A stretch of DNA of 64,000 nt from Blastocatellia bacterium (GTDB taxonomy: Bacteria; Acidobacteriota; Blastocatellia; HR10; J050). The stretch is taken from positions 1-64,000 of the forward strand of contig JALSQX010000073.1 in the NCBI GenBank assembly GCA_026985075.1. Direction: 5' to 3'. Shown here piece by piece: positions 1-64,000 of this stretch. The notes below the pieces were generated by a model that saw only the letters and a list, made by a program, of their open reading frames with translations, made no database searches and was not told the DNA's origin. Position 1 is the stretch's first letter; each line of letters opens with the position of its first letter. Both the position numbers and the translations under genes were made by a program.

Positions 1-806
1 TGAAGTCGTCGCCGATGGGGGAACAGCCACCATCGGGCAATGACGCTCTACGACCGAGAGGTGGAACCTGGAGCGCACGCCTCCGGCAGGCCGCTTCTCA
101 GAGATGAGCGAAGTGGGCGGGACGCTGGCGCTCCCAGAGGATTGTTGAGGTCTCCATGGGCTCGCGTACATCACGAAATGGCCGAAAAGCAAGATAGCGC
201 AGGTTGACACTTTGCGTCATCCCCTATTTTCGAAGGGGTCAGTCAAGGCCTGACGAGCCACACCGAGGGGATGAAAAGAGCCTGTCAGAGAATCTCTGCA
301 TTCTCTGCGCCTCTGCGGTGATTTTCGAATGAGAGTGAGCATTGACCTTACGAGCGAGACCTTTTCCACACTCTGTTCTCTATGGGCGAGTGCGTCCAAT
401 AACCCGATGGCTGGGCGAGATGCCCTAACGCTTTCAGGTCGCGCTCATCCTACTCTCCAGGGTGATACTCTCAAACTGCTGAATCGCCAACGCTTACCTG
501 AAAACAAGAAACAGCCATTCGGATGGTATGCAGCTTGCCTGTGTGAATAACGGTTTGGTGTTTCTATGCGAATGCCAAGGAGGGGATCTGTGATCATCAG
601 TGATGAAGAGAAAAACTGTTTGCAGAGTCGCGTGGATCATGATTCTCTCCGACTCGTTTTTGGCGCACCCAGCCTCGATGTCGGGGGATACCGGCAATGA
701 AGAACACCGCCGATGTCAACTTCCAAAGCATGTGCTCGGGAGGGGTGGCGCCACGTCAATGATGCGGTATGAGCTCGAAATTGGAACGGAAAGGAGGAAC
801 TCTCTC
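1..806. other. Gene-poor left end
   Basis: I see no supportable gene here. Short open frames exist on both strands, but none has a ribosome site plus a recognisable protein. The stretch holds one copy of a dispersed intergenic repeat (196-279). The next gene has its own clear ribosome site at 791-797, so the longer frame that opens at 600 is not its true start. Confidence 0.6.
196..279 (+). repeat. Dispersed intergenic repeat, copy A
   Basis: Shares with copies B-E a core of TATTTTC, a short GGxGTC block, a GCCACAC-like block and GGATGAAAAG, and is flanked by a GCGCA...TGCG segment. Here the order is GCGCAGG...TTTGCG, then CTATTTTCG, then GAGCCACACC, then GGGGATGAAAAG. It lies outside any gene. 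Confidence 0.6.
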
Positions 807-1604
807 ATGACAAGACTTGCTCTGATCACCTTATTTCTTCTCATGACGTTGATCCCGGTCCCCAATGTCACCACGGCCCAACAAGCTCCACTGCAGTATG
901 CGGTCAAGTTCGTCTGTGGAAAATCGGACGGTGACGTGGTAGCGCCGGGACAATACTTCACGGCTATTAATGTCCACAACCCGACCGAGAAAGCGATCGG
1001 TTTCCTGAAGAAATTCGCTGTGGCTCTACCAGGTGAGCGGCCCGGCCCGGTGTCGCCGTTTTTTAGTGCTCGACTGGGCGCGGATCAAGCACTGGAAATT
1101 GATTGCTCGGACATTTTTGAACGCGTGCCGGCCCGAGCTGACTTCGTCAAGGGATTCGTCCTCATCGAGAGCGACGTTGAATTGGATGTGGTGGCCGTGT
1201 ACACGGCGGCCGGCGCAACCGGTGCGGTCGAAACGCTCGACATCGAGCGCATCTCTCCTCGACGCCGCACGGTTGATCGGCCCGACCTGGTTGTTCGATC
1301 CATCGACAAAGTGGAGTTTGTTCCAGGATCTTTGAATCTGAGAATCACATTCACGGTGGCCAATACGGGATCCGCCAGTGCCGGAACATCGTTGACGCGC
1401 ATCGAGACGGATAATGGGATTCCAATTGATGTGGCCACGCCAGCTTTAGGCGCAGGAGATTTCGTGACGCTCACCACCACGGTGACACAGAATCAAAACT
1501 GCTTTGATCCCGATTGCACTGTATGTGGCACGGCCGACGCGACTCATCTGGTGGGAGAGTCAGACGAAACCAATAACAAAACCTGTGAAACGATCCCTGG
1601 CTAA
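807..1604 (+). CDS. Secreted CARDB-domain protein
   Basis: 265-residue exported protein of unknown function. The start ATG at 807 follows AAGGAGG (791-797) and opens a clear signal peptide (MTRLALITLFLLMTLIPVP) with likely cleavage after ATTAQ-type residues. The middle is unassigned. The C-terminal ~100 residues (PDLVVRSIDKVEF ... VANTGSASAGTS ... SDETNNKTC) match the CARDB cell-adhesion-related Ig-like fold, including its usual 'VGESDETNN' ending. Two Cys pairs in CFDPDCTVC suggest a disulfide-rich loop. It stands alone with no operon partner. An extracytoplasmic structural or binding role is inferred from the domain only. Confidence 0.75.
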   Translation: MTRLALITLFLLMTLIPVPNVTTAQQAPLQYAVKFVCGKSDGDVVAPGQYFTAINVHNPTEKAIGFLKKFAVALPGERPGPVSPFFSARLGADQALEIDCSDIFERVPARADFVKGFVLIESDVELDVVAVYTAAGATGAVETLDIERISPRRRTVDRPDLVVRSIDKVEFVPGSLNLRITFTVANTGSASAGTSLTRIETDNGIPIDVATPALGAGDFVTLTTTVTQNQNCFDPDCTVCGTADATHLVGESDETNNKTCETIPG

Positions 1605-1714
1605 GGATCCCATGCCGCGAACTCCGGCTGGCCGATGGGGGGCTTTCTGCGCCCGATGATCAAATCAACATAAAAGAGACCTCCCACAGTCTGGAGACGC
1701 TGGTGCAGATTACA

Positions 1715-1790
1715 GTGGGAGAGTGGACGAATGGGCCAGTGGGAGATGTCATATGCGCTTCCCCATTCTCCCTTTCGTCCATTCCTCCAC
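1715..1790. repeat. Long imperfect palindrome centred on CATATG
   Basis: The left arm (GTGGGAGAGTGGACGAATGG...) and the reverse complement of the right arm (GTGGAGGAATGGACGAAAGG...) align over about 35 bases with few mismatches. The centre is CATATG near 1750-1755. As RNA or single-stranded DNA it would form a long hairpin. There is no T-run, so it is not an intrinsic terminator. Confidence 0.55.
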
Positions 1791-1799
1791 TCATGATCA

Positions 1800-1872
1800 C
1801 AGGAGTCTCCCACGGCTTCGCGGGCCACACTGAACGAATGAAAAGGGCGCAGCACAAGATGCCATCTTGCAC
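1800..1872 (+). repeat. Dispersed intergenic repeat, copy B
   Basis: Contains AGGAGTCTCCCACGGC, GGGCCACAC, GAATGAAAAGGG and the hairpin CAAGATGCCATCTTG. It has the same block order as the other copies. Confidence 0.6.
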
Positions 1873-1931
1873 CACATTGTCGAAGGAATCATCTATGCGC
1901 GAATGCACGCCAAACGAACGATGAAGATGAG

Positions 1932-2041
1932 GGAGCGCAAGCTAACAGCTTGCACACCTTATTTTCACAGGAGTCGCCCATGGCGCGCTCGAGCCACATC
2001 GAAGGGATGAAAACGCGTAGCGCAAGCTGACAACTCATGCC
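1932..2041 (+). repeat. Dispersed intergenic repeat, copy C
   Basis: The fullest copy: hairpin GCAAGCTAACAGCTTGC, then TTATTTTCACAGGAGTCGCC, GAGCCACATC, GGGATGAAAACG and a second GCGCAAGCTGAC segment. The blocks appear on both sides of the core, so the elements may be tandem arrays of a smaller unit. Confidence 0.6.
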
Positions 2042-2073
2042 ACACGCTATCTTCGAAGGAGGTGACGAATATC

Positions 2074-2349
2074 ATGAAAGATGCACAGCCATTCCGCAGC
2101 TGTAATGGCCTTGTCCTGGCGATGGTCATTGCCCTCGCTCTTTCCTCGCTCCAACCGTCGGGCCAAACGGAATCACCGACGTAGACGGCGCTCGGTCCCT
2201 GCGGTGGGTCCATCGACGCTATTGCTATCCATCCGGGCGACGCCAGCACGCTCAGTGTCGATGCATGGCCACCAATGTCCACCGCCAAAGGCGGGATTTC
2301 CACAGATGGGCGCCCCGCCGCTGGTCAGCGGGGAGAGGGCACCGTCTGA
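2074..2349 (+). pseudogene. Truncated secreted beta-propeller (BNR/sortilin-type) gene
   Basis: GAAGGAGGTGACG precedes ATG 2074, which opens a signal peptide (MKDAQPFRS...LALSSLQPSGQ). TAG at 2182-2184 interrupts the frame. The same frame then continues with GPCGGSIDAIAIHPGDAS and GGISTDGRP, the repeat signature of BNR/YCF48-like propellers common in Acidobacteria ('GPYGG.I.ALAIDP.NP.TLYAGT ... GGVFKSTDGG'). It stops at 2347-2349, far short of a full propeller. A nonsense codon plus loss of the rest makes this a gene remnant. The assignment rests on the motif only. Confidence 0.6.
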
Positions 2350-2729
2350 GCTATTAGCTTGAAACAGAATGATCCCCGGAAACCAGCTCCGGAACCTTTG
2401 GGGAGAGTGAGTGTGGCAGTGAAGGAGCTGGCCAACTCCGGGGCCTGGGTGCTTCTCCCTCCTTCTCGCCGCGGATGAGCCGAGTGGGTGTCAGTGACTC
2501 CGGAGGCCAGCTCCGGGGCTTGAACGAAGATGCTCTTCCGGCTGAGGATCTGGCTCTCGAGGCCGAAGCCGCATCACCGAGGACTTTCGGATACCCAGTC
2601 TCGCGCCTGATGATCCCGACACGCTGGCCAGAAGACGATATGGAGCCGATACCAGGGCGGGCGATCTCCTGATGATCCCGGCATGCTGGCTGAAAACCGC
2701 CGTCCGTTTTATCATGAATAGAGCTGACG
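2350..2729. other. Intergenic with short direct repeats
   Basis: No convincing gene. Two diverged copies of a unit reading TGATGATCCCGxCAxGCTGGC occur at about 2608-2635 and 2671-2698. A CCAGCTCCGG motif recurs near 2380 and 2510. This may be more debris of the truncated propeller gene or of a repeat protein. Confidence 0.4.
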
Positions 2730-4037
2730 ATGAGAGCAACGGCTATTCTTGCCAGCATGACACTTCTGGTGCTCTGGACGGGGCCTGCGGTCTCTAACGC
2801 TGGTGATCTTCTCCGTTCCAATGGTGAACTGGTCGGTGTGGGACGCACAGGGAGCAACTCCAGCGCACATCGAGACCACCACCGGATGGATGGGGCCGAG
2901 CTCATCTACGACCTCACCCGACGAGCCCGCGCGCAGAATCCGTTTTTTTCGCCCGATGGGCAGATGCTCCCGGTTACGTTATGCCACAATGGCTACAACA
3001 ATGGACCAGCCGGCTTCTACTTCATCATTCCGGTCGAGGGCGGCCAACCAATCCGCATCACTCGTGACCGAATCCACGAAGACGGCGCACCCTCCTGGTC
3101 GCCCGATGGAGAGTGGATTGCCTTTGAATCTCATCGAGGTCGGGATGAGGATACGCCCGCCAGCCTGTGGCGCATCGCCGCATCAGATGCGTTCAGTCGC
3201 CAGCCACCGGGCCTCCACAGCGTCAATGATTTCCTCTATCAGCTTCAGAATCTCGATCTGCGCGCCATCGGTGAGACGGCTTATGACCTGGTGATCATGG
3301 ATTATTCTGCTGATGGCAGCGAAGCGGGCGAATTCACGGCGGCGGAAATCGACGCTCTCCGGCACAGTCCCGGTGGTGAGAAGATCGTGCTGGCTTATAT
3401 GAGCATTGGCGAGGCGGAAGATTATCGCTTCTATTGGCGACGGTGGTGGCGGCCGGGCTATCCTCCCTGGCTGGACGCTGAGAATCCAGACTGGCCGGGC
3501 AACTACAAGGTTCACTACTGGGACCCCAGATGGCAAGCCATCATCCTGGAATACACCGACCGGCTGATTGATGCCGGCTTCGATGGGGCTTACCTCGATC
3601 TCATTGATGCCTATGAATACTACGCCGATCGAGGTCGGGCGACGGCGGCCGAAGAGATGGTTGCCTTCGTCCAAACCATCGCCACCCACGCCCGCGCGCG
3701 CGATCCCGATTTTCTCATCATCCCGCAAAATGCGCCCGAATTGGCCACCTCGTTCCCCGCCTATCTGGAGATCGTGGACGGGATCGGACAGGAGGAGGTG
3801 TACTACGGCTATGAGGAAGACGACCAACCGACCCCACCGAACATCACTGCCGAACTGGAAGCTTATCTGGACGCCTTCAAGAAGGCCGATAAGCTGGTTC
3901 TGACCATCGACTATGCCACGACACCGGCGCACATCGACGATGCCTACGCCAGATCGCGAGCCAAAGGTTATGTGCCTTTCGTCACCGTGCGGGAGCTGGA
4001 CCGGTTGACCATCAATCCCGGCCACGAACCGGATTGA
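2730..4037 (+). CDS. Secreted TolB-propeller / GH114-like (MJ1477-TM1410) fusion protein
   Basis: 435 residues. A signal peptide (MRATAILASMTLLVLWTG) is followed by about 100 residues of WD40/TolB-type repeat (FFSPDG..., SWSPDGEWIAFESHRG). Then comes a TIM-barrel domain of the MJ1477/TM1410 family (GH114-like): VLAYMSIGEAEDYRFYW, HYWDPRWQ and FDGAYLDLIDAYEYY. The family is related to endo-alpha-1,4-polygalactosaminidases, but its substrate here is unknown. Only one or two propeller blades are present, so the N-terminus could be the stub of a larger TolB protein joined to the hydrolase. The ribosome site before 2730 is weak. It lies just downstream of another propeller remnant. Confidence 0.75.
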   Translation: MRATAILASMTLLVLWTGPAVSNAGDLLRSNGELVGVGRTGSNSSAHRDHHRMDGAELIYDLTRRARAQNPFFSPDGQMLPVTLCHNGYNNGPAGFYFIIPVEGGQPIRITRDRIHEDGAPSWSPDGEWIAFESHRGRDEDTPASLWRIAASDAFSRQPPGLHSVNDFLYQLQNLDLRAIGETAYDLVIMDYSADGSEAGEFTAAEIDALRHSPGGEKIVLAYMSIGEAEDYRFYWRRWWRPGYPPWLDAENPDWPGNYKVHYWDPRWQAIILEYTDRLIDAGFDGAYLDLIDAYEYYADRGRATAAEEMVAFVQTIATHARARDPDFLIIPQNAPELATSFPAYLEIVDGIGQEEVYYGYEEDDQPTPPNITAELEAYLDAFKKADKLVLTIDYATTPAHIDDAYARSRAKGYVPFVTVRELDRLTINPGHEPD

Positions 4038-4086
4038 CGGGGATCGCCGTGGAGTGAAGAGAGACGATGGTGTGAGGGCCGATTCT

Positions 4087-4506
4087 TCATGGCTTCTTCT
4101 CCCTTGTCACCACAGCGGCGATCCCCTGGGCGAACTCCAGTTCCGGGCAACGGCTTCTGACTTCGATGGCACAACCGAGACGATAGGCCCGGCGCAGGAT
4201 TTCCGTTCTCACATCGATGGCGTCCAGGAACATTGATCCGCAGGACGGACAAGCTTTCATCTCTCCTTCTCCCCGCACATGAAGAGCGCGACAGTTGCGG
4301 CACTGCCATCCGGGAATCGGGGCTTGATCGGCACACACGATGAGCTTCTGCACATGCCCCCGTTTCAGGGCTTCCAGCGTCTCTGCTAATCCATGGACGA
4401 TGCGCTCTCCGGCGAACCCGCTATTCTTCGTCGAGGCGTTCGCCGGCACCGTCACGGAAGAAGTGTTCCTGGATCTCCAGGGCGTGGGTCCGGGCCGCCA
4501 GCTCAT
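4087..4506 (-). pseudogene. Remnant of bacterial eRF1/Vms1-type (BaeRF) release-factor-like protein
   Basis: The C-terminal ~115 residues (HGLAETLEALKRGHVQKLIV, zinc ribbon WQCRNC...KACPSCG, then LDAIDVRTEILRRAYRLGC and AQGIAAVVTREKKP) match the last domain of BaeRF/Vms1 proteins, which are normally ~350-400 residues. The preceding stretch makes sense only in the +1 frame (ELAARTHALEIQEHFFRD...), so there is a frameshift near 4420. The N-terminal two thirds are missing. A ribosome site (AAGGAGG) and start codon still precede it at 4506. Family role: release-factor-like or peptidyl-tRNA hydrolysis. This copy should be non-functional. Confidence 0.6.
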
Positions 4507-4531
4507 CACAGATACCTCCTTATAGGAGGAA

Positions 4532-4548
4532 TTGCAAGCGGCGTGCCA
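4532..4548 (-). promoter_or_regulatory. Sigma-54 promoter
   Basis: On the minus strand TGGCAC-GCCGC-TTGCA gives the invariant GG and GC dinucleotides with 10 bases between, an essentially perfect -24/-12 element. The predicted start lies just before the ribosome site of the BaeRF remnant. Confidence 0.8.
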
Positions 4549-4756
4549 CGATCCCATTGAAGACCAACCTATTGAATATCGGGCAGTTCGCCGCGCAGCG
4601 ATGAACTCGAGCGTTGGGATCTTTCCCCTCCCTTGCGTCATATCACCCAGATCGATCACCGAATGGGTACCCACAAGGTCACGATTCTCATCGGGCAAAT
4701 CTAGGATCGGCGGCGAGCATTCCCTCAATGAGGCTCGAGCCGATCACCCACAGGTC

Positions 4757-4834
4757 ATAACAGGCTGGGGAAGGCGGCGCTCTCCGCCGAACATTCTTCA
4801 GCGCTCTCATTGCTCTCTCTCGCCAGCCTGTTAT
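4757..4834. repeat. 12-base perfect inverted repeat around a small hairpin
   Basis: ATAACAGGCTGG (4757-4768) is matched by CCAGCCTGTTAT (4823-4834). The 54-base spacer contains its own CGGCG...CGCCG hairpin. It sits 70 bases upstream of the radical SAM start. It could be an operator, a structured 5' leader or the ends of a small mobile element. Confidence 0.5.
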
Positions 4835-4904
4835 ACCATACGCGAGGAGATTCGAAAGCGTTCAAGATGGGGCCGAGCTTACGGCCCGGGAGGGAGAAGG
4901 AGGC

Positions 4905-6179
4905 ATGCTCGTCGAGTTCCAAGCCGCCGAGTCGAGCCAACGCATCGTGTTCAGTCTCAAGTCGGCGTCGCTGGCCGTCATGTTCGATGAGCATGAGGTC
5001 CATTCATTCGATCTGGAGGGACGATTGCTCACCGCCTGGATGAACAATCAGACGTACATCCGCACGCTGGACAATCGAGTGGTCAAGAAGTGGCGCGAGC
5101 GGCACCAGGGAACGCCCTGGAAGCATATTGAAGAATTGCAGCCGGACGAGAAGCGGCAATTCCTGAGTCAGGTGTGGTCGCGGATGCAGGCGCTTTTCGA
5201 CCAACTCGCGCATCACGAATGGCGCGTGATCCGGAGTGACGGTGATCAGGAGCAAATAGCCGAGCAACTCATGCATCGGCTCGATCAGATCGTGAGCTGG
5301 AACGTCGAGCGCCTGGAACGAGAGCGCGAGCGGTTCGCTGCCGTGTACACGCCGGTGACCATCCTGCCGCCCGATCAATATCTCTCGCTCGTGCTCCAAG
5401 CGACCGAGGGATGTCACTGGAACCGCTGTACATTCTGTCACTTCTATCGCCATCAGCGATTCCACATCAAATCAGAGGAAGAGTTCATCCACCATATCGA
5501 AGGAGTCAAGCAATTCTTCGGTCGGGGAATCCGATTACGGCGATCCATTTTCCTCGGCGACGCCAATGCCCTGGTCATTCCCCAAGAACGGCTGGTCCGC
5601 TTCTTCGATCTCATCAACGAGGCATTCACCATCGCCGATGAGCGCGCCCGACCGGAGGGCGATGGCGGCCACGTCTTTCGAGGGATCTATTCGTTCATCG
5701 ATGCGTTCACCGGTTACAAGAAAACGGAAGCCGACTTTGCTGAACTCGGGCGCCGGCACCTTCGCCGCGTATATCTGGGCGTCGAGACGGGTTCTGACGA
5801 ACTCCTGAAGTTCCTGAACAAACCGGCCACGGCCGAGCAAGCCCTGGAGGTGACTCGAGCCGTCAAGCGAGCGGGCCTGAGTGTGGGGGTCATTATTCTG
5901 ATCGGCGCTGGTGGCGACCGCTATTTTCGCGAACACATCGATCGCACCATTCGACTGCTCAACGCCATGCCGCTGGGACGAGGAGACATCATCTATTTCT
6001 CGCCGCTCTTCCCGTCTCCCGATTCGGAGTATCGGCAACGAGCCGCCGAGGAAGGCATCCGCGCTCTCACTGACGCCGAGCGAAGAGCCCAACTCGACGC
6101 CATGCGCTCGGGGTTGCGGTTTCCCAGAAACGAACAACCCAAGATCTCCCTCTACGACATCCGAGAGTTCGTTTACTGA
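4905..6179 (+). CDS. Radical SAM protein
   Basis: 424 residues; ATG 4905 follows GGGAGAAGGAGGC. The radical SAM [4Fe-4S] motif is at about residues 170-179 as CHWNRCTFC (Cx4CxxC rather than the more usual Cx3CxxC). It is followed by barrel motifs including FLGDANALVIP and VYLGVETGSDELLKFLNKP (the GxE-type strand seen in HemN/oxygen-independent families) and GLSVGVIILIGAGGD. The N-terminal ~150 residues are unassigned and charged. The reaction is not predictable. No obvious partner gene adjoins it; the next gene is convergent. Confidence 0.8.
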   Translation: MLVEFQAAESSQRIVFSLKSASLAVMFDEHEVHSFDLEGRLLTAWMNNQTYIRTLDNRVVKKWRERHQGTPWKHIEELQPDEKRQFLSQVWSRMQALFDQLAHHEWRVIRSDGDQEQIAEQLMHRLDQIVSWNVERLERERERFAAVYTPVTILPPDQYLSLVLQATEGCHWNRCTFCHFYRHQRFHIKSEEEFIHHIEGVKQFFGRGIRLRRSIFLGDANALVIPQERLVRFFDLINEAFTIADERARPEGDGGHVFRGIYSFIDAFTGYKKTEADFAELGRRHLRRVYLGVETGSDELLKFLNKPATAEQALEVTRAVKRAGLSVGVIILIGAGGDRYFREHIDRTIRLLNAMPLGRGDIIYFSPLFPSPDSEYRQRAAEEGIRALTDAERRAQLDAMRSGLRFPRNEQPKISLYDIREFVY

Positions 6180-6343
6180 TGAACGCCTCGTGGACCGATC
6201 ATCCGAGTGGTCTCCCAACGGGATGCTCGTCACCAGACGCCCGCCGGTGAGTCGAAGCGAGGACCTATGAGAGGCCCACCTCCGACAGCATCGACAACGA
6301 GACGGGCGAGCGAGCGCTCGGCGATGGCCGCGGCCCTCCTCTC

Positions 6344-7210
6344 TCACCGCCGGATGACCGTCAATACCGGGCAGGGCGCGTGTCGCGTGACGCGCTCGGT
6401 CGTCGTCCCGATCACCGTGGTGTCAGAAAATCGTCGGTGTTGCGCTCCCAGGACGATGAGGTCACAGCCGATGGAAGTGGCCACGTCGATGATCTGCTCG
6501 GCGGCATGGCCGCGCCGAACCACCTCCTGCAGGTGGCAACTGGAACGCACATCACCGGGCACCCAGGCGCAGAGTCGCTCCAGTTCCTCCCGCTCGCTCG
6601 ATTCCCCGACCGGCGATTCGACGACGTTGAGCACGATGAGTTCGGCATCGAAACATTGGGCCATGGAAACAGCGTGACCGAGCGCCTTCATGGCCACATC
6701 GGTGAAATTCACCGGGCAGAGAATGCGATTGATGGAGATGGCATGGGCCCCTTCTGCTCCCCGCTTGTATCTGACGGTGAGCACCGGCCGATCCGTCTCC
6801 CGAAGAACCCGCTCGGTGACCGAACCGAGCATCACCCGGCTCAAGCCGCTCCGTCCATGAGTTCCCATGACGATGAGATCGACATTCCGTTCCTCGGCCG
6901 TGTTCAGAATGGCCGGCACGGGCCAATCCTCCACGACCACCGATTCAGTCTCCACGCGATCGCCCACGTGTTTCCACACATAATCGGCCAGGACCTCCCG
7001 CGCCGCCATCTTGGAGCGCTCCAGCGCCTGGACGAGTTCATCCACCTGCCGAGCGGTGAAATGAGGTGGCGGCAAGAACGGATCGGCATACATGACGATC
7101 AATCGCCCATGGAAGCACCGGGCGACCTCTCTGGCGTACTTCAAGGCGAATGTCGCCAGCTCGCTGAAATCAGTTGGGCAAAGGATGCGTCTCGGTTGGA
7201 ATGTCTCCAT
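6344..7210 (-). CDS. Tandem-domain universal stress protein
   Basis: 288 residues with two UspA domains. The first (RRILCPTDFSELATFALKYA ... MGTHGRSGLSRVMLGSVTE) keeps the ATP-binding G2xG9xGS signature. The second (NRILCPVNFTDVAMKALGHA ... LGAQHRRFSDTTVIGTTTE) has lost the glycine pattern, so only one domain probably binds nucleotide. The start at 7210 follows AAGGAGGGAGTC. The frame extends upstream to 7264, but that part is not Usp-like. It lies downstream of the bd-like oxidase genes on the same strand, across a repeat. A role in stress or redox adaptation is inferred from the family. Confidence 0.85.
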   Translation of the reverse strand: METFQPRRILCPTDFSELATFALKYAREVARCFHGRLIVMYADPFLPPPHFTARQVDELVQALERSKMAAREVLADYVWKHVGDRVETESVVVEDWPVPAILNTAEERNVDLIVMGTHGRSGLSRVMLGSVTERVLRETDRPVLTVRYKRGAEGAHAISINRILCPVNFTDVAMKALGHAVSMAQCFDAELIVLNVVESPVGESSEREELERLCAWVPGDVRSSCHLQEVVRRGHAAEQIIDVATSIGCDLIVLGAQHRRFSDTTVIGTTTERVTRHAPCPVLTVIRR

Positions 7211-7330
7211 GACTCCCTCCTTGGCCCCGGGTGCCGATGCACCGATGGAGAGATCGCGTGTCATTCATCATCCAGTCCATCGGCGCTGACTCCTCCCGTT
7301 CACCGGCACCCGAGCACTTCCGCGAAAATA

Positions 7331-7421
7331 GAGCGTAGCGTAAGATGGCATCTTGCGCTCCATCTCTCCGACGGGTTCATTTTCATCCCTGCCCTGTAGC
7401 CCCGGGCCAGAGGCGACTCCG
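7331..7421 (-). repeat. Dispersed intergenic repeat, copy D
   Basis: On the minus strand: GGAGTCGCCTCTGGCCC, CAGGGATGAAAATG, then GGAGCGCAAGATGCCATCTTACGC with its hairpin. It separates the oxidase genes from the Usp gene. Confidence 0.6.
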
Positions 7422-7432
7422 ATGAATGCCTC

Positions 7433-8569
7433 TCATCCGCCCGAAACCACCGGTTCACCTCGACTCACCATCTTCCGTAGCATCCACGCCACCACGCCCA
7501 AACCGGCGACGAACAGCAGCAGGAACAGGATCAACGGACTCCATTGAATATTGACGCGCTCGGCCGTGACGTCCAGATAAGGACGAAGTTCGACATTTTG
7601 CACAACTTGACGACTGACGGCGTTGAGGGCGATGACCAGGAACTGCGCTCCACCCACCAGCGCCGCCCACTGCGGCGTCACCTTTCGACGGCCCATCAGA
7701 ATCAGGAGCCCCGGCAGGCCGGGGGCGATGGCCGTCAATCCGGTCAGGACCACCCAGGGTTCGCTGAACATCATCTCCCGCAATTCCGCCGGCCAGGTGC
7801 CGAACACATACCAGGAGCCGAACGCGGCGAACCAGATGAGCCCCACGGCATACACCTTCAGGGCGATGCGCATCGCCGCGCGCCTGTACGGATCGCTCTC
7901 CCCCCGAGCCAACAGACCGGCATCAACGGCGATATAAGCCCCCGTCGTCGTCAGGGCTAACCCGAACATCATCAACCAGCGTGGCCAGAGCGCAGGATCA
8001 TCCACATTCAGGGCGATCCCCAAAGGAGCACCAGCCACGCTCGTCGTCTGCCAGAGTTTCGGCCACGCTTCGACGCGGGTCATCAGGCTGAAGGCATTGC
8101 TGAACAAGAACCCCATGACCAGGAACAGGACCGCTGTCAGCCAACCGACCGCTCGTCGCCACGCCGTGATCCCCTCATCGCCCTGGCGCAACCCGGCCAC
8201 GTAGACATACACGCCATAGTAGGCTACCGTCAACAGAACGATGATGGCCAGCCAGGGCCAGGCCATGAGAATGGTAGCCGGATAGAACACCTTGTAATAG
8301 GCTACTTGAAGAAACAACAACGGGACGATGCCGAAATTGACGCCCAGCGCGATGATGACGGGCATCGGTTTCATCAAGCGATGCGAGACGCGTCGAGCGT
8401 GCGCGTCTCCACGCCAGGAGAGCACCATGGCCACGATGATCCCGGCATACCACAGGTTCATGGGAATCATGTGCAGCGTGAAGCCCAGCACTTTGAACAG
8501 GACGAGAAACCAGTAGGGGGCTGGATATCCCAACGGATTAGACGGTCCCATCAACGTTGTCGGCTCCAT
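7433..8569 (-). CDS. bd-like oxidase, second membrane subunit
   Basis: 378 residues, almost wholly membrane, with about 8-9 helices (PAPYWFLVLFKVLGFTLHMI, FLQVAYYKVFYPATILMAWP and others). It follows the cytochrome bd-like subunit with cytochrome c by 2 bases and should be its partner. ATG 8569 is preferred over an in-frame GTG at 8575 because AGGAGGTGATC is well spaced for it. It resembles CydB only loosely. It is better described as the companion subunit of bd-like, heme-c-containing oxidases of the kind reported from Nitrospirae and related bacteria. Electron donor and acceptor cannot be read from sequence. Confidence 0.65.
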   Translation of the reverse strand: MEPTTLMGPSNPLGYPAPYWFLVLFKVLGFTLHMIPMNLWYAGIIVAMVLSWRGDAHARRVSHRLMKPMPVIIALGVNFGIVPLLFLQVAYYKVFYPATILMAWPWLAIIVLLTVAYYGVYVYVAGLRQGDEGITAWRRAVGWLTAVLFLVMGFLFSNAFSLMTRVEAWPKLWQTTSVAGAPLGIALNVDDPALWPRWLMMFGLALTTTGAYIAVDAGLLARGESDPYRRAAMRIALKVYAVGLIWFAAFGSWYVFGTWPAELREMMFSEPWVVLTGLTAIAPGLPGLLILMGRRKVTPQWAALVGGAQFLVIALNAVSRQVVQNVELRPYLDVTAERVNIQWSPLILFLLLFVAGLGVVAWMLRKMVSRGEPVVSGG

Positions 8570-8571
8570 GA

Positions 8572-10029
8572 TCACCTCCTCGCGACGCGATCGACGCGCC
8601 GAGAATGGTCATTCGACCTCCTCTGGGCATCGAGCCTGGACGATTCACGATTGATGCGTTGTTCACCATAACGCATGCCGCCCGGCGCCGGCTCGGCGAT
8701 GCGCAACAGGTATTTGGTCAATAGCTCGGCTTCTTCGGGCGTTCCCGACCAGGGTGGCATGAAGAAGTGAACCTTCTCCGGCTGCTCGACGACCGTGCGC
8801 ACCATCTCCGGCGTCCATCCGCGCATCAGTTGACCGACGGCTGAAAATCCCCTGGTCTGGGCATGACAGTCATTGCAGTGATACTGGAACAGTACCTCGC
8901 CGAGCTTCCGCTGATCGGCTTCGGGGAGCTGCAGCAGTCGCGATTCGTCGATCTCTTTCCCATTCATCACCTGCGGATAGTGATGAGCGACGAACGCCCG
9001 CGTCCAGGTCCCTCCCTCCAGGAAACCCGATTGGCGAAGCCGAGGAACTTCATCGACCAGCACCTGATGCCCCAGGACGACGTTATAGATGATGTATGGC
9101 TTGCGCACCGCCTCGCGAATATATTCACCGGTGGTGATGGCGGCGACGCCGAAGGCGAAGAAGAGGATGGCGAATCCCGGAGACAACCATCCGGGATGGC
9201 GATAGGGTCCCAGATAGAGCATCACGAAGACGGCCACGGTGATGACGAAAATGAGCACCATCAACACGTTCAACACACTGGCTGCCTCCAGCGCCGCTCT
9301 GGCCGATTCGGGCAGAGCGAGGTACCATCCGAGCCCACCGACGATCACCAGGATGGCTCCCCACAGCGCCGGCCGCGCCGAGCGCAAACCGATGAGATCG
9401 CGCAACTCCTGATCCTTTGCTTTGAACGCGGCGTGCAGATAGACATACAACGAAGCCAGTAAGAAAGCTCCACCGGTTCGCGCCAGCACCTGGGGAATGA
9501 ATTGGGGATTGAAGAATCCCACCCAGAAAGTGAGATGCTCCGGCCACGCACCAGGATTGAGCATGAACGCCGTAATGCCCGTGATGAGAACCAGGCTCAT
9601 CCAGGCCGACGCAGCATAAATCCAGCCGATCACCTGATGCGTCTTCGGCTCCAATCGCCCCCAGTAATAATAGAAGATGAACGCCGAGGCGATCTCCAAG
9701 ACGAAAAAGACGTATTCCATCGCCCACCCGAAGACAAACGTATGAATGAGCATCTCCGTGGCCAGAGGCGAGGCCAACCCGATCGTCCACCAAATCCCCA
9801 CTCCGGTGATCGCGCCGTAGACGACGGTCACCAGGATGAAGAACCAGGCATGCTCTCTCAGATAGCTCAGATAGGCGCTATTCCCGGTGCGATAGGCGTA
9901 TCGGGTCTCGACGGCCAGAAACAACCCTCCGCCGACCGCATAGTGGGAGACGATCACGTGAAGTACCGAGATGACGGCGATGAGCATCGGCGAAGTGAGG
10001 AATGGAACATACCACCAGGGATAGTGCAT
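8572..10029 (-). CDS. bd-like oxidase subunit I fused to a cytochrome c domain
   Basis: 485 residues. About 9 transmembrane helices form a CydA-like domain, starting PMLIAVISVLHVIVSHYAVGG with candidate heme-b histidines, followed by a C-terminal periplasmic monoheme cytochrome c. The heme site CNDCH is at residues 385-389 with a probable axial Met in FFMPPW (about 424). The fused heme c suggests electrons come from a c-type cytochrome or are passed through it, unlike quinol-fed CydA, and the Q-loop region of CydA is not evident. The C-terminal ~30 residues are a very basic tail (DHSRRVDRVARR). The gene is first of the two-gene operon. Confidence 0.75.
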   Translation of the reverse strand: MHYPWWYVPFLTSPMLIAVISVLHVIVSHYAVGGGLFLAVETRYAYRTGNSAYLSYLREHAWFFILVTVVYGAITGVGIWWTIGLASPLATEMLIHTFVFGWAMEYVFFVLEIASAFIFYYYWGRLEPKTHQVIGWIYAASAWMSLVLITGITAFMLNPGAWPEHLTFWVGFFNPQFIPQVLARTGGAFLLASLYVYLHAAFKAKDQELRDLIGLRSARPALWGAILVIVGGLGWYLALPESARAALEAASVLNVLMVLIFVITVAVFVMLYLGPYRHPGWLSPGFAILFFAFGVAAITTGEYIREAVRKPYIIYNVVLGHQVLVDEVPRLRQSGFLEGGTWTRAFVAHHYPQVMNGKEIDESRLLQLPEADQRKLGEVLFQYHCNDCHAQTRGFSAVGQLMRGWTPEMVRTVVEQPEKVHFFMPPWSGTPEEAELLTKYLLRIAEPAPGGMRYGEQRINRESSRLDAQRRSNDHSRRVDRVARR

Positions 10030-10496
10030 TGGTCTTCCTCCTCAATATTCTCGTCGAACGCACAGAGGGCGAGGACGCATCGAGAGCCCTCTCTCTCGTT
10101 CCCTGTCTGATGCGAACGTTTCCATAATGGCTGCTTGTTATTGATCCTTTCCCGGCCAAAGGGTTACAAAATACCCTGGCCGAGCCTCGCTCTTCAGGCG
10201 CTACGCCTAACGAATCCACATTCATTCTCCGGGATACGACGAGACGGCTCCCTGGAATATGGCTCGACCACCTCGTTGGTCCGCGCCACTTCCTGTAGCC
10301 CGTTCGCTGCGACTCGCGCCATGGCGAGCGCGCCTCGTTCACACCGAACTCCCGAATGGAGTGGGACGTCCACGAGCGCGTTTCGCCCAGGACGAGGGAG
10401 CGGCCGGAAGATGCGCCACGGTCGCCGGTTGCGGGAGAGGAGGATTGTCAATTCGACGGAGACATACTAAGATGTGGGCGGAGGTGAAGGGTCATC
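10030..10496. other. Intergenic between oxidase and sigma factor genes
   Basis: A divergent promoter region of about 470 bases. No gene is supported, although open frames exist. A ribosome site (GGAGGTG) precedes the GTG of the sigma gene. I cannot pick a confident promoter. Confidence 0.5.
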
Positions 10497-11126
10497 GTGG
10501 CCAATCAAGCGGCGGAAACAGACCTCGTGCATCGGGCCAAGGCGGGCGAGCTGGCGGCATTCGAAGAGTTAGTGACCCGCTATGAACGGCGCATCTATAC
10601 GCTCGCTCGTCGCATCGTTCAGATCCCCGAAGATGCCGAAGATGTGACCCAGGAGACCTTCTTGAGCGCGCTGGAACATCTCCGCGATTTTCGCGAAGAA
10701 GCCCGCTTTCACACCTGGCTCACCCGCATCGCCACGCACGCCGCGCTCAAGGTCCTGAGACGACGGAAAGGCGTTCCCTTCGTCTCGCTGGAGCAAGCGA
10801 CGGACCCTGACGATCACTCGGGTTCTGTGCCTCATCCGGAGTTCATCGCCGACTGGCGCGAGAACCCCGAACGGCTCCTGGAGAAGAAGGAAACGCGCCA
10901 ACTCCTGGAGGAGGCGTTGAGCGAACTCGATGAGAAGTACCGTGTCGTCTTCCTGCTTCGGGACGTGGAGGGGTTGTCGGTGAAGGAGACGGCCAGCGTC
11001 CTGGGTCTCACCGAGTCGAACGTGAAAGTGAGGCTCCTGCGCGCGCGATTGCAACTGCGCGAACGACTGACCCGCGCCTTCGGCGATGAAACGACCAGAG
11101 TGACGGCCAGACACGATCATGATTGA
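10497..11126 (+). CDS. ECF RNA polymerase sigma factor (RpoE-like)
   Basis: 209 residues. Region 2 (FEELVTRYERRIYTLARRIV, PEDAEDVTQETFLSALEHL, FHTWLTRIATHAALKVLRRR) and region 4 (ALSELDEKYRVVFLLRDVEG, SVKETASVLGLTESNVKVRL) are both complete. GTG 10497 is preceded by GGAGGTGAAGGG. The zinc-finger anti-sigma gene follows after a gap holding a promoter motif. The same motif precedes the TolC-MFP-RND operon, so the efflux operon is probably its target. Confidence 0.9.
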   Translation: MANQAAETDLVHRAKAGELAAFEELVTRYERRIYTLARRIVQIPEDAEDVTQETFLSALEHLRDFREEARFHTWLTRIATHAALKVLRRRKGVPFVSLEQATDPDDHSGSVPHPEFIADWRENPERLLEKKETRQLLEEALSELDEKYRVVFLLRDVEGLSVKETASVLGLTESNVKVRLLRARLQLRERLTRAFGDETTRVTARHDHD

Positions 11127-11188
11127 GACGGTCACAAGTGGGGTGAGAACTCCGAGGTACGACGACATCTCCCGGGCGCCATGCATTC

Positions 11189-11220
11189 TTTGTAACTTTT
11201 GTCGCCTCTGCGCCTCTACT
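11189..11220 (+). promoter_or_regulatory. Probable ECF-sigma promoter of anti-sigma gene
   Basis: TTTGTAACTTTT, 13 bases, then CTCTACT. The same arrangement recurs at 11619-11650. The GTAAC core fits an ECF -35 element. Assignment to this sigma factor is inference. Confidence 0.6.
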
Positions 11221-11240
11221 CTGAACGGGAGGTCATCGCC

Positions 11241-11507
11241 ATGAAGTGTGAAGAGCTACTCGCCCTGTTGAACGATTACGTAGACGGCGACATCGATCCC
11301 GCCGTGTGCGAAGATCTGGAAGAACACCTGGCGGGGTGTAACCCCTGCCAAGTCGTCGTGGACAATATTCGCAAGACGATCACTCTCTACAAAGGTGGCG
11401 AGCTGTATGAACCTCCACGACCGTTCCGGGAACGCCTCCATCGCCTGCTACGCGAACGCTGGAAGGAAACCCATCCCGCCCCCCACCATAACGAGTTCAA
11501 ACCTTGA
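11241..11507 (+). CDS. Zinc-finger anti-sigma factor
   Basis: 88 residues; ATG 11241 follows GGGAGG. The N-terminal CEELLALLNDYVDGDID and EEHLAGCNPC form the HxxxCxxC zf-HC2 / anti-sigma zinc domain typical of cytoplasmic ECF partners. No transmembrane helix follows, so this is a soluble, possibly redox-sensing, ZAS-type anti-sigma. The basic tail (RERLHRLLRERW) may contact the sigma factor. It would hold the preceding sigma factor inactive. Confidence 0.85.
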   Translation: MKCEELLALLNDYVDGDIDPAVCEDLEEHLAGCNPCQVVVDNIRKTITLYKGGELYEPPRPFRERLHRLLRERWKETHPAPHHNEFKP

Positions 11508-11618
11508 ACGAGAAGTGAAAGACGTCGCTCGAGAGGCTCGTTCAGAAGATCCCCTTGGCGGCCGCGAATGCCGATCACCAGCTCCCTTTCGAGGAGACGT
11601 ATCAAGAGGGCATCGATG

Positions 11619-11650
11619 TTTGTAACTTTTCCCTGCCCCGCGGCTCCATA
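11619..11650 (+). promoter_or_regulatory. Probable ECF-sigma promoter of efflux operon
   Basis: TTTGTAACTTTT, 13 bases, then CTCCATA, matching the element before the anti-sigma gene in sequence and spacing. It lies about 95 bases upstream of the TolC-like start. Confidence 0.6.
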
Positions 11651-11744
11651 TGAGGTGGTTACGCGCAGCAGTGGGCGACCATGGAACTCGATCAACAAGC
11701 CGTCATGACGTGATACGAGAAAACAGGACATCTGGAGAGTGATG

Positions 11745-13127
11745 ATGAACAAGAAGAGACGATCTGGTCGGCTTCTCGCCCTGGGAGTGGTGATGATGCT
11801 GATCACCGAACCGATGGCGCTCGGGGCCCAGACGGGATCGGGATCACCTTCGGGACTGACATTGCCGCTGGCCGTGGACATGGCCTTGCGGACGAATCCT
11901 CTCGTCCGGGCGATGGCCTCCCAACGGGAGATCGCCGCCGCGGAGGTGGAACAGGCCAAGGCCGCGCGACTGCCGCGGCTGGAGTTCAGCGAGACCTTCA
12001 CCCATAGCAACAATCCCGTATTCGCCTTTGGAACGCTGTTGGAACAAGGGAGATTCGGGCCCCAGAACCTGGCCATCGATCTCCTCAATAACCCAGCATC
12101 GCTCAGCAACTTTCGCACGGCCATCAACCTCAGCCTGCCGCTATTCAATCAACTTCAGACGACGACGCGCATCGCTCAAGCGCAACTGGCCGCGCAGAAA
12201 GCCGAAGCGCAACAAGAACTCGTGCAGCAGCAGATTCGATTCCAGGTGATTCGCGCCTATTACGGCGTGCTGGTCGCCGAAGCACAGAAAGAGGTCGCCG
12301 ACGAGGCCGTTCGCATGGCCGAGGCCGATGTCGAGCGCATTCGCCATCTGTTCGAACAAGGTCTGGTAGTGGCTTCTGACCTGTTGGCCACCGAAGTGCA
12401 GTTGGCCGAATTCCGTCAACAACAGATCCAGGCCCAGGGTCACATCCGGACGGCCTATGCGGCTCTGAACACGGCGCTGGGGCTTCCCACCGACACACCT
12501 CAGACCATCGAAGGTCAGCTTCAGGAGCGCGCGTTCCGCGTCCCCAGTCAAGCCGAGCTCATGGACCTGGCCCTTCGCCACCGACCGGACTATCGACAGG
12601 CGACGCTGGACGTGCGCTCGCGCCAACAAGGAATCCGAGGCGCGCTCGGTCAGTATCTGCCGCGCCTCAATCTGTTTGCCAGTTTCGGCAATAGTGGTCG
12701 GGGCCTGGCCAGCGGCAGCACCGATTTCACCGTGGGCGCCGGATTGACCTTCCAGTTATTCGATTGGGGGCGACGCGCCCGGATTCGGCAGGCTCGCGCG
12801 GCTCGACAGGCCGCCCAGGCCCAGCAGCAACGCAAAGCCGACGAGATTCGCCTGGAGGTCGTCCGCGCCTACCAGGATTTCATCTCCGCCCGCGAACGAC
12901 TCAAGGTCGCCCGCCGAGCCGTGGACCAGGCTGAAGAGACGCTGCGCATCGTGCAAGACCGTTATGAGGTGGGGTTGACGACGATCACCGAAGTTCTTCG
13001 AGCGCGAACGGCGCTCGTGCGCGCGCGGATGAATTTGCTCAGCGCGCGCTATGACTATTACGTGGGATACGCTCGAACGCTGCTGGTCAGTGGACAGTTG
13101 AGAGATGTCAGTCCATTCACCAACTGA
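11745..13127 (+). CDS. TolC-family outer-membrane efflux protein
   Basis: 460 residues with a signal peptide (LLALGVVMMLITEPMALGAQ). Two homologous OEP repeats follow, with long coiled-coil stretches: AAEVEQAKAARLPRLEFSET and AQQELVQQQIRFQVIRAYYG in the first, ARQAAQAQQQRKADEIRLEV and EETLRIVQDRYEVGLTTITE in the second. ATG 11745 is 7 bases after GGAG; GTG 11739 and ATG 11742 are in frame alternatives. It forms the outer-membrane channel of the tripartite pump encoded with the next two genes. Confidence 0.9.
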   Translation: MNKKRRSGRLLALGVVMMLITEPMALGAQTGSGSPSGLTLPLAVDMALRTNPLVRAMASQREIAAAEVEQAKAARLPRLEFSETFTHSNNPVFAFGTLLEQGRFGPQNLAIDLLNNPASLSNFRTAINLSLPLFNQLQTTTRIAQAQLAAQKAEAQQELVQQQIRFQVIRAYYGVLVAEAQKEVADEAVRMAEADVERIRHLFEQGLVVASDLLATEVQLAEFRQQQIQAQGHIRTAYAALNTALGLPTDTPQTIEGQLQERAFRVPSQAELMDLALRHRPDYRQATLDVRSRQQGIRGALGQYLPRLNLFASFGNSGRGLASGSTDFTVGAGLTFQLFDWGRRARIRQARAARQAAQAQQQRKADEIRLEVVRAYQDFISARERLKVARRAVDQAEETLRIVQDRYEVGLTTITEVLRARTALVRARMNLLSARYDYYVGYARTLLVSGQLRDVSPFTN

Positions 13128-13164
13128 CCGGCGGGAGCGAACACCGATCCGCGATGAGGATGGA

Positions 13165-14367
13165 ATGATGAAAAAGATGCTCGCCATCATCTGGAGTGTC
13201 GCGACCATCATGACCGTGACCGGTTGTCGCGGAGCTGAACGCGACGACCGCGCCGCCGAAGCGCATAGCACGGTCACCGCTCGCCTGGAGAAGGTCGCAC
13301 CGGTCACGGTGAAAGAGACGTATCACGCCGTGGGCACCGTCCGTTCCAAAACGATCAGCACCCTCTCCAGTAAACTCATGGGATACGTGACCGCCGTCTA
13401 CGTCGAGGAAGGCGATCACGTGAAGGCCGGACAACTCCTCATTCAATTGGATGACCGGGATGTCCGAGCGCAATGGCGAAAGGCGCAAGCGGGATTGACC
13501 GAAGCCGAGCAGGCGCTCGAGGAGGTCGAACGCGCCATCGCCGCCGCCGAGCAAGCGCGAGTGGCGGCCGAGGCCCATCGGCGACTGGCCTCAGCAACCT
13601 ATAAGCGCTATCAGGCGCTCCTAGAACGCCGCTCGGTCAGCCGACAGGAATTCGATGAAGTAGAAGCCAAATATCGGTCGGCGGTAGCCGAGGCGAACCG
13701 CGCCGATGAGATGCTGCGCTCACTTCAAGCCAGGAAGCGCCAGGTGCTCGCCCGAATCGATCAGGCCAAGGCGGAGATGGCCAGTGCCCAGACCATCCTC
13801 AGTTACGCCAAGATCACCTCTCCCATCACCGGCGTGGTCACGATGAAAAATGTCGATGTGGGCGTGCTGGCCAGTCCGGGCGTGCCTCTGCTCACCGTGG
13901 AAGATGACCGCGCCTATCGTCTGGAAGTTCTGGTGGAGGAGTCACAACTCAACCGCATTCGTCTCGGCGACGAGGCCACAGTGACCATTGCAGCGCTCGA
14001 TGATGTCCATCTCAGAGGCATCGTCCGGGAGATGGTCCCGGCCGCCGATCCGGCCAGCCGATCATTCGTCGTCAAGCTCGATCTGCCCTCCCATCCCGGA
14101 TTACGCTCCGGATTGTTCGGCAAGGCGCAGTTCGTCACCGGCGAAAAGAAAGCGATCATCCTCCCTTCGTCGGCACTGATCGAGCGCGGTCAACTGACCG
14201 CCGTTTACGTCGTGGATGAAACAAACAGAGCCCGGCTTCGGTTGGTGAAGACGGGAAAGCGCCATGACGATGGCGTCGAAATTCTCTCCGGTCTCCACAG
14301 CGGCGATCGGGTGATCATCGAAGGCGTTGAACGCGTGAAGGAGGGGAGCAAAATTCGCGAGTCATGA
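13165..14367 (+). CDS. RND periplasmic adaptor (membrane fusion) lipoprotein
   Basis: 400 residues. The lipobox MTVTGC at residues ~17-22 marks a lipoprotein. A biotinyl-lipoyl half (GYVTAVYVEEGDHVKAGQLL) is followed by a long alpha-hairpin (AEQALEEVERAIAAAEQARV ... QARKRQVLARIDQAKAEMAS), the second lipoyl half (SYAKITSPITGVVTMKNVDV) and a beta-barrel. ATG 13165 is chosen for the signal peptide; the open frame runs on upstream. It links the inner-membrane RND pump to the TolC-like channel. Confidence 0.9.
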   Translation: MMKKMLAIIWSVATIMTVTGCRGAERDDRAAEAHSTVTARLEKVAPVTVKETYHAVGTVRSKTISTLSSKLMGYVTAVYVEEGDHVKAGQLLIQLDDRDVRAQWRKAQAGLTEAEQALEEVERAIAAAEQARVAAEAHRRLASATYKRYQALLERRSVSRQEFDEVEAKYRSAVAEANRADEMLRSLQARKRQVLARIDQAKAEMASAQTILSYAKITSPITGVVTMKNVDVGVLASPGVPLLTVEDDRAYRLEVLVEESQLNRIRLGDEATVTIAALDDVHLRGIVREMVPAADPASRSFVVKLDLPSHPGLRSGLFGKAQFVTGEKKAIILPSSALIERGQLTAVYVVDETNRARLRLVKTGKRHDDGVEILSGLHSGDRVIIEGVERVKEGSKIRES

Positions 14368-14442
14368 GAGGTGGCGCCCGGTTCGCCATGAGATGAGGCA
14401 TCCACAACGCGAGCCGGGGAACACCGTTGCGGAGAAAGAGCG

Positions 14443-17742
<3,300 letters not shown>

Positions 17743-17795
17743 ATCGGGAGGATCATGAGCCTCCCGTTCACATCGCATCGAAGGAGGATGAAGCC

Positions 17796-18005
17796 ATGAC
17801 ACTGGAACGATATCTGCGATTGATCGCCGGTTCGTTCGTTCTGCTCAGTCTGGCGCTCGGCTACTGGGTGAATCCCGCCTGGTATCTGTTCACGGCGTTC
17901 GTCGGACTCAATCTCGTCCAATCGGCGTTCACCAACTGGTGTCCGATGATGACGTTTCTCCGGTGGCTGGGCGTCAAGAGCGAGGCCGAACTCCAGAACG
18001 CGTGA
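17796..18005 (+). CDS. DUF2892 (YgaP-type) membrane protein
   Basis: 69 residues, with RBS GAAGGAGGATGAAGCC. Two helices (LIAGSFVLLSLALGYWV and AWYLFTAFVGLNLVQSAFTN) are followed by WCPMMTFLRWLGV, the family's conserved C-terminal Cys-Pro motif. Such proteins often accompany rhodanese or efflux genes. It lies 53 bases after the RND gene and is probably co-transcribed. Function unknown. Confidence 0.85.
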   Translation: MTLERYLRLIAGSFVLLSLALGYWVNPAWYLFTAFVGLNLVQSAFTNWCPMMTFLRWLGVKSEAELQNA

Positions 18006-18090
18006 TAAAATGGTGAACGGCGCCGATCGGCGCTGCCGGTGAGGCGCCGGGACATGTCGTTTGGTGAGAAAAGGAACGAGGAGGTGAACT

Positions 18091-18483
18091 ATGGATCGAG
18101 TCGTTGTCATAGAGAGTGATAAGTCGATGGAAGAAGCCTGTCAGGCTCTGGAGAAAGCCGTCGCCGACCATCAATTCGGCGTCATGCACGTCCATGATGT
18201 TCGTCAGACGCTGGCCAACAAAGGCGTGGAGTTCGATCGGGATGTGCGCATCTTCGACGTCTGCAATCCGCATCGCGCCAAGCAGGTGTTGAGCACCAAC
18301 ATCCTCATCTCCTCGGTGCTGCCCTGTTCGATCTCGGTATTCCGCGAAGGCGATAAGACCAAGCTTGCTTTTGTCCGACCGACGGTGATGTTGGACCTGT
18401 TCGAGACGCCGGAGTTGAAGCCCATCGCCGAAGAGGTGGAAGCGACGGTCACCAAGATCGTGGAAGCGGCGGCCAAGGGCTGA
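18091..18483 (+). CDS. DUF302-family protein
   Basis: 130 residues, covering the whole domain (FGVMHVHDVRQTLANKGVEF, RIFDVCNPHRAKQVLSTN, SSVLPCSISVFREGDKTKLA). DUF302 proteins are small alpha/beta dimers of unclear function, often near heavy-metal or redox genes. The Cys in FDVCNP and LPCSISV are the usual conserved ones. RBS GAACGAGGAGGTG. It is the last gene of the efflux operon, and the integron begins just downstream. Confidence 0.85.
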   Translation: MDRVVVIESDKSMEEACQALEKAVADHQFGVMHVHDVRQTLANKGVEFDRDVRIFDVCNPHRAKQVLSTNILISSVLPCSISVFREGDKTKLAFVRPTVMLDLFETPELKPIAEEVEATVTKIVEAAAKG

Positions 18484-18529
18484 GGGCGCCCAAGGGCGAT
18501 TCACCTGAGAGGTGGAGCAAATAGACTGA

Positions 18530-18811
18530 CCCGGCCGCCCATCAGCACCATACGAGGAAGCAACGAGCAGGCCCGGGGGTTCAACGCCGGCTTCCCTGAA
18601 GCAGGTCCAGCAGTTGGCGGAGCAGTTGAAGAAGGTCACGGCACCGGGTGGGCTACAGGACCTGACAGTGGTCGAACTCGAGGAGATGGCCAAGGGCATC
18701 GCCCTCGATATGACCAAGCAAGACGTGATCGAGCCGCTGGACGAGCTGGAGTCGGGCGTGGACCACTCGGGCCTGAAAGGCAAGGTTCCCATCGCGACCA
18801 GGAAGAAATAG
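18530..18811 (+). pseudogene. Unidentified gene remnant at integron's outer edge
   Basis: The frame is open from just after TGA 18527 with no plausible start, and encodes SLKQVQQLAEQLKKVTAPGG, DLTVVELEEMAKGIALDM and QDVIEPLDELESGVDHSG. After 18811 a different frame continues with NKRQVIKALQKATGEELAEK up to about 18905, where the attC begins. Coding character plus a frameshift plus no start indicates a decayed fragment. I do not recognise the family. Confidence 0.45.
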
Positions 18812-18904
18812 CCTCCTCCAGAACAAGCGGCAGGTCATCAAGGCTCTGCAGAAGGCCACCGGCGAGGAACTGGCCGAGAAAGCCGAACAGGAAAGGAGAA
18901 AATC

Positions 18905-18963
18905 GATTGACGGGGCGCTTCAGCCGCCCGCCGGAGGCGGGTCGGTTGCAACGGGGGGTAGGC
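18905..18963 (-). other. attC site 1 (outermost, degenerate)
   Basis: It has the same core as the other two attC sites: CAGCCGCCCGCC / GGCGGGTCGGTTGCA arms. On the minus strand the outer box reads GTCAATC instead of GTTAGGC, so the crossover box is lost. The other outer box is GCCTACC. It lies 17 bases past the stop of the nuclease-like cassette gene, the expected place. Confidence 0.75.
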
Positions 18964-18980
18964 GGCAGAGACCCTTTTAC

Positions 18981-19913
18981 TTACCTGCGACCAGAAACAT
19001 ACTGGTAGGCCTCAATGAATAGAGGCTCCAGTTCTGAAATATCAGGTGAGTCCGGCTTGAGCGGGCGAAATCTCGCTTGATGAAAGCTGCTATCATATCG
19101 CTGAAATTCCCAGTCCTGGCCTTGGAAAGCCGTGGCCACGTCTTCAGGTAATTTCAGCCTCAAATTCCAAGCATAGGTGCCGCCCCAGCCCACACTGAAG
19201 ACCACTCTATTTCCGAGCTTGAACCCTACGTAATATTTGTTCAGGTTGTAAGGTAGCTCCCATCCCTGCCGAGCTACCAATGCCGCTACTGCCTCCACCA
19301 CTTCTCGGAATTGGGCCGTTGCTTCCTTCCCATGCTCGGATTCATAGAAGTCCCAATCCCACTCGCCAAGCACCTTGGTTGTAGTAACCCTGCGTTGAGA
19401 TGTATCTTCCAAAACTTCGACTGCCAAAAATTCCTCTTCTTCAAAGCAATACCGCCGTATTCGGATAAGATCAACGGGATAACCGATTTTACCGGCCATG
19501 CGAGGGACAGCGTTCTTGAAAGAAGGGGCAATTAGAATGATACGGATGTCTAAATTATCCCAATCTACTTCAATATCCTCAGGCCTATTCTTGCTCTCCA
19601 ACCATATTGCTTTTATGGAATCAGGGTTTGTCTCAGCCCAGATAGCATAGCCTAGCGCCTGTGGCAAGATGTCCTCACCAGCCTCGCTATTCTTGAGTTC
19701 GATCATACACACGCGAGAATCTTGATCTACCCCTAGCATATCCGGTATACCTTGCCTTGAACCAGTGCGAACTTGACGATGGATGATATAGACGTCGCCT
19801 CCGAGAACTTCTTGATTCTCAAAAACATACTCTTCCAGTTCGGCCTCAGTGTTAAAAGGCTTTTCAACCAGGCTGCGCGTTTGGTTTCGCGACTTCCAAT
19901 ACAGATTCAACAT
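18981..19913 (-). CDS. Cassette gene: PD-(D/E)XK nuclease-like protein
   Basis: 310 residues. The N-terminal domain shows the nuclease core: GIPDMLGVDQDSRVCMIELK, giving Asp58 and Glu72-x-Lys74. Next comes QALGYAIWAETNPDSI, as in DUF91/NucS-like and Cap-type endonuclease folds. The C-terminal ~130 residues are unassigned (YVGFKLGNRVVFSVGWGGTY). It fills a single integron cassette: it starts about 45 bases after one attC crossover and ends 17 bases before the next attC. Base composition is clearly lower in GC than neighbouring operons, as expected for a captured gene. A defence role is possible but not shown. Confidence 0.7.
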   Translation of the reverse strand: MLNLYWKSRNQTRSLVEKPFNTEAELEEYVFENQEVLGGDVYIIHRQVRTGSRQGIPDMLGVDQDSRVCMIELKNSEAGEDILPQALGYAIWAETNPDSIKAIWLESKNRPEDIEVDWDNLDIRIILIAPSFKNAVPRMAGKIGYPVDLIRIRRYCFEEEEFLAVEVLEDTSQRRVTTTKVLGEWDWDFYESEHGKEATAQFREVVEAVAALVARQGWELPYNLNKYYVGFKLGNRVVFSVGWGGTYAWNLRLKLPEDVATAFQGQDWEFQRYDSSFHQARFRPLKPDSPDISELEPLFIEAYQYVSGRR

Positions 19914-19952
19914 GTCTTCCGCCTCTCAGCGTGTGCACCTAACTGTCCCGCC

Positions 19953-20011
19953 GCCTAACGGTCAAGCTCAGCCGCCCGCCGGAGGCGGGTCGGTTGCAGC
20001 GAAGGTTAAGC
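19953..20011 (-). other. attC site 2 (intact 59-bp element)
   Basis: Exactly 59 bases. On the minus strand it begins GCTTAAC (RYYYAAC) and ends GTTAGGC (GTTRRRY). Between are imperfectly complementary inner boxes (GCTGCAACCGACCCGCC and GGCGGGCGGCTGAGC). The imperfect palindrome with these two outer boxes is the hallmark of integron attC sites. Confidence 0.9.
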
Positions 20012-20062
20012 GGTGGCTTCCAGACCTATTAAGGACGAACGCATATCGCCAGGAACAGCGCG

Positions 20063-20312
20063 TCACGGAAAATAACGATAGATATCTCTCCGGTGCAAGA
20101 ACCGAACAAAGATGACCGTGTCGTCGACTATATCGACACCCATCCGATAATCCCCAACACGAATACGATAGAACGTCTCATAGCCACGGAGTTTCACCAA
20201 GCCCGGTATCTCGTGCGGGTTAGAAACTGACTCATTGCACCTGACGACGAACCTTCCTGCTACGAATGCGCTTCAAATCGCGAAGAAAGGCGGCTTCGTA
20301 TGCAATCTGCAT
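20063..20312 (-). pseudogene. Broken RelE/ParE-type toxin (cassette)
   Basis: The start MQIAYEAAFLRDLKRIRSRK and the end VKLRGYETFYRIRVGDYRMG ... VRFLHRRDIYRYFP are a canonical RelE-family mRNA interferase. They lie in different frames: the first meets a TGA at about 20230 and the second is shifted, and the total length (250) is not a multiple of three. Roughly ten residues of the family's middle helix are also missing. It begins 6 bases after the antitoxin stop. Inactive as it stands. Confidence 0.8.
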
Positions 20313-20317
20313 GGTCA

Positions 20318-20527
20318 CTAGGCTTCCAACACAGCGCGAATTTCATCCTCGCCTACAAATTCGTTTTGCCGCCCCGCACGGATAGCATTAGCTAACGCCA
20401 CCTCTTCAATTGCCTCAATGACTAGCTGGTGAAATTCAGATCTCCGCTCCTCCAGTAATTCAACAAGGACTTGCCGTAGCAGATTCTTGGTCTGTTCCTC
20501 ATCCAAAACAGTTGCAGGCATTTTCAT
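20318..20527 (-). CDS. Antitoxin of RelE-type module (cassette)
   Basis: 69 residues, mostly helical and acidic (LLRQVLVELLEERRSEFHQL, VIEAIEEVALANAIRAGRQN, GEDEIRAVLEA). ATG 20527 follows AAAGGAGC. The size, the charge and the position directly before a RelE-like gene identify it as the antitoxin. It is intact while its toxin is frameshifted. It lies just after an attI-like site, so it occupies the first cassette position of the older platform. Confidence 0.75.
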   Translation of the reverse strand: MKMPATVLDEEQTKNLLRQVLVELLEERRSEFHQLVIEAIEEVALANAIRAGRQNEFVGEDEIRAVLEA

Positions 20528-20580
20528 GCTCCTTTCATGCACGAGTGTTCTTCACTCTGCCGCTTACCTGGTTTTCGACA

Positions 20581-20620
20581 CCGCCTAACTCCTTTATTCT
20601 ACTTAATCCCCATTTGTCCG
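20581..20620 (-). other. attI-like site of older integron platform
   Basis: CCGCCTAACTCCTTTATTCTAC followed by TTAATCCCCATT matches the site at 22364-22402 nearly base for base. On the minus strand it gives GTTAGGC at the cassette junction. It lies 194 bases upstream of a truncated intI start, as its twin lies 187 bases upstream of the longer intI. Confidence 0.7.
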
Positions 20621-20776
20621 TAGTGCCGATTCACGGAACCAACCACAGTTTTGAATATACTGCCGAATTTCTCTTAGCGTCAAGGAAAACCTCTTGATCG
20701 GCATCAAACGACCGACGACCCTGACACGGATATTGAGGGTGCTAGGGAGATCAGGTATAAACCAGGATGGTAGATT

Positions 20777-20900
20777 ATGAATGGGGCTGAGCGAGAACTT
20801 GAACGGGAGCTGGGTGGTTATACCGATTTTCTGCGGAAACGTCGGCTGACACCGCCTAGAAGCAGTTTCATAAGAGATAGCAATACAACCAAGATGTACG
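20777..20900 (+). pseudogene. Truncated second integron integrase (N-terminus only)
   Basis: MNGAERELERELGGYTDFLR ... RRLTPP aligns with the N-terminus of the longer integrase remnant (MSEAEEKLQAVLEGYSNFMR ... RQLALP), at the same distance from an attI-like site. Beyond about residue 30 the similarity stops, and IS5-type transposase debris on the opposite strand begins near 20985. It is a paralogous intI cut short, probably by the insertion. Confidence 0.65.
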
Positions 20901-20984
20901 AAACTGAGGAAGTTAACGCACTACAATTGGGCGAAGGCTTTGTAGCCAGGCAAACAACTGTTTCATCCTCCAACGTCGGCAGTA

Positions 20985-21628
20985 TCGCCGCAAAAATCGA
21001 CCATCTGGCGTCGGAGGTCTCGTTCGGCTTTCTCAGTGAGGAGCAATCATCTGGACACCTTGCTGGGCCAGAGCTTCGTCCAGGGGATCGCTGTCATAAG
21101 CTTTATCCCCAATCAGCCGCTCTGGCCACTTGGGGGTTAAGGTCCAAGGGAGAGTATCTTCAACAAGGGTGACTTAATGCGGGCTAGCCGACGCCGCGTG
21201 GACGGCGACGGGAAGACCAGCGCCGTTGGCCACGGCCATGAGTTTCGTACCTTTGCCTCGCTTGGTCGTTCTCATCCCGAACCCCTTTTTTTCACCACTA
21301 CAAAGGTGCCATCAATAAAACATTCCGAACGATCTAGTCCCCCTCGCCGACGAAGGTCTTCGGTAATGCTTCCAGTACACGGCGTCGGAGTCCATCACGA
21401 ACCTACATCGGGAACCGCCGGTGGCCGGTCTGGTATGGTGAAAACCTCTCGGGTAGGTCTTTCCACCGGGCTCCACTGCGTAAGATCCAAAGAATCCCCT
21501 TCAAGATTACTCGATTCCCTTCCCACGGCCTCTCTCTGCTGTCAGGTCGGCCAGGGAGAGGGGGAGTCAAAGGCTCGATGCTTGCCCATTGCTCATCGGT
21601 TAACTCCTCTCGTCAGCTCATATCTCAT
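20985..21628 (-). pseudogene. IS5-family transposase remnant
   Basis: From ATG 21628 the minus strand reads MRYELT..., then pieces of a DDE transposase in shifting frames: [53 protein letters not shown]. Many stops and frameshifts are present. It lies between the truncated intI and a partial cassette frame. I could not find terminal inverted repeats, so the ends are approximate. Confidence 0.8.
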
Positions 21629-21657
21629 CCCCCCTTCCGGAAAGATCTTGGCATAAC

Positions 21658-21756
21658 TCAGGTACTTATGAGACCGCTTCTAGCATCAAAAGCTTGCCGT
21701 GCTGCCTTGATGTCCTGTTTGCTTGGAGCTTGAATTATTCTTCTCTCTTTGCTCAA
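21658..21756 (-). other. Partial cassette frame cut by IS remnant
   Basis: Directly after the crossover of attC site 3, TTG 21756 opens LSKERRIIQAPSKQDIKAAR then QAFDARSG, and closes at TGA 21658-21660. PSKQDIKAARQA resembles the start of XRE-type antitoxins. It may be a cassette gene truncated by the IS5-type element. Low confidence. Confidence 0.3.
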
Positions 21757-21760
21757 GGCG

Positions 21761-21818
21761 GCCTAACGAAAAGCTCAGCCGCCCGCCGGAGGCGGGTCGG
21801 TTGCAGCGGGGGGTAGGC
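21761..21818 (-). other. attC site 3
   Basis: 58 bases. On the minus strand the insertion-side box is a perfect GTTAGGC and the other outer box is GCCTACC (two changes from RYYYAAC). The core is identical to sites 1 and 2 (CCGACCCGCC ... GGCGGGCGGCTGAGCTT). It lies 20 bases past the end of the toxin gene of the first cassette. Confidence 0.85.
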
Positions 21819-21838
21819 GGCAGAGTATCTGTCCTTGG

Positions 21839-22108
21839 TTAGCGTCTTCGATAAATCTCTCGCCGATGGCCAATCGCATGAATCACGATCGTTTCTTCGT
21901 CCCAAAGGACTTCATAAATCACACGGTAGTCACCCACACGGAGCTTGTAAAGTCCTGCCAGATCACCCATCAATGCCTCAAGACGAATCGTGTCCAGATT
22001 CGCAGCCAGCCAATTGATACGTTGAACGAGGCGGCGTGCTGCAGGCTTGTCTAATCACTCTAATTCCCGAGATGCTGCTTGCAGAATGCGAACGCGGTAC
22101 TTGCTCAT
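21839..22108 (-). pseudogene. RelE-type toxin with one nonsense codon (cassette)
   Basis: MSKYRVRILQAASRELE is followed by TGA (22055-22057). The same frame then continues LDKPAARRLVQRINWLAANL ... AGLYKLRVGDYRVIYEV ... IHAIGHRREIYRRR to TAA. This is a complete RelE/ParE toxin with codon 18 stopped; Arg (CGA) would be expected there, so a single C-to-T change killed it. It overlaps the antitoxin by 4 bases (ATGA). Confidence 0.85.
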
Positions 22109-22323
22109 TCCTCCACACCAAGACGCCGGATCACTTCCTCAAACGGCTCACCGCGTTCGCCACTTGCTACGGCTTCCTTCTGGCGCAAAAGCCTCTCCCG
22201 AATGGTCTTGCGAATGGGTAACCCCTCATCAGGATCACCGAGTACCTCCAGGAGCTTCTCCTCGATGATGGTTTCTATCATCTCGCGAAGTTCGTCCCTT
22301 GTCATCTGCGCTACAGTATCCAT
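22105..22323 (-). CDS. Antitoxin of RelE-type module (first cassette)
   Basis: 72 residues, acidic and helical (RDELREMIETIIEEKLLEVL, PIRKTIRERLLRQKEAVASG, EPFEEVIRRLGVEE). ATG 22323 is 5 bases after GGAGG; an ATG at 22335 is less well placed. It starts about 45 bases from the attI-like site and ends in an ATGA overlap with its toxin. It is intact although the toxin carries a stop. Confidence 0.75.
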   Translation of the reverse strand: MDTVAQMTRDELREMIETIIEEKLLEVLGDPDEGLPIRKTIRERLLRQKEAVASGERGEPFEEVIRRLGVEE

Positions 22324-22363
22324 ACTATCCTCCATAAGCCTATGAGCCTCACAGCCTACAGAG

Positions 22364-22402
22364 CCGCCTAACTCCTTATTCTACCCAATCTCCATTCTCC
22401 CG
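22364..22402 (-). other. attI-like recombination site
   Basis: GCCTAAC (22366-22372; GTTAGGC on the minus strand) followed by TCCTTATTCTACCCAATCTCC. It is not a palindromic 59-bp element but a simple site at the intI-proximal end of the array, upstream of and divergent from intI, as expected for attI. Its near copy is at 20581. Confidence 0.7.
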
Positions 22403-22552
22403 GAACACTTGTCGCAGGGCATTCTGTAACCTAGCACAGCCAGGCGTCCTAGGCAAGGAAAAAATCAGCGGAAATTCATTGTCTCGGATCACCGAACAGA
22501 TTAACCCAACATGGCACGATTGGTGTTATGGAGATTATGTTTAATCGGAAAT

Positions 22553-23834
22553 ATGAGCGAAGCCGAGGAGAAGCTGCAGGCCGTACTGGAAGGTTATTCC
22601 AACTTCATGAGGGAAAGGCAGTTGGCCCTGCCCAAACATCGACCCCACCTGGTACGCCGGGTGCGCGAGTTCCTGCTCTTTGCCAGAGAACACAGCCACT
22701 ACACCTTCGAGCAAACGCTGGATTAGTTCCTAACCGCACTCGGCCAACGTGATGGCATCAAACCGTGGCAGATTCAGCAAGCATCGGACGCCATTCGCAT
22801 TTACCGGTATCAGTATCGTGGCTACCGTAGCAGGAGAGAGGTTGAACAGAAGGGTGTCGGTACTTCCGGCAATGACGAAAGCTTCATCGAACGGCTGCGC
22901 GAGGTCATTCGACTGCGCCACTATGCAAGGAGTACGGAGAAGACCTATCTGCATTGGAGGCGGAGATTTCTCGCGTATCGCAAGCATGCCGGGCTGGCGG
23001 GTGAGCCGACCGCTGCGGATGTAAAGGCGTTTCTTACCCGCTTGGCCATGGTTGAGAAGGTGAGCGCTTCTACGCAGAATCAGGCGTTCCGTGCATTGCT
23101 TCTTCTTTTCCGGGAGGTCTTGCGCAAGGATTTGGAGGAAATGGCCCAGACGATCCGGGCCAGGCGGGGGCGAAGGCTCCCAACGGTATTGTCGGTCAGC
23201 GAAATACAGGCATTGCTTGAGGCTGTGGAACCTGATTACAAGGTGATGGTGAAACTGCTCTACGGAAGCGGCCTCCGTCTGATGGAGTTGCTCCGTCTTC
23301 GGGTGAAGGATATCGACTTTGATGCGGGGCTAATCACCGTGCGTGGAGGCAAAGGCAACAAGGGTCGGACAACCCTGTTACCGGAGTCTTGGCGAAAAGA
23401 GCTGCGTGTGCATCTGGCCAAGGTTCGCGAATGGTACGAAGCCGACTTGGCGCAAGGGTACGGAGAGGCTCCTGTTCCGAATGCCCTGGCGAGAAAGTAT
23501 CCGGAGGCCGGGAAGGAGTGGGGGTGGCAGTACCTCTTTCCTGCCAACAAGATTGCCATAGACCCGGCGGATGGGAAGATGCGTCGTTATCACGTTTATG
23601 AAAAGACGCTGCAAGGGGCCCATACGCAGAGCAGTACGCCGCGCTGGTCTCACTAAACGTGCCTCGGCGCACACACTCCGTCACAGCTTTGCAACCCACC
23701 TGTTGATGAAGGGTCCGGATATCCGAGAAGCTCAGGAGCTTCTGGGACATAAGAGCCTCGAGACGACGATGATTTACACTCACGCGGTGCGAGAACTCAA
23801 GACAAAGACGCGCAGCCCGCTGGACGAGCTGTAA
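22553..23834 (+). pseudogene. intI: Integron integrase, broken
   Basis: A tyrosine recombinase of ~425 codons. An N-terminal extension (residues 1-110) precedes the usual IntI start (SFIERLREVIRLRHYARSTE). It has box I GSGLRLMELLRLRVKDID, the Lys strand GGKGNKGRTTLLP, the IntI-specific insert ALARKYPEAGKEWGWQYLFP, then [27 protein letters not shown] with the catalytic Tyr. The insert identifies IntI rather than XerC/D. An amber codon (22724-22726) lies after TFEQTLD, and a +1 insertion near 23618 shifts the frame before [10 protein letters not shown]. All catalytic residues remain. It is transcribed away from the cassettes. Confidence 0.9.
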
Positions 23835-23880
23835 GCCTCCCCGGCATCCCCGTCGGGGCATGTCATCGGAGGCGGACATG

Positions 23881-23913
23881 CCTGCCTGCCGCGCAGGGCA
23901 CGGCGCAGGCAGG
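23881..23913. terminator. Hairpin downstream of intI
   Basis: CCTGCCTGC (23881-23889) pairs with GCAGGCAGG (23905-23913). No T-run follows, so a terminator role is uncertain; it may be a degenerate recombination or repeat site. Confidence 0.4.
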
Positions 23914-23965
23914 GAAGCATAGCCACCAGGGGCACTACTTCTCCAAGTACGGCATCTCCGCCACC

Positions 23966-24172
23966 ATGAGCCTCCCCATTATCAATGAGGTGTCCGCTCA
24001 TGTGGGCCCGGATCTGCGAGACGCACTGTTGGGCCAGGTGAAGGTCTACCAGCGTCAGGAGCGCTGGAAGGATACCATTGTCTGCCTGAGACCGCAGCGG
24101 TGTGAATCCGACGACGTGGTGGTGAAGCTGTTCCTCGCAGAGCTGCTGCACAAGCCGATTGAGACGTGCTGA
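23966..24172 (+). pseudogene. Unidentified gene fragment
   Basis: Encodes LPIINEVSAHVGPDLRDALL, GQVKVYQRQERWKDTIVCLR and VVVKLFLAELLHKPIETC. The frame is open upstream without a good start (YFSKYGISAT...). It reads like an internal piece of a larger protein, similar in character to the fragment at the other side of the integron. I do not recognise it. Confidence 0.35.
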
Positions 24173-24385
24173 AGGCACGCCCGAAGGGCACGAGTCATGG
24201 ATGGCGAGCGTCAACGTCTGTCGAAAGATTGTGCAGTTGGCCGAGGGCATTGAGAACGAGACGTCGACCTGACTATGCGGATGGGCCGCATGCATGCAGG
24301 TCCACGCCGCTTCAGCTCCTGGAGCCAGGGGCAACAAAGCCTCCCGATGTTCACGCTCCCTTTCCAGATTGAGAATAGCACGTCC

Positions 24386-24853
24386 TCACCCGGACTCCAC
24401 CCAGTGGAGGGGTACGTCAGGAACGCAGATGACGGGGATGCGCGCGCCACGCAACACTTTCTCCGCCGTCGAGCCGAACAAGAGCTCTTCGATATCGCGC
24501 TGGCGCCGACCGCGAATGCCGAGCACAATCATCTGGAAATCCAGATCGGCGGCCACCCGGAGAATCTCGGCGAACGGTTTGCCGACGACCACCATCGAGT
24601 TCATCTGCACGGGGGCATCGGCGCGCTCGTCGAGAATCTCCTGGAGCCGCCGTTCGGCCTGCTCCCGCAATCTGGCCGTCGTGGCCTCGGCGTCGCCCAA
24701 TCCTTCCTCGCTCACCCGGGCGACGAAATCGGCATCAATGACGTGGAGCAAGTAGAGTTCGCCCTGCGGATCGATCAGCGAAATGGCGAAATCGAGGGCG
24801 CGAAGAGAATTGGGAGAGAAATCCACCGGCACGAGAATGTCCTTGATCTTCAT
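24386..24853 (-). CDS. Universal stress protein
   Basis: 155 residues, single UspA domain. MKIKDILVPVDFSPNSLRAL opens the fold, and LGIRGRRQRDIEELLFGSTA carries the G2xG9xGS nucleotide site. Start 24853 follows GGAGGCGAGG; the frame upstream of it is not Usp-like. It lies downstream of the octaheme cytochrome gene with a hairpin between, so the two may share a transcript. Confidence 0.85.
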   Translation of the reverse strand: MKIKDILVPVDFSPNSLRALDFAISLIDPQGELYLLHVIDADFVARVSEEGLGDAEATTARLREQAERRLQEILDERADAPVQMNSMVVVGKPFAEILRVAADLDFQMIVLGIRGRRQRDIEELLFGSTAEKVLRGARIPVICVPDVPLHWVESG

Positions 24854-24930
24854 CCTCGCCTCCTCACCACCGCGATGGTTGTCTTCGTTGGTCGGCACAT
24901 CGACTCCATTGGCGTGAGCGGCCCGAGGCG

Positions 24931-24962
24931 AGGAGTGATCCGATGCCTCTCGGACCACTCCT
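24931..24962 (-). terminator. Intercistronic hairpin after octaheme gene
   Basis: AGGAGTG-A-TCCGA (24931-24943) pairs with TCGGA-C-CACTCCT (24950-24962), a long stem with one mismatch, 8 bases past the cytochrome stop. No U-run. It may limit read-through or stabilise the upstream message. Confidence 0.5.
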
Positions 24963-24969
24963 GGTCGCC

Positions 24970-26280
24970 TCAGGATCGCTTCTTTCGATGCCGTCGCCGG
25001 AGCTCCTCGGCCATCGTTTTGATCTCGGTCAGATCTCGCTTCATTTCGCTCCATCCGTACCAGAGCGCATAGTCCGGATTGGCATGGAACGTCCCCTGGA
25101 AGACGCGCATACGATGCTCCAGATGCATGACGAAGAGCTTCTGCTCGATCGGCGTGGGCGCATCGTGGAAGGCCAACAGATCGGGGAACGGATAAGCGTA
25201 ATGTTCCGGCTTCTTGAGAATCCCGTCCTCGTACAATCCGGCCACGATCCGTATGGCCTCGGCCAGTAGATGATCGGCGGCTTTGATCATCTGATCACCC
25301 TTTTCCAGTTCGGCGCGGGCGAAGTTGACCGAATGGCACTGGTTACACGTCTTGATCATCTTGTCGCGTTCTTTCTGCCAATCCTCTTGCGTGAGCCGGG
25401 CCACGTCGGCCTTCTTGACCACATCGAGGCGCGCCGTGGGCTTCCCGTCCGGGTCGAGCACGCCGAGAGCCTGAAGGATCGTCGTTCGATCCGCCGCCCA
25501 CTGTTCGTCGTCGGGCAGTGGCAAGCGCACGGCCAGGAATCCCCATGCTGTGCGCACGGCGTGATTGCCCTCTTGCATGTGACAGGTCTGGCACGTGGGC
25601 GCGGCGACCGTTTCGGGGAGCGTCTTATTTTGTTTCAGCAGATAGCGCACGCCGTGTTTGGAACCCGCATACATCTCCCATTGAGGATGATCGAATCCCA
25701 TGTGACACGTCTGGCAGGCTTGTGGTTGACGCGCTTCTTTGACGGAAAAGACGTGCCGGGTATGACAGGCGTCGCAGGAAGCCACCCCGAATCCGGCGCC
25801 GTCCCGCTTCAGCGCTTTGATCTCTTCGGGCGTCTTCAGTCCAATCTTGTGGCATCCCCCGCAGCCCTTCATGCCCTCGGTCAACGCCATGGGCAGCCAG
25901 TGCGTGGTGGGCATCGCTTTCATGGCTGCCCAGGCGAAGGCGTGTTTCCCACTTTTGAACTGCTCGACCTGCGTCTGGTGACACACGGCGCACGTCTCCG
26001 GCGTGGGGATCTGCACTTCGGCTACATCCTCAGCCGACGTATGCTGATCACCATGGCACACTGAACAATCGACGCCATTCTGGCTATGTTTGCTCAATTG
26101 CCAGTCGGAGACGATACGGGGGGTGACCTTCTTGTGACACTCGACGCAGAGCGGTCCCGTCTGGGTGGAATGGCGGAGAGAGTCGGCCGGCGCTGCCTCA
26201 TTCTGACTGCGCTCCCCAGACAACATGAGCATGAACGCCACCAGCACGAGAGTCGTACCCAACTTCCACCACTTTCGCAT
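24970..26280 (-). CDS. Octaheme c-type cytochrome (HAO family-like)
   Basis: 436 residues with an N-terminal export signal (TTLVLVAFMLMLSGERSQ). Eight CXXCH sites are visible in order: CVECH, CSVCH, CAVCH, CGGCH, CDACH, CQTCH, CQTCH, CNQCH. Their number and spacing, with a long helical tail (HLEHRMRVFQGTFHANPDYA), match the hydroxylamine-oxidoreductase / octaheme nitrite reductase family. The Tyr cross-link region of true HAO is not evident, so a reductive or electron-transfer role is more likely. Periplasmic. Cytochrome c maturation genes are not in the window. Confidence 0.85.
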   Translation of the reverse strand: MRKWWKLGTTLVLVAFMLMLSGERSQNEAAPADSLRHSTQTGPLCVECHKKVTPRIVSDWQLSKHSQNGVDCSVCHGDQHTSAEDVAEVQIPTPETCAVCHQTQVEQFKSGKHAFAWAAMKAMPTTHWLPMALTEGMKGCGGCHKIGLKTPEEIKALKRDGAGFGVASCDACHTRHVFSVKEARQPQACQTCHMGFDHPQWEMYAGSKHGVRYLLKQNKTLPETVAAPTCQTCHMQEGNHAVRTAWGFLAVRLPLPDDEQWAADRTTILQALGVLDPDGKPTARLDVVKKADVARLTQEDWQKERDKMIKTCNQCHSVNFARAELEKGDQMIKAADHLLAEAIRIVAGLYEDGILKKPEHYAYPFPDLLAFHDAPTPIEQKLFVMHLEHRMRVFQGTFHANPDYALWYGWSEMKRDLTEIKTMAEELRRRHRKKRS

Positions 26281-26409
26281 AGTCGTCCCTCCTTGTCTGT
26301 GAACTCGGTGCGAATGGCACCTGTAAGCATTCTACGGATCTCGAAGGAAGAATCAAGCAATGGTCTTCATGCCGAACGACGAGCAACCTGAGAGATGAGG
26401 CCGATAGCC

Positions 26410-26453
26410 CGAGCCGGTCTCTCCCTCGCCAATACCCGCCTCTCCCCGGCTCG
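26410..26453 (-). terminator. Inverted repeat after DHOD-like gene
   Basis: CGAGCCGG (26410-26417) and CCGGCTCG (26446-26453) are perfectly complementary and lie about 30 bases past the stop of the PFOR-DHOD operon. No T-run, so this is a weak terminator candidate. Confidence 0.35.
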
Positions 26454-26483
26454 TCTGGAATCCGTCGCCCAACAGATCGATCA

Positions 26484-27497
26484 TTACGACGACCACCGAC
26501 GATGCAGCGGATAAGAACTGAGCACTTTCATGTAATTGGCGCGCTCGAACGCCGCCGGATCGGCCACCGAGCGCTGGCTCATACTCCCTTGCATCTGACG
26601 AATGGATTCGTACTCGTGCTCTTCCATCCACTGCAGCACATCGGCGCGCACCCGGGCCAGATGTTCGATGCCATGAATGAGCAGAGCTGAGGTCATCATG
26701 GCGACGCGTGCACCGGCCATCATCGCCTTGAGAACATCTTCGGCCGTATGGATGCCGCCGGTGATGGCCATATCGGCCTTGATATGCCCATAGAGAATAG
26801 CCACCCACCGCAGACGCAACCGCAACTCGTACGAGCGACTCAAGTCCAGATCGGGGACGACCTTCAGCTCCTCCAGATCGAAGTCCGGCTGGTAGAAACG
26901 ATTGAACAGCACCAGAGCACCAGCGCCCGCTCGATCCAACCGCCGGGCCATGTTGGCCATGGCGCTGAAGTAAGGACCGATCTTGACGGCGACCGGAAGC
27001 GCGACGCTGGATGCGACATCCCGTACCAGGTCCACGTACATCTGCTCGACGTCGGCGCCGGTCATCTCCGGATCAGTCGGGATGAAATAGATGTTCAGCT
27101 CCAGCGCATCGGCTCCCGCCTCCTCGATCTTCTTGGCATAAGTGATCCATCCCCCGGTAGAGACGCCGTTGAGACTTCCAATGACGGGAATGTCCACGGC
27201 TTCCTTGACCCGACGAATATGCTCCAGATAGCCCTCCGGCCCCAGGTTGTAGTCCATCATGTCGGGAAAATAGGAGAGCGCTTCGGCATAACTCTCGGCA
27301 CTGTGGGAGAGATGATGATTCAGCTCATGGCTTTCCAATGTGATCTGTTCCTCAAACAGCGAGTGCAACACCACGGCGGCCGCGCCAGCATCCTCCATGC
27401 GCCGGATGTTATCCACTTCTTCGCACAGCGGCGAAGCCGACACGACCAGTGGATTCTTGAGGTTCATGCCCAAGTAGCTCGTCGTCAGATCGATCAT
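26484..27497 (-). CDS. Dihydroorotate dehydrogenase-like flavoprotein
   Basis: 337 residues, a TIM-barrel of the DHOD family ([90 protein letters not shown]). The substrate-site Asn/Cys pattern of true PyrD is altered. Genes of this subfamily commonly follow nifJ/PFOR, and here the start codon overlaps the PFOR stop by 4 bases (ATGA). It probably works with PFOR in electron transfer rather than pyrimidine synthesis; that is inference from context. Confidence 0.8.
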
Positions 27498-30400
27498 TCT
27501 CTCTCCTCCTTCTCAGGGGCTCCATTGACGGGCATGGCCGCCCAGTACTCGTACAGGCGCCAGCGCGCGAGCACGTCTTCCTGAGCCAGCTTCAACAGTT
27601 TCTTGGCCACCTCCGGATGGCTATGGACCAGCATCTTGTAGCGCGTCTCATTGTAGATGTACTTCTCCAGTGGCAGGCGCGGAGGCTTGGAATCCAGTTG
27701 CAAGGGATTCTTCCCCTCCCTGAGCCGATCGGGATTGTATCGGAACAACGGCCAGTAACCAGAAAGCACGGCGGCCTTTTGTTGCTCCATCCCATAGGCC
27801 ATATCGTATCCATGAGCGATGCAGTGGCTATACGCGATGATCAGCGAGGGACCATCATAAGCTTCCGCCTCCAGGAAGGCCTTGACCGTATGCGCATCGT
27901 TCCCTCCCATGGCCACGCGAGCGACGTAGACGTGACCGTAGGTCATAGCCATCATGGCCAGGTCTTTCTTGGGCGTCGCCTTGCCAGCGGCGGCGAACTT
28001 GGCCACGGCTCCGCGGGGCGTAGCTTTGGACATCTGTCCTCCAGTGTTGGAATAGACCTCCGTATCCAACACCAGGAGGTTCACGTTGCGTCCCGACGCC
28101 AGCACGTGATCCAAGCCGCCATAGCCGATGTCGTAGGCCCAACCATCGCCACCGATGATCCACACGCTCTTTTTGACCAGGGCGTCGGCCAGAGCGAGCA
28201 GATCGCGCGCTTCTGGCGAATCGAGTCCCCGCAGCCGCTCTTTGAGCAGCGCCACGCGCTCGCGCTGTTGTTGGATGCCAGCCTCGCTCGACTGATCGGC
28301 GGTGAGCAGCGCTTCGACGAGCTCATCGCCGAGGGTCCCGGACAGACGCTTGAGCAACCAGCGCGCATACTCGGCTTGTTTGTCCAGCGCCAGGCGCATG
28401 CCCAAGCCGAACTCGGCATTGTCCTCGAACAGCGAATTGGACCAGGCCGGTCCGCGCCCTTGACGATTGAACGTCCAGGGAGTGGTGGGGAGATTCCCGC
28501 CGTAGATGGAAGAGCATCCGGTGGCATTGGCCACCAGCGCCCGGTCGCCGAACAACTGCGTCATGAGCTTGATGTAAGGCGTCTCGCCGCATCCGGCACA
28601 GGCGCCGGAGAACTCGAACAGCGGCTCCAGAACCTGCACGTCCTTGACGTGAGCCAGGCTGAGCGCTTGCCGGTCTATCTCGGGCAGTTGGAGGAAGAAG
28701 TCCCAGTTTTCGCGCTCCTGCTCGCGAATGGGCGGTTGCGGCTCCATGTTGATGGCCTTGTGACGCACCTCGCTCTTACTCTTGGCCGGGCATACTTCCA
28801 CGCACAAGCTGCATCCCGTGCAATCTTCTGGAGCCACCTGCAGGGTATACCGCATGTCCTTGAACTCCCGCCACCGCGCCGGCGCCGACTTGAAGGTGGG
28901 CGGAGCACCATCCAGGTACCGGGGATCGTAGATCTTGGCGCGAATGACGGCATGGGGACACACGAGCACGCACTTGCCGCATTGAATGCAGAGGTCTTCA
29001 TCCCAGACGGGGATCTCCAGCGCGATATTCCGCTTCTCCCACCGCGCCGTCCCACTGGGAAACGTCCCATCGGGCGGGAACGCGCTGACCGGGAGCGAAT
29101 CGCCTTCCCCGGCGATCAATTTGGCCGTGACCTTCTGGACGAACTCCGGCGCTTCCGGAGGCACCGGCGGCCGCAGATCGAAGGTGCTGGTCACCCGATC
29201 GGGCACGCGCACCTCGGAGAGGTGGTCCAACGCCTGATCCACGGCGGCGAGGTTCTTCTGCACGATCACTTCTCCGCGCCGCCCATAGGTCTTTCGGATG
29301 GAGTCTTTGATGGCCGCAATGGCTTGCTCGCGCGGCAGGATATCGGTGATGGCGAAGAAGCAGGTCTGCATGATGGTGTTGATGCGCACACCCAACCCCG
29401 TCTGGCGGGCGATCTGATAGGCATCGATGACGAAGAAACGGAGCTTCTTGTCGATGATCTGCTGCTGGACGCGACGCGGAAGATGATCCCACACCTCATC
29501 GGGCCCATACGGACTGTTCAGGAGAAACGTGGCTCCGGGCTCGGCCACTTTGAGGACATCGAATCGCTCCAGAAAGGAGAACTGATGACAGGCGACGAAA
29601 TTGGCCCGACTGATGAGATAGGTGGAGCGAATGGGACGCGGCCCGAATCGCAGATGCGAGATGGTCACCGAGCCCGCTTTTTTGGAATCATAGACGAAGT
29701 ATCCTTGAGCGTAGTAGTCGGTGTTCTCTCCGATGATCTTGATGGAATTCTTGTTGGCGCTCACCGTGCCATCCGATCCCAGGCCATAGAAGACGGCCCG
29801 CACCGTCTGGGGATCTTCGGTGGAGAATTCGGGATCGAACTCGATGCTCGTATGGGTCACGTCATCGTGGATGCCGACGGTGAAATGATTCTTGGGATGT
29901 TCCCTGGTCATCTCGTCGAACACGCCTTTGACCATGGCCGGGGTGAACTCCTTGGAGGAGAGTCCATATCGCCCGCCAATGATGCGGGGCGGCGTCTCAA
30001 ACGGCGCCTCGCCGCCGCTCATCGCCTCATTGATGGCCGCGACGACATCCAGATAGAGCGGTTCGCCGAGACTTCCCGGCTCCTTGGTGCGGTCCAGCGC
30101 CGCGATCACCCGGACGGTCGGCGGCAGGGCGGCGATGAAGTGTTCGACGGAGAAGGGACGATAGAGGCGCACCTTGATGACGCCCACCCTCTCGCCGCGA
30201 GCCACCAGATACTCGACCGTCTCATGAACCGTCTCGGCGCCCGATCCCATCAGCACGATCACTCGTTCGGCATCAGGCGCACCCACATAATCGAACAGGC
30301 GATACTGCCGCCCGACCAGGCGAGCGAATTTGTCCATGACGTTCTGCACGATCGTCGGACAGGCCCGGTAGTACGGATTGACGGCTTCGCGCGCCTGGAA

Positions 30401-31075
30401 AAAAGCATCGGGGTTCTGCGCCGTGCCGCGAATGAAGGGATGTTCGGGTGAGAGCGCCCGAGCGCGATGCGCGCGAACGAGGTCCTCATCGATCATCGCC
30501 CGCATATCCTCGGGCGTCAGTTGCTCGATCTTGTCCACCTCGTGAGAGGTCCGAAAGCCGTCGAAGAAATGTAGAAACGGCACGCGCGCTTCCAACGTCG
30601 CCGCCTGAGCGATCAAGGCGAAATCCATGGCTTCCTGGACCGAACCCGAGGCCAGCATGGCGAAACCGGTAGCGCGCGCCGCCATCACATCGCTGTGATC
30701 GCCGAAAATGGAGAGCGCGTGCGTGGCCACCGTCCGCGACGCGATGTGGAAGACGGTGGCATTCAACTCTCCGGCGATCTTGTACATGTTGGGAATTTTC
30801 AGGAGCAACCCCTGTGACGCCGTGAATGTGGTCGTCAACGCGCCCGCTTGTAGCGAGCCGTGGACGGCGCCGGCGGCCCCCGCCTCGCTCTGCATCTCCA
30901 CCACCTCGGGCACCGTCCCCCAGATGTTCGTGCGGCCTTCGGCCGACCATTGATCGGCCCACTCGCCCATGGGCGAGGCGGGCGTGATCGGGTAGATGGC
31001 GATCACCTCGTTCGTATGGTGGGCCACATAGGCCACGGCTTCGTTGCCATCAATTGTCACGGTTGGTCTCTTCAT
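27494..31075 (-). CDS. nifJ: Pyruvate:ferredoxin (flavodoxin) oxidoreductase
   Basis: 1193 residues, the full single-chain length. Domain I is [20 protein letters not shown]. Domain III carries [20 protein letters not shown]. Two ferredoxin clusters are at [14 protein letters not shown] and [13 protein letters not shown], with an extra Cys cluster site [12 protein letters not shown]. The TPP domain is [20 protein letters not shown] and [17 protein letters not shown]. It converts pyruvate to acetyl-CoA and reduced ferredoxin. It is first in a two-gene operon with the DHOD-like gene. A sigma-54 promoter lies 47 bases upstream, so the operon is probably under activator control. Confidence 0.95.
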
Positions 31076-31121
31076 CGCTCGCTCCTTTCAAGATGTGCTC
31101 CCCAATTATACATCACAATGG

Positions 31122-31137
31122 AGCAAATGACGTGCCA
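31122..31137 (-). promoter_or_regulatory. Sigma-54 promoter of nifJ
   Basis: On the minus strand TGGCAC-GTCAT-TTGCT, with GG and GC 10 bases apart. It ends about 47 bases upstream of the nifJ start. Confidence 0.8.
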
Positions 31138-31481
31138 GAGAAGTCTCTTCTTCCACCGACCATCGAACCGCTTTCGTTGATCACACTTATGGAGGACAGC
31201 CCCAGGAGGTGGGCATCGCTCGCGAAACTGGAGTGGGGGATTTCACGCACCTTCAGGTAAAAATCCACTCCTCCGGGCCAGCAGGGGCAGATTCGCCCGC
31301 CGCTCAGAGAGAGTTCGTCGCCTCGATTCCGGCCGTATCCTCGCTGCGCAGTGATCCGTCGGAATGGGGGATAGGGCACATGGTTCGTGAGGGATACCCC
31401 GCCCGATGCTCGGGGTTGCTGGTCGAACCAGGCAAGGTAAAGTCAGCGGGCGGGTTACCAATACCGCCGCCCGCGTTCTTT

Positions 31482-31498
31482 TGGCACACAATTTGCAC
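31482..31498 (+). promoter_or_regulatory. Sigma-54 promoter of tonB-like gene
   Basis: TGGCAC-ACAAT-TTGCA, a full consensus -24/-12 element, about 70 bases upstream of the TonB-like start. Confidence 0.85.
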
Positions 31499-31568
31499 AT
31501 ATGATATTGGGAGAGTCGTTGGGACCCTCCTGAGATAGAGAGCGTTGAGAAGTAAGGAGACGGTCATC

Positions 31569-32360
31569 ATGTTTGAAGAATCACTGGTGGTGTCGGGCAA
31601 GCAACGCCCAAGAGGTCGGATGAGGTGGATTCTGCTGCTCACCGCCCTCGTCTATCTGGTGGCCATTGCGGGAACGATTGTAGCCGGCATTCTGCTGGTC
31701 AGACCTGAGTTCGGAGAAGCCATGCTGGAGGTCGCTCTGGTGACGCCACCGCCGCCTCCCCCACCACCACCGCCCCCGGGACCGGCGACCACACCGCGCG
31801 GAGGCATTCCGCCGAAAGCGATCGTGATTCCCGCCGGATTCGTTGCCCCCACAGTGATACCGGAGAAGCTCCCACCGAGCGCCGAAGAACTCCCTGAGGT
31901 ATACATCTCTCAAGGCGTCCCCGGCGGGGTTCCTGGCGGCGTCCCCGGCGGCGTCCCCGGCGGCGTCGTGGGCGGCGTCGTGGGTGGTGTTTTGGGTTCG
32001 GTCGGCCCGGTGGCTGCACCGCCACCGCCGCCCCCCAAAGCTCCTCCCAAGTCGGAACCCATTCGCGTGAGCACCGGCGTGCTCAAAGGCAACGCCATAC
32101 GTCGCGTCATGCCCACGTACCCAACAGTGGCGCTCAATGCCCATCTCCAGGGGAAGGTCGAAGTGCGCATTGTGGTCGACGAGCAAGGGAATGTGATTTC
32201 GGCCGAAGTCATCAGCGGCCATCCTCTCTTCCGGGAGGCGGCGCTCAGAGCGGCGCGCCAATGGAAGTTCCGACCTACTCTGGTGAACGGTCAACCGGTC
32301 AAGGTCAAAGGGACATTGACCTTCGTCTTCCGACTGGATCGGGGAGGACCGGTGAGCTGA
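31569..32360 (+). CDS. TonB-like energy transducer with Pro and Gly-Val-Pro repeats
   Basis: 263 residues. A short cytoplasmic N-terminus and one helix (WILLLTALVYLVAIAGTIVA) precede a run of 11 prolines. A VPGG repeat (residues ~117-140, drifting to VVGG) and a second Pro run follow. The C-terminal TonB_C domain (MPTYPTVALNAHLQGKVEVR, HPLFREAALRAARQWKFRPT) is complete. Such proteins transmit proton-motive force to outer-membrane receptors. No ExbB/ExbD is adjacent. ATG 31569 follows AAGGAGACG. The architecture is typical of Acidobacteriota. Confidence 0.85.
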   Translation: MFEESLVVSGKQRPRGRMRWILLLTALVYLVAIAGTIVAGILLVRPEFGEAMLEVALVTPPPPPPPPPPPGPATTPRGGIPPKAIVIPAGFVAPTVIPEKLPPSAEELPEVYISQGVPGGVPGGVPGGVPGGVVGGVVGGVLGSVGPVAAPPPPPPKAPPKSEPIRVSTGVLKGNAIRRVMPTYPTVALNAHLQGKVEVRIVVDEQGNVISAEVISGHPLFREAALRAARQWKFRPTLVNGQPVKVKGTLTFVFRLDRGGPVS

Positions 32361-32476
32361 ACATCTCGCGGCCATGAGAAGCCGATGCCGACCACCACAG
32401 GGCCGACGCCACCGACGACCCAAGCGGCGTCCGGCCGAATTGCGGTTGAATCCGGCCAGTTTTGCGGGGAGGTCGT

Positions 32477-33781
32477 ATGAAGAAGCGTCCTCACGATAAA
32501 CGAGATCCGTATCGTTTGCGCACGCGCTTGATTCACGGGCACTTCAAGAGCGAGCGCTGGGATTTCGATCATCATATCATCCCGCCCATCTCGGCGTCCA
32601 CGGCTTATCGCCTGGGCTCGGTCCATCGGGGGGCTCAGGGATTCGTGGAATTCGCTTCGGAAGAGGCCGAGATGAGCGGACACGTGCCGATTTACATCTA
32701 CGATCGGCTAGATGAACCCACCCGTGGCCTGCTGGAGGAGAACCTCGCTTACGCCGAAGGCGGCGAGACGGCGGTCTGCTTCGCCAGCGGAATGGCAGCC
32801 ATCAGCGCCGCTCTCGGCGTGACCTTGAAGGCCGGCGACGAGGTGATCGCTCATCACACGCTCTACGGGTGCACGTACAGCCTATTGACCAGTTGGCTCC
32901 CCCGATTCGGCATCCAGGTGACATTTGCCGATCTGAGAGATCAGGCGAGCTTTCTTCAGGCGATGACCGATCGTACCCGGGTGGTCTATTTCGAGACGCC
33001 GGTCAATCCCACTCTGGAGTTGATCGATATCGCCGAGCTGCGTCGCTGGATCGACGAGGTTCAAGCCGCACGGCCGTCGGGCAATCGCCTGGTGATGATC
33101 GTGGACAACACCTTTGCCACGCCTTACTGCCAGCGCCCGCTGGCGCTGGGGGCTGATCTGGTGGTGGAGAGCCTGACCAAAAATATCGGCGGATTCGGGA
33201 CCGACATGGGTGGCGTCGTCGTCGGGCCGCATCAATATCATGGACCGCTGCTCATGTTCCGCAAGGATTTCGGCGGCGTCCTCTCGCCGAAGAATGCCTG
33301 GCCCATCCTGGTTTACGGATTGCCGACCTTGGCCACGCGCATGGTCAATCAACAAAAGACGGCGCTCCGCGTGGCCCAGTTTCTGGAACGCCATCCCAAG
33401 GTCGCCCGCGTGGCCTATCCCGGACTGGAATCGTTCCCTCAGTATGAACTGGCTCGACGACAGATGGTGAGCACCGACGGCAAATTCGCTCCTGGCTCCA
33501 TGATCTATTTCGTCATGAAAGGCGACGAGCAGCAGGCTAATCGAGCAGCCGAACGATTCATCGATTACATCGCCGACCACGCCTACTGCATCACCTTGGC
33601 CGTCAGCCTGGGACAGATTCGCACGCTCATCGAAGAGCCCTATTCCATGACCCACTCAGCGCTCCCCGACGAGGTCAAGCGCGAGCGCGGCCTGGAACCC
33701 GGCGGCATCCGCCTGTCCATCGGATTGGAAGACTGGCACGACCTCATCGATGATCTCCGCGACGCCTTCGAGCACGTCTGA
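32477..33781 (+). CDS. PLP-dependent Cys/Met metabolism enzyme (gamma-lyase/synthase family)
   Basis: 434 residues, fold-type I. SGMAAISAALGVTLKAGDEV marks the cofactor phosphate region, ETPVNPTLELIDI and MIVDNTFATPYCQRPL are family signatures, and VVESLTKNIGGFG carries the PLP lysine. Sequence alone does not separate methionine gamma-lyase, O-acetylhomoserine sulfhydrylase and cystathionine gamma-synthase. There is an unusual insertion near residue 60 (FASEEAEMSGHVPIYIYDRL). ATG 32477 follows GGGGAGGTCGT. It stands ~100 bases after tonB and is not closely coupled to it. Confidence 0.85.
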   Translation: MKKRPHDKRDPYRLRTRLIHGHFKSERWDFDHHIIPPISASTAYRLGSVHRGAQGFVEFASEEAEMSGHVPIYIYDRLDEPTRGLLEENLAYAEGGETAVCFASGMAAISAALGVTLKAGDEVIAHHTLYGCTYSLLTSWLPRFGIQVTFADLRDQASFLQAMTDRTRVVYFETPVNPTLELIDIAELRRWIDEVQAARPSGNRLVMIVDNTFATPYCQRPLALGADLVVESLTKNIGGFGTDMGGVVVGPHQYHGPLLMFRKDFGGVLSPKNAWPILVYGLPTLATRMVNQQKTALRVAQFLERHPKVARVAYPGLESFPQYELARRQMVSTDGKFAPGSMIYFVMKGDEQQANRAAERFIDYIADHAYCITLAVSLGQIRTLIEEPYSMTHSALPDEVKRERGLEPGGIRLSIGLEDWHDLIDDLRDAFEHV

Positions 33782-33821
33782 TCGGGCCACAGCGCCTCGT
33801 CCGGTCGATATCGAGGGCGGC

Positions 33822-33870
33822 CGCGCGCCCCCTGGAGGTGTGCCATCGACATCTCCTGGCGGGCGCGCGC
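33822..33870 (+). terminator. GC-rich hairpin after PLP enzyme gene
   Basis: CGCGCCCCCTGGAG (from 33824) faces CTCCTGGCGGGCGCG across a ~14-base loop. The stem is very stable but lacks a T-run. It lies about 40 bases past the stop, so it is a probable mRNA 3' end or terminator. Confidence 0.45.
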
Positions 33871-33986
33871 CGGGCTCTGAGCCGTCCCAAGCCAGGAAGG
33901 ACGTAAAAAACTGTAAAGGCGAACGCCGAAGGCGACAAATCCATCGCGTTGTGACAATATATGCCCTTTGTTGAGTGCTCAACGAG

Positions 33987-36221
33987 ATGAGGACAGCGAA
34001 GCGCGGCCCCATGGGTCGATTCCGGCACATGGCTCTGGTCATTGGTGTGGCGCTCGGGTTCGTGTCGAGCGCCCGAGCGCAACATCCCATTCAGGCTCAT
34101 CCCTCCGATGAACCGAAGCGGGCTCTGGTGGTGCCCGCCCGCTCAGAGATCACGCTCGATGGCGCCCTCGATGAACCCGCCTGGACCGCGGCGCCACCGA
34201 TTGGCCAGCTCGTCCAGCGCGAACCGCGCCCGGGCGTGCCGGCCACCGAGGCCACAGTGGTCAAGCTCCTCTACACCCGACACACGCTCTACATTGGCGT
34301 CATCTGCTTCGACTCGGAACCCCATCGCATCATCGGGACGCAGATGGCTCGCGATGCCGATCTCTCGGCCGATGATCGCATCGAGATTCTCATTGACACC
34401 TTTCACGATCGCCGCAATGCCTTCTACTTTGCCACCAATCCGCTGGGTGCACTGGTCGATGCGTTGATCACCGAGAACGGTCAGCTCAATAAGGAATGGG
34501 ACGCTATCTGGGACGTGCGCGTCAGGCGCCTCTCCGATGGCTGGAGCGCCGAATTCGCCATCCCTTTCAAGAGCCTCAGCTTTCGTCGCGGGCAATCGGT
34601 CTGGGGATTCAACGTCTCGCGCACCATCAAGCGGAAGCTGGAAGAAGATCGCTGGGCGGCCCCTCGCCTGGACGTACGCTTCTTTCAGGTCTCAGAGGCG
34701 GGCGACATCGTCTTCCAGGAGACGCCGGCCGATGGCGCGCCGCAGATGGAACAGGGGCGGGGGGTGGATATTCGCCCCTTCATCACCGGGCGATGGTTCC
34801 ACACCAATCCCTCAGGCCACACGGCGACGACGGCCAAGGGCGGCGTGGATATCTTTTACAATCTCACGCCGAACCTCAAATTGACCACCACCCTCAATAC
34901 CGATTTTGCCGAAACCGAAGTGGATGCGCGTCAAATCAACCTCACGCGCTTCCCTTTGTTCTTCCCCGAGAAGCGCGCCTTTTTCCTGGAGAATGCCGGG
35001 GTCTTCACGTTCTCCAACATCCGGCGCGACATCATTCCTTTCTTCAGTCGCCGGATTGGCCTCCTGCGCGGCCAGGAAGTGCCCATCATGGCGGGAACGA
35101 AACTCACCGGAAAAGTTGGTCGCTACGATGTGGGCGCGCTCCTGGTGCGCACGCGAGAGACCAACCTGGTGGAAGCGAAGAATTTTGTCGTCGCGCGAGT
35201 GAAGCGGAACATTTTCAAGCAATCCTATGTGGGGGGGCTCCTCACCAGTGGAGATCCCGCACACCCGACGACCAGCCGCACCTATGGGACGGACGTCCGA
35301 TTGGCGACGTCCAACTTTCTCGGTCGGGCGCGGAACTTCGAAGTCACCGCCTATTGGCTCAAGACGAGCACCGAGGGGCTCGCCGATCGAGATCAGTCTT
35401 TCGGCTTCGGCGTGGCCTACCCCAATGACCTCTGGAGCGTGCGCCTCAGTTGGCGACAGATCGACGAGCATTTCCGACCGGCGCTCGGCTTCGTCCCGCG
35501 AACCAACGTGCGCAAGCTGTTTCTCGGTCTCGATTTCAGTCCGCGGCCCAAGCGTTTTCTCCATCTGCGGCAGATGTTCCACGAACTGCGTTACATTCGC
35601 TATACGCGATTGGACGATGACCGGGTAGAGACCTGGCGGCTGTTCACCGCGCCCATCAACTGGCAGTTCAATTCTGGAGACCGCATGGAATTCAACTATG
35701 TGCCCACATTCGAGCGGCTCGTCGAGCCATTCGAGATCTCTCCCGGCGTGATTCTGGCTCCCGGTCAGTACCGCTTCACGCGGTGGCGCGTGGAAGTGGA
35801 GACGGCTTCCAAACGGCCCTGGCAGGTGAAAGGGACCTGGTGGTTTGGTGGTTTCTGGTCCGGCCGATCCGATCAGATCGAGACCACCTTTCGGTACAAG
35901 ATGGCGCCCCACCTCCAACTCAGCGCGGAGACGAATCAAACGTTCGCCCGACTCCCCGAAGGACGTTTCGTGGCGCGGATTTTCAGCTTCCGGGCCGACT
36001 ACTCGGTCTCTCCCTTCCTCACTTTCTTCAACCTGGTGCAATTTGACAATGCGTCGAGAAATCTGGGCTGGCAGAGCCGCGTGCGCTGGATTCTGCAGCC
36101 GGGCAACGAACTGTTCATCGTCTTCAACCAGGGCTGGGTGCAGGATGAGCGCGGGGGCTTTCGGTTCCGAACCACTGACTCCAAGCTGGCCGTCAAATTC
36201 CAGTACACGTTCCGGTTCTGA
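33987..36221 (+). CDS. DUF5916 outer-membrane protein with N-terminal CBM9-like domain
   Basis: 744 residues. After a signal peptide (VIGVALGFVSSARA) comes a carbohydrate-binding family 9-like domain (ITLDGALDEPAWTAAPPIGQ, TLYIGVICFDSEPHRIIGTQ, RIEILIDTFHDRRNAFYFAT). Then follows the DUF5916 barrel (TTTLNTDFAETEVDARQINL, FPEKRAFFLENAGVFTFSN), ending in a Phe (QYTFRF) as outer-membrane barrels do. Function is unknown; the family is frequent in Acidobacteriota and Bacteroidota. The start could also be ATG 34011. An inverted repeat GTTGAG-TG-CTCAAC lies just before the start. Confidence 0.8.
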   Translation: MRTAKRGPMGRFRHMALVIGVALGFVSSARAQHPIQAHPSDEPKRALVVPARSEITLDGALDEPAWTAAPPIGQLVQREPRPGVPATEATVVKLLYTRHTLYIGVICFDSEPHRIIGTQMARDADLSADDRIEILIDTFHDRRNAFYFATNPLGALVDALITENGQLNKEWDAIWDVRVRRLSDGWSAEFAIPFKSLSFRRGQSVWGFNVSRTIKRKLEEDRWAAPRLDVRFFQVSEAGDIVFQETPADGAPQMEQGRGVDIRPFITGRWFHTNPSGHTATTAKGGVDIFYNLTPNLKLTTTLNTDFAETEVDARQINLTRFPLFFPEKRAFFLENAGVFTFSNIRRDIIPFFSRRIGLLRGQEVPIMAGTKLTGKVGRYDVGALLVRTRETNLVEAKNFVVARVKRNIFKQSYVGGLLTSGDPAHPTTSRTYGTDVRLATSNFLGRARNFEVTAYWLKTSTEGLADRDQSFGFGVAYPNDLWSVRLSWRQIDEHFRPALGFVPRTNVRKLFLGLDFSPRPKRFLHLRQMFHELRYIRYTRLDDDRVETWRLFTAPINWQFNSGDRMEFNYVPTFERLVEPFEISPGVILAPGQYRFTRWRVEVETASKRPWQVKGTWWFGGFWSGRSDQIETTFRYKMAPHLQLSAETNQTFARLPEGRFVARIFSFRADYSVSPFLTFFNLVQFDNASRNLGWQSRVRWILQPGNELFIVFNQGWVQDERGGFRFRTTDSKLAVKFQYTFRF

Positions 36222-36584
36222 AGCCCCGGACGCGGCTCGCGCCAGATCTCCTCATGGGCAGCCCGACCGACCGATCACCCCCGGGCTCGATCTCGGTCAC
36301 CCCTTCCCCCGTCAGCGACGCGATTCCTGAGGTCAGCCAGCGAGCGCCCCTCTTCCGGATGACCCCACGGGCGTTTTCACGCCCATTCTGGGCGAATTCC
36401 CCCGCTCGCATCCCCGCCAGAAGAGCGCGCCTTCCGTGGGGGATAGAAGGGCAGGGATTCCATCTCCTCATATCGAAACCAGTTATGGCCGCTCGTGCAA
36501 CCCGTCGTTCATTTCCGACCGTGTGGCATACCGTTTGCAAAGGGCTTGGAGGAAGTTCAGGAGATGCTACGAGGAGGAAGTCCT
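36222..36584. other. Intergenic with hairpin and sigma-54 promoter
   Basis: A hairpin GGGCGT-TTTC-ACGCCC (36369-36384) may end the upstream transcript. A sigma-54 promoter follows at 36524-36540. No gene is supported. Confidence 0.6.
36524..36540 (+). promoter_or_regulatory. Sigma-54 promoter of molybdoenzyme operon
   Basis: TGGCAT-ACCGT-TTGCA, with GG and GC 10 bases apart, about 45 bases upstream of the Fe-S subunit start. Confidence 0.85.
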
Positions 36585-37532
36585 ATGAGAAAAACGTCGT
36601 CTGCGAATCACGCGCTTGAGACGACCGACCGGCGTCGATTCCTCAAGCTGGCGGCAGTGGGTGCGGCGACGGCCGCTCTGGCCACGGAGGCGGTCGGAGG
36701 ACCGTCTCACCGACTGCGCCGCCGCGCCCATCGCCTGGCCCGCCGGTTGGGAATGAAGGCCGATCGGGTAGAGAACCATCTCATTCGGATGCAGGAAGAT
36801 CTGCGGCGCGCCCTGCAAAAGCCGGTGGAACAGCGCGACTGGGTGATGGTCATCGATCCTCGCAAGTGCATTGGTTGTGACTCCTGTACGATCTCCTGTA
36901 AGGCCGAGAACGTCACCCCACCAGGGGTGACGTATCGACGGGTCCCCAAGATCGAGTTTGGAGCGTTTCCCAACATCACTTGGATCTTCATGCCAGCCAA
37001 CTGCATGCAGTGCGATCATCCCGCTTGCGCTACTGCTCCCGGTGTGCCCGAAGGCGCGATCAGCAAACGTCCTGACGGCATCGTGGAGATCGACTACGCC
37101 AAACTCCGCGGCGAGGCGGCTCGAGCCGCAGCCCGGGCGTGTCCTTATTCTGCCCTCTATGTTGATGATGGGAGCTTCTATACGGAGAATACGCCCCACG
37201 GTCTCCAGCCCTATGAGACCAGAGACTTCCAGGAATACGACCAGGAGTACAACCGGACCCAAGGAGGCTTACCCGTGGGGAGCGGCCGGAAGTGTCATTT
37301 CTGCTTGCATCGATTGAATCAGGCCATGCTCCCAGCCTGTGTGACCACCTGCTTGGGGGGAGCGGTCTTCTTCGGCGATCGAAGCGATCCTCAGAGTCTC
37401 GTCTCCGAACTCCTGGCCAGTCATCGCGTCATTCGCACCAGGGAGAGTTTGGGGATGGAGCCTCGGGTCTACTACATCGACGAGCCGATTGAAGGCCGAC
37501 CGCATCTCTCCTGCACCGTCTGTCATCCATAG
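36585..37532 (+). CDS. Tat-exported Fe-S subunit of molybdopterin oxidoreductase, with altered cluster ligands
   Basis: 315 residues, TtrB/NrfC-like. A twin-arginine signal (TDRRRFLKLAAVGAA, Arg16-18) indicates export. Cluster motif 1 is complete (C95, C98, C101, C105) and so is motif 4 (C237, C240, C252, C256). Motif 2 (C140, C143, C148) lacks its fourth Cys, with Pro152 in that place. Motif 3 keeps only C186 in ARACPYSALYV, so probably fewer than four clusters bind. The last residues, SCTVCHP, form a CXXCH (310-314) that could bind heme c. ATG 36585 follows GAGGAGG. The catalytic subunit follows 14 bases later. No membrane anchor gene is adjacent. Confidence 0.8.
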   Translation: MRKTSSANHALETTDRRRFLKLAAVGAATAALATEAVGGPSHRLRRRAHRLARRLGMKADRVENHLIRMQEDLRRALQKPVEQRDWVMVIDPRKCIGCDSCTISCKAENVTPPGVTYRRVPKIEFGAFPNITWIFMPANCMQCDHPACATAPGVPEGAISKRPDGIVEIDYAKLRGEAARAAARACPYSALYVDDGSFYTENTPHGLQPYETRDFQEYDQEYNRTQGGLPVGSGRKCHFCLHRLNQAMLPACVTTCLGGAVFFGDRSDPQSLVSELLASHRVIRTRESLGMEPRVYYIDEPIEGRPHLSCTVCHP

Positions 37533-37546
37533 GGAGGTGAACGGAT

Positions 37547-40500
37547 ATGGAGCGAAGAGAGACAGTGCCTCAGAATTGTCCCGGTCATTTCATGATCAGT
37601 CGACGAAACCTGCTCAAGAGCTCGGCCCTGTTAGGGGGATCTGCCCTGCTGGCCCGCCAATTGGACGGGATTTCGGGATGGTTGGCTCGCGCCGCGGCCG
37701 ACGCCCTCACCCCAGCGGAGGCGGGAGAACTCGCCCGACCGGAGAATGTGATCTACTCGGTCTGCTTGCAATGTCATACGGCCTGTCCCATCAAAGGCAA
37801 GCTGCTGGACGGCGTCCTGGTCAAGGTGGACGGCAACCCCTACGGCCACGGGATGCTCCCGCCGGTCGTCTCAGAGACGCCACCGGTTGAAGCCGCCCGC
37901 GTTGACGGGAAAGTCTGTCCCAAGGGCCAGTCGGGCGTGCAGACGCTCTATGATCCCTACCGGGTGGTGAAGGTGTTGAAGCGAGCCGGACCGCGAGGGT
38001 CCAACCGGTGGACGGTCATCCCCTTCGACCAAGCCATCGACGAAATCGTCAATGGGGGGAACCTGTTCCCCGGAGAGGACCCGGTTCCTGGGCTGAGAGA
38101 CCTCTTCGTACTCAGGGATGCTGCGCTGGCCAAGGCCATGGCCGCCGATGCCAAGAAGGTGGCCGAAGGAACGATGAGCGTGGCGGCGTTCAAGGCCAAG
38201 TATGCCGATTCTCTGGATGTCCTCATCGATGCCGATCATCCCGACCTCGGACCCCGGAATAACCAGTTCGTGTTTCAGGCCGGTCGAATCGAACATGGCC
38301 GCAAGGAGTTCTCCAAACGCTGGCTCATCGACGGCTTCGGGAGCGTCAACTGGTACGCCCACACGACGATCTGTGAACAGTCGCATCACATCGCCTACAA
38401 GATGGTGACCAACCAGTATCGCCATGGCCAATGGACGGGCGGCAAGAGCCACATGAAGCCGGATGCCGTCCATGCGGAATTCATCGTGTTCTTCGGTACC
38501 GGCGCATTCGAGGCCAACTTCGGCCCGCCGGCGATGGCCGAGAAGATCACCGAAGGGATCGCCTCCGGTCGGTTGAAGATCGCCGTCGTTGATCCGCGGT
38601 TCTCCAAGACGGCGGCCAAAGCCTGGAAGTGGCTTCCGGCAAGGCCGGGGACCGACGCGGCGGTGGCCCTGGGGATGATGCGCTGGATCATTGACAACGG
38701 CCGCTACGACGCGCGGTTCCTGGAAAACGCCAATCGCGCTGCCGCCGCCATCGATGGGGAGCCCAGCTGGACCAATGCCACCTTCCTCGTCAGGATCGAG
38801 GAGGGTCGGCCGAGCGCCTTCCTGCGCGCATCGGACATCGGCATGGGCGATGCCGATCACTTCGTCGTCTCGCGCGGAGGGCAACTCACCGCCGTCGATC
38901 CTGAGGGGAGCGAGATGCCCGTAGAGGGAGATCTGTTCGCCGAAGGAGAGATCAACGGCATTCCGTACAAATCGGCGTTCCAGTTGCTCTACGAGCAGAC
39001 GCAGGAGCACACCGTGGCCGAGTGGGCCGCGTTGGCCGGCGTCTCGGAAGCCGATCTGGTGGATGTGGCCCGCGAGCTGACCGCACATGGTAAACGAGCC
39101 GCCGTGGAGCTGTATCGCGGTCCGGTGCAGCACACCAGCGGGTACTACAACGCTCAGGCGATCATCACGCTCAATCTGCTGCTCGGCAATCCTGACTGGA
39201 AAGGCGGCCTCGCCGCGGGCGGCGGGCACTGGCACGAACTCGGCGACAAGCCGGGTCAGCCGTTCAACCTGAAGACCATGCACCCCGGCAAGCTGACCGC
39301 TTTCGGCGTGAAGCTCACCCGCGAGAAGGCGAGTTACGAACAATCCACTCTATTCACAGGCTATCCCGCTCGCCGTCCCTGGTTCCCGCACACCGACGAT
39401 GTCTATCAGGAGATCCTCCCTTCGGCGGCCGATGCCTATCCCTATCCCATCAAAGCGCTGTTTCTCCACATGGGGACGCCGGCATTTGCGGCCCCAGCGG
39501 GTCACCGAGCCATCGAGACGCTGCGCGATCCCAGGAAGATCCCGCTGTTCATCGCCTGTGACATCGTCATCGGAGAGACGTCCATGTACGCCGACTATCT
39601 CTTCCCCGACCTCACGTACATGGAGCGATGGGGCACGCCGCACGAGACGCCCGATTGGCCAGCCAAGATGAGCAAGGTGCGCCAGCCGATCGTCGCCCCA
39701 TTGACCGAGACGGTGATGGTGTTCGGTCAACAGATGCCCCTCTCCATGGAAGCGGTCATGCTGGCCATCGCCGAGCGATTGGGTCTGCCCGGATTCGGTC
39801 CCGATGGCTTCGGTCCCGGTCAAGCGCTCACGCGACCGGAGGACTACTATCTCCGCATGGTGGCCAATATCGCTTATGGCGATAAACCGGGCGAGGCCGT
39901 TCCTGATGCCAACGACCAGGAAATCGACGTGTTCCTTCAAGCGCGCCGCCACTTGCCGTCTTCGGTTTTCGATCCAGCGCGATGGCAGGCGGTGGTCGGT
40001 CCCGACCATTGGCGAAAAGTCGTCTACGTCCTCAATCGCGGTGGTCGCTTCGAAGCGTTCGCTGACGGCTATGATGGGGATTACATGGCACACAAGATCG
40101 CCCGCATGTTCAACATCTTCGTCGAGCCGGTGGCCCAGACGCGCCATTCGATGACCGGTCAGTACTTCTCCGGCGTACCTCGTTTCGAGCCGGTGAGAGA
40201 TGCTCTCGGCCGCGTCATCACCGACGAGGAGTTCGAGTTCCAGCTCATCACTTTCAAGGAGATCACCGGTGGACAGTCGCGCACTATTGCCGACTACTGG
40301 ATGATCTCCGAACTGCTGCCGGAGAACTTCGTGCTCATGAACCCCGCCGACGCAGCGCGACATGGATTGAGCGACGGGGATCGGGTGAAGCTCATCTCGC
40401 GCACCAATCCCCAGGGCGTCTGGGATTTGCAGAATGGTCAACAGATCCCCATGGTCGGGAAGGTCAAAGTGGTTCAGGGCATCCGTCCCGGCGTCGTAGC

Positions 40501-40711
40501 CGTCTCCTGGCACTATGGCCACTGGGCCTATGGAGCCAATGATGTGCTCATCGACGGCGTGGCCGTCCCCGGCGATCCGCGACGCGCCACCGGGCTCTGT
40601 CCCAACGCGGCCATGCGGGTCGATGAGCATCTGCAGAACGTGTGTCTGACCGATCCCATCGGCGGAAGCGCGTCGTTCTATGATACGCGCGTCAATCTCG
40701 TGCGGGCGTGA
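37547..40711 (+). CDS. Tat-exported molybdopterin oxidoreductase catalytic subunit
   Basis: 1054 residues, DMSO-reductase superfamily. The Tat signal SRRNLLKSSALLGG has Arg19-Arg20. A [4Fe-4S] site is at C73, C76, C80 (CLQCHTAC) and C124 (VCPKGQ). Further on are FFGTGAFEANFGPP, YRGPVQHTSGYYNAQAIITL, a cofactor-binding stretch HMGTPAFAAPAGH, and a C-terminal molydopterin-dinucleotide domain (YWMISELLPENFVLMNPADA, SWHYGHWAYGANDV). The size and layout are closest to tetrathionate/arsenate-type reductases (TtrA/ArrA). The substrate cannot be fixed. A Cys in TTICEQSHHIAYK is a candidate Mo ligand. It is co-transcribed with the Fe-S gene. Confidence 0.85.
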   Translation: MERRETVPQNCPGHFMISRRNLLKSSALLGGSALLARQLDGISGWLARAAADALTPAEAGELARPENVIYSVCLQCHTACPIKGKLLDGVLVKVDGNPYGHGMLPPVVSETPPVEAARVDGKVCPKGQSGVQTLYDPYRVVKVLKRAGPRGSNRWTVIPFDQAIDEIVNGGNLFPGEDPVPGLRDLFVLRDAALAKAMAADAKKVAEGTMSVAAFKAKYADSLDVLIDADHPDLGPRNNQFVFQAGRIEHGRKEFSKRWLIDGFGSVNWYAHTTICEQSHHIAYKMVTNQYRHGQWTGGKSHMKPDAVHAEFIVFFGTGAFEANFGPPAMAEKITEGIASGRLKIAVVDPRFSKTAAKAWKWLPARPGTDAAVALGMMRWIIDNGRYDARFLENANRAAAAIDGEPSWTNATFLVRIEEGRPSAFLRASDIGMGDADHFVVSRGGQLTAVDPEGSEMPVEGDLFAEGEINGIPYKSAFQLLYEQTQEHTVAEWAALAGVSEADLVDVARELTAHGKRAAVELYRGPVQHTSGYYNAQAIITLNLLLGNPDWKGGLAAGGGHWHELGDKPGQPFNLKTMHPGKLTAFGVKLTREKASYEQSTLFTGYPARRPWFPHTDDVYQEILPSAADAYPYPIKALFLHMGTPAFAAPAGHRAIETLRDPRKIPLFIACDIVIGETSMYADYLFPDLTYMERWGTPHETPDWPAKMSKVRQPIVAPLTETVMVFGQQMPLSMEAVMLAIAERLGLPGFGPDGFGPGQALTRPEDYYLRMVANIAYGDKPGEAVPDANDQEIDVFLQARRHLPSSVFDPARWQAVVGPDHWRKVVYVLNRGGRFEAFADGYDGDYMAHKIARMFNIFVEPVAQTRHSMTGQYFSGVPRFEPVRDALGRVITDEEFEFQLITFKEITGGQSRTIADYWMISELLPENFVLMNPADAARHGLSDGDRVKLISRTNPQGVWDLQNGQQIPMVGKVKVVQGIRPGVVAVSWHYGHWAYGANDVLIDGVAVPGDPRRATGLCPNAAMRVDEHLQNVCLTDPIGGSASFYDTRVNLVRA

Positions 40712-40889
40712 AGGTCGATGGCCTGAGGAGGGGGGTGCGATGATCAATCCGCCCCCCTTCTCACTTCGACGTCGATCATGTACCATGAGGATGGCGCACC
40801 GTGGGGATGGAGTTTAACCACGCTCCGCGGTCTTTTGAGGCTTTTGGCGCCGACTGGAATGACATGACCAATGGGAGGATACGGGTATC

Positions 40890-41216
40890 GTGGCCGAGAA
40901 AAGAGAATCTCATCTCCCCGAAGCGCTCAATCAATTCATCGCTCAATATCCACAGGTTTGGGAAGCGTATAATCGACTCGGCGAAGCGGCGACAGAAGCT
41001 GGGCCCCTTGACGAGAAGACGCGACGATTGGTGAAGCTGGCCGTGGCCATCGGCGCTGGCCGAGAAGGGGCGGTGCACGCGCACGTTCGACAGGCTCGAC
41101 AAGAGGGCATCACGCCGGAAGAGCTCATCCATGTGGGGTTACTGGCCATCACCACGATCGGATGGCCGGGGGCGTTTGCCGCCATCACCTGGATGTCTGA
41201 TCTCCTCCAGTCCTGA
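40890..41216 (+). CDS. AhpD/carboxymuconolactone decarboxylase-fold protein lacking redox cysteines
   Basis: 108 residues; GTG 40890 follows GGGAGGATACGGG. The fold is complete (LDEKTRRLVKLAVAIGAGRE, AVHAHVRQARQEGITPEELI, HVGLLAITTIGWPGAFAAI). The usual CxxC of AhpD-type peroxidases is replaced by AVHA, leaving only the His. It is therefore unlikely to be a disulfide reductase; the reaction is unknown. It lies about 180 bases after the molybdoenzyme gene and may share its transcript. Confidence 0.75.
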   Translation: MAEKRESHLPEALNQFIAQYPQVWEAYNRLGEAATEAGPLDEKTRRLVKLAVAIGAGREGAVHAHVRQARQEGITPEELIHVGLLAITTIGWPGAFAAITWMSDLLQS

Positions 41217-41288
41217 CCTCCGGGCTTCACAGAGAATGCTTCGACGCTCGTCGAGCGTGAGAGGGAGACGCACGTCCTGAATCGGCGT

Positions 41289-42623
41289 TCAATCCTCGGA
41301 GGGATCACATCCCAGGCTGAACGTTTCGGCGAGCAACTTCCGCTCCCGCGCGGCGCGAGCCAATTCTTCGCGGAACCGAGGATGGGCGATCCGAATGAGG
41401 GCCTGGGCGCGCTCCCTGAGGTTCTTGCCGTGAAGATCGGCGACGCCATATTCGGTCACCACATAATGCACGTCGGCCCGCGTGGTCACCACGCCGGCTC
41501 CCGGTTTCAAGATGGGCACAATGCGCGAGATCGTCCCCCCTTTGGCCGTCGCCGGCATGGCGATGATCGGCTTGCCGCCTCTGGCGTGGGCGGCCCCGCG
41601 AATGAAGTCCAGTTGTCCGCCGAATCCCGAATAGATGCGCGTGCCCATGGAATCGGAACAGACCTGTCCGGTCAGATCGACTTCAATGGCCGAATTGATG
41701 GCCACCATTTTTTCGTTCTGGGCGATGATGAAGGGATCGTTGGTATAATCGGCCGGATGGAATTCGAACAATGGGTTGTTGTGCAAGTATTCATAGAGCC
41801 GGCGGCTCCCCAGGGCAAACGTGCACACCACCTTGCCCGGATGGAGCGTCTTTCGTGATCCGGTGATGACGCCGGCCTCGACGGCTTCCATGATACCATC
41901 GGAGACCATCTCGGTGTGAATCCCCAACTCTTTTTTGTCCACGAGAGAGGCCAGCACGGCATCGGGGATACCACCAATGCCCAACTGTAGCGTTGACCCG
42001 TCTTCGACCAGATCGGCCACATACTCGCCGATGCGTTTCTCGACCTCGGTGAAGCTGTGCTTCTCGAGTTCGGGGAGCTCCTTGGAGACTTCCACTAACC
42101 GAGTGACCTTGGAGATGTGTATGAAGCAATCGCCCAACGTGCGCGGCATCTTCTCATTGACTTGAGCCAGCACCACCGGGGCGCTGGCCACCGCCGCCAT
42201 CGTGGCCAGACACTCCACGCCCAGACTCATGAATCCGTGTTCGTCGGGCGGCGAGGTCTGAATGATCACCGCATCGAGAGGCGCGCGGCCACTGATGAAC
42301 AGGCGAGGAATCTCGTGAAGGTGAATGGGGACATAATCGGCCCGCCCTTCATTGACCACAGCGCGATCGGCCGGACCGACAAACAACGAATTGTGACGGA
42401 ATGATTCTCGCGTCTCCGGTCGGGAGAGCGGATCATCTCCCATCAGCAGGACGTGCGTGACTTGAACTTGGCGCAACTCGTTGGCGCGGGCGGCCAGCGC
42501 TTCCAGCAAGACGTAAGGCGTGGCCGCGTTGCCGCTGACGAAAAGGCGATCGCCCGATTTGATCACCGCGACAGCTTCCTCGGCGGTGACGCGCCGCTTG
42601 CGATACTCATCGAACCAATTCAT
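41289..42623 (-). CDS. Acetyl-CoA hydrolase / CoA-transferase family protein
   Basis: 444 residues, Cat1/4-hydroxybutyrate CoA-transferase type. It shows the family's two Rossmann-like halves: SGDRLFVSGNAATPYVLLEA at the start, GIGGIPDAVLASLVDKKELG in the middle, then GIHTEMVSDGIMEAVEAGVI with the catalytic Glu, and SGFGGQLDFIRGAAHARGGK near the end. It is likely to transfer CoA between acetate and another acid or to hydrolyse acyl-CoA, fitting with PFOR. It follows the alanine dehydrogenase gene by one base and is surely co-transcribed with it. Confidence 0.85.
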   Translation of the reverse strand: MNWFDEYRKRRVTAEEAVAVIKSGDRLFVSGNAATPYVLLEALAARANELRQVQVTHVLLMGDDPLSRPETRESFRHNSLFVGPADRAVVNEGRADYVPIHLHEIPRLFISGRAPLDAVIIQTSPPDEHGFMSLGVECLATMAAVASAPVVLAQVNEKMPRTLGDCFIHISKVTRLVEVSKELPELEKHSFTEVEKRIGEYVADLVEDGSTLQLGIGGIPDAVLASLVDKKELGIHTEMVSDGIMEAVEAGVITGSRKTLHPGKVVCTFALGSRRLYEYLHNNPLFEFHPADYTNDPFIIAQNEKMVAINSAIEVDLTGQVCSDSMGTRIYSGFGGQLDFIRGAAHARGGKPIIAMPATAKGGTISRIVPILKPGAGVVTTRADVHYVVTEYGVADLHGKNLRERAQALIRIAHPRFREELARAARERKLLAETFSLGCDPSED

Positions 42624-42624
42624 C

Positions 42625-43758
42625 TCAGGTCTCCTCCATCACCAGTTTCTCGAGATCAGCCTGGGGAAACTCGGGCAGAGGGAGCGTCGCCGACAGGTAA
42701 CCATTGAACGTATACAGGCCTCGCCGGAGGGCGACATTTCGTTTCAGCGCTCCCTGCACCCCGTGGGCGACGATCTCCTTCAGATAGGGAAGCAAGGCGT
42801 TGGTCAGAGCGTGGGTGGACGTGCGCGCCACCATCGCCGGCACATTCGGCGCACAAAAGTGAATGACGCCGAAGCTGGTGAACAGGAACTCCTCGCTCGG
42901 CATCAACATGGAGGTTTCTACACAGCCTCCCTGATCGATGGAGAAGTCGATGATCAGGCTCCCCGGTCTCATCCTCTGGACCATCTCTTTGGTCACCAGC
43001 ACCGGCGCTCGTTGTCCGGGAACCAAAACGGCAGCAATGAGAACATCAGCGAAAGCGACGAATTTTTCGATATTCGTCTTGGTGGCCAAGGCGGTGACCA
43101 CAGTGCCCTGGAAGAGTTCGTCCAGCTCCAGGAGCCGCTGGGGATTCTTGTCGAGGATATACACGCTGGCGCCCACGCCCAAGAAGGAGCGTGCCGCATA
43201 GTACCCGACGGTGCCGCCGCCGAGAATGACGACATCGGCGGGGGGGATGCCCGGAATCCCCCCGAGCAGGATGCCGCGTCCTCCGGACGTCGTCTCCAGC
43301 AATCGTCCGGCCAACTGAACGGCCATCTTGCCGGCGATCTCGCTCGATGACCGCAGGATGGGGAGCGAGCCGTCGGGTTCCTGGACGATCTCCAACCCGA
43401 GCGCGGTGATCCGTTTGTCTAGGGACCGACGAATATGCTCCCTGGGCGCCACGGCCAGGTGCAAGAAAGCCATCAACGTCGCCCGATCGTTGAACAGCTC
43501 CCACTCGGCCCCATCCGGGGGTCGCACTTTGACCACGACGTCAGCCCGGCGGATGACTTCCTCGTTGGAATAGGCTACGTGAGCGCCGGCGGCGCGATAC
43601 TCCTCATCGGCGAACCCTGCGCCCGCGCCGGCGCCCGATGCCACATAGACAACGGCTCCTGAATCGACGATCTCACGCACGCCGGCCGGAGAGAGGCCGA
43701 CGCGCTTCTCCTCCACGCCCTTGAGGACGGATGGCTCTTTGGGAATGCCCACAATCAT
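42625..43758 (-). CDS. ald: Alanine dehydrogenase / transhydrogenase alpha-like
   Basis: 377 residues. GIPKEPSVLKGVEEKRVGLS is the family's N-terminal signature. VVILGGGTVGYYAARSFLGV is the NAD-binding Rossmann loop, with Asp in VYILDKNPQRL at the end of strand 2, pointing to NAD. HFCAPNVPAMVARTSTHALT is the conserved C-terminal segment. The length matches alanine dehydrogenase; PntAA is the alternative, but no PntAB or PntB is present. It interconverts alanine with pyruvate and ammonia. First of a two-gene operon with the CoA transferase. Confidence 0.85.
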   Translation of the reverse strand: MIVGIPKEPSVLKGVEEKRVGLSPAGVREIVDSGAVVYVASGAGAGAGFADEEYRAAGAHVAYSNEEVIRRADVVVKVRPPDGAEWELFNDRATLMAFLHLAVAPREHIRRSLDKRITALGLEIVQEPDGSLPILRSSSEIAGKMAVQLAGRLLETTSGGRGILLGGIPGIPPADVVILGGGTVGYYAARSFLGVGASVYILDKNPQRLLELDELFQGTVVTALATKTNIEKFVAFADVLIAAVLVPGQRAPVLVTKEMVQRMRPGSLIIDFSIDQGGCVETSMLMPSEEFLFTSFGVIHFCAPNVPAMVARTSTHALTNALLPYLKEIVAHGVQGALKRNVALRRGLYTFNGYLSATLPLPEFPQADLEKLVMEET

Positions 43759-43857
43759 GGTGTTCCCTCCTCACAATGAATGTGAATCGCTCAGTGGTGG
43801 ACGAAGCACGCCGCTCACCATCGCTCGGACTCCGGTCCCCCTTCGAACAGAGGGGGC

Positions 43858-43952
43858 GGCGCAAGAGGCCATCTTGTGCTCCTTCCCCCAACGAGTCCCT
43901 TTTCATCCTTGCCGTGTGGTCCGGAAGCCATGAGTGACTCTCCTGAAAATAA
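43858..43952 (-). repeat. Dispersed intergenic repeat, copy E
   Basis: On the minus strand: TTATTTTCAGGAGAGTCACT, CGGACCACAC, AAGGATGAAAAGGG, GGAGCACAAGATGGCCTCTTG. It lies between malic enzyme and alanine dehydrogenase. Confidence 0.65.
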
Positions 43953-43997
43953 CTCGATCCCCCGGTGTGACCCGCGGGACCATGATGGACGCCTTGG

Positions 43998-46289
<2,292 letters not shown>

Positions 46290-46551
46290 GGCTCACCTCC
46301 TTCCGAGATCTTCAGACATCTCTCAGACCCCATTCCCGGTCGCTTCACCGACGACGCCGGGCCTCCAATCGTCACGACCCACGGATCACATCAAGGCCGG
46401 ATTCCTCATGAACGCCATGCGCCTCGCTCATTCCCTTCCCCGCCAGCTCTTTCCGAAACGCCTCTCCAGCAGGGCGCAGAGAGACGTAGAGGAGGGCACC
46501 CGTTCTGGAAATCCGACCGTTCTCGGTTCGTCGGTTCTATCATGCGCGTCG

Positions 46552-47115
46552 TCACGCTGTCAAGTACTCCTCCCACTGCCGTTGAAGCGTCCGGGCCTGG
46601 GCGTGAAGCCGAGGATCCTGAGCGCGCCTCTCTATGATCTGGCAGAGGGAGAGAACATGCCCTCGAGGATTCTCGCCCTCGCTACCCCAACCGTGGATCC
46701 AGACCGTGGGCAGAGAATCCATCACCCACTGGTAGATGTCATTCAGTTCGCTCGATTCCAGGAATAAAGCGCACCGGAAGGCTGTATCCAGCGATCGCTC
46801 ATGTCGGCTCATCAACACTTCACAGGCATTGATCTCCCGAGAGAGCCTGTCGATCACGCCCCGTTCGATGAGAGGTCGCTCCACTCGGTGGGACGGCCAC
46901 ACTTCCGGCAACACTTCGGCCGTGGAGCGAAGCGCATCGGCATGACCGATCTCCTCGGCGGACAACCGGAGCCAGAATTCGCTCACTTCGGGCTCATCGT
47001 CGAACATCTCGGCCAGCCGCTCGTAAAACCGCGCGACGCGCATCTCCAACTCGGCGAATGCCTGCAACGCCTCCAATGCCCTCAACGCTCCTGGTTGTGA
47101 CGTCTGGCCAGCCAT
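46552..47115 (-). CDS. Rubrerythrin-like ferritin-fold protein
   Basis: 187 residues. Four-helix di-iron fold: AFAELEMRVARFYERLAEMF, EVSEFWLRLSAEEIGHADAL, SREINACEVLMSRHERSLDT, RCALFLESSELNDIYQWVMD. ExxH in AEEIGH and Glu residues in AELEMR and LESSEL supply the metal ligands. No C-terminal rubredoxin domain is present. Probable roles are peroxide defence or iron handling. ATG 47115 (after GGAGACG) is chosen; the frame extends to 47178, but that part overlaps a sigma-54 promoter. Confidence 0.75.
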   Translation of the reverse strand: MAGQTSQPGALRALEALQAFAELEMRVARFYERLAEMFDDEPEVSEFWLRLSAEEIGHADALRSTAEVLPEVWPSHRVERPLIERGVIDRLSREINACEVLMSRHERSLDTAFRCALFLESSELNDIYQWVMDSLPTVWIHGWGSEGENPRGHVLSLCQIIERRAQDPRLHAQARTLQRQWEEYLTA

Positions 47116-47173
47116 CGTCTCCTCCATTCTCCCGGGGAACAACGCATTCGCCGCTCCCCTCGCTCTTTCATTA

Positions 47174-47189
47174 TGCAAACATCATGCCA
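47174..47189 (-). promoter_or_regulatory. Sigma-54 promoter of rubrerythrin-like gene
   Basis: On the minus strand TGGCAT-GATGT-TTGCA, about 59 bases upstream of ATG 47115. Confidence 0.8.
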
Positions 47190-47393
47190 GCCGCGCTGAG
47201 CGTCTCGTTCTCATCTAATCCGCTGCCTCTCAATAGTCTATCACCTCTGGAGGGACTTTGAGGACATGGGACGGGCGAAATAGCGAATCTCGGTGGGTCA
47301 ATTGGCGCGCCGAACGGACTCCACACTCATCGAGGTTTCGCTCAACCCTCTCATCGGGAATCAGTTGACTATACGGATCCACTCTCCCCTTGC

Positions 47394-47410
47394 TGGTACG
47401 CGGTTTGCAT
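47394..47410 (+). promoter_or_regulatory. Sigma-54 promoter of CBS genes
   Basis: TGGTAC-GCGGT-TTGCA, about 39 bases upstream of the first CBS gene. Confidence 0.8.
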
Positions 47411-47448
47411 ACATTATTTTTCTCATCCTTTGTGACGAGGAGGGGCAT

Positions 47449-47898
47449 ATGCCGATCAAAGATTACAGCCAAACCGATGTCGTCACGATAGGTCCTCGAG
47501 CGCTCATCATCGATGCCGCCCAGCAGATGGTCGAGAACCACGTTGGTTGCCTGGTCGTCGTCGAGGACGAGAAGCCCATCGGCATGCTCACCGATCGGGA
47601 CATCGTCAGAAGAGTCATCGTTCCAGGCAAAGACCCCAGGCACACGCCGGTCAGCGAGGCCATGACACCCCATCCGGTCACGGTGAATCAAGACGTCGGC
47701 GTATTTGACGCCATCTCCACCATGTCCGATGAGGGTGTCAGACGGCTCCCTCTGGTCGATGCGGCCGGGCGGTTAGTGGGCATTGTCGCTTTCGATGATC
47801 TCTTGCTCCTGCTGGGAAGCGAGCTGGTCAATCTGGCCGGCATCAGCCCGACGGAGCGCTATCGCGAGCGCTACCAGGCGAGGGCGAGCCAACCTTGA
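47449..47898 (+). CDS. CBS-domain pair protein
   Basis: 149 residues with two CBS motifs (DVVTIGPRALIIDAAQQMVE with PIGMLTDRDIVRRV; MTPHPVTVNQDVGVFDAIST with LVGIVAFDDLLLLLG). Such pairs bind adenine nucleotides and act as energy or redox sensors for partners. ATG 47449 follows GAGGAGGGGC. It is followed after ~100 bases by a second CBS protein on the same strand. Confidence 0.85.
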   Translation: MPIKDYSQTDVVTIGPRALIIDAAQQMVENHVGCLVVVEDEKPIGMLTDRDIVRRVIVPGKDPRHTPVSEAMTPHPVTVNQDVGVFDAISTMSDEGVRRLPLVDAAGRLVGIVAFDDLLLLLGSELVNLAGISPTERYRERYQARASQP

Positions 47899-47996
47899 CG
47901 TTCGCCTCTCGCCTCGGAGGCAGCGCTCGTCAACCCGGGAGAGTGTTGCTCATCCTTCCCCGATCGATTATCTTCAAGAGTCGGGAGGACGTGCCT

Positions 47997-48632
47997 ATGC
48001 TCGTGAAGGAGATCATGACCCAGACGGTGGTGACGGTGACGCCCGAGGACAGCCTGCGACGCGCCGATGAACTGATGATGCGCGGCCGCTTTCGCCACCT
48101 CCCGGTGGTGAAGGAGGGGCGCGTGGTCGGGATCATCTCCGATCGAGACATTCGCGTGCCGCTGTTTCTGGAGCCTCGAGATGACGTGCTTCAGCTCATG
48201 GCCGAACGGTCCGTCAGTCAAATCATGCGCCATCCGGTGATGACAGCCTCGCCGGGAATGGCCGTGGAACAGGCGGCCGCCATCATGTACGAGAAGAAGA
48301 TCGGCTGTCTCCCCGTCGTGGAGGGAGAGCGACTGGTGGGCATCGTGACCGAGAGCGACATCTTCCGCATCTTCGTCCAGGTGATGGGCGTCCTGGTGGC
48401 CAGTTCGCGACTCCAGCTCCAACTGGAGGATCGTCCCGGCCCTCTGGCCGAAGTCACTCGTATCATCAAGGAGCACGGCATCAACATCGTCAGCCTGGTC
48501 ACCGAACCCAGCCGCGAACCGGGCAAGCGGACCGTGGTCCTGCGGTTGCAGACCATCGATCCGCGGCCCGTGATCCGCGCGCTTCAGGCGGCGGGCATCC
48601 AGATTATTGCGCCCCAGCTTGCCGAGTCCTGA
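47997..48632 (+). CDS. CBS pair plus ACT domain (AcuB-like)
   Basis: 211 residues. Two CBS domains (IMTQTVVTVTPEDSLRRADE, GIISDRDIR; IMRHPVMTASPGMAVEQAAA, LVGIVTESDIFRIFVQVMG) are followed by an ACT domain (QLEDRPGPLAEVTRIIKEHG, INIVSLVTEPSREPGKRTVV). This is the AcuB layout, linked in some bacteria to acetoin or acetate metabolism. ATG 47997 follows GGGAGGACG. The ligand and target are unknown; neighbours in carbon and ammonia metabolism (malic enzyme, GDH) are suggestive only. Confidence 0.85.
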   Translation: MLVKEIMTQTVVTVTPEDSLRRADELMMRGRFRHLPVVKEGRVVGIISDRDIRVPLFLEPRDDVLQLMAERSVSQIMRHPVMTASPGMAVEQAAAIMYEKKIGCLPVVEGERLVGIVTESDIFRIFVQVMGVLVASSRLQLQLEDRPGPLAEVTRIIKEHGINIVSLVTEPSREPGKRTVVLRLQTIDPRPVIRALQAAGIQIIAPQLAES

Positions 48633-48728
48633 GAGAGGATCGCGGCGACCAGATGTCGCACTCCCTCACGATGAGCTCCCCTCCGATGAGCGGCCTCGAC
48701 GCGGGGAGTTCCCGTTCGGAGCGCGCGA

Positions 48729-49979
48729 TCATGGAAACAGTCCCCGGAGCCGCAAGGCCTCGGCCACGCGATCAACGGCGAGCACGTAGGCAGCGGTGCG
48801 CATATCGACCTCTCTCTCTCTATGCAGCGCATAGACGTTGTTGAATGCCCGCACCATGGTCTCTTCGAGCCGCTCATTGACGTCTTCCAGATCCCACCAC
48901 AACTCCTGAAGATTCTGAACCCACTCGAAGTAGGAGACGGTCACGCCCCCGGCATTGGCCAGGATATCCGGCAAGACGAAGATGCCTCTCTCACGAAGGA
49001 TCTCGTCAGCCTCGGGCGTCGTCGGGCCATTGGCCGCCTCGGCAATGAGCTTGGCTTTAATGTGAGGAGCGTTGGCCGCCGTGACCTGATTCTCCAGCGC
49101 GGCCAGCACGAGAATATCGCAGGGCAACTCCAGGAGTTCTTGATTGGACACAGCTTCGGTTCCCGGATATTCAACGACCGATCCGGTCTCCTGCTTATGA
49201 GCCAGGACCTTCATCGGATCGAGGCCCTTCGGGTTCAGGATGCCACCCCGGGAATCGCTCACCGCGATGATGGTCGCTCCCTGCTCATGCAGGAGCCGGG
49301 CGGCAATAGACCCAGCATTACCATAGCCCTGAACGACGACGCGAGCGCGATCCAACGGCAGGTTCAGCGCCCTGACCGCCTCGCGAATGACGAACACGCA
49401 CCCTTGTGCTGTGGCTTCATGACGGCCGAGCGAGCCGCCGATGGCCAGAGGCTTCCCGGTCACCACGCCGGGGACGGCATATCCCTTGTTCATGCTGTAC
49501 GTGTCCATAATCCAGGCCATGGTCTGGGCATCGGTATAGACGTCCGGAGCGGGGATATCCTTCTCCGGGCCGATGATGATGCTGATTTCCGTGGTATAGC
49601 GCCGGGTCAATCGCTCCAGCTCGCCCCGAGACATCCGCTTGGGGTCGCAGGCAATACCCCCCTTGGCGCCCCCGTAGGGAATGCCCACCACGGCGCATTT
49701 CCAGGTCATCCAAGAGGCCAGCGCCTTGACTTCATCCAGTGTAACGCTAGGATGGTAGCGAATGCCGCCTTTGGCCGGCCCGCGAGCCGTATTATGCTGC
49801 ACTCGATGACCGATGAACACTTCGATGCGCCCGTCATCCATCTTGACTGGCACGGCCACCGTCAAGCAGCGTTCTGGCGTGCTCAAGATCTTGCGCAAGC
49901 CATCACCGAGATTGAGAAGATCGGCGGCTCGATTGAACTGTGTCAGAGCCGCCTCGAAGGGATTCACACTCGCCTCCAT
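48729..49979 (-). CDS. gdhA: Glutamate dehydrogenase (Glu/Leu/Phe/Val family)
   Basis: 416 residues. Catalytic Lys in KGGIRYHPSVTLDEVKALAS and PYGGAKGGIACDPKRMS. The NAD(P) site is VVVQGYGNAGSIAARLLHEQ. IAEAANGPTTPEADEILRER and LPDILANAGGVTVSYFEWVQ are the usual C-terminal motifs. The length fits the hexameric ~420-residue class of Gram-positive and thermophile type. ATG 49979 is preferred over GTG 49988 because of AAGGAGGTGAACC spacing. It interconverts glutamate with 2-oxoglutarate and ammonia. A sigma-54-like element lies ~150 bases upstream, which would suit nitrogen control. Confidence 0.92.
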   Translation of the reverse strand: MEASVNPFEAALTQFNRAADLLNLGDGLRKILSTPERCLTVAVPVKMDDGRIEVFIGHRVQHNTARGPAKGGIRYHPSVTLDEVKALASWMTWKCAVVGIPYGGAKGGIACDPKRMSRGELERLTRRYTTEISIIIGPEKDIPAPDVYTDAQTMAWIMDTYSMNKGYAVPGVVTGKPLAIGGSLGRHEATAQGCVFVIREAVRALNLPLDRARVVVQGYGNAGSIAARLLHEQGATIIAVSDSRGGILNPKGLDPMKVLAHKQETGSVVEYPGTEAVSNQELLELPCDILVLAALENQVTAANAPHIKAKLIAEAANGPTTPEADEILRERGIFVLPDILANAGGVTVSYFEWVQNLQELWWDLEDVNERLEETMVRAFNNVYALHREREVDMRTAAYVLAVDRVAEALRLRGLFP

Positions 49980-50132
49980 ACGGTTCACCTCCTTCTGTGA
50001 AGTTTCCGCTCAACACGACCGGAGCAGCTCGTGGGAGTTCCCTCCCCTCGAAGGTCACCCCGACGCGCGGATCTCTACCGGTCGGATGGCCTCACCATCC
50101 CCCTCTGCCCATCTCGTCCCTCACACAGTTGG

Positions 50133-50149
50133 TAGCAAATCTCATACCA
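50133..50149 (-). promoter_or_regulatory. Possible sigma-54 promoter of gdhA, inside an inverted repeat
   Basis: On the minus strand TGGTAT-GAGAT-TTGCT keeps GG-N10-GC. The element lies within a perfect 7-base inverted repeat GTTGGTA...TACCAAC (50129-50151), which may be an operator. It is ~150 bases from the gdhA start, further than the other elements. Confidence 0.5.
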
Positions 50150-50236
50150 ACCTCGGATGACGTCGCTATCACTCAGGGTGATAAATAGTTGGAGCCGGTG
50201 GCTCACTCTCGCCTTGGGGTAGAACCGGTCGCTCTC

Positions 50237-50282
50237 CCCCCACAACTGGGGGAAATGACTCAACCCCACGCTCGATGTGGGG
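50237..50282 (-). terminator. Tandem hairpins downstream of ClpP-like gene
   Basis: CCCCCA-CAAC-TGGGGG (50237-50252) and ACCCCAC...GTGGGGT (about 50263-50283). They may end the leftward ClpP-like transcript. No strong T-run. Confidence 0.45.
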
Positions 50283-50420
50283 TGATTTCCAGCCATAGGG
50301 ATCGCTCGGAGGCGCGATCGGTTGCGCTCTCCATGGGCCAGAGCGATAGTCAGCGGCATGGCATCGAGCTGCATCGTGCCTGAGGGGAGGCCGACCGCTT
50401 TGTAGGAGTGTGGGTTTGGT

Positions 50421-50972
50421 CTACTGGATGGAGACTAACTCCGCCCCGGGCTCGAAAAGCGCCTCCTTGATCCCGTGGACGAGGCCATAGGCGACGGCTT
50501 GCTCCGGATTCAATACCGTCCGTTCCGCCATGGCTTTCATGATCTCTCCTTCGCTCTTCCCCGTGGTGGCCGCGATGATGCCGGCGATATTCTCCATATC
50601 CAGCCGCAGCCCCTTCAGGCGCTCTTCCAGTTGTTTCTCTTCCAGGGCCGCTCCCTGGGGAAAGTTGGCCCGCACGCCGTGGAGCAAAAATGTGGCATGA
50701 GGCACGCTCCACCGCTTCGTCCCGGCGCAGAATAAAACCAGGGCGATGGATTCCGTGCTACCGAAGTTGTGCGTCTCGACGACGGCAGGAATGCCGCGAA
50801 GAAAATTATACCCGGTGACTCCAGCCAGCACTCGCCCTCCACTGCTGGAGATCAACAGCACGAATTTCGTCGCGCCTCGGTTGAGCCCTTGCTCGACGGC
50901 ATCCATCAGCGCTTTGATAGAATCCTCGTTGACACTGGTGAAGAACTTGATGTAGACGGTCCTTTCCGCCAT
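50421..50972 (-). CDS. ClpP-like serine peptidase family protein
   Basis: 183 residues. Crotonase/ClpP fold: VYIKFFTSVNEDSIKALMDA, KFVLLISSSGGRVLAGVTGY, THNFGSTESIALVLFCAGTK (candidate nucleophile Ser), SVPHATFLLHGVRANFPQGA (candidate His), then a helical region and MAERTVLNPEQAVAYGLVHG. It differs from housekeeping ClpP (no AASMGA motif) and resembles solitary ClpP-related proteins. ATG 50972 is chosen because the longer frame adds no family sequence. Single gene, divergent from the sulfur operon. Catalytic activity not certain. Confidence 0.75.
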   Translation of the reverse strand: MAERTVYIKFFTSVNEDSIKALMDAVEQGLNRGATKFVLLISSSGGRVLAGVTGYNFLRGIPAVVETHNFGSTESIALVLFCAGTKRWSVPHATFLLHGVRANFPQGAALEEKQLEERLKGLRLDMENIAGIIAATTGKSEGEIMKAMAERTVLNPEQAVAYGLVHGIKEALFEPGAELVSIQ

Positions 50973-51273
50973 GTTGTCCTCCCGATAGGTTGGGCCTCGT
51001 TCAGTTGCCGTCCTTTCATGGCCCACAGCTTCACGCCCAGCATTGCTCGGCGGCTGATAAGTGTCGAGCATTGCCGAGTGCGCGGTCAAATGAAAAATTC
51101 GGTGGAGTCATCGAAAGCTGATCGTGCCCCCGGCTCTCAGGGATGAGATTATCCTTTCAGATCAGAGTTCGGCCATGGGGAGGTCGGATGTCCTGGCGCG
51201 CGGGCTCCAGGTCCCTTCATGGCACTCCTGAAGGCCCCCAACGTGCGGTTGGGGGTACGGAAAATTTTACCGC

Positions 51274-51302
51274 TTGACAGAGAGGGCTCTTTTCTCTATC
51301 TT
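51274..51302 (+). promoter_or_regulatory. Sigma-70 promoter of sulfur operon
   Basis: TTGACA, a 17-base spacer, then TATCTT. Transcription should start near 51309, only a few bases before the leader-peptide ATG. Confidence 0.8.
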
Positions 51303-51315
51303 AAATGCTTCACGT

Positions 51316-51450
51316 ATGAAGACCGGTGGATTTCAAACTCGCATCTCCTTCATCGCGAGCGCCGGGTGTATGTGTTGTTGTATGCCCGTCGGCGGCGCGA
51401 GGGAGGCTGCGGGTTTTGAAGCCACGTGTATGGAGCTGAACCCCATTTAG
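51316..51450 (+). CDS. Cysteine-rich leader peptide (attenuator sORF)
   Basis: 44 codons. The product starts MKTGGFQTRISFIASAG and then has Cys-Met-Cys-Cys-Cys-Met at residues 18-23, with another Cys-Met at 38-39, ending in TAG 51448-51450. Four Cys codons and two Met codons fall within six positions (51367-51384). The ATG lies about 7 bases after the predicted transcription start, so translation may be nearly leaderless; ATG 51370 is an internal alternative without a good ribosome site. A ribosome stalled at the Cys run would leave 51401-51415 free to pair with the terminator's left arm. Function: sensing Cys-tRNA supply for the sulfite/APS reductase operon. Inference from layout, but the elements are explicit. 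Confidence 0.75.
   Translation: MKTGGFQTRISFIASAGCMCCCMPVGGAREAAGFEATCMELNPI
51401..51415 (+). promoter_or_regulatory. Antiterminator segment
   Basis: GGGAGGCTGCGGGTT, inside the leader ORF 20-34 bases past the Cys codons, pairs with AACCCGCTGCCTTCC (51477-51491), the left arm of the terminator, with two non-Watson-Crick positions in 15. Confidence 0.7.
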
Positions 51451-51476
51451 AGAACGCACTCATTCATCGAGATGAC

Positions 51477-51516
51477 AACCCGCTGCCTTCCTCCAGGAGG
51501 GCGGCGGGTTTTTTAT
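51477..51516 (+). terminator. Intrinsic terminator of the leader
   Basis: AACCCGCTGCC (51477-51487) pairs with GGCGGCGGGTT (51500-51510) in an 11-base stem with one T-G wobble, and a T-run follows (51509-51514). It lies between the leader peptide stop and the sulfite reductase start, so it must be read through to express the operon. Confidence 0.85.
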
Positions 51517-51539
51517 TTTGGCCGAGAGGAGTCCTGACG

Positions 51540-53204
51540 GTGGGAGATCCAACCATTACGCTGGAACAAGTGCTCAAGCGCAATTCGCGCGAGCGGCTGA
51601 AAAAAGAGAAGATGCCGCTCGACATCATCCAGGAACTCCCCCGCCTCATCGAACGAGGCTATGAGGAGATTGCCGAGGACGATATCGTGCGCCTGCAGTG
51701 GTACGGCCTCTATCATGACAAACCGAAGCTCGGCCAGTTCATGATGCGCATCAAGATTCCCAACGGTATTCTCACTCCCCAAAAGCTTCGTCTCATTGGA
51801 GAGATCTCCGAGCGGTACGGGCAAGGGTACGGCGAGATCACCACCCGTCAGGATATTCAACTCCACTCCATTCGGCTCGAATCTCTGCCGGATATTTTCC
51901 AGATGCTGAAGCGAGCGGGGCTACATACCGTCGGCGCCTGTGGCGATGTCGTGCGGAACATCACCGGCTGCCCCATGGCCGGTCTGGATCGACGCGAACT
52001 GTTCGATGTGCGACCGGTGATCGCCGAGCTGGTGCACTTCCTGGATGGAAACCGTCAATACGCGGACTTGCCCAGAAAACATAAGATCACCGTCTCGGCC
52101 TGTCCGGCCCAATGCAATCTGCCGGAGATCCACTGCCAGAGTTATATCGCCGTGGAACAGAATCGCCGAGGCCGTACGCGTCGAGGGTTCACCGTGCGCG
52201 TGGGTGGTGGTCTCTCGACCGTCCCTCGCCTCTCTCAGCCGTTGGGCGTGTTCGTGGAGCCGGACGAGGTCCTCCCGCTCGTGCGCGCCATTCTGGACGT
52301 CTGGAAGGATGATCTGAAGTACCGTCGATCCTTCATCAAGGCGCGATTGAAATTCATGATCGACGATATCGGCGTGGACGAATTTCGCCGGCGCGTGGAA
52401 GAGCGATTGGGACGTCGATTGGAAGACTATCCTCACTGCCCGAGGCCCGTCGCCGAAGTAGCGCATCTCGGCGTGAACGAGCAAAAGCAACCGGGGCGAT
52501 ACGCCATCGGTTTCCCCGTCCTTTCCGGGCGCATCACCGGTCAGCAGATGCAACGGGTGGCCGATCTCTGCGCGCGCTGGGGCGACGATATTCGACTCAC
52601 GCGGCAGCAAAATCTCATCCTCACTGGAGTGACCCAAGATCGCCTCGACGAGGTCGTGAAACACATGGAGGCGATGGGATTCACTCTGGATGGTCCTCTC
52701 CGTGGCCATAGCATCGCCTGCACCGGCCAACCATTTTGCAATTTCGCCGTGACGGAGACCAAGAGGCGGTTGATCGACATCATCACGCACCTGGAGCGCG
52801 TTTTTGGTCAGACCGCAAGCGGTCTCCACATCTACCTGGACGGCTGCCCCCACGCCTGCGGTCAGCACTGGATTGGAGATATCGGGCTCATGGGCACGAC
52901 GGCCCGAACGGCCGACGGGGAGAGAGTCGAGGCGTACGATATCATTCTCCGCGGCGGGCGCGGCGAGCACGCGGCGATCGGCAAACCGATCGGACGGCGC
53001 ATCCCCGCCGGAGAGGTCAAATACGCCATTGAACGATTGATCGGCGCTTATCACGAGGCGCTGGCCCGAGGACGCTCGATGATGAGCTTTCAGGAGTTCT
53101 GTCTTCAGCGAACGGATGAGGAACTCAACGCCATCATCACCGGATCGCTGACGGGAGGGACGTACGAACATGACGGTGAACGTCGAAGCATTGGGATTCG
53201 ATGA
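51540..53204 (+). CDS. Ferredoxin-type sulfite (or nitrite) reductase
   Basis: 554 residues. Two ferrodoxin-like half-domains are present (NGILTPQKLRLIGEISERYG, TTRQDIQLHSIRLESLPDIF). The siroheme-[4Fe-4S] ligands are CTGQPFC and GCPHACGQHW (Cx5C...Cx3C). NITGCPMAGLDRRELFDVRP and RKHKITVSACPAQCNLPEI are further family marks. Sulfite is favoured over nitrite because APS reductase and siroheme genes follow. GTG 51540 is chosen with GAGGAG upstream; the frame extends left through the terminator, which cannot be coding. It overlaps cysH by 35 bases. Confidence 0.88.
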   Translation: MGDPTITLEQVLKRNSRERLKKEKMPLDIIQELPRLIERGYEEIAEDDIVRLQWYGLYHDKPKLGQFMMRIKIPNGILTPQKLRLIGEISERYGQGYGEITTRQDIQLHSIRLESLPDIFQMLKRAGLHTVGACGDVVRNITGCPMAGLDRRELFDVRPVIAELVHFLDGNRQYADLPRKHKITVSACPAQCNLPEIHCQSYIAVEQNRRGRTRRGFTVRVGGGLSTVPRLSQPLGVFVEPDEVLPLVRAILDVWKDDLKYRRSFIKARLKFMIDDIGVDEFRRRVEERLGRRLEDYPHCPRPVAEVAHLGVNEQKQPGRYAIGFPVLSGRITGQQMQRVADLCARWGDDIRLTRQQNLILTGVTQDRLDEVVKHMEAMGFTLDGPLRGHSIACTGQPFCNFAVTETKRRLIDIITHLERVFGQTASGLHIYLDGCPHACGQHWIGDIGLMGTTARTADGERVEAYDIILRGGRGEHAAIGKPIGRRIPAGEVKYAIERLIGAYHEALARGRSMMSFQEFCLQRTDEELNAIITGSLTGGTYEHDGERRSIGIR

Positions 53205-53958
53205 GTTGGAGATCGGCGAGCTTTCCGTCTTATTCGATGATCAGTCGCCAGAGGAGATCATTGGCTGGGCCATCGAGCGATTCGGCTCGCGATTGGCCAT
53301 CGTGACCAGCTTTCAGGCCGAAGGCATGGTCATTCTGGATATGGCCACGAAGATCGATCCCCACATTCGCGTGGTCACCATCGATACCGGTCGGTTGCCG
53401 GAAGAGACTTATGCGTTCATGGAACAGGTCCGCAACCGATATGGGATCAACATCGAGGTCTACGCTCCGGACGCCGAGGACGTCCGGCGCCTGGTCACCG
53501 CGCACGGACCGAATCTGTTCTACCGGGATGTGAGCTTACGGCTCCTCTGCTGCCAGATTCGCAAGGTGCGACCGCTGCTCAAAGCATTGCAGGGTCTGAA
53601 TGCCTGGATCACCGGACTCCGGCGCGAACAGTGGGCGTCGCGGATCAACATTCGAAAGATCGAACTCGACCACGATCATGGGGCTATCGTGAAGCTGAAT
53701 CCCCTGGCCGATTGGACGCACGATGAAGTATGGGGGTATCTGGACGCTCATGATGTTCCTCGACATCCCCTCTATGAGAAGGGCTACACCAGCCTCGGTT
53801 GCGCGCCCTGTACCCGACCCGTCGGACCGGATGAAGATCCGCGCGCCGGCCGATGGTGGTGGGAGAAAGACGCGCCGAAAGAATGCGGGATGCATTGCAG
53901 TATCGAGACGGGAGGATTGGAGCGCCAACTGGAAGCGTTGCTCAAAGAGAGAGCCTGA
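53170..53958 (+). CDS. cysH: APS reductase (assimilatory, [4Fe-4S])
   Basis: 262 residues. AIVTSFQAEGMVILDMATKI is the P-loop-like adenylyl site, VVTIDTGRLPEETYAFMEQV the following motif. CCQIRK and GCAPC supply the four Cys ligands of the [4Fe-4S] cluster that distinguishes APS from PAPS reductases. ECGMHC near the C-terminus holds the catalytic Cys. It reduces adenylyl sulfate to sulfite, the substrate of the preceding reductase. Start 53170 overlaps the reductase gene by 35 bases, so the two are translationally coupled. Confidence 0.93.
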   Translation: MTVNVEALGFDELEIGELSVLFDDQSPEEIIGWAIERFGSRLAIVTSFQAEGMVILDMATKIDPHIRVVTIDTGRLPEETYAFMEQVRNRYGINIEVYAPDAEDVRRLVTAHGPNLFYRDVSLRLLCCQIRKVRPLLKALQGLNAWITGLRREQWASRINIRKIELDHDHGAIVKLNPLADWTHDEVWGYLDAHDVPRHPLYEKGYTSLGCAPCTRPVGPDEDPRAGRWWWEKDAPKECGMHCSIETGGLERQLEALLKERA

Positions 53959-53968
53959 GGTGTGAGAT

Positions 53969-54427
53969 ATGATCGAAGTCGAGGCCGATCAACGAGAGAT
54001 TCTCCAGCGAGAGCTTCGACGGGTGATGCCCTCGCTGGCTCCCGCGACGACTCTTCGTCATCAATACGAGCGGCTCTCAGAGGCCCTTGGTGCCGGAGCC
54101 ATCCCTCAAGAGCTGATGGGCACGCTCGAACAAGTGCTGGAGATGATGCTCTCCACATCGCGCGCGCGGCGGGCTTACGGACCAACGGGGGAGCGGGCGC
54201 TCATCGCCCTCTATCACCAGACGCCTGCAGGCGTCCGCTTTCGCCAATTGGTGAACCAGGTGAACCGGTCATTGGACATGTTGAGAGGTCAGAGAATCGA
54301 ACGGCTCTCTTTCTCGTTGAAACGGCCCGGCACGTATCAGTTGACCATCGGGACCGACCACTGTCAACTCCTGGTGAGCATCGGTCGGGATGGCATCTCG
54401 GTGGATCAACTCTCCATAGGAGTTTAG
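53969..54427 (+). CDS. Unknown small protein in sulfur operon
   Basis: 152 residues; 10 bases after cysH, with ribosome-site-like AGGTG before ATG 53969. The N-terminal half is helical (DQREILQRELRRVMPSLAPA, MGTLEQVLEMMLSTSRARRA). The C-terminal half looks beta-rich (SFSLKRPGTYQLTIGTDHC, LLVSIGRDGISVDQLSIGV). No Cys pairs or metal motif; one Cys in TDHCQLL. I do not recognise the family. Tight coupling to cysH implies a role in sulfate or sulfite reduction or its control. Confidence 0.7.
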   Translation: MIEVEADQREILQRELRRVMPSLAPATTLRHQYERLSEALGAGAIPQELMGTLEQVLEMMLSTSRARRAYGPTGERALIALYHQTPAGVRFRQLVNQVNRSLDMLRGQRIERLSFSLKRPGTYQLTIGTDHCQLLVSIGRDGISVDQLSIGV

Positions 54428-54553
54428 TACGTATGGCCAATCTATTCGCCGGCAGGGAGAGCATTGGCTCTCGGATGATCCTTATTACCCATCTCCGCGT
54501 CGGACCAGCGAGCCGACGCGATGACGCGATAATGACGACATCAAGGAGGGAGG

Positions 54554-55060
54554 ATGATGCTGGCCGATCAATTCAGTCAAACATTCAGAAACGAACATCG
54601 TCAAATCCGAGACGCGCTCCTGGAACTCATCGAGGCTTTCCGGGAACGCGATAAGCCGCGAATTCAGTCTCTGCTCGACCGGATAGCGACGTATACCGGG
54701 CCTCACTTCCGTTATGAAGAAGAGGCGCTCTATCCGGCGCTGGTGGAGATCTTCGGACCAGAGTATATCGAAGAACTCCTCGGCGATCACGATCGCGCCA
54801 TCGGAACGGCCACGAGGCTCCTTCAGCTCGCCGGGAAGGAATCGCTCTCTGATGAAGACATTGCCGAGGCGACGAAGCTCATCCGGAGCATTCTTCCTCA
54901 CGTGAGCGATTGCGATGGCCTCTCCATCATGGTGGAGCGCTTGCCGGAAGAAAAAGTCGAGCAGATTTTGGAGAGGCGAGACCAGTCATTGCGCGCGGGG
55001 CTCAATCTGCTTCAGTGGGCGGAGCAGATCCGGAAGCGGCCGGCCATCGCACCCGCCTGA
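54554..55060 (+). CDS. Hemerythrin-like (HHE) di-iron protein
   Basis: 168 residues. Ligand pattern: RNEHRQIRDALLELIE, YTGPHFRYEEEALYPALVEI, LGDHDRAIGTATRLL, ILPHVSDCDGLSIMVE. These give the His and Glu of HHE cation-binding helices. AAGGAGGGAGG precedes ATG 54554; ATG 54557 is an in-frame alternative with better spacing. Likely oxygen, NO or iron binding in the cytoplasm. It sits between the reductase genes and siroheme genes and may protect the Fe-S/siroheme enzymes; that is inference. Confidence 0.85.
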   Translation: MMLADQFSQTFRNEHRQIRDALLELIEAFRERDKPRIQSLLDRIATYTGPHFRYEEEALYPALVEIFGPEYIEELLGDHDRAIGTATRLLQLAGKESLSDEDIAEATKLIRSILPHVSDCDGLSIMVERLPEEKVEQILERRDQSLRAGLNLLQWAEQIRKRPAIAPA

Positions 55061-55128
55061 TGGAGCGGCGGAGAGCGGCGAGGACATCCCGGCCACAGGC
55101 GCGCAGAGGCCCGAATGGAGACCACCCG

Positions 55129-56025
55129 ATGGTGAATGCTGAGCATCGATCTCGAGGAAAAGTCTATCTGGTCGGCGCCGGCCCGGGCGACCCGGAGTTG
55201 TTGACGGTGAAGGGTCGTCGGGCGCTGGAGCGTTGCCAGGTGGTCATCTATGATGCGCTCGTCAATCCGGCGCTACTCCAGTACGTTGCTCCGGAGGCGG
55301 AACGCATCTTCGTCGGTCGCCCGCACGATCGGGAACGCCTCTCCCAATCGGAGATCGAACGGGTGATGATCACACGTGCTCTGGACGGCAAGGTCGTCGT
55401 GCGCCTCAAAGGCGGTGATCCGTTCATCTTCGGGCGCGGCGGCGAAGAAGCGTGGGCGTTGGCCGAAGCGGGCATCGATTGGGAGATCATCCCCGGCGTT
55501 TCCTCCGGACATGCCGTGCCCGCTTACGCCGGCATCCCCCTCACCCATCGAGCCTACGCTTCAAGCGTGGCTTTCGTCACCGGCCATGAGTGTGCCGACA
55601 AGCGCTCGCCCGTCGACTGGCATCGGCTGGCTCGGGCCGTCGATACGATCGTGATCTTCATGGGAGCGAGGAATCTGAGCCGCATCGTGCGTGCCCTGCA
55701 AGAAGGAGGACGCTCGCCGGCGACGCCCATCGCCATCATCGAGTGGGGAACGTATGCCGAACAACGCGTGCACGTAGGGACGCTGGGGACCATTTTGACC
55801 GCACTCGGGGAGACGCCGATTCGCACGCCGGCTCTCATCGTCGTCGGCGATGTCGTCTCGCTCGAGCAGAAGCTCGCCTGGTTTCAGAGGAACGGCCGAG
55901 GCACCAGGAAAGCAGGGGAGGCGGACGAGAGCCCACCGCCTCATTCCATCCCGCCCCAACCTCCGGAGAGCGACGATCGCGACCCGAGAGAACGATCACC
56001 ACTTTCGCTCGAACATCAGCCATGA
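55129..56025 (+). CDS. cobA: Uroporphyrinogen-III C-methyltransferase
   Basis: 298 residues. VYLVGAGPGDPELLTVKGRR is the SAM/porphyrin signature. YDALVNPALLQYV, VVRLKGGDPFIFGRGGEEAW, IIPGVSSGHAVPAYAGIPLT and VIFMGARNLSRIV complete the SUMT fold. A Pro/Ser-rich tail (SPPPHSIPPQPPESDD) adds ~30 residues. ATG 55129 has GGAG upstream, and the longer frame is not family sequence. It makes precorrin-2, the siroheme precursor. Its stop overlaps the next start (ATGA). Confidence 0.92.
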   Translation: MVNAEHRSRGKVYLVGAGPGDPELLTVKGRRALERCQVVIYDALVNPALLQYVAPEAERIFVGRPHDRERLSQSEIERVMITRALDGKVVVRLKGGDPFIFGRGGEEAWALAEAGIDWEIIPGVSSGHAVPAYAGIPLTHRAYASSVAFVTGHECADKRSPVDWHRLARAVDTIVIFMGARNLSRIVRALQEGGRSPATPIAIIEWGTYAEQRVHVGTLGTILTALGETPIRTPALIVVGDVVSLEQKLAWFQRNGRGTRKAGEADESPPPHSIPPQPPESDDRDPRERSPLSLEHQP

Positions 56026-56681
56026 GGTACTACCCCGTTTTCCTCGATCTCCAGAACCGCTCCGTCCTCGTCGTCGGCGGTGGTCCGGTGGCCGAACGGA
56101 AAGTGATCCCCCTGCTGGAGGCGGGGGCGCGCGTGCGGGTGGTGAGCCCGAACCTCACCCCGCGACTTCGTCAAATGGTCGCTCATGGAGAGATCGCGCA
56201 TCGCCCGGGTCGATTCCATGAGACGGATCTCGATGGGGTGTGTCTGGTCATCGGCGCCACCGGCGATGTCGAGGTGAACGCACGCATCGCGCGCGCCGCC
56301 GAGCGCCGACGCCTTTTCTGTAACATCGTCGACGCTCCTTCCCTCTCCTCGTTCATAGCGCCCGCCGTCATCACTCGAGGCGATATTCTGATCGCCATCT
56401 CCACCAGCGGTCGAAGCCCGGCGCTGGCCGTCCGCCTCAAGCGCGAGATCGCCGCCCTCATCGGCCAAGAATATGCTCGCCTCGCCGAGCTGCTCGGACG
56501 ATGGCGAGCACAGATCACGCGATTGATTCCCCACCAACGCCGCCGCGCCCGGCTCTTTCACCAGTTAGTAGAATCCGATATCCTGGAACTGCTCCGCGCC
56601 GGATGTTCATCCGAAGCCGAGCAGCGCGTCAAAGAGCTCGTCGAGCGAGCAGCGAGGGAGAATGGGTCGTCGTCCCGCTGA
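56022..56681 (+). CDS. Precorrin-2 dehydrogenase / sirohydrochlorin ferrochelatase (Met8-like)
   Basis: 219 residues. YYPVFLDLQNRSVLVVGGGP begins the NAD-binding domain. VAERKVIPLLEAGARVRVVS, LVIGATGDVEVNARIARAAE and FCNIVDAPSLSSFIAPAVIT are CysG-N/Met8 motifs, followed by the helical dimer domain. It oxidises precorrin-2 and probably inserts iron, finishing siroheme for the operon's reductase. The start ATG 56022 overlaps the cobA stop by 4 bases. Confidence 0.9.
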   Translation: MRYYPVFLDLQNRSVLVVGGGPVAERKVIPLLEAGARVRVVSPNLTPRLRQMVAHGEIAHRPGRFHETDLDGVCLVIGATGDVEVNARIARAAERRRLFCNIVDAPSLSSFIAPAVITRGDILIAISTSGRSPALAVRLKREIAALIGQEYARLAELLGRWRAQITRLIPHQRRRARLFHQLVESDILELLRAGCSSEAEQRVKELVERAARENGSSSR

Positions 56682-56720
56682 TCGTCCGGCGCCCGAAGGC
56701 TCGGCCGAGTCCCCGGCTCT

Positions 56721-57347
56721 TCACAACACCATGCGACGAATGATCATCCACCAGGTGTAAAAGGCGGTGCCGAGGAAAATCATCGCTGAGCATAGAGAGA
56801 CGTAGCGAAACAGACGGGCCCCGACATAGCGTCGTCCCCAGGCGATCAATCCGGAGAGCACCACGCCCCAGAGGGCGGCGCCGGCGAGGAAGGCGAATAA
56901 AAAGCGCACGATGTCCCGCTCCGGCTCACTGATGCCCGCCGAGAGGAGAACGCCTCCAAATCCCAGCCAGAAAGCGATGGCCCAGGGATTGGTCAACGAG
57001 AGGGCAGCACCAGCGAGGAAGGCGTTCCGGCGCTCATTGGCCGAGACCGTAGCTGGTGAGGTGGGAAGCTCGGCTCTGAGCGCCGACCGGGCCAGTACAC
57101 AGAGGACCACTCCCCCCACCGCGCCGATAGTCCACTGTGCCCGTGGATGCTGCACGAGAGCGGCCAATCCACTCAACGCCAGCGTCGCATAAACGGCATC
57201 GCCGATGAGCGATCCCGCCCCTACCGCCAGAGCAGACCAGAAGCCGCCGACGACTCCTCGCCGGATCGATTCCACAGTCACGATCCCGGGCGGGGCGGCG
57301 AAAGCAATGCCCAGAACGAAGGCGATGAATAACTCGGTGATACTCAC
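56721..57347 (-). CDS. LysE-family exporter
   Basis: 208 residues with about six helices. FAAPPGIVTVESIRRGVVGG is the LysE/RhtB signature near the N-terminus, and LTNPWAIAFWLGFGGVLLSA contains the second conserved NP. It exports amino acids or similar compounds; substrate unknown. It converges on the sulfur operon and is downstream of the redoxin gene on the same strand. Cysteine or thiol export would fit the context but is speculation. Confidence 0.82.
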   Translation of the reverse strand: MSITELFIAFVLGIAFAAPPGIVTVESIRRGVVGGFWSALAVGAGSLIGDAVYATLALSGLAALVQHPRAQWTIGAVGGVVLCVLARSALRAELPTSPATVSANERRNAFLAGAALSLTNPWAIAFWLGFGGVLLSAGISEPERDIVRFLFAFLAGAALWGVVLSGLIAWGRRYVGARLFRYVSLCSAMIFLGTAFYTWWMIIRRMVL

Positions 57348-57434
57348 CCGACGCGTCCCAAGAGGGCGGCGATATCAGGGATGCGACCCGCGATGGACGC
57401 CACCTCGAGCTTCACATGTGAGATCTCCTCTTGA

Positions 57435-57971
57435 TCACGTTTGGCGGGCATAGGGAGGCGGCGTTTTATCGTACCACCAATCGGGACGCCGCGAGAGCAA
57501 GGCGCGAAAGTCCATGCGCAGCTCTTCGACCGTTGGGCGGCCGACATACCACCAACCGTTGTAAATCTTGTAAATCTCGCGATTCCGATCGAGCACGAAG
57601 GTGTAGGGAATCGCCACCGGGCTGTGATAGGGATCGGTCGTGTCCACGATGTCGAGCTCGGTGATGACCTTCCTCTCGTGATCGCAGAGAAATGGGAAAG
57701 TCGCTCCCAACCCATCGCGAATCTCGCGCGAGAGCATCGGCTCGTCCACCGACACAACCACCAACTTGCAGTAATTGACGATCAGCTCCGGTTGAAGATA
57801 CGCGACGTAATTCGCCAACTGGCGACGATCTTTCGGTCAATAGTATCCTCGAGAGAAGACGACGGCGGTGGGAAAGCCGCGCATGAGCTGTGACAGCTTC
57901 ACCACCTCGTTATTGTGATTGGGAAGCTCGATGTCAGGGAACTTGTTGCCCGGTCTCAGATCCTCTCGCAT
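57435..57971 (-). CDS. AhpC/TSA-type redoxin, probable selenoprotein (UGA at codon 45)
   Basis: 178 residues if UGA is read as selenocysteine. The frame from ATG 57971 (RBS GAGGAGG) gives a thioredoxin-fold start (LRPGNKFPDIELPNHNNEVV, PTAVVFSRGYY), then TGA (57837-57839). It continues without shift as PKDRRQLANYVAYLQPELIV, CKLVVVSVDEP, TFPFLCDHERKVITELDIVD, IPYTFVLDRNREIYKIY. The UGA sits exactly where homologues have the peroxidatic Cys (FSRG-aromatic-Cys-PKDR). A bacterial SECIS-like hairpin follows at the right distance. The alternative is a one-base loss of Cys (TGC/TGT to TGA). Divergent from cysteine dioxygenase. Confidence 0.8.
57812..57839 (-). promoter_or_regulatory. Candidate bacterial SECIS element
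   Basis: After UGA, 11 bases, then TCGCC-AGTT-GGCGA: a 5-base-pair stem with a 4-base loop. The loop has G as its second base and starts 16 bases after UGA. Both the loop G and the distance fit the known bacterial SECIS pattern read by SelB. Confidence 0.65.
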
Positions 57972-58254
57972 AACAGACCTCCTCACCCCGGGAGACATCG
58001 GAACTGCCCAGACGCCGATGCCTCTACGGGACGAATAACCTGATTTGACGTCACGCCAGATTATGCCAAATGGCGATAGCGTTGACAATGAAATGACTCA
58101 TGTGGGCCGAGAGGTGGCAAAACGCGTTGAAGCGAGACGAGGATGTACGCTAAACTTGGTATGCCCGCTCACAGGACAGCCGGTGGCCGACGTAACACGT
58201 GAGATTCAAACATGATGTTGACTCACCAGGAAAAACAGATTGAAGGAGGACGAC

Positions 58255-58917
58255 ATGAACGAACCTGAGTGTATCAGCCTGAATGACCTTATCGACACCA
58301 CGCGAGCCTTACTGGAGTCCAATCGCATTGAGGCACTCACCCACCTGTTGAACGCCGTCCACATTGAGCCCGAAAGTCTCGCGCCATATCGCCACTTCCA
58401 CGACGCTCATTATACCCGTAATTTGGTCTTCAAGAACGACCTGTTCGAATTGCTCGTTCTCTGCTGGGGCATTGGGCACCGCAGCTGGATTCACAATCAT
58501 CGTGGGCAACACTGCTGGATGGCCGTCGTCGAGGGGACACTCGCCGTGCAGAATTATAAACGCCTCGGCTGTGATCAACAAAAGCGCACTGTGCAACTTC
58601 AATCCCTTCCCCATTTCCTCATCTCGCCGGGAAGCGCAGCCAAAGTGGACCCCGATGAGCCCGTCCACCTGGTATGGAATCCCCCCGAGTTCGATCGACT
58701 GGCCGTCAGCGTACACGTCTATTCCCGTCCCTTCGACGCCTGCGTGGTCTACGACGTAGAGTCTGGACTCTGCCGGGATACCACGCTCCATTACACCAGC
58801 GAGTATGGCCAGCTCACGAACCGTCACCGAGCGGGGGGGCGACTAGCCGATCTTCCTGCATGCACCTGTCAACTGAGCACCGAAGAACGGGACATCCACT
58901 GTGGCATCGCCCCTTGA
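58255..58917 (+). CDS. Cysteine dioxygenase
   Basis: 220 residues, cupin. Fe ligands His80 and His82 (WIHNHRGQHCW) and His138; Cys87 is at the place of the Cys that forms the Cys-Tyr cofactor, with partner Tyr156 in SVHVYSRPF, which also keeps the Ser-His-Tyr triad. It oxidises cysteine to cysteine sulfinate. ATG 58255 follows GAAGGAGGACGAC. Having it beside a cysteine-regulated sulfur operon suggests control of the cysteine pool. It is divergent from the selenoprotein redoxin gene. Confidence 0.9.
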   Translation: MNEPECISLNDLIDTTRALLESNRIEALTHLLNAVHIEPESLAPYRHFHDAHYTRNLVFKNDLFELLVLCWGIGHRSWIHNHRGQHCWMAVVEGTLAVQNYKRLGCDQQKRTVQLQSLPHFLISPGSAAKVDPDEPVHLVWNPPEFDRLAVSVHVYSRPFDACVVYDVESGLCRDTTLHYTSEYGQLTNRHRAGGRLADLPACTCQLSTEERDIHCGIAP

Positions 58918-59147
58918 GTGGTCCCTCGTCCGCTTTTGCCGGGCACCCACCGCTCGATGACCAGGGGCGCTCCCTCCCGTTCGGCCAAAGAAGGACTTGC
59001 GGTCGATGGCCAGTTATGTCATATTATCATGCTTTTATAACAAATTGGTCGGGGCGTCAGCGAGACGAGCACCGGTCGACCAATGGGGTTGCGGAACTCG
59101 GATCGCGTGGCGACCCCGAGCCGAGATCAATGAGAGGAGAAGGATGG

Positions 59148-59957
59148 ATGAACAGGCACGTTTTGATGTGGACGGGGATACTTCTCAGCGTGGTGGTATT
59201 GGGTTCAGTCTCCCATAGGGCTGCCGATGCGGAAACGCGAGCGCTGGAGCTCATCAACAAGCATTTGGCGGCGGTTGGGGGTCTGGAGGCACTCGGTGAG
59301 ATTCGGGACTACACGATGAAGGGAACGGCCAGGGTTTCGGTCATGGCCCAGGGATTCAACGGGGATCTCACTTTCATGGCGAAAGTGCCGGCGCGCTGGC
59401 GGGAGACGTTCAAGTCTCCTTACTTCGAGGGAGACAGCGGCTGCGATGGCCGACACTTGTGGGTGATCGGCGAGGGGCAGGTCAGAAAGGTGAGTCCCCT
59501 CCAGGAAAAAATCGAACTGGAATTCGCCGGCATGAAGATTCTGACCGGACCGCCCCGGACGGGATGGAAGGCGCGATATCTTGGGCGCGAGACCGTTTCT
59601 GGGAAGGACGCGCTGGTCATTGAACTGACCTCGCCCAGCGGGCGTCAGGCCAGGTACTATCTGGACGCCGAGAGCTATCTGCTCCTGCGGAGCGTGGTTC
59701 CCGCCTACAATCCGATGATGCGGGCGGAGACGGAAGGAACGACGGAGTTCCAGAAATACCGGCGCGTGGGCAAGCTGATGCTCCCTCATTGGATCTTCAC
59801 CAGCAACGGATTTCTCTCCAAAGAGATTGACGTGCAGGAATGGAAATTCAATACCGGCCTGAGCGATTCGTTGTTCGAGATGCCCAAGGTTGAGCGTCAC
59901 GATCCGGAGACTATCAAATCGATGGGAAATGTGACGCTCTCGCTGCTCCCCGGCTAG
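59148..59957 (+). CDS. Secreted LolA/LolB-like outer-membrane lipoprotein-sorting-type protein
   Basis: 269 residues. Signal peptide MWTGILLSVVVLGSVSHRAA, then LINKHLAAVGGLEALGEIRD, TFMAKVPARWRETFKSPYFE, ARYYLDAESYLLLRSVVPAY, TEFQKYRRVGKLMLPHWIFT. This is the pattern of the LolA-like fold of 'outer membrane lipoprotein-sorting protein' families, frequent in Acidobacteriota. ATG 59148 follows GAGAGGAGAAGGATGG. Stand-alone; a true Lol role is not shown. An AT-rich stretch at 59010-59045 is a likely promoter region. Confidence 0.75.
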   Translation: MNRHVLMWTGILLSVVVLGSVSHRAADAETRALELINKHLAAVGGLEALGEIRDYTMKGTARVSVMAQGFNGDLTFMAKVPARWRETFKSPYFEGDSGCDGRHLWVIGEGQVRKVSPLQEKIELEFAGMKILTGPPRTGWKARYLGRETVSGKDALVIELTSPSGRQARYYLDAESYLLLRSVVPAYNPMMRAETEGTTEFQKYRRVGKLMLPHWIFTSNGFLSKEIDVQEWKFNTGLSDSLFEMPKVERHDPETIKSMGNVTLSLLPG

Positions 59958-60366
59958 AAGAAAGGCGAGGACTCATCGCTGCTCCTGATGCGTCGAGGTC
60001 GTCAAGGCGCCCGAGGCATACGGCCATTTGGGCGAGATGGTGGAACCAGGCGGCGCGCCCCGAACGACCGGACCATGGCCGATCGATATCCAGGGGCTTC
60101 CGTCTCGGGAGAGACGCCCGAACGACGATCTCAATTTGAGTTACCGTGAGGTTGGTCGATCTACGGCCGAGAAAGCCACGGTGTACGGTCTCTCTTATCC
60201 CTGCAATCAACCTTCCGCGTGAGGCTTTCCACTCATGAGCAATGTTTCCAAACAGTAGTGAACGTCATTCGACGCCATGTAAGGAATGAACGCGAAGGCC
60301 GATGTGATGGGAAGCCAGTGACGCTGAACCCGGTCGGTTTTCCGATATGCAGCATGGGCCTCTTCA
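59958..60366. other. Intergenic between LolA-like gene and ABC operon
   Basis: No supported gene. On the minus strand a 63-residue frame (60207-60398) overlaps the end of the permease gene (WVDEEAHAAYRKTDRVQRHW). It has protein-like composition but no recognisable family. Confidence 0.4.
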
Positions 60367-61494
60367 TCAACCCATAGCCGTTCGCAGCCGCTTCGCACTC
60401 ACCGCCAACAACACGACGCCCATGACGCTGAGGACGACGACCTGTGGCCAGAGCACTGACAGGCCGACACCTTTGAGGGTGATCCAGAAGGCGATCTCCA
60501 GATAATATCGGAGCGGCGAGAGATAGCTCAGATACTGCAACCAGATCGGCATGCTGTGAATCGGAACCATCATCCCCGAGAGAAACATGAGGGGAAACAG
60601 AACGAAGAACGTGCCGATGAGCGCCTGTTGCAGATTCCGCGAAACGAGCGAGATGAACAGGCCCAGCCCAAAACAGGAGAGCAGAAAGAGCGCGCTGAGT
60701 GCGACGAAGAGCTCCAGACGCCCCACCATGGGGATACCGAAGAAACCCCGCACCCAGAACAAACTCACGACTAACCCGAGCATGATGACCACGAACATGG
60801 GCAACAGTTTGGCGGCGATCAACTCCCGCGGTCGAATGGGAGCGACGAGCAATTGCTCGATCGTTCCCGCCTCTTTCTCCCGAACAATCGCTGCCGCCGG
60901 CAAGAGGACCGCCACCATCATGATGATGCCGAACAGCTCCGATAGCGGCATGAACCAGTCGCTCAACGCATTAGGGTTATACCAGATGCGCACATCATTC
61001 TGAATAGTCGGCGCTGAGGTCATTCCAGGCGGCAGTGATGGTATCGTCTCGACATTGATGCGGCGCGAATATTCGGCGATGATTCCCGAAGCATAGTTCA
61101 ACGCCAGAAGCGCCGCATTGGAGTTGCTTCCATCGACCAACAGTTGGACCTTCCCGCGACCTCGTTGAACCTGATGGGCAAAATCGGGGGGGATGACCAA
61201 CGCCAGCAGGGCTTCGCCACGTGTGAGTCGTCGATCGAGTTCCTCCTGGCTCTCGAGCATATAGAGCAGCTCGAAATTCCTGGCCTCATCGAAATGAGCG
61301 ATCAATTCCCGACTGCGAGCCGTTCGATCCTGATCGTAGATGGCCATGGGAATATGTTTGAGCTCGAAGGTGAGGGCCACGCCGACGGCAATGGGATCGA
61401 TGAAAAACGCATATCCGAGGATGATGAGGATCATCTTGTCGCGAAACAATTGGATGAACTCTTTGCGCATGAGCGCCAACACGCGTCGTCTCAT
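60367..61494 (-). CDS. ABC-2 transporter permease (YbhR-like)
   Basis: 375 residues. MRKEFIQLFRDKMILIILGY is the N-terminal amphipathic helix plus TM1. A ~150-residue periplasmic domain follows (VALTFELKHIPMAIYDQDRT, LALVIPPDFAHQVQRGRGKV). Five C-terminal helices include PAAAIVREKEAGTIEQLLVA, the ABC2_membrane_3 signature. Start 61494 is 5 bases after the preceding gene's stop. It forms a heterodimer with the neighbouring permease and is driven by the fused ATPase. Confidence 0.88.
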   Translation of the reverse strand: MRRRVLALMRKEFIQLFRDKMILIILGYAFFIDPIAVGVALTFELKHIPMAIYDQDRTARSRELIAHFDEARNFELLYMLESQEELDRRLTRGEALLALVIPPDFAHQVQRGRGKVQLLVDGSNSNAALLALNYASGIIAEYSRRINVETIPSLPPGMTSAPTIQNDVRIWYNPNALSDWFMPLSELFGIIMMVAVLLPAAAIVREKEAGTIEQLLVAPIRPRELIAAKLLPMFVVIMLGLVVSLFWVRGFFGIPMVGRLELFVALSALFLLSCFGLGLFISLVSRNLQQALIGTFFVLFPLMFLSGMMVPIHSMPIWLQYLSYLSPLRYYLEIAFWITLKGVGLSVLWPQVVVLSVMGVVLLAVSAKRLRTAMG

Positions 61495-61499
61495 AAGCC

Positions 61500-62630
61500 T
61501 CACCTCAGCATGCGCCGGAGTCGCCAGGCGGTAAGGGCCAATACGAGGGCCGTGTAGATGAGTAAAATGAGCGCCTCCGGCCAGAGATATCCCAGTCCGA
61601 TGCCCTTCAAATAGATGCCCCGGCATATAGAGACGAAGTAACGGGCGGGAAACAGATAGGTCATCAATCGAGCATCGGGCGACATACTGGAGATGGGAAA
61701 CAAGAAGCCAGAATAAAGGAACGATGGGAGCATCGTCGCGACCAGGGCCAGCAACATGGCGGCGAGTTGAGATCGCGGGAATGTCGAGATGAATAACCCA
61801 ATGCCCACCGTGGCCAGCACGTAGACGAAGGACATGATGATCAACAGCTCGAGACGACCACGGAAAGGCACGTGAAACCAGAATGTCCCCACGACCAGAA
61901 TCACGAGCATGTCGACGAAGGCGATGAGGGCGTAGGGAATCAACTTGCCGAGCAACACGTCCCAAGCGCTGACGGCGGCCATGAGTAATTGCTTGAACGA
62001 ACCGCGTTCCCTCTCCCGCACGATGGACAGCGCCGAGAGCAGCGGCGGAAAGGCCATCAGGATGACGGCGAACAAGCCAGGAACCATGTAATAGACGCTC
62101 TTCAATGAGGGATTGAACCAAACGCGCGCTTCTACCGCCACTGGCTCGACGACCGGCGCGGCCGGTCCCCGCGCACGATGGCGAACAACCAGTTGCCGGA
62201 CATATGCGGCATTCAGGGCGTCAACGTATCCTTGGATGATCGCCGCCGTGTTGGGGAAACTTCCATCAATGAAAACCTGAACGCGCGCCCGTTCGCCTCC
62301 CAGCAACCGAGCAGCAAAATCCGGTGGGATGATCAACGCACAGTCGATCTTCCCCCGATCGAGCAGAGCGCCAATTTCATCGTAGCTGTGAACCGTGGCC
62401 ACGATAGAAAAATACCCCGAGCCCATGAAGGCGGAGAGATAATCCAGGCTCTCTTCGGAGCCATCCAGGTTATAAATGGCCGTGGGCACGCGATTGACGT
62501 CGAGCGAAGCCGCATATCCGAAAAGCAGAAGCAGCACCAGGGGCAGTCCGACGGCGAGTCCCAGATACCGTCGGTCGCGTCGAAGCTCGGCCAGCTCCTT
62601 CCTGGCTAATGCACCGAAGAGCGATGTCAT
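61500..62630 (-). CDS. ABC-2 transporter permease (YbhS-like)
   Basis: 376 residues. KELAELRRDRRYLGLAVGLP opens TM1, DYLSAFMGSGYFSIVATVHS lies in the periplasmic part, ALSIVRERERGSFKQLLMAA is the family signature, and five helices follow. Start 62630 (MTSLFGALARKELAELRRDR) is chosen over upstream frame sequence that lacks permease character. Paralogous to the next gene. It may export drugs or other hydrophobic compounds. Confidence 0.88.
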   Translation of the reverse strand: MTSLFGALARKELAELRRDRRYLGLAVGLPLVLLLLFGYAASLDVNRVPTAIYNLDGSEESLDYLSAFMGSGYFSIVATVHSYDEIGALLDRGKIDCALIIPPDFAARLLGGERARVQVFIDGSFPNTAAIIQGYVDALNAAYVRQLVVRHRARGPAAPVVEPVAVEARVWFNPSLKSVYYMVPGLFAVILMAFPPLLSALSIVRERERGSFKQLLMAAVSAWDVLLGKLIPYALIAFVDMLVILVVGTFWFHVPFRGRLELLIIMSFVYVLATVGIGLFISTFPRSQLAAMLLALVATMLPSFLYSGFLFPISSMSPDARLMTYLFPARYFVSICRGIYLKGIGLGYLWPEALILLIYTALVLALTAWRLRRMLR

Positions 62631-62679
62631 GGACAGCACGCCTCCTCTACTGGAGCGATCCAGGTGCGGCGATCGACCA

Positions 62680-64000
62680 TCAGCGATCTCCCCGAACGCC
62701 CCGCTCCCATAACGGATCTCCTCCCATCGCCGATGATGATTCGGCACGCTCGATCGCCGCCATGAAAGCATCCTCTAACGAGGCGAGTGTCGGTCGCAAG
62801 TCGCCTACAGAGATGCCGGCGCGCAGGAGACGCTCTCGGGCCTCCTGTGAAGCGGCGGCGATATCATCGGCGTGAACGTGGAGCTTCCTTCCGAACAGCG
62901 CCACGTGCCGAAAGTCCCCCGCCCGGGTCAACACCTGCTGGGCGCGCATCGGTTCATCGACCTCGATCTCGATGACCACTCCTTCGATCAGGCGACGTTT
63001 CATCTCCGACGGTGAGCCCACGGCGATGAGATGCCCAGCGTGCATGAATCCCACGCGGTCGCAATGTTCCGCCTCGTCCATGTAATGAGTGGTCACGAAG
63101 ATGGTCATCCCCAGATCGGAGAGCGCATAGATGAGGTCCCAAAATTTTCGTCGCGAAAGAGGGTCCACGCCCGATGTCGGTTCGTCCAGGAACACGATCT
63201 CCGGTTGATGCAAGATGGCGCAGCCCAGAGCCAGCCGCTGCCGCCATCCTATGGCCAGATCTCGAGTGAGCCCATCTTCCCTCCCAGTGAGATCGGCCAC
63301 GCGGAGTACCCACCGCTGACGTTCGGCGACCAGGGAGCGAGGGACGTCGTAGAGACTGGCATACAATTCCAGATTCTCCTTCACGGTGAGATCGCGGTAA
63401 AGCGAGAACAGTTGCGACATGTACCCGATGCAGGGCTTCACCCGATCTGCTTCTCGGAAGGCGTCGAAGCCGGCCACTCGTGCGCGCCCCGATGTCGGTG
63501 GCAGGATGCCGCAGAGCATTTTGATGGTCGTCGTCTTCCCCGCCCCATTGGCGCCGACGAAGCCGAAGATCTCTCCCGAAGCAATGCGGAGGTGAAGGCG
63601 ATCAACGGCGGTGAATGTTCCAAACCGTTTGGTGAGCCCGAATGTCTCGATGGCCGGGCCGGACCTCCCCCTCCGAGGCTCGAAAGGCATGTCCTCCCCA
63701 ATGGGCGAGATCACTCCCCGTCGAGCTTCAGTTGGAGTTCGATGCTGACGCACATCCACCACGGTCATGAACACGTCCTCCAGCGAGGGCGCGATTGGGC
63801 GCACGTCCTTCGGTTCAATGCCTTGGGTTTGCACCACGGCGTCCAGCGCTTTTCTCCCCTCTTCGACCGAGGTCACGCGCAGGTGAAGATGATCACCACG
63901 GAGCGCCGCACCGAGAACCGCCGAATGGCCCCTCAACCGGCGCAACAGATCGCGCGGTGCTGGAGTGGCGACATCCAGGACATCGACGTTCGCGCTCTCC
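62680..64000 (-). CDS. Two-domain ABC transporter ATPase (YbhF-like), 5' end beyond window
   Basis: The frame is open to the window edge. The visible part starts with the C-terminal end of a first nucleotide-binding domain (SLEDVFMTVVDV). A complete second domain follows: Walker A GFVGANGAGKTTTIKMLCGI, Q-loop YMSQLFSLYRDLTVKENLEL, signature region AIGWRQRLALGCAILHQPEI in which the usual LSGGQ reads AIGWRQ, Walker B EIVFLDEPTSGVDPLSRRKF, H-loop FVTTHYMDEAEH. Two fused domains plus two permeases match the YbhF-YbhS-YbhR exporter. The degenerate signature motif is normal for one half of such fusions. Confidence 0.88.
   Translation of the reverse strand, partial: ESANVDVLDVATPAPRDLLRRLRGHSAVLGAALRGDHLHLRVTSVEEGRKALDAVVQTQGIEPKDVRPIAPSLEDVFMTVVDVRQHRTPTEARRGVISPIGEDMPFEPRRGRSGPAIETFGLTKRFGTFTAVDRLHLRIASGEIFGFVGANGAGKTTTIKMLCGILPPTSGRARVAGFDAFREADRVKPCIGYMSQLFSLYRDLTVKENLELYASLYDVPRSLVAERQRWVLRVADLTGREDGLTRDLAIGWRQRLALGCAILHQPEIVFLDEPTSGVDPLSRRKFWDLIYALSDLGMTIFVTTHYMDEAEHCDRVGFMHAGHLIAVGSPSEMKRRLIEGVVIEIEVDEPMRAQQVLTRAGDFRHVALFGRKLHVHADDIAAASQEARERLLRAGISVGDLRPTLASLEDAFMAAIERAESSSAMGGDPLWERGVRGDR

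Follow-up and report, generated by a model that had tools for sequence, protein, structure and literature searches.

The trp and his attenuators of Enterobacteria are built from control codons, competing 1:2, 2:3 and 3:4 pairings and an intrinsic terminator. Leaders containing Cys codons have been described in several other settings. The Cys leaders of actinobacterial cys operons lack obvious terminators (Seliverstov 2005, PMC1262725), and mycobacterial poly-Cys leaders are reported to be leaderless and cysteine-responsive (Canestrari 2020 via PMC9031893, PMC13236596). The mycobacterial and actinobacterial poly-Cys leaders have been assigned to translational attenuation (PMC1262725, PMC9031893, PMC13236596). 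In Streptomyces lividans, the metL leader before metNIQ has no typical Rho-independent terminator (PMC8079986). The uORFC-8-2 motif was predicted upstream of cysS in Rhodobacterales, with Cys-tRNA-dependent read-through proposed (PMC8632094). As of 2010, almost no functions had been assigned to attenuators in Acidobacteriota (PMC2965389). Searches of a library of open-access papers gave no description of a Cys leader in this phylum, where absence is not proof.

The window analysed here is a stretch of 64,000 nucleotides from a Blastocatellia bacterium of the Acidobacteriota (genome of 5.2 Mb, G000; contig C73). Sequence analysis located a promoter, a Cys-rich leader ORF, a terminator and an antiterminator at 51274-51540 on the forward strand, adjoining the GTG start codon (51540) of a reductase gene. 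This arrangement very probably acts as a ribosome-mediated transcription attenuator, with cysteinyl-tRNA supply as its input and an operon for assimilatory sulfite reduction as its target. A preliminary description of this DNA had proposed such an attenuator, and its anatomy, the fit to the pathway, compensatory changes and recurrence in the phylum support that reading, with the corrections given below. The elements of the leader are as follows.

51274-51302, forward strand: sigma-70-type promoter TTGACA-17-TATCTT (TTGACA at 51274-51279, 17-nt spacer, TATCTT at 51297-51302)
51316-51450, forward strand: leader ORF MKTGGFQTRISFIASAGCMCCCMPVGGAREAAGFEATCMELNPI*, 44 codons, stop codon TAG at 51448-51450, with orthologues in genomes G001 (L004) and G028 (L006)
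~51326-51357, forward strand: segment 1, the protector arm (1:2 pairing with segment 2), lineage-specific, more complementary than shuffles in both the window and G001
51367-51384, forward strand: control codons Cys-Met-Cys-Cys-Cys-Met (TGT ATG TGT TGT TGT ATG), identical in G001
51399-51415, forward strand: segment 2, the antiterminator strand, pairing with 51477-51493; identical in G001 and similar in G028
51477-51516, forward strand: intrinsic terminator, with segment 3 at 51477-51491, a TCCA loop, segment 4 at 51496-51510 and a T-rich tail to ~51520

The promoter, the ATG at 51316, the 44-codon frame, the run of Cys and Met codons and a terminator before the first gene had all been named in the preliminary description, and all were located in the sequence. 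The promoter matches the consensus at 10 of 12 positions (1 hit versus 0.3 expected). Its predicted start site, at ~51309-51311, would leave a 5′ UTR of ~5-7 nt containing no Shine-Dalgarno sequence before the leader ATG, which lies 13 nt past the end of the predicted -10 box. The leader region had no match at gathering score among the Rfam covariance models, and Pfam and NCBIfam returned nothing for the leader peptides.

The terminator stem, previously given as 11 bp, comprises 15 bp (51477-51491 with 51496-51510). Complementarity between GGGAGGCTGCGGGTT (51401-51415) and the left arm of the terminator is present as reported, although the pairing extends slightly further (51399-51415 with 51477-51493; 16 pairs, one mismatch). 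Its energy is -30.8 kcal/mol against a shuffle mean of -16.4 kcal/mol, and no shuffle paired as well. The upstream arm at ~51326-51357, absent from the earlier account, completes the set of 1:2, 2:3 and 3:4 pairings.

Downstream of the leader, the following genes were identified.

51540-53204, forward strand: siroheme/4Fe-4S sulfite (nitrite) reductase, NirA-like, first gene of the operon, GTG start (PF01077, PF03460; NCBIfam NF007125 and NF007126 below their cut-offs)
53170-53958, forward strand: cysH, APS reductase type (TIGR02055, 257 bits versus a cut-off of 235)
53969-54427, forward strand: protein of 152 aa within the operon, without a family match in the Pfam/NCBIfam search
54554-55060, forward strand: hemerythrin-domain protein within the operon (PF01814)
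55129-56025, forward strand: uroporphyrinogen-III C-methyltransferase, siroheme synthesis (NF004790)
56010-56681, forward strand: precorrin-2 dehydrogenase / CysG N-terminal domain, siroheme synthesis (TIGR01470)

The models nearest to the reductase are NirA and ferredoxin-nitrite reductase, both under their cut-offs. Because its partners are an APS-type cysH and two siroheme-synthesis genes, the likely role of the operon is assimilatory sulfite reduction. The stretch 53969-55060 places the family-less protein and the hemerythrin-domain protein within this operon. A type I cysteine dioxygenase (PF05995, 58255-58917) is encoded downstream of it, so that a cysteine-degrading enzyme lies near the cysteine-making genes.

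In the proposed mechanism, the transcript would begin only a few bases upstream of the leader ATG, with translation of the leader following immediately. With ample Cys-tRNA the ribosome would pass the Cys run, leaving 51399-51415 either occupied by the moving ribosome or re-paired with the protector arm; the 15-bp terminator would form and transcription would end before the sulfite reductase gene. With scarce Cys-tRNA the ribosome would stall on 51367-51381, its leading edge at ~51381-51395, and open the protector hairpin. The exposed strand would then capture the emerging left arm of the terminator, allowing read-through by RNA polymerase. Constrained folding was performed with ribosome footprints masked and the RNA 3′ end placed at 51493, where the left arm is out and the right arm is not yet. 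Under these conditions a ribosome placed on the Cys codons gave a 2:3 pairing probability of 0.84-1.00; without any ribosome the value was 0.45, placing one at the stop codon lowered it to 0.28, and placing one over the antiterminator strand brought it to 0. At full length, with the right arm out, equilibrium folding favoured the terminator in every ribosome state, stalled included; antitermination must therefore be kinetic.

How the switch would be reset depends on the position of the stop codon, which in the window follows the antiterminator strand by 34 nt. The preliminary description held that a ribosome finishing the ORF would cover 51401-51415. That applies while the ribosome is in transit; once it reaches the stop codon (51448), its footprint would span ~51430-51462, already beyond the antiterminator. 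Reset therefore needs either transit or the 1:2 protector hairpin, and in the genus of the window, where the hairpin is strong, it can take over this function. In many other leaders the stop codon falls within ~15 nt of the antiterminator strand, and a terminating ribosome could therefore cover the strand directly. The protector complementarity was significant in just 6 of 30 leaders; a protector hairpin as a general feature of the leaders is unsupported, which makes reset by a finishing ribosome tentative.

The preliminary description had suggested comparing the upstream regions of relatives, and there the Cys run and the stems are kept in G001 with compensatory changes, in G028, and in many Acidobacteriota before the same gene. 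G001 (same genus) has exactly the Cys run and antiterminator strand of the window, and its promoter and the stretch coding for TRISFI are nearly or fully identical; the promoter block is kept while the DNA upstream of it has diverged. All 15 terminator pairs are kept, with two double-compensatory pairs and two wobble changes relative to the window, and all scorable antiterminator pairs are intact. The left arm has changed at two positions, both of which still pair with the unchanged antiterminator strand (GC to GU, UA to UG). On these alignments, the left-arm changes follow the pattern that a double constraint predicts. A covariation shuffle test (121/500) was without power, with two sequences only. 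G028 belongs to another class of the phylum, with 72% identity in the reductase, and has the homologous leader RCCCSCPCLLGRDAGFE. The Cys cluster of this leader, Cys-Cys-Cys-Ser-Cys-Pro-Cys, has changed codons and flanks, keeping the Cys residues but not Met; after it come a strong antiterminator and a terminator that differs little in sequence from that of the window.

BLAST searches with the leader DNA across the phylum yielded only short, mostly terminator-like fragments, a second site in the same genome and G028; conservation was therefore tested through the downstream gene. Whole genomes of the phylum, together with named genomes, were the source of the regions upstream of reductase homologues, of which 75 non-redundant ones came from Acidobacteriota. 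By a criterion of at least 4 Cys in ten codons, a threshold picked after the window was seen, a poly-Cys sORF was present in 34 of the 75 upstream regions, compared with 1/75 on the reverse strand and 2/44 in other phyla; the same density occurred in 0.76% of dinucleotide shuffles of the upstream regions. The trait is patchy, as about half of the Acidobacteriota upstream regions are without a Cys leader.

The leaders found elsewhere in the phylum mostly look unrelated to that of the window, yet they precede the same gene. Typical examples are MAFGLNPAMCCACCCACCCALRRTCG and MHNLNTMCCLACMCCCFFSGERRRSENVCVCKTVKM, and others carry a C-terminal CCCCxxVxSGAGRLLT. Among culturable members of the phylum, Granulicella rosea (L110) and Terracidiphilus gabretensis (L093) have sORFs containing Cys at this position. 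They contain 4-8 Cys codons, and most are followed by an intrinsic terminator, usually 20-50 nt past the stop codon. In 17 of the 30 leaders tested, the stretch just 3′ of the Cys codons was complementary to the left arm beyond shuffles (p≤0.05; combined p 8e-16, kinship ignored); antiterminator pairing in the remaining 13 fell short of significance in this crude complementarity test. By our estimate the tested leaders represent perhaps eight to ten independent lineages. Among eight related leaders, TGT and TGC are mixed in the third base of several conserved Cys columns. Among leaders whose promoter could be recognised, most have the in-frame start codon 6-13 nt beyond the -10 box (64 in L013), in a scan that had free choices and whose start sites are predicted. 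Given a usual start site ~7 nt past the -10 box, most of these leaders look leaderless or nearly so, resembling those of mycobacteria.

Cys leaders were also found before other genes. The second leader in the genome of the window, MGKRGPTTRYIDLTRCRLRCCRMRPYM... (MGKRGPTTRYIDLTRCRLRCCRMRP...), precedes a 1-Cys peroxiredoxin (L160:1340-2445; G000:C102, ~93740-94845). It has a promoter, a near-identical terminator and a strong antiterminator, and is conserved in G001 (L159). Its motif RYIDLTR...CCR resembles short reading frames of actinobacteria that carry the annotation of putative leader peptide. Two further Acidobacteriota peroxiredoxins (L179 and L182) are preceded, ~210-220 bases before the peroxiredoxin match, by the Cys-run sORFs MTMTLNTTCTCCCLGLVRVCR and VMTTHLHNVLCCCCRYNHARRQGRV, each followed by a hairpin resembling an intrinsic terminator; antiterminator pairing was significant for L182 (p 0.012) and not for L179 (p 0.94). 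In a genome of the same order (G384; L213, reverse complement 690-950), the leader MVAVALKRKVEVSRLRRSGMCCLDMSQMCCRPARARLSGRGSRGMKGHS, with MCCLDMSQMCC, a TTGACA-type promoter and a terminator, lies ~600 nt before cysH. A pattern search for further Cys leaders in the genome of the window stayed at background level except at the two known sites, and one hit, L142, was attributed to chance. Twelve PLP-fold (cysK-family) loci of G000 and G001 had no convincing Cys leader upstream. The likely regulon includes a peroxiredoxin. We consider evenly balanced the wider proposal that a leaderless, Cys-tRNA-sensing transcription-attenuation regulon extends through much of the Acidobacteriota, covering sulfite/APS reductase operons and 1-Cys peroxiredoxin, with leaders that maybe arose repeatedly and that would link cysteine supply to oxidant defence.

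The preliminary description also raised the possibility that the leader senses both Met and Cys, such that interleaved Met codons would make read-through respond to a shortage of either Cys-tRNA or Met-tRNA, Met being made from Cys. The CMCCCM of the window leader and the CMCRRMC of the Streptomyces lividans leader before metNIQ (PMC8079986) fit this idea, and Met is indeed enriched in the Cys clusters of the phylum, accounting for 16 of 83 non-Cys residues there versus 51 of 910 elsewhere (p 5e-5 with relatedness ignored, a value that is optimistic because the sequences are related). Met codons are, however, recurrent but not conserved among the leaders: they are missing from the clusters of many leaders, including that of G028, where Cys is kept, and an ATG before TGY may come from start-codon creation or repeat slippage. 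Dual sensing is accordingly unlikely in our judgement. A metal, copper or redox sensor formed by the peptide itself, whose folding or thiol state would stall the ribosome, might explain why a peroxiredoxin in the same genome is also preceded by a Cys leader, and a Cys/Met-rich CMCCCM could bind metal. It is nonetheless very improbable, given that peptides across lineages share little beyond the Cys codons and have no fixed Cys spacing, that the regulated genes make cysteine, and that the antiterminator lies directly 3′ of the Cys codons, as codon stalling requires.

Control at the level of translation, with the hairpin incidental, is what the mycobacterial leaderless sORFs would suggest for a near-leaderless poly-Cys sORF before sulfur genes. 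We regard it as quite improbable here, where a strong terminator, with compensatory changes, has been kept alongside an antiterminator that competes with it, and where the GTG at 51540 is preceded by a GAGAGGAG belonging to the reductase gene itself. Short ORFs and hairpins are common enough that an ordinary promoter and terminator could enclose a spurious frame, but conservation, covariation and the excess over reverse strands (34/75 versus 1/75) make this extremely improbable, and the same excess refutes chance as an explanation of the recurrence in the phylum.

The mechanism of attenuation is of a known kind. With the trp and his attenuators the locus shares a short leader ORF rich in codons for the amino acid that the pathway makes, an intrinsic terminator and an antiterminator just 3′ of the control codons; unlike them, it uses Cys codons, places its stop codon past segment 2 and has a protector arm that is not general among relatives. 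The uORFC-8-2 motif is similar in combining a short ORF with tandem Cys codons, a stem and an intrinsic terminator, but it has two Cys codons, precedes an aminoacyl-tRNA synthetase gene and is confined to Alphaproteobacteria, whereas the leaders described here have 4-8 Cys codons, precede a sulfite reductase operon, belong to Acidobacteriota and have a predicted near-leaderless start. The metL leader, which is leaderless, resembles them in this predicted start and in its mixed Cys and Met codons (CMCRRMC), and differs in its methionine import gene and in having no typical terminator. What appears to be new is the setting, in this clade and before this operon, the presence of a complete terminator and antiterminator behind a poly-Cys ORF predicted to be near-leaderless, and the likely regulon. 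Acidobacteriota are major soil bacteria, and a phylum-wide cysteine attenuator would offer a testable rule by which they adjust sulfate assimilation. A further parallel is with the mycobacterial and actinobacterial leaders, which likewise place a Cys-run sORF before cysteine genes. That these have no obvious terminator, while the window leader has a full terminator and antiterminator, makes the latter a terminator-based counterpart, and the same sensor can therefore be compared with two kinds of output.
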